From Planoprotostelium fungivorum (lineage: Eukaryota > Evosea > Variosea > Cavosteliida > Cavosteliaceae): 20,213 nucleotides of DNA. Position numbers and translations under genes: made by a program. Positions 1 through 20,213 of this stretch are shown here, piece after piece; position 1 is the first letter of the stretch, and every line of letters starts with the position of its first letter. The notes beneath the pieces are model-generated. The model searched no databases and was not told the DNA's origin. It worked only from the letters and a program-made list of their open reading frames with translations. The stretch is from contig MDYQ01000801.1 of NCBI GenBank assembly GCA_003024175.1, positions 1 through 20,213 of the forward strand, written 5' to 3'.

Positions 1-186
1 AAGGGAGCCAGCGCCTGCTCACGGTACAATTCCATAAAGGTGGGGAGAGGGATGTCGAAGCTATTATCGATCAATACAATACCAGACGTAACCCTTACAT
101 GTTCCTTCCATATTTCGACAGAGCGATGTCCCACTCCTGATGGACGTCAATGATGAGTTATATGATGAAACGACCTTAGTTCCCAC
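1..186. repeat. Left copy of a 186-bp near-perfect direct duplication
   Basis: Bases 1-186 repeat bases 424-609 with only two differences that I can find (65 T against 488 C; 88 G against 511 C). The copy stops exactly where a single N lies (187). On the minus strand it repeats two introns and parts of two exons of the P5A-ATPase gene. The copy would interrupt the gene right after the conserved RNMG motif, where every P5A-ATPase should continue into its actuator domain. I read it as two contig ends of allelic or unmerged sequence joined by a scaffold N, although a real tandem duplication is not excluded. Confidence 0.9.
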
Positions 187-187
187 N

Positions 188-1275
188 TCCCATGTTCCTC
201 AGTGATTGTAGATTACGCAGACGCTGTCTTGGTGTCAGTAGATGTCGTTCGAGGGGTGAGAGTTGTATACATTATGTTCGTCATAGATTGTGTAGATGGA
301 AGAATCAATACCGAAGTAACGACAGTGGCCTCGAAAACCAAGACCATAAAGAGGGTGAAGAGACTGTAGTACCAGTATTCATCCAAGCACCACAGCAGAA
401 CACAAAAGATTTGGAATACGAAAAAGGGAGCCAGCGCCTGCTCACGGTACAATTCCATAAAGGTGGGGAGAGGGATGTCGAAGCTATCATCGATCAATAC
501 AATACCAGACCTAACCCTTACATGTTCCTTCCATATTTCGACAGAGCGATGTCCCACTCCTGATGGACGTCAATGATGAGTTATATGATGAAACGACCTT
601 AGTTCCCACGGTGAGTCCTTCGGCGTTGTTGTAGAACGAAAAGGTGTGATGAACTGGGTATTCCACTTTCTTGAATTCACCAAATGCTGGATCGTAGACG
701 AATTTTCGCTTCTGGAACATGAAGAAGCACTCCTTGTCTCGCTGCAGAGGAATGATCTCTGTTCGTCCTTTNGTCTCCCTCTCTGAGTCTCATCAGTCTT
801 CTTTTTACAACTATCGTGGTCTGATTCGATGGTCCTGTCACCTGACTGTAGTGAAGCAGGGCTTTGAAGTCGATAAACCAGTGTGTGGATAGAAAGGTGA
901 ATAATTGAGCGATCACAACCAACACCAGCCAGAAGGAACCTGATTGGGTGAATCTCATTGCTATATACAACAGAGGTGGTCACCTTCACTCTGTAGGAGG
1001 AGAGCCCCCACAAAATTCAACGCGGGGTCTTCAAGAGAGGATGAGGTGGTTGCGTTGGCCACGATCTCCTCTCCCAGAGGCTGTTCTGGTGCTAGACTAT
1101 TAAGTTTGACTTGTGACCACGCAAGGGCATAAAGGACAACGAAGGGGAGAACATCAGCTCGGAGGAGAAAGGGTCTCTCAACGAAATACTTGATGCTCTT
1201 CAAATCCTTCCCACGCTCTTGGCCGTGTGGTGTAAGTTTCGAGTGAGCTTCTCCCTCTGATGGCTCTCTGATCAT
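188..1275 (-). CDS. P5A-type ATPase, N-terminal part (ER transmembrane-helix dislocase), cut at the left edge
   Basis: Family role: Spf1/ATP13A1 is an ER P-type ATPase that removes mistargeted transmembrane helices. What is seen: an N-terminal segment with [14 protein letters not shown] (near 1150-1190); a membrane segment [19 protein letters not shown] (about 870-940); [12 protein letters not shown] (near 720); then [13 protein letters not shown] and [20 protein letters not shown], a signature shared closely with yeast Spf1 and human ATP13A1. Exons resolved: about 770-610, 559-522, 483-312, 223-188 (ends in [12 protein letters not shown]). Introns 609-560, 521-484 and 311-224 keep the frame. 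The joins around 772 (an N) and between the first two membrane exons (about 950-1010) are unresolved. The start at 1275 is tentative. Actuator, phosphorylation (DKTGT) and remaining domains lie outside the window. KRR1 starts divergently about 100 bp away. Confidence 0.9.
424..609. repeat. Right copy of the 186-bp duplication
   Basis: This copy lies in its proper place in the P5A-ATPase gene: it covers intron 609-560, exon 559-522, intron 521-484 and the first 60 bases of exon 483-312 (all minus strand). Its reading frame is continuous with the exons on both sides, so this is the authentic copy. Confidence 0.9.
772..772. other. Ambiguous base inside the P5A-ATPase coding region
   Basis: A single N lies in an exon next to a frame change: the frame of the membrane segment ([12 protein letters not shown]) differs from that of the following [14 protein letters not shown] segment. 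A short intron from the HYSQ codons to about 780 could explain the change, but an indel at the N would too. A second N is at 187, at the edge of the duplicated segment. Confidence 0.7.
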
Positions 1276-1376
1276 GTTGGAAGAAGTTCTGTTCTGATGT
1301 CTGCTGTTTCAAATGGTTGCAACACTTTCAAGTTGAAGCGTCGAAAGAACTGAGAACGATTTTTCGCACAAACAAG
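1276..1376. promoter_or_regulatory. Short divergent promoter region between P5A-ATPase and KRR1
   Basis: Only about 100 bp separate the tentative P5A start (minus) from the KRR1 ATG (plus), so both promoters and 5' leaders must lie here or overlap the neighbouring gene. I see no TATA box or other convincing element. Confidence 0.45.
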
Positions 1377-2822
1377 ATGGCGGATAACCAAAAGAAGCTG
1401 AAGAGAAAAAGAGAGCAGGAAGGAGAAGAGGAGGATAAAGTTGACAACAAGAAGAAAGACCACAACAAGTATAGGAGGGAAAAACGTGTGTCATGAGCAT
1501 CAATCACAAACTGATGTAACGTTAGCATGGGACACAGATGACATTGACCACTGGAAAATCGATAAGTTCGAGAAGGGTGACATGAGATCGAACCTTACCG
1601 AGGAGAGCAGTTATGCCACATTATTCCCTCAACACAGAGAAAAGTGAGAAATATAAGCATCTTCTTCTCTGATACAGCTCATAGATACCTGCAACAGATC
1701 TGGCCTCTAGTTACGGAAAAACTCCTGAAAGAGCACGGAATCAATCCAGAATTGAACTTGGTGGAGGGAAGTATGACCGTTAGAACTACTCGAAAGACTT
1801 GGGATCCTTATATGATCTTGAAGGTACGACGCTCCTTCGTGCCATAATTGACACTCTCTAACAGGCCAAGGATATGATCAAAGTATTAGCCAGAGGAGTC
1901 CCATACCAGCAGGCAGTCAACTGTCTGAACGACAACGTTTTCGTCGATATCATCAAGATCAGCGGCTTCACTCGCAACACGGACACATTCACCAAGAGAA
2001 GACAACGACTCCTCGGTGCAGAGGGCACCACATTGAAGGTACGTCTCCTCCACTGATCGTCCTCACACCACTCAGGCTCTGGAACTCCTGTCAGAATGCT
2101 ACGTTCTGGTGCAAGGAAAGACAGGTGAGGGACAGTGGATGTGATGGACACTGAGATGGACAGTGGTGTCGATGGGACCTCACAAGGGAGTGAAGATCGT
2201 GAGGCAGGTGGTGGAGGACTGCATGAAGAACATCCACCCCATCTACAACATCAAAACTCTCATGATCAAGAGAGAACTGGCCAAGGACGAGAAGATGAAG
2301 GAGCAGACTTGGGATCGTTTCCTTCCCAACTTCAAGAAGACGAGGAGCAACAGGAAGGCGAAGAAGGAAGAGAAGAAGGAGAAGAAGGAGTACAACCCCT
2401 TCCCTCCCGAGATGCCCATGAGCGAGAAGGATAAGGCCATCGCATCGGGTAAGTCCTCCACTCTCACTGTCATCTCATCCTCACAGGTGAATACTTTGCC
2501 ACCACCGATGGAAGTGTGAGAGGAAACAAGAGAGACAAGCAGTGGAAGAAGATGAGAGCCGAGGAGCGTGATGAGGAAGAAGAAGGAGAAGAGAAGAGCG
2601 GAGTGACAGAGAGCAAGGGAGAGGTGAGGATTTGAAGCAGGAGGAGGACTCACAGTAGAAGGATGCGGACAGCAAGATGAGGGACAACATCATCGAGAAC
2701 ATCGTGAGTGCATGTATGAGATGAACATCACTGACCGTGTTTAGAAGAAGAGGAAGTCGGAGGGAAAGACGAACAAGAGCAAGGATGCGTCACACCTTGT
2801 CTTGAAGAAGCCCAAAAAGTGA
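1377..2822 (+). CDS. KRR1: KRR1, small-subunit processome KH-domain protein
   Basis: KRR1 is a nucleolar RNA-binding protein needed for 18S rRNA processing and 40S assembly. Nine exons give a 377-residue protein: 1377-1485, 1526-1643, 1685-1823, 1865-2038, 2076-2124, 2164-2448, 2487-2623, 2659-2703, 2745-2822. All eight introns are 35-41 nt, GT-AG, and keep frame. Family motifs in order: [84 protein letters not shown] and [10 protein letters not shown], then FPPEMP and GEYF. The first exon is Lys/Glu-rich, and the C-terminus is a Lys-rich tail ending KKPKK, as in the family. The ATG at 1377 is the first in frame, and the length is close to other KRR1 proteins. The gene converges on the PDHX-like gene with 77 bp between stop codons. 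Confidence 0.97.
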
Positions 2823-2899
2823 TAAAGAGCGTCACATTGATTCACTTGTATACTCGTGTAGAGATGAATGGTGATTCTGAACAAGTGACCGTGAGATCT

Positions 2900-4131
2900 T
2901 TATAGTAGAGAGTGGGGGTGAGAGAGGTATGTTGATAGCTGATCTAAAAATTGTGCTGCTGAATGTTCCTGGATGACACGAGTGTCGTACGATAGCGTGA
3001 CTGTCATGACAGTGCTCAATCCCCTGACACATTCAATTTGAAGAAGAGAAACTCTTTACTCACAGCTCTCCTGTCAACTCGTGGATGAAGGGTGTAGGTT
3101 TACCTGTACCAACCGCGAGGATGGCCCCCTGTGGAGGGTTGATGACAGCAGAGAAGGCATCGATGTGAAACATTCCCAAGTTGGATATGCTGAAGGTTCC
3201 TCCCTGGAACTCCTCGGGCTTCAGTTTGTTCTCTCTGGCCCTCTTGGCCAGTTCCTCGTTGGGGTCAGTGGAATGAGTACAAGGCCACTCACTTGAACTT
3301 CCGTTGCAATGTCGGGGAGAGCCTTGTACTGGGCGCTCTTGACGATGGGTGTGATCAGACCTCCTTCTGTGGCCACCGCAACAGAGATGTCAGCGTTGTT
3401 TCTATTCTCTACGATCTCTTCTCGCTTCACATCCCAGCTCGAGTTGACCTGCCTCTCGTCACTCTTGTGCCATTCAAAGGATTTACCTCTGGAACGGACA
3501 ATAAAGCGAGAGCCGATCCCTTGATCAAAAAGTCGTTGACTGACACCTTCACTTTTCCATTGGCTGCAGGATTGAGTATCAAGATGAACGCGATATGGAT
3601 TTACCATTGATGGTGGTCCTCAAAGCTAAGAGCTTGTCTATCTTGATGTCAGCAGTCATATAGCCGTGAGGGACGGTAGATTTGGAGAGAGTGAGTCGCT
3701 TGGCAATCACTTTCCTGACGTTTGAATTGGCAATCTCGTCATATGAGGCACCTAATCTCTTTTTCAGATCGACGCTGATGGAGCGAGTCAGACTAACCCG
3801 CTGTTTGAGAACTCTTTGTAGGTGCATTGTTCACTGGTGCTTTCTTGGCTGCCTCTGGTTTAGGTTGAGCTTTTCCTCCTTTCGCAATGAATTGAAGGAC
3901 GTCCCCTTTCAAGACGATGCCATGTTTCCCTGTTCCAGACACAGAGTCCAGAGGTAAATGATGGCGTAAGAGTACTGCTCTCGCTGATGGTGACAACCTC
4001 ACAGTCTCTCCTTCAAAAATTCCATCAGGAATTAAAGAAAGGGAAGAATCACCTGCTGCTGAAGAAAACGATCGGTAGGTGGAGAATGAAGGTTGTCGAT
4101 TCAGACAACGCAAGACGCTCGAGGCCATCAT
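2900..4131 (-). CDS. PDHX-like E3-binding protein: E2 fold, no lipoyl domain, catalytic motif lost
   Basis: Six exons: 4131-3798, 3751-3605, 3563-3487, 3448-3293, 3254-3064, 3023-2900; introns 38-46 nt; 342 residues. Residues 1-30 look like a mitochondrial presequence (Arg/Ser-rich, few acids). Residues 47-82 are a peripheral subunit-binding domain ([18 protein letters not shown], then [14 protein letters not shown]), which docks E3. The rest is the acyltransferase fold ([60 protein letters not shown]). Two departures from true E2 are visible: nothing resembling a lipoyl domain (DKA motif) precedes the binding domain, and the terminal catalytic motif DHRxxDG reads DTRVIQE, so the active-site His is Thr. 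In PDHX/E3BP the catalytic His is also lost, so a structural role in holding E3 on the pyruvate dehydrogenase core is inferred. Start 4131 or 4128 (two adjacent ATGs). Confidence 0.9.
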
Positions 4132-4219
4132 CTTGAAACCGATGTGTGATCTCGACTTTTTTTGTGGCCCAATACAACCAGCCCCGACAAGAAGGGTGGG
4201 ACTTGTCCCTCCGAGGTCG
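4132..4219. promoter_or_regulatory. 88-bp divergent promoter between the PDHX-like and MRH receptor-like genes
   Basis: The two ATGs point away from each other with 88 bp between them, so both genes probably use one compact bidirectional promoter. A run of seven T (about 4156-4162) is the only notable feature. Upstream in-frame codons exist for the minus gene, so its start could be a little earlier. Confidence 0.4.
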
Positions 4220-5141
4220 ATGGCAAACACAACGATGGGCTGGAGAGCATTGGTCCTATTCATCTGTTTCTCTGGAGTCCAATCAGTGTGGCCCAAAGAT
4301 TGTATTTTCACCAACACGGAGAATGATCGGGTCTACGATTTGAAACCGATGAAGACTTCACAAGTGATTAACCACACTTCTAATGGTTCTGGTTGATTAA
4401 GGATTACGTCTACTCTGATCAAACGCGAGATAGCTATCGATTCAATTTTTGTCAGAACATACTTCAGCCTGGGTCATGACCGCAAGACTGCACAGCTTGT
4501 TTGACCCCATAAGAGGAGTTCAATGCCTCATGCGAGACTTGTCCATCACCATCACCGAACGTGAGCTTTGCCGTTGTCCACTTCTGACAAACAGCAGTGC
4601 GCCTGGCAGATGGAACAACTACAGATGGGTTTGTGATCGAATCCGCGGCCAACATCCAAGGTCCTATCCCTGCATCTCTCAATGTATGAGTCGTATCGCT
4701 CCTTCACTTCTCATCATCTTAGCACTTTGAATGTCTTCTGTAACCTACAAACACCACTCCCTGGTGTAATCAATTACGATGGGTTCATTGGCCCCTACGA
4801 TTACCACACCTTCAACATGACATCTTCAGCTGCATGTGGTCGAGCGTTGGAATCCTCATCTTCCAGTCTCGGTGTTGGTTCTATCTTGTGTATCATGTGA
4901 GAACAGTCTTTCATATTGGTATTCATTGAGTCATAGATTCGTAAGCGCTTTAGCAGCGTATCTGGTGATTGGAATCATCGTAGTAAGATGGAGGAGCAAG
5001 GAGTTTGGACTACCGAACAAAGAGCTCTGGTTTGGAACGGGATCTCTAATCAAGGTAGATAGAAACGTCTCCATTAGAGTTGACAAACTGCAGGATGGTT
5101 TTAATTTCACGGTGAACAAAGGTAAAGGCTTGGTGAAATGA
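4220..5141 (+). CDS. Mannose-6-phosphate-receptor-like type I membrane protein (MRH domain)
   Basis: Residues 1-24 form a signal peptide (MGWRALVLFICFSGVQSVW core). An MRH-type lumenal domain follows: DCIFTNTENDRVYDLKPM (the family's C...YDLs.L start), SYRFNFCQN (Y.FNvC), later STLNVFCNL and YDYHTFNMTSSAACG (the closing Cys pair region). Then comes a membrane span (SILCIIFVSALAAYLVIGII) and a short tail with PNKELWFGTGSLIKDGFNF, matching the cytosolic P..fW..lP.lvkDG end of cation-dependent mannose-6-phosphate receptors. Secure introns: 4364-4401, 4897-4936, 5055-5093. Middle exons (about 4440-4720) are tentative; I favour introns near 4472-4512, 4550-4583 and one ending before the SYRSFTSHH segment. 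Likely role: sorting of lysosomal proteins between Golgi and endosomes. Whether it binds mannose 6-phosphate cannot be told; an Mrl1-like receptor is the alternative. Confidence 0.75.
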
Positions 5142-5432
5142 GGAGATTACACAACTGTGTGAAGATAAAGCCTATTTTTCCTAATCATCGCACATTATCA
5201 ACCGTTGAACATCACAGATCGTCTGTGAAGTCTGCTCATTGTGAGGATTTAATTTGTTCAATCCGCTATCGAAAACCGGACAAGACGTCTATTAACGAGC
5301 GATCCACGTTATCTGCGGTGCCTCTTTGACAGATTTGACAACACTAAACCCTAAAACCGTCTTTCAGACCCTCTTTTCTGTCATGCATTTCACGATCACA
5401 CCGCCATACACGAGCCACGTAGAACGACTTCT
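5142..5432. other. Intergenic spacer, no gene seen
   Basis: This 291-bp gap lies between two plus-strand genes. Open frames here are short and lack protein-like composition. It should hold the 3' end of the MRH gene and the promoter of the next gene, but I see no clear signals. Confidence 0.5.
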
Positions 5433-7127
5433 ATGCAACACTTGGATCTATCTTACGAACACATCCAATTATTCACCGACATGATGCAACGGATCGCAGA
5501 GAATGCACCCATCTCTCTCCCTCCAAAGAAGAGATACACTTCCATGCAGACGTAAGAGATCAACACTCATCGACTTAACATTCTTTTAGACCTTCTGCAC
5601 TATCAACGGTCTCATCTGATGCATCTCACAGAGAGATCTTGACAGAGCTCCTTCCATTCAACACCTCCATTCCTTCGATGGTTTTCTCCAAACAAGAGGT
5701 GTTCTCGGTCTACTCATTTTTACATGGATTCACCAACACATAGAAACCTGTTTCCCCGTCTCAGACGAAAGACACCCACATTCAACAGAAGCCTGCAGAA
5801 AGGGTGCTGCAGCCATGTAAGAACATGAGACGTGAGCTTCCAAACATTACCCCCACAACGGATGATAGGCCGAAGAGGACGCGCAAGCCCACCGCCAAAC
5901 TTCTGGACATCCCTCCCACAACCTCGTCCAGCTCTTCAAAGAACAAGGAAACCAGAGAGGAACGTTCGGTAGAGAGTCTCGACTCCACACGACGTAAGCG
6001 AAAGAATCAAGAAGACCAACAAGCCACCGACGCGTCTGCTTCCTCTACCAGTCACACTAAGAAGACAATGGACTTCAAGGGACCAGCCACGGTGTCTACG
6101 GCTAAAAGGCAGCACACGGATACGAAGGCGTCATTTGCAGTTCATGCCGTGGTCTGCCCTGGCGAAGAGCCAGACAGTTTTGACAAGGTATAGCCCTTTA
6201 TCTCACAGTATTAAGTCGATAGCAGAGCCCAAGAGACAAAGAGAGGAGAATGCCCAGACACTCAGAGGGCTCCCAGAGTTCAATGCACGATTCGGGAGAG
6301 GAGAACACTCCACAGAGAGCCAAGTACCAGGTTTGTCAGTGAACCACCATCGATCCACTCACATCAATAGGACAAATCTCCATTTCACGGTCGACAGAGA
6401 AGAGCGAGCACCCGCACACCCAGGGTAACGAGATCACAGGATATCACATCTTCAGACTCTGAAGTGGATTCCGACTCCGACTGTCAACCTCAGAGCCCTG
6501 ATGTGGATGAAGACTTTTCTGATTTAGAAGAGGAAACGGAGGTAGATGGTTCCACGTCACCTGGCTGAATCGAGCAGGAAGGTAGACCTCTCAGGATCAG
6601 GAGAAAGCCAACGATGGAGGAGAGAGAGCCGGAGGATTTTGTACCCTGCAAGGGTTGCCTGTTGTGTGACGAATCTCACGGAGTCTCCTTCTTCTTGGAG
6701 CAGATACTGGACATCCATCACACGGGAAAGTGGGTGGTGGTAATCGTACGACTGCTGATCCACTCAGTAAGGAGATGGCCATCGCCATGTTCGCATACCT
6801 CGAGTACACGACACCCAAGGAGTGGTACACCTTGAAGGTGGATCTATACCCCATCCTTGAGTCTCACTGGCACTCCCTCAACTGGAAGAATTCATCGAGG
6901 TGATGTCATCCTCGCACCATCCTCTGATGAGAACAGAACGAGGTACCGTCAGCTGCAGGACAGCTTAGCTCATAATCGCGGAATCTTTGAGAGCGCTCAC
7001 GATCAGTATGGCACCCACGGTAAGTCTCCCTCACATCTGGTTCTGATGGTCTACAGGATCCTGGAGATTGACGTCTTCCCTTCGTAAGAAAGTGAATGAG
7101 CTGGGCGAGAGATACAGACGTCTTTAA
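5433..7127 (+). CDS. Unrecognised 462-residue protein, charged disordered N-half and compact C-terminal domain
   Basis: I do not recognise this gene. Nine exons join without a frame break: 5433-5551, 5590-5698, 5744-6187, 6223-6330, 6371-6541, 6578-6729, 6768-6899, 6937-7019, 7057-7127 (introns 35-45 nt). Residues 80-300 are rich in Ser, Thr, Lys, Arg and Pro with basic clusters (RPKRTRKPTAKLL, TRRKRK) that could be nuclear signals, followed by an acidic stretch (DSDSD, DEDFSDLEEETE). Residues 318-462 look folded: a cysteine knot CKGCLLC (341-347), then helices rich in aromatic residues (KEWYTLKVDLYPILESHWHS), then FESAHDQYGTHGSWRL, which resembles the wing of a winged-helix domain, and a basic end. 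A nuclear, DNA- or chromatin-related role is a guess from composition. Start 5433 is the first ATG giving the joined frame. The sixth exon could begin at 6575 instead (one extra Gln). Confidence 0.7.
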
Positions 7128-7171
7128 TCTTTATATAAACTCAAGGAATTCTCACTCAATGGATGATGTTA

Positions 7172-7514
7172 CTACCGAGTGGCGAGTATAACCAGTCCTG
7201 CGAGGATCCCGAGAGCTAACAGGGCGATGATGATGTAAAGTAATAGTGTCCATATCGCCTTCATCTCGTTGCACTCTGAACAGGTGAAGGAGCCTGTTTC
7301 GTCTAATTTTCAAAGATGAGAACTCGCAGCTTACGTATCCCACCTCCAGCACATTCGTGACAAAAGTTTCGTCCACACTTGTTGCAATTAATTTGCCCCT
7401 CTGAGGTCGTCAATCGCAGCCGAACGCAGAATATTCACCGTGTGTTGGATGAACTGGACAAGTGTTGGTATCCGGCTCACTTAGCGAACCATACGCTTTG
7501 AACAAGTTCTTCAT
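7172..7514 (-). CDS. 90-residue tail-anchored protein with an eight-ligand zinc-binding domain
   Basis: Three exons (7514-7439, 7400-7335, 7302-7172; introns 38 and 32 nt) give 90 residues. The cytosolic part has ligand pairs C19-H22, C31-C34, C39-C42 and C55-C58 (CPVH, CNKC, CHEC, CSEC), a spacing that fits a two-zinc cross-brace of RING or FYVE type. A single hydrophobic span (about residues 64-87, LLLYIIIALLALGILAGLVIL) ends two residues before the stop, so the protein should be tail-anchored with the zinc domain facing the cytosol. A membrane E3 ubiquitin ligase or adaptor is possible, but no specific family was recognised. It converges on the preceding gene with 44 bp between stops, and is divergent from the POLR2M gene. 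The gene is easily missed because no exon alone makes a convincing open frame. Confidence 0.7.
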
Positions 7515-7622
7515 CTAGTGGAGACAGCCGTTGGTCTCTCAGAGAATGGATGATGTAGCGCTGTAGAATGATTCGCTTTCTTTCGCGACAAATTGAAATC
7601 AGTGATCACGAATCTCGCAATC
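7515..7622. promoter_or_regulatory. Divergent promoter region between the zinc protein and POLR2M genes
   Basis: The two start codons are 108 bp apart and point away from each other. No TATA-like or other element stands out. A second in-frame ATG for the plus gene at 7593 would shorten the gap. Confidence 0.4.
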
Positions 7623-8452
7623 ATGAGCCAGACGAAAACGAAGATCGTAGATCCCAGAACACTGTCTATACCAGAACTCGAGGTTCTCTTGCGCAAGAAT
7701 GAAGATCTTCTCCAGAGCCCAATATCCAAGAAGTTGCCCGATGGAGGACAGAAGATCAGAAACACCATCTCTCTTCTTCAACAAGCAATGAACGAGAAGA
7801 AGGCTAGTGGACAGGAAGAGAAGGAGAAGAAGACCATCTCTAATCTGGAGAAATTTGCGTACAGAGAGAAGACCAAAGAGAAGAAGGAATCAACCACCCA
7901 GAATTTTATACAAGATGACGAAGAGGTGAGATCAGCTTTCATGCTAGGTGATTTAATGTGATGTAGGTGATGGAATACTTGGACAAGCCTGAGAATCCAG
8001 ATCAAGATGTCGAATCACTCGCAGACCGCCTTAACATTGTAGATATCGCAGGTGAGTCGATGGCTTTTTATTGTGTCTGATAGTGGTGATAGAGGGGAAA
8101 GCGAAAGAGAGAGATATGAGAGAGGCAAAGAGTCGTCTCATCATCACGGGAAGAAGAGCCGCACAGCAAGATAAGAAGGCATCCAAAGTGTTATCTATCC
8201 AAGAGTCCATTCATTTAGGACAGAGAGGAAATGCAGATTACACACTGGTGAGATCACATGATGTCAATCCAACTGAGGATGACAGTACGAGACGCTGACC
8301 CCAGAGGAGGAGGCAGGACTACGCTCTGATGCTCCATCGGCAAACGGAGAAGAGCCGGAGGAACAAGGTGAGCAGTTGAAGAGTCACATCATCACTCGCA
8401 TGAAAATCGAACGACCACAGTGTTGAATGTGTCAAGCACCTTATCAGCTTGA
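7623..8452 (+). CDS. POLR2M: POLR2M/Gdown1-like RNA polymerase II regulator
   Basis: Gdown1 binds RNA polymerase II, competes with TFIIF and makes transcription depend on Mediator (known mainly from animals). Five exons: 7623-7925, 7967-8051, 8084-8247, 8286-8367, 8421-8452; introns 41, 32, 38 and 53 nt; 221 residues. Family landmarks occur in the right order: SIPELEVLLRKNEDLL followed by SKKLPDGGQKI (the diagnostic LPDxGxKI), then SLADRLNIVDIAG (matches the internal DRL..I.I motif), then KVLSIQESIHLGQRG (matches LLSIEESL). The protein is shorter than the human one (about 370 residues), with shorter Ser-rich linkers. The start at 7623 (MSQTK) is preferred over 7593 because the extra residues look unrelated to the family. 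It converges on CCDC47. Confidence 0.82.
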
Positions 8453-8516
8453 ACACACATGTACAGCATAGTTGATCATAAAGAATCGAATTCTGTGATT
8501 TATCAAGGGACGACGT

Positions 8517-10026
8517 TCATCGAACGACCTTCATCTTTCCCTGTCTCTTCTTCATCTCCTTCGCCTTCAACTTCTCCTCATAAGCAGCCGCCGCTTCGCT
8601 GCTCATGGCTTGCTTCTTCTGCTGAATCTTCTCCAACTTCTTCTGCTGTGCGGCCTATTCGAGTCAGTGATCTTCTCGTTTCCTCCTCACCTCTTGTCTC
8701 TCCGCTTGTGTTGCCTTGAACTGCTCTTCTGCTACCTTGTTCCTGTGCTTGACAACTCTGCTCTTTGCTACCTTGCTCAGACGGAAAGCGGCCAGAGTGT
8801 CGATGAAGCGGAGGACCGTCTTGTACAGAGCGTCTGCTTCTTCTACTTTGTCGGGGCTCACTCGTAAGACGATGCGAAGAGACTTCTTACTGCGAGAGAT
8901 CAGCTGGAACAAGAGTGGATGTCTCACTAGGAATCAGAGGAGATGGACTGATCACTGTAGTGGAGACTGATGAAGTTCTTCTCGTATTTAGCCAGAACTG
9001 TACTCAACTGACCGTATCAGTATGAGAGATGACAGATCGGATCACCTCTTCGGGGATGAGTTCCGATGTGATATCGTCTGATTCAGTGATGGCCACCAAA
9101 TTCTTGCCAAAAGGCTGAGAGTTCGTGGCGTACGTCTTCTGTGAAAGGGAGTCAGAACAGAAGGAGAGGGAACTCTTACTATGTCCTCGTTGTTTCTTCT
9201 AAACTTCTTCTCTTCCTTCTTGTGTACCAAAGCAAAGACGAAAGCCTCTGTGACCTCATCGTTCATCAAGATATCGAACGTCTGTGAGAGTCAACCAAAT
9301 GAGAGTGAATAAAAGACGATACGTACCACCGTGTCAGAAGTGGGGAATACGAGGTCATACAACAGAGCCAAGACATCATCTCTCTTTCTCAACTGAAAGA
9401 ACGTCAGAAGATGCTCGAGGTGGTGTTTCACACCGATAGAGTGGCCTGAAGTCCCCAACAGTTAACCCTTCCGGTAGCTTTCACGCGGTAGGTACTGCTG
9501 TCCTCTCTGACGACTGTGTTTCCTTTGTCAGCCTCTCCACACTTGGAAAAGTTGACTTTGAGCTCGCGGTAGATAATGTCTGCCCATTTCTGTGCGATTG
9601 CGTCATTGCGGTGTTTGCCTAGATAATGGTTGGCAACATATCCAAGGATGAGTGTTAGGTAGAAGGCCTCCAGGTAGTAGCTGATCTTTACTTCTTTGGG
9701 AGGTTCAACTGGACATATCAGGAAACATTCGTCAAATTTACCACATTACCCTTCGTTGGAGCAATAGTATCGGACTCCTTTTTGGTGTCTGTGGAGGTAG
9801 AATGTGTATTGTCTAAATGTTCGAATCCAACAAACTCCTCTTCATCGTACTGCTCATCTCCTGTGGGTGTTTGGGATAGTGTCTCATGATGGCTAGGTTG
9901 TCCCTTTCCATCCATTTGGAAGGGCTTCTCAGTCTCGATGACTTCATCATCCAGATCGTCGACTGCGAAAGAGAAAGGAATGCAGATGCAGAGAAGGAGG
10001 ATAACTAAGAACGTAGACTGTCTCAT
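8517..10026 (-). CDS. CCDC47: CCDC47, ER membrane protein of the PAT insertase complex
   Basis: CCDC47 works with Asterix at the Sec61 translocon to insert multipass membrane proteins. Eight exons: 10026-9750, 9708-9434, 9392-9327, 9281-9180, 9138-9013, 8980-8956, 8926-8691, 8654-8517; 414 residues (human about 480). A signal peptide (MRQSTFLVILLLCICIPFSF) precedes an acidic lumenal region with DEEEFVGFEHL, like the DDEEFEGYE of animals. One membrane span follows (SYYLEAFYLTLILGYVANHY), then cytosolic motifs ATGRVNCWG, LRKRDDVLALLYDLV, FDILMNDEVTEAFVFAL, and a long Lys/Glu/Gln coiled coil ending KKRQGKMKVVR. The intron at 8955-8927 (29 nt) and the one at 9012-8981 are the least certain. A second ER insertion-quality factor, P5A-ATPase, lies in the same window. 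Confidence 0.93.
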
Positions 10027-10321
10027 CGTTTGTGGCCACTTAGGATGAGATTTGATTGTGATCAGTTTCGAAAACAAAAAATTACTCCGTTCTTTGACTT
10101 CCTCAGATCTCCATGGTATCAGCTTGTACCGAAAGTTCAAACTAGAAAGCAGAAGACTGCACATAAAAAGACTTTTCTGTTTTCTTTTTTTATTATATGT
10201 GCCATAAAGTGCTTGGAGTCGACTTTGTTTCCTCAAACGATGATCAACGTTCCTCTCGTAAGTAAGAGAACTCGAAAAGGAATAATTTATCACTCCCAGT
10301 AAGTTGTTTTATGCATCATCT
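10027..10321. other. Intergenic spacer, no gene seen
   Basis: This 295-bp gap lies between two minus-strand genes. It should contain the CCDC47 promoter and the 3' end of the S41 gene. An A/T-rich patch occurs near 10180-10200. The open frames across it are continuations without coding character. Confidence 0.5.
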
Positions 10322-13300
10322 TTACTCGTACTGAGCCAGTGCGTAGTATGCTCCTCTCTGTTTCCTCTTGTGCCTCACAATCAAGAATACGACCACTCCT
10401 ATGATGACCACTCCAGCAATAGATCCAATGACAATGCCAGCCACTTGTGGCTTCGTCAATGTTCCATGGCCATTCTGATCTAAGCTTGGCTCGGTTGTGC
10501 TTGTCGTTGGTTCAGATGTACTTGTCGTCGTCTCAGATGCGTTTGTCTCTGGTTCAGATGTGCTTGTCGTTGGCTCGGTTGAAGACTGCGCAGTTGTACC
10601 TGTGACACCATCCACAGACACAACTAGGATTTTGGGTAAGTTGTTCGTCTTGGCTGACTCGGCAAACTTGTCTTCTCCTCCACTCTTCTGCTGATCCACG
10701 GCTGCAATCAGTGCCTTCTTTGCCTCTGTTGCCTTCATCTTGCCATCGCTCAGCGTGATGACGCTCTTGACCTTCTGCACTCTCTTGCCAGACACGCTCT
10801 GACTTTCCCAGCTCTTCACTGTCACTGACTCAACTCCTGTCTGGATAACAGTTGCGACCAACTTGGGAAGATCTGCACGAGTGATGTCACCCACAAACGT
10901 CATCGTGACGTCCTGTCATCTGTCATTCACTTTTTCGCACATCTGTTCCTCACCTCAGTCGCCGATGTCGATATCCATCCAAAGAACTTGTGAGTCTCGT
11001 TGTAGATTGCATTTGCATCTCTCCAATCGTACACGTGAGGTAGTCTGTAGTCAGCCGGATAGAAGCTGAACTCCTCGGGCAACTCTTGTTCTTTCGACAA
11101 GAACAACTGTTTTGCATATCAGTCCTCATTCTCTTGGTAATTTCATTCTTACCTCTACAAAGGGTATCTGCATGTGGACATCAGCGGGCCATGCCTGTAA
11201 CACATCATCTCCTTCCATCTGATAATATTGCGAGACAAACTGTAAGTAGATATCGTTCGTGACAAAACCTGAAGTGTTCAGTGACTCGATCGAATGTTCT
11301 CGATCACCTCCAGGGAAGGTAGAATAGCTCATCTTCTCTTGTCCTGGTATTCCTCCCGTCACAACTGTTCTCACGTGCTCGTGCAGAGTGGATATCAACG
11401 TCGTGAACATGGCACAAGCTGATCCACAGAGACCGTCCGATAAGATGAGAATCTGGCACAGATGTCAATCACGGCGAGAGGATGAACGGACCTCATTGTA
11501 GTTCCTCTTCGTTCCGTTCCATATATTAGGATATTCCAGACACGATCGTTCAAAGTAGAAGCGAGACGAGTGAAGAGATGTCGAATTAGCACGCGTCACC
11601 TTCTTCACGTCAATCTTTCTTGCACACGTGTATGAGAGACTAGTCTATGCACTCACATTTGTAGGTGTCCACCAAGGGTGATCGGCTCCCTCTACTGACT
11701 CGTAACGATCCGGTCCGAAGAAATGGAAATCGTCGGGCTTCGTCATGTTCATCGACTTCTGCTGCATCCTCCAAGTCAAACTGGACCATTTGAAATCGAA
11801 GATCATGCGTGGGGGAGGTGTGGCCTGTATCATGTCAGTGTCACAAGATCCTCGGATGATGAGTTCACCAGGTAATTGATCAGCTGCATAGCCTCGCAGA
11901 CGCGACCTCCTCCGTTGCCAGACACATCGATGATCAGTTTCTTGTGCGTGTGTTGTGGCAGCGTCTGGTTCAGTTGTGTATTCACTTCAACATTGAAAGA
12001 GGGAATCTTGATGACGAGAGTGTCATCGTTCATCTCCTTCACAGACACCTGTACCTTTGTCAACACACCATCGTGATCGTAATGATCATCAACGCACGTC
12101 TTGGTTTCCTAGTAAAACGTCTACTTGTCTCTTCTTCATCCCAAACACACTCGATTGTTCCCCATTCGATTCGGTCTCTCCTCTCTTCATGAATCCACTC
12201 AGTTGGTCACACTGAGCCAGATCCCCTGCACTCTTCAATCTCCTCTCCCATCCACACACTCACCCGCGATGATTGTCAACCATGGGAAGGTGAAAGTCTT
12301 ATGGTCTTCCATTTCCAGCGTCACGTTCTCTGGAAAGCCTCCTGTCGTACCCGATTGGAGCATACGAATGGTGAACATCTCCATGTTGAAGATCTGATTG
12401 AAGTTGACCGAGTCATCTGCTGGTGTTACGGTTGACTATGCAGGAGTGACTCACCTTTCGAATAAGCTGGATGAGATCTGGCAAAGTCGATCAGATGCTC
12501 TGTCGCATCTCTACCGTTGATCTTAAGAATCCTCTTGCCGACGTAAGTCCCAAACTGGAACCTTTTCAGTCTCAAATATGACCCACGCTCTCACCTCTGT
12601 CATGTTCCAGAATGGGACCTTGGGTATCATGGACATCTTACCATCGAAGAAAGCTTCCCTCAGATAGATCTCTGGGAAGTCTCCCACGGCTGTCAGGTTG
12701 AACGGTTGAGCTACGATACCATTGAAACAATTTGGCTTGACGAATTGGGTGTGGGCGTCGGCCAGAGGAGCAGTGACTTCATCAGTGATGCTCTGATAGA
12801 AAGAGAAGGCTCCGACTGTGCTGTCGTTCGCTCTGCTCCTCAGCTTCTCGATCGCAGCGTTGATGTCGTGGCTGTACCTCATCATCACGTGTGGTGACAT
12901 CTCAACTCACTCTAATTTTCTCAATGGTGGCTGATCGGGTGTGTTCTTCACCAGATCAGAGAAGGGGTACATATCCATCATTCTCTTCACGTTGTCTAAC
13001 ACCAACCGCTTCTTCAATTCACTCAGTGGTATCTGTCGATGTCAGGAAGATGTCGACGTGATGCCGTCACCATGTCGACACACTCCTTGTACTGTTCCAA
13101 GGTGGTGATGAAGATGTCGGACTGCTCGAACTGACACCTCTGGGGGAGCTCATAGGAGGGTAACTTGTCTAAAAGTTGATGATATAGTGTGTCCTTGTCC
13201 ATTTCGCGAGAGAACGAAAGGAAGTTCTCTGTATTAAGTGACTCGAACTGCGCGGGATCACTCCTGTTCTGTTGACCGTAGTACTATTTTGGTCAGGAAC

Positions 13301-15367
13301 GAAGTGGTCAGGAATGAAGTGATCGGACTGATCTCACCTCAGTCACTACCGTATCCATGGACACAGTGACGGGCCATCTGGCGGGAACTTCATATCCCGT
13401 AGCATTCCAGTGCTCTGCTTGTCTGAACATCTCCTCGTCTGTCATCACCATACCTGCCCCCTTGGTCACAATTTGTCACACGCACAAGTGATAGATGATC
13501 GATTCACTTACCACTAGCTGATGATGCGTAACGTATGAAACTGTATGTGGACTTGTCAGAGAAGATGGGAACATTGTGAGAAGATAGCTTCGCGGTTAAT
13601 ATCGCACAGGCAGACATGCATAGACCGTTCGATATGACGTACACCTATACACTTGTTACGTGATATTCACTTGAAGTTGTGATGAGGTTACCTTCTCGAA
13701 ATATGGCTTACGATCGATCCAGGGACTAGGTGCACACTTTCGCTTCCTCAGAGTCGAAAAATTGTTCGTCAAATTCGCTCGTGTCAACTGCGTCACGTCT
13801 CATCTACAACGCCATTGTAGATCATCTCACCTGCTCCACAGACCACACAGAAGAGCCGTCTGCAGTCTCCCACAGGTCATCACCCAGCATCACACCGTCT
13901 GATCCATTTCTTGCCTCAGCCAACTTCATCAACTGTAGAGTGTAGTTGGAATACACCATGTCTTGCCAGATCGGATCAGATGTTCCGGTCTACGATTCTA
14001 TCAGATACAAATGAAACGAGAGGAGAAGGATCACCAGATAGTCCAATAGATACTGAGCTTCGCAGATGGATCCCTTCATGTTGTCGATCACATCGATGAT
14101 GACGTTCTTGTATGTTTTGTTCTTCTCTTCGAAAAGTCTCATCACTTCGGCGTTGGTTCCGTTCTGCAAGTGAGGCAGTACCACAGCGATCGTCTTATGA
14201 TCTACCTCTCTTAACTGCAGCTGCGTCAAAATTTGACACACACACACAATATAAGTCACCTGGACAGATGATACAGGCTCGACAACTTGGTTCGTTGTAG
14301 ATGAGTGAGGGGCATCACAGTCGGACAGATTCCCTGTCCTGTGTGAGTCCATCGGTGGGTCGTCATTCATCACCGTTGATCTCAGCCACGAATGGAAAGT
14401 CGTACGTCTTTCCCTCTATGGTGAAGGTTAGACGTTGGTACGAAGAGAAGGGAAGCTGGTGACCATCACGAATAAAGCGAGTGTCGAGGAGATTTTTGGC
14501 TATGGTCAACATTCCATTGATCTGAGAGTCTGCATCACGATCAGATCGGATGATGGAATGCAGCATGACGTCTCACCAAGAGTGAAACCTGGAGTATCGG
14601 ATGGTAGAAGGTAGTTGGAATAATCCTCCATAGCTGGGTATCCTGCTAATCTTTCGATGGACTTGCCCTTTAATCCTCTGATCTGCTTCATGTCAGCACT
14701 GCCACTTTGTGAGGAGAGGAATAGTGCACCTGCTCTAAGATGGTATCATTACCAAACTCAGGCCAAGTCCGAACGTCTTTTACATAGAGGTTGCTAGTCG
14801 AGCCCATGATCATGGCGCCTTCCTTCTTCGCAACGATGAGCGGATGGTAGAAGGTGACGTCGAAACATTCTGGCAATCTGAACTTGACATTGGGATCCCT
14901 CAGTCGGCCAATGAGATCGCTCAGACGAGAATAGAAGGAGAAAGCTGTGTCGCCTTCGTACCTGTTATACCGAGCGATGGCCTCGAAGGCAGTCTCTATG
15001 TCGACCCTGAGTGATGTTTTAGGTGGGTTCTGGGGCAGTGTGTGACTCACGCCGATGCGTAGAGTGGTGTTGTGATTCCCTTGGCGAGGATGTCACGGAA
15101 CGGATAACTTCTCAACAGATTACGAGTGGTGTTGAACACTTTGCTCTTTGTCTCGGAGCTCAGGGTCGGCTATCGTCTCGTCAGCCAGTGATTTTCATCT
15201 ATCGGATATGGTGGAATACTCACAACTTGAATGCATTCGTAAACGGCTGCACCCTGTCCTGCAAACACTCTCTCTCCCTTTGTGAAATTACAGCCGACAG
15301 GAAGGTCATAGGCCGAGCAAGCGGTGAGACACAACGCAGTCAAGAGAAAGAGGTGACTCGCTCTCAT
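10322..15367 (-). CDS. Membrane-anchored protein with two fused S41-type peptidase modules (1357 residues)
   Basis: Twenty-three exons join without a frame break: 15367-15224, 15169-15051, 15006-14730, 14685-14577, 14529-14374, 14333-14260, 14220-14035, 13989-13831, 13787-13692, 13644-13512, 13453-13338, 13283-13071, 13032-12911, 12871-12595, 12554-12455, 12419-12264, 12225-12149, 12108-11869, 11824-11657, 11599-11492, 11452-11153, 11106-10954, 10912-10322. Layout: signal peptide (1-19), S41-like module 1 (about 25-560), module 2 (about 580-1160), a separate domain without recognised relatives, a Ser/Thr/Glu/Pro stalk, one membrane span (GIVIGSIAGVVIIGVVVFLI) and a 17-residue cytosolic tail ending AYYALAQYE. 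Presumed nucleophile Ser lies in NGLCMSACA (Ser451) and DGLCGSACA (Ser1021). Module 2 has LIIDVSGNGGG (896-906); module 1 has IIDVIDNMKG there (334-343), so module 1 may be impaired. The protein should face the cell exterior or a lysosomal lumen. Substrate unknown. Confidence 0.9.
10500..10600 (-). repeat. Repetitive Ser/Thr/Glu/Pro stalk coding region
   Basis: Within the last exon of the S41 gene a block of about 35 bp recurs imperfectly, encoding TTSTSEP-type units (STEPTTSTSEPETNAS, TTTSTSEPTTSTTEPS). Such stalks are usually O-glycosylated and hold an ectodomain off the membrane; length changes by repeat slippage are likely between strains. Confidence 0.7.
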
Positions 15368-15615
15368 GGTGGCTGTTCGGGTGTGATGAAATCGGATGAG
15401 TAAACAGACAGACGACAGCGCATGTTTGCCTGTCGTCCGCTTGTCTTTGTTTGATGTCCAGAGAAAGATTTCGATGCACCTTGAAGGAACCAGATGGTCA
15501 TCTTTCACTGTGTGCTCAATCACCAGTTCATCAAGTACCACGTCATATTTTACCGTCTAACCCGACGTCACCATTTTTCTCGGCAGGACAACATCATCGG
15601 AAGGAAAGGAAGAAG
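15368..15615. promoter_or_regulatory. Upstream region of the double S41 gene
   Basis: 248 bp separate the S41 ATG (minus) from the first ATG of the tentative plus-strand gene. It should hold the S41 promoter. I see no clear core element. Confidence 0.35.
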
Positions 15616-16160
15616 ATGGCAATATCGGAAGTCATCATCTTTCACAGCTTCCTCTTGCACTCCCTCTGCCTCGCTGCATTTTGTTGTTGGACTCCTGCTC
15701 GGATGCAGGTTCCTCTCTCAGGTGGGACGCCATCTAATCGCACGTGCGATGATTACTGTTATGAGTATTCGAGTATCCTATCCTTGGGATACTCAAATAC
15801 TCACTTAACAGGGGGTCACTCACTCACTCAAATACCCATTCCTGCTCGTTGGTATCTCTCTTAGAATGAGATCAACATCTAGCCACTTGGGAAGAAGAAA
15901 GGTCACGTACCCATGTTGATCCAAGAGAGACTTCTCTCGATATCGAGACGATCGTTATCTCACACCCTGATCTCAACATCATCCGCGGACCATCACTGAC
16001 ACCGTATATTCGTGATGTCGTTGACGACTGATTGAATATGTTCATCGATCTCCAGGGGGTGGCACTAACACAGTGTGACGATGTTCACGATCACTGCGCT
16101 CGTAATGAGACTGACATAGATACTGGGTACCAAGGTGATGGTTGGAAAACTCTTAAATAA
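15616..16160 (+). CDS. Tentative small secreted protein
   Basis: I do not recognise it and the model is incomplete. The ATG at 15616 begins a hydrophobic, signal-peptide-like segment (VIIFHSFLLHSLCLAAFCC), followed by TCDDYCYEYS. A protein-like plus-strand exon runs from about 15871 to 16019 (ATWEEERSRTHVDPRETSLD, IETIVISHPDLNIIRGPSL, TPYIRDV). A 36-nt intron (16020-16055, GTTGAC...CCAG) joins it in phase 0 to exon 16056-16160 (GVALTQCDDVHDHCARNETD then IDTGYQGDGWKTLK, stop 16158-16160). How the signal-peptide exon joins the second exon is unclear; a roughly 98-nt intron carrying the 15763-15802 hairpin (donor 15773-15774) would keep frame. The last exon could also splice on at 16137. The Cys residues and NRT/NET glycosylation sites fit a secreted protein. 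Confidence 0.45.
15763..15802. repeat. Imperfect inverted repeat (16-bp arms)
   Basis: GAGTATTCGAGTATCC (15763-15778) pairs with GGATACTCAAATACTC (15787-15802) with one mismatch around an 8-nt loop. It lies between a signal-peptide-like segment and the next plausible exon, so it may sit inside an intron. As RNA it would make a stable hairpin on either strand. Confidence 0.75.
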
Positions 16161-16444
16161 ACATCCAGAATGACTTCACTTTAGCAATCAATGGAATTAT
16201 TTGAATTGGACCTAAATCTCGTGAGGATATGGCGTAAGGGGGAACAGTTCACGTAAGCCCCATCAAATCGAATCAATTCCTTTTGATTAACACTGGTGGC
16301 TACATCACATGACTCAACACGGTTCAGTTGACCTTCTTAGTGAATGTCGCTGTACCACGATGACGGAGGTGTTCGTTTAGCCATATTAGACATTCATAGA
16401 AATAAGATTCATAACTGGATATTTTATTTCCAATGCATGACGCT
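16161..16444. other. Spacer without a recognised gene
   Basis: This stretch holds the 3' flanks of two converging genes. It is more A/T-rich than the coding parts. No RNA gene or clear open frame is seen. Confidence 0.5.
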
Positions 16445-19270
16445 CTACAGCTGGAACCTCTTGACCTTGGACACATACTTCAATATCTCTTCAAAGTTGG
16501 GTGTACCCAGTCCACTGACGGGATCCCTGAGAACATCAGCACCTCCACGAGACACGTCACGACTCACCATCCCTCGGTGGCGACAAATCCATAGAGGCAG
16601 CAGAGACCACCGTCACACCTGTTGTCACCGTGGGTGAGGTCATTGAAGGCCTTGGGGTATTCTCTGGCCATCTTGTACAGGAGAGGGTTGAGGAATCCCA
16701 ACTGTGTCTTTCCGTTCTGGAAGAGAACGTCGTTGATCAAATTGAAGAGTCCGGCAGTAGCTGGGCTGCTGGCGCTGGTTCCACTGACGGGGCTGTGGTT
16801 GAACTGATCGAAATAGACGTCGTAGTTGTTTCCATTGAAGGAGATATCGGGGTAGCCTCTGGACTGAGGGCTGAAGGACCAAGCGGGGGGAGCCTTTCTT
16901 CCGGCCTTGGTCAACCATGACTTGACGGCCTCTTGTTGGTATTCTAATCCCTTCTGGAAGTAGCTGTAACAATCAGCACATCGAAGGTAGAGGAAGAGAG
17001 GATACACGTAGAGGGACAATAGAAGAGGTGGATGACTGACCTGAAACCACCACCTCCCTCAAAGTTGGCGCCTTGGATGACATCAGAGGGGACTTCAGAG
17101 TCCACATTGACTCCATCCTTGGACACAAAATAGGTTGCTCCCACACTGTCCTCTTTCTTCAGTCATGTGTTCACGATATGGATGATGTGTGAATGAGAAT
17201 GAAGAGGCTGACTGACCTTGTGACATAAGGGCTGCTTCCGGGCCAGATGGGAGCAAAGATGTGACCGATGGTAGCAGGATCGACCTCGTAACCTGACACG
17301 TCCCATCCACCGAGATTGACAGACTGTAAATCAGAGCAGATGCACTTGCTCTGAAGTACTCCGTAGCTGGATCCAGTGGGGATTCCACAATCGGGGTTGG
17401 CCTTGGCCAGCGCTTGCGTGGCAGCTTGTTGCAGCTGTGATCCATCAGTCGATGTTACGCGATGGTAGTCAGGGCTGACTCACGTTGGGGTAGGTGTTCT
17501 GTGTGGCTTCATAGACTTGGTCGCACGCATCGTTGGTACCTCTTCCTGTGATGTAGGGAAGAGAGCAGCTCATGTTGGCCGTGGCATTCGATATGGTGAT
17601 GGCAGCACAGGCAGTGGGTCCATACATACCCTTCCATCCATCAGATCATCGTCACATCAATCATAGACAATGGATACCTTGACGTAGGGATCGATGGGGC
17701 AGTAGGGAGAAGGAGAACCATCATCACCAGAGGCGATGAAGATAGACACACCGGTGGCACCGAAGACCTGGAAGGCCGTGTTGGTACGGTTCACGTACTG
17801 AGGTCCACTGTATCCCAGCTGTCACTCTGTCAGTCACAGAAGAGAATGGAGATGAATGTGTGAGATATGAGAGGAAGAATGAATGTGTGAGATATGAGAG
17901 GATGAATGAATGTGTGAGATATGAGAGGAAGAATGAATGTGTGAGATATGAGAGGATGAATGAATGACCTTGGGGCAGTTGACAGTGGCCCAGAGACACT
18001 GATCGGTCTCGAACCAACCGTAAGAGATGGAGAAGACGGTGGGAACTCTCTCCAACTTGGAAGCGTCCATGAGAAACTGGAGGATCCAGAAGGTGTTGGG
18101 CTCCTGAAGGAACAACAGATCAGTTCCCTGTGACATGGCAGATATGTACCTACTCTATCAGATAGAAGCTGTACACTAGACTCACTGGACATCGAGGTCA
18201 CTCTCTACGTAGTCGGCGACCGATCCGTTACCGGCCATGCGGACGGTGTCGAACTTGGGTAGGTTGTACTTGGTCTTGAACGCCTGAAGAATGTGAGAGA
18301 CTGTAGAATAAGAGAATGTGAGAGACTGTAGAATAAGAGAATGTGAGAGACTGTAGAATAAGAGATGAGAAGCAAGAGAGGATAAGAGTACGGACGTCGA
18401 ATCCGGGTTGCTGGAAATCGTCGTTGAAAGCGGCGATACCGTTGAAGGTCTTCTTGCTCTTGGCCACTTGGTACTTCTCTGGGATGTTGTAAAACTTTCT
18501 CAGGAGCTCGGGGGTCACAGTCACTGTTGCGCGAGGGGATATCTCCCTGTTCCATTGTTTTAGACATCTCTTCATGATGGATGAAAGAGTCACCTTCTGG
18601 CGGTGATCTTACCGATGGTCTCTCTGTCTCCCAATTCAGTGATTCCAGCAACGAAATCAACGGCCTCAGAGACCTCTTCAGGGATGGTGATCTGTGTGGG
18701 GTAAACAGGGCAGTGATGAGCGGACGAACCTTTCCGTTGGCACGGACGAGAGATCTTCCAGTTACGTCGTTGGTGTGGGTGTAAAATTGAGCCTCGCCCA
18801 AGATCTGCTCTGCCACGGCGACGGTCGATCTGACCTGAGCACGTTAGATGACTGAGTACTAGGACGATGGGTACCTCGAAGCGGTCGGAGAGTCTCTGAA
18901 CGTCTGCCTCCGAGAAAGAGGTCAACCAGCCCTCGACGGCTTCCATGTGCTCCTCTTTGGGTGCAATGATGGACTCAGCCTCCTCGAGAGTCAAGAATTG
19001 TCCATATTCTGGGCTATCTGGGTTGCTCACAGAGAGGAACTTCTCCTCCAATGCAGCAAAGTTCTGTTGCCTTCAATCGTCAGTTGTTGATGCGAACGAA
19101 CCAGAGAGGACTCACTTGACAAAGACGACAAAGTTGATCTGTTGATTGGCTGGGGGAGTTGCTCCCAAAGACCAGCCACGAGGGGGTTCAGCTCTTCCTC
19201 CAACCTCGACTCGTAGAGCGTAGGATAGGAGAAGGGTGGATAGTAGTAGTAGTAAGACTCGTGTTGCCAT
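16445..19270 (-). CDS. Sedolisin / tripeptidyl-peptidase-1-like serine protease (S53) with Cys-rich insertion
   Basis: Thirteen exons: 19270-19116, 19070-18875, 18834-18730, 18691-18594, 18546-18396, 18283-18186, 18149-17969, 17818-17678, 17630-17484, 17434-17217, 17145-17041, 16963-16568, 16526-16445; 690 residues. Signal peptide (MATRVLLLLLSTLLLSYALR), then the pro-domain (SNPDSPEYGQFLTLEEAESI), then the catalytic domain. The S53 catalytic set is complete: Glu262 and Asp266 in VESDLDVQ, the oxyanion Asp360 in IASGDDG, Ser595 in SGTSAS, and calcium-site residues in DLTHGDNRC and GWDPVSGLG. It should be a self-activating, acid-active lysosomal or secreted peptidase. Between SGDDG and PGSSPYVTSVGATYF lie about 120 residues, far more than in human TPP1, with at least seven Cys. 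The protein exceeds TPP1 (about 563 residues) mainly through this insertion. Introns after exons 5 and 7 are lengthened by tandem repeats. Confidence 0.95.
17854..17961. repeat. Intronic minisatellite, four 27-bp units
   Basis: Four tandem units begin at 17854, 17881, 17908 and 17935. Each starts GAATGTGTGAGATATGAGAG. Units 1 and 3 end AAGAAT while 2 and 4 end ATGAAT, so the array is really two 54-bp dimers, which points to a recent duplication of a dimer. It fills the sedolisin intron 17968-17819 (150 nt against the usual 35-50). Confidence 0.95.
18290..18364. repeat. Intronic minisatellite, three identical 25-bp units
   Basis: Three identical units begin at 18290, 18315 and 18340; each starts AATGTGAGAGACTGTAGAAT. 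On the coding (minus) strand each carries TTATTCTACAG, a good 3' splice-site sequence, so the 112-nt sedolisin intron (18395-18284) contains three decoy acceptors before the true one (TTCTTCAG). Confidence 0.95.
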
Positions 19271-19436
19271 CGTTGGTTCACGTGAATTGTATTCAGATGA
19301 CGCGACACACCTCGTTCGCAAAAGGATGTCATCATATAAAAAGAGGGTATTATAGCGGATTTATCTACAACTCAACACACACTGAACGCTTGCCCTCGTG
19401 TGATCAGTTTGTAAATTCTCTGCAAAACATTATTAA

Positions 19437-19491
19437 GCTTTTGTGTGCTCAGAGCATGCTTTATGCAGACTGGGCAGAAATCACTGCACAC
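19437..19491 (+). repeat. Dispersed ~55-bp repeat, copy 1
   Basis: Contains the palindrome TGCTCAGAGCA followed by TGCTTTATGCAGACTGGG and a CTGCACA end. Very similar to copy 2 (19740-19794), with about six differences by eye. Confidence 0.85.
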
Positions 19492-19739
19492 TGTCAGGAT
19501 TCGACCGCCAGGTCTAGAACTCTTCTATACTCTCTCAACAGTACTATCGTTAATAGGTGAGCCAATCCTAATATACACTAAAAGATAGTAGCCTGTGCCT
19601 CATAGAGGCAGAGGCTAATAAGGTTTGTGGGTGGGCCTTGTGTCTTGTGTTTCTATTGTCATCAGCTAAGAACATGCTTTCTACACACATCTATATTACA
19701 TGTACAGACTGTAACAAATATCTGGAAGACAATTCATAA

Positions 19740-19794
19740 GGTTTTATGTGCTCAGAGCATGCTTTATGCAGACTGGGTAGAAATATCTGCACAT
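19740..19794 (+). repeat. Dispersed ~55-bp repeat, copy 2
   Basis: Same unit as copy 1, 303 bp downstream, again with TGCTCAGAGCATGCTTTATG. It runs directly into the perfect inverted repeat at 19803-19835. Confidence 0.85.
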
Positions 19795-19802
19795 CTCCTG
19801 CT

Positions 19803-19835
19803 TGCTTGCTGAACCACTTTGTGGTTCAGCAAGCA
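19803..19835. repeat. Perfect 15-bp inverted repeat with 3-nt loop
   Basis: TGCTTGCTGAACCAC (19803-19817) is followed by TTT and its exact reverse complement (19821-19835). It is attached to repeat copy 2. It could be a transposon end, a small structured RNA or a terminator-like hairpin; the sequence does not decide. Confidence 0.9.
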
Positions 19836-19940
19836 TTATTGTGTGCTCTGCGTTTCTCTTTGTATCTGCTCTGTGCATGCTTTGTGCACATCCTACTCTT
19901 ACCTTCAAAGACTATGTTAATATTTTATAAGTATTTCCAA

Positions 19941-19995
19941 GCTTTTATGCACGAAGAGCACATTTTATGCAGTCTTGGAGCAAATCACTGCACAT
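19941..19995 (+). repeat. Dispersed ~55-bp repeat, copy 3 (diverged)
   Basis: A more diverged member (ACGAAGAGCACATTTTATGC, then AAATCACTGCACAT). It is followed, as copy 2 is, by a GCTG-CTGAACC element with a weak inverted partner (GGTGAAGCAAGC). Shorter fragments of the same unit occur near 19670-19690 and 19868-19895. Confidence 0.7.
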
Positions 19996-20213
19996 CTCTT
20001 ACCAGCTGGCTGAACCTGAAAGGTGAAGCAAGCTATATCATGTGCCATGTATTTCTTTAGAGACTGCTATAGAGTGTGCTTAGGATGCATCAAAGGGCAG
20101 ATTCTAGCAAATCTATTGGTGCTCCAACTTTTCTTTATATGCTCTAATTACCATCATTTGCTTTGTGATAAATTTGTCCTTTTGCTCTATTGTCTTCAAC
20201 ATCTCTTCTAGCT

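Follow-up and report, generated by a model that had tools for sequence, protein, structure and literature searches.

The CPAF-like S41 peptidases of fungi and other eukaryotes (PF03572 and PF23658) are not known to have more than one module, and no tandem or membrane-anchored protein of this type was found in the limited part of the literature that was consulted. Tandem S41 modules occur in the vertebrate protein IRBP (RBP3), which is soluble. IRBP has four domains, with introns confined to domain 4, where they arose after the first duplication. It is an instance in which S41 modules in tandem have lost the active-site serine and turned into retinoid carriers (PMC10450429).

The gene described here was found in a 20,213-nt stretch of Planoprotostelium fungivorum DNA (contig MDYQ01000801.1), hereafter called the window. 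It occupies the minus strand from 15367 to 10322 and has 23 exons coding for a 1335-residue product, in which a signal peptide is followed by two modules, a juxtamembrane (JM) domain, a Thr/Ser stalk, a transmembrane (TM) helix and a short tail. From its sequence, we consider it fairly probable that the product is a type I membrane protein with a dead and a live S41 module derived from tandem duplication and fusion, in which module 2 is a protease, module 1 is a pseudoprotease and a shared anchor cassette is possibly cut at a Lys-Arg pair.

Gene model and conservation in other copies

The features of the gene, all on the minus strand, are as follows.

15224..15367, minus, exon 1: start codon, signal peptide MRASHLFLLTALCLTACSA (delimited by eye) and the first two conserved Cys of module 1
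13338..15169, minus, module 1, degenerate S41: residues 1-569, including exon 1 and part of exon 12
15169-15051, 15006-14730, 14682-14577, 14529-14374, 14333-14260, minus, exons 2-6: GT-AG, kept in copies C197 and C126
14220-14035, 13989-13831, 13787-13692, 13644-13512, 13453-13338, minus, exons 7-11: GT-AG, kept in C197 and C126
13071..13283, minus, exon 12, 213 nt: composite of the module 1 C terminus and the module 2 N terminus, the latter with Cys
10954..13032, minus, module 2, S41: residues 570-1139, including part of exon 12
13032-12911, 12871-12595, 12554-12455, 12416-12264, 12225-12149, minus, exons 13-17: GT-AG conserved
12048-11869, 11824-11657, 11599-11492, 11452-11153, 11106-10954, minus, exons 18-22: GT-AG conserved
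10601..10912, minus, JM domain, part of exon 23: residues 1140-1243, Lys1182-Arg1183 lying next to a predicted beta-hairpin turn
10436..10600 (approximate limits), minus, Ser/Thr/Glu/Pro-rich stalk, seen in the sequence
10322..10435, minus, TM helix IVIGSIAGVVIIGVVVFLI, 17-residue tail RHKRKQRGAYYALAQYE containing YYAL (YxxPhi), and stop codon TAA

The frame contains no internal stop from 15367 to the TAA at 10324-10322, and all 22 introns (38-100 nt) are GT-AG. Exon 1 was placed on the basis of an open frame and a hydrophobic window at residue 6, and is kept in C197. Ab initio prediction backed the model moderately: of the 21 exons from a first Viterbi run, 10 were identical to exons of the final model, as was the last exon except for its printed end, and a second run, trained with the splice sites of the draft itself, gave 28 exons and recovered 16 of the 23 draft exons. 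The borders of exons 4, 12 and 16 were redrawn at acceptors kept in C126 and C197, resulting in sizes of 106, 213 (13283-13071) and 153 nt, respectively. The dN/dS values, the first tree and the draft residue tables were computed on the 1332-residue draft that preceded these corrections; the draft protein contains 24 N-glycosylation sequons. A 40-nt intron after exon 17, which would replace the 100-nt intron and add 20 residues, was dropped, the model of a single-module paralog (C427) being spliced as in the 100-nt version; this stretch also varies by 7 nt in length among copies.

The gene is taken as real because other copies keep its introns and frame, which was the decisive test. In the diverged copy C197 the splice sites are GT-AG at 22 of 22 introns and the protein of 1329 amino acids is uninterrupted, which bears out the frame from signal peptide to C-terminal membrane anchor that was proposed in the preliminary description. 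Four exons of C197 have changed in length, each by a multiple of 3; the differences in intron length from the window are not multiples of 3 in 14 of 22 cases. In C126 (81.6 % DNA identity to the window) 21 of the 22 introns hold, and exon 1 was not present at that place. The dN/dS of the whole gene was 0.20, with values of 0.21 for module 1, 0.17 for module 2, 0.25 for the exon 12 linker and 0.08 for the JM domain; the value of 0.54 for the TM and tail region is based on few changes (8 and 5).

The juxtamembrane domain and its anchor

The TM helix, with a hydropathy of 3.08, is the top window in the protein. The stalk contains a 21-nt tandem repeat at 10496-10573 (TRF period 21, 3.7 copies), and the length of exon 23 differs among gene copies. 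Neither Pfam nor NCBIfam contained a family that the JM domain matched above the cut-off, and no match below E 0.6 was obtained in the PDB. The whole of exon 23 gave sub-threshold Pfam scores for Rifin (22.5 bits, cut-off 32) and DUF4690 (22.0 bits, cut-off 30.7), which we take to reflect the composition of the stalk and TM helix, because the best Pfam match of the JM domain alone was DUF2505 (E 0.028). The structure model of the domain was poor (pLDDT 52), and the hairpin turn beside Lys-Arg is of low confidence. The domain had been described as novel, which agrees with the lack of Pfam or PDB matches above cut-off, but it is not peculiar to this protein, since it recurs at 12 other loci. Gene prediction places the JM exon with a GH81 glucanase, a CD39 apyrase and mucin-like proteins (unverified predictions), and a proprotein-convertase P domain was found at one place.

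Many of the 47 listed matches to exon 23 cover the stalk and TM helix only. The first nine loci were L007-L015, and seven of these were aligned with the window, excluding L014 (no match to the JM profile) and L015 (TM end only); the copies C31 (with scores equal to those of C73), C126 and C197 were not counted separately. JM sequences were taken from open exon frames and not from the gene predictions, which in L007 and L012 remove part of the domain. A weak likeness to the JM domain is seen in repeats inside L010, L012 and L013. Of the 11 JM-protein tails compared, 8 have a YxxPhi motif and three, that of the GH81 protein included, are without it; the 11 tails were cut by eye past the hydrophobic helix and are not independent (L010 and L017 are close relatives), and L018 and L019, with no TM helix in the exon read, were excluded from the count.

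We read the JM domain as a shared, possibly processed, anchor at the surface or in the endolysosomal system. The cassette of JM domain, stalk, TM helix and tail would bring the protein either to the surface of the cell or, by means of YxxPhi tails, to membranes of food vacuoles or the endolysosomal system, and a kexin-type protease may cut at Lys-Arg, releasing or loosening the ectodomain. There is about an even chance that the pair is instead purely structural and the domain an uncleaved spacer, as would fit the presence of Arg in 13 of 13 JM domains with Lys in just 11 (the two exceptions being among five held-out sequences), whereas Lys, Arg and one Phe are the sole invariant columns among the eight domains of the alignment (the other seven having 24-41 % identity to the first), and Lys-Arg lies beside the hairpin turn predicted at low confidence, both of which speak for cleavage. 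The JM domain could even define a new family of processed membrane anchors, in which a kexin-type Lys-Arg site by the hairpin is followed by a mucin-like stalk, then a TM helix and finally a tail with YxxPhi. Joined to unrelated digestive ectodomains (the pseudoprotease-protease pair, a GH81 beta-1,3-glucanase and a CD39 apyrase), such anchors would equip the membrane with a set of digestive enzymes, to be freed by cleavage either inside the food vacuole or extracellularly; we regard this wider proposal as speculative and on the whole unlikely.

Two unequal S41 modules and the origin of the pair

Module 2 matched the Pfam family PF03572 with 27.8 bits (27.9 in a repeat search), above the gathering cut-off of 24, and PF23658 (PDZ_CPAF_rel) with 26.2-26.8 bits, just under the cut-off of 27; all three family members (3 of 3) match PF23658 with an E of at most 0.1. 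The single-module paralogs C427 and C12 match S41 of the same PF03572/PF23658 type. In the PDB, a profile match of tail-specific proteases to module 2 extended over approximately 75 residues (E 2.7e-4), and the module 2 sequence itself gave nothing significant (best E 0.41). When genomes of bacteria and archaea were scanned with the alignment of the family, 144 stretches were obtained, none of which was confirmed. The motifs of module 2 are His674 (DAHT), GNGGG at 880-884 and Ser999 (DGLCGSAC), and all three are carried by C427 and C12, the latter reading DNGGG. The DAHT His is present in all four non-degenerate modules aligned and Ser999 is invariant across module 2, C427 and C12. His674 is taken to be the catalytic His from the position of the motif and by analogy with CPAF, in which a catalytic His lies upstream of the Ser, rather than from a structure. 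Module 2 is probably the active partner, a serine protease of the CPAF-like branch of S41 that works through Ser999 and His674. With the corrected exon borders, the presumed nucleophiles, S450 and S999, are 549 residues apart and not 570 as first described.

Module 1, judged by BLASTP (E 1e-31, 24 % identity) and common introns, is a relative of module 2. It had no listed match to the Pfam S41 family (PF03572) at a maximum E of 10 and its sequence had 0 matches in the PDB. In 3 of 3 gene copies the motif His is replaced by Asn127 and GNGGG by DNMKG; Ser450 is retained, as are 47 of the 114 positions, and 7 of the 7 Cys, that are invariant in the other modules. Since the His and GNGGG were lost at a dN/dS that remains low, module 1 is probably a conserved pseudoprotease. 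The earlier account of two S41-peptidase modules therefore holds for their relatedness and S41 type, but not for module 1 as a peptidase, without the His, GNGGG or a Pfam S41 match.

The exon pairs of modules 1 and 2 have lengths (nt) of 119/122, 277/277, 74/77, 159/168 and 96/108, as in the preliminary description, 106/100 and 156/153, replacing 109/100 and 156/156, and 186/180; the last pair consists of 133 + 116 in module 1 and 300 in module 2, which has one intron fewer. Each of the 10 introns of module 2 has a counterpart in module 1 that matches it in alignment column and in phase, confirming that introns were copied along with exons; with random placement (10,000 trials) an average of 0.59 introns, and never more than 4, coincided within 3 columns. 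The matching introns had also been thought to show an intragenic duplication, a conclusion that does not follow, since a separate gene, the secreted single-module paralog C427, carries the same 11 introns, which therefore predate the module pair. The models of C427 and C12 were not blind, since module 2 was the query and the splice weights were those of the window gene. In C427 an intron proposed by the program (L003 3650-3603) was removed, the 319-nt exon being open through it, and the last intron was replaced by read-through to the stop; its exon borders rest on a single copy, and restoring the removed intron gives 11 of 12 common introns instead of 11 of 11.

The best tree groups module 1 with module 2 in 3 of 3 models (six sequences, unrooted), and with the site-heterogeneous LG+C20 the alternatives to this grouping were not rejected (AU 0.09). 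That a module was copied within a pre-existing gene is plausible but somewhat doubtful: the grouping of the two modules against C427 and C12 and the 10 introns in common agree with it, but with the introns of C427 lying outside the pair, the introns cannot discriminate internal copying from tandem duplication and fusion, and the tree fits both. Tandem gene duplication and fusion appear at least as likely as internal copying. The starting point would have been an S41 gene for a secreted protein of one module, interrupted by 11 introns and duplicated in tandem; the copies would then have become one gene, with exon 12 as the seam, when the stop codon of the first and the signal peptide of the second disappeared. 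Later, module 1 would have been stripped of its catalytic His and glycine loop, its cysteines being retained and purifying selection persisting.

Because its cysteines are kept and it is under purifying selection, module 1 probably serves module 2 as a scaffold, or as a substrate-binding or regulatory pseudoprotease. It is rather improbable that both modules are non-enzymatic and form a binding or carrier protein; the loss of catalytic motifs in module 1 would allow this, as would the precedent of the IRBP modules that became retinoid carriers after losing the active-site serine (PMC10450429), but the DAHT, GNGGG and Ser motifs are present in module 2, as in the single-module paralogs, and the dN/dS of this module is 0.17.

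Exon 12 is presumed to be the fusion seam, and its acceptor is AG in both C126 and C197. No hydrophobic window or second signal peptide was found when looked for ahead of module 2, and the sole Met of exon 12 ahead of the first cysteine of module 2 is Thr in C197; a start codon and signal peptide at this place had been named beforehand as the mark of two separate genes. Two neighbouring single-module genes, fused in appearance only, are scarcely credible and this model was rejected, for although each of the related genes C427 and C12 is predicted to code for one module behind a signal peptide, neither a hydrophobic window nor a conserved Met precedes module 2, and the composite exon 12 joins both module ends without a change of frame, evolves under constraint (dN/dS 0.25) and keeps its splice sites in two other copies, upholding one gene for both modules.

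Comparison with known systems

The protein shares with the CPAF-like S41 peptidases of fungi and other eukaryotes the S41 core, the signal peptide and a possible CPAF-like PDZ region, but differs from them in that two modules, one of them degenerate, are fused and membrane-anchored. In contrast to vertebrate IRBP, the introns came first and are common to both modules, and the protein is anchored by a TM helix and tail. As in SEA-type juxtamembrane domains and Notch-like dibasic processing, a small juxtamembrane domain, probably alpha/beta, has a candidate cleavage site by a hairpin turn, but the JM domain had no Pfam match above cut-off and no PDB match below E 0.6, and the structure model from which a SEA fold might be judged is of low confidence. 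LAMP-type lysosomal membrane proteins likewise have many N-glycosylation sequons, one TM helix and a short tail with a membrane-near YxxPhi, whereas the ectodomain here is a putative enzyme.

The gene would offer a clean natural case of a protease that has kept its own degenerate duplicate within one polypeptide, with introns that record the event. The introns were in place before the duplication, in contrast to vertebrate IRBP, the known tandem S41 protein, in which they followed the first duplication. The recurring anchor, with its nearly invariant Lys-Arg, suggests, in testable form, that one cassette may serve a protist both for mounting several enzymes and for releasing them.

Gene model, copies and neighbourhood

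For the S41 gene on the minus strand (15367-10322), a model from ab initio splicing was refined by manual reading, after which exon borders were corrected by acceptors conserved in the other copies. It encodes 1335 residues from 23 exons without internal stops, and its 22 introns, of 38-100 nt, are all GT-AG. Two further copies are found in the genome, C126 (L001) and C197 (L002). C197 has kept 22 of the 22 introns and encodes an uninterrupted protein of 1329 residues; its four exon length differences from the window gene are all multiples of three (+3, +3, -3, -21), while 14 of the 22 introns differ in length by non-multiples of three. C126 has 81.6 % DNA identity with the window and 21 of the 22 introns, exon 1 not lying at the corresponding place. 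Over the whole gene, dN/dS between the window gene and C197 was 0.20.

dN/dS by region, window gene versus C197
Module 1 with signal peptide: 0.22
Module 1 core: 0.21
Module 2: 0.17
Linker exon (exon 12): 0.25
Juxtamembrane domain: 0.08
Stalk: 0.30
TM helix and tail: 0.54 (few changes)

The introns and frame kept in the copies, together with the dN/dS pattern, indicate that the gene and its frame are real and selected, and the single 23-exon gene of the preliminary description was thus upheld.

C126 and C197 are 97.1 % identical across 5.1 kb, and the fetched flanks outside this stretch do not match each other; from sequence, the two could be recent duplicates, alleles or assembly duplicates. 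C126 (C126:1-9500) also shares 594 identical bases, which include exons 2 and 3 and a portion of exon 4, with C13 (L006, C13:91000-97500), where an exon 1 is present as well; beyond these bases the two are unmatched, and the copy may have been split by an assembly break, a misjoin or a real rearrangement.

Neighbouring genes in the window
18590-19072 (-), pro-kumamolisin activation domain, upstream of the S41 gene
9428-9745 (-), CCDC47
3221-4332 (-), 2-oxoacid dehydrogenase acyltransferase
2145-2519 (+), KRR1-like KH protein

The pro-kumamolisin domain probably marks the beginning of a gene of sedolisin type, in whose introns tandem repeats of 25 nt (18288-18365) and 27 nt (17852-17966) presumably sit.

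The two modules and the origin of the pair

The two modules can be aligned for most of their length (129/541 identical, BLASTP E 1e-31). In Pfam, module 2 exceeds the cut-off for Peptidase_S41 (27.8 bits against 24) and scores just under that for PDZ_CPAF_rel (26.2 against 27), and a profile of module 2 and two paralogs matched a stretch of some 75 residues in bacterial tail-specific proteases of the PDB (E 2.7e-4); module 2 is probably enzymatically active. Two S41-like modules had been described, and their relatedness stands, but module 1 matched neither Pfam family and has lost the motif His (PLADAHT), which is Asn127, and GNGGG, which is DNMKG, in all three gene copies. It retains Ser450, the presumed nucleophile, and 47 of the 114 positions invariant across module 2 (two copies) and the paralogs C427 and C12, including 7/7 cysteines. 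Since it is still constrained, module 1 can be read as a functional pseudoprotease.

Single-module S41 paralogs, predicted to be secreted
L003 1947-4204 (-), C427, 584 residues
L004 1261-3569 (-), C12, 572 residues

Both are modelled, with signal peptides identified by eye, and C427 lacks the anchor. An additional S41 match (PF03572, E 3.6e-8) at L005 (C387:253500-257500) was not recovered with module 2 at E values under 0.8; it may contain an internal repeat, since identical hits lie 751 nt from each other.

All ten module 2 introns share column and phase with module 1 introns in a sequence-only alignment, as expected had introns been copied along with exons, which was the earlier claim; random placement gave at most 4 coincidences in 10,000 trials. 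Under draft borders three introns were off by 1, 1 and 6 columns, and came into register once borders were corrected from the other copies. C427, from which one proposed intron was removed by hand, shares 11/11 of its introns with module 1 and has 10/10 of those of module 2, and the introns therefore predate the pair; module 2 has lost one. C12 shares only 3 of its own 10 introns with the pair, which, against C427, shows uneven intron turnover within the family. The best tree, unrooted, placed modules 1 and 2 together against C427 and C12; alternative trees had AU values of 0.02-0.035 (VT+G4, LG+G4) and 0.09 with LG+C20+G4, and were thus unrejected under the last model.

The pair would have arisen by fusion of tandem single-module copies. 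Module 1 ends and module 2 begins within exon 12, with no second signal peptide ahead of module 2, as expected of such a fusion. Internal duplication within one gene, as first proposed, has about one chance in three: the shared introns, which C427 has outside the pair, and the tree are compatible with either origin.

The membrane anchor and its juxtamembrane domain

The whole anchor region is encoded by exon 23: juxtamembrane domain, Thr/Ser stalk, TM helix and the tail RHKRKQRGAYYALAQYE.

10601-10912 (-), juxtamembrane domain, exon 23

The anchor described earlier was borne out, and its juxtamembrane domain had no above-cut-off match in Pfam or NCBIfam and none below E 0.6 in the PDB. It recurs at 12 other loci (L007-L013, L016-L020), in 10 of which it is followed in one exon by a stalk or spacer and a TM helix. 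Provisional gene predictions place it downstream of a GH81 glucanase (PF17652, E 1.8e-69) and a GDA1/CD39 apyrase (PF01150, E 1.2e-63), and behind two mucin-like stretches and repeat proteins. Among eight aligned domains (the other seven 24-41 % identical to the first) only Lys-Arg and one Phe are invariant; of five found later, three have Lys-Arg and two Arg alone, giving Lys-Arg in 11/13. In a low-confidence single-sequence model (pLDDT 52) the Lys-Arg adjoins a beta-hairpin turn.

YxxPhi occurs in 8 of 11 tails of these proteins (shuffled tails, 20,000 trials: mean 1.7, never 8), its first Tyr lying 9-12 residues past the post-helix cut in six of the eight. YxxPhi tails are endosomal and lysosomal sorting signals, and kexin-type proteases cut at Lys-Arg; by analogy, both sorting and kexin-type cutting are leads for these proteins. 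A proprotein-convertase P domain was found at one place in the genome, where the analysis covered that domain.

Comparison with known tandem S41 proteins

Vertebrate IRBP is the known case of tandem S41 modules. It arose by three domain duplications, and its introns are confined to domain 4 and arose later than the first duplication (PMC10450429); in IRBP duplication thus preceded introns, whereas in the window pair introns preceded duplication. According to a survey of serine proteases in fungi, S41 proteins are numerous there; it also notes a chytrid expansion and a caspase-like report, and its main text never uses the word 'tandem' (PMC5567314). The protease pair is a variation on the already known tandem S41 theme, and the greater novelty lies in the unclassified anchor domain.
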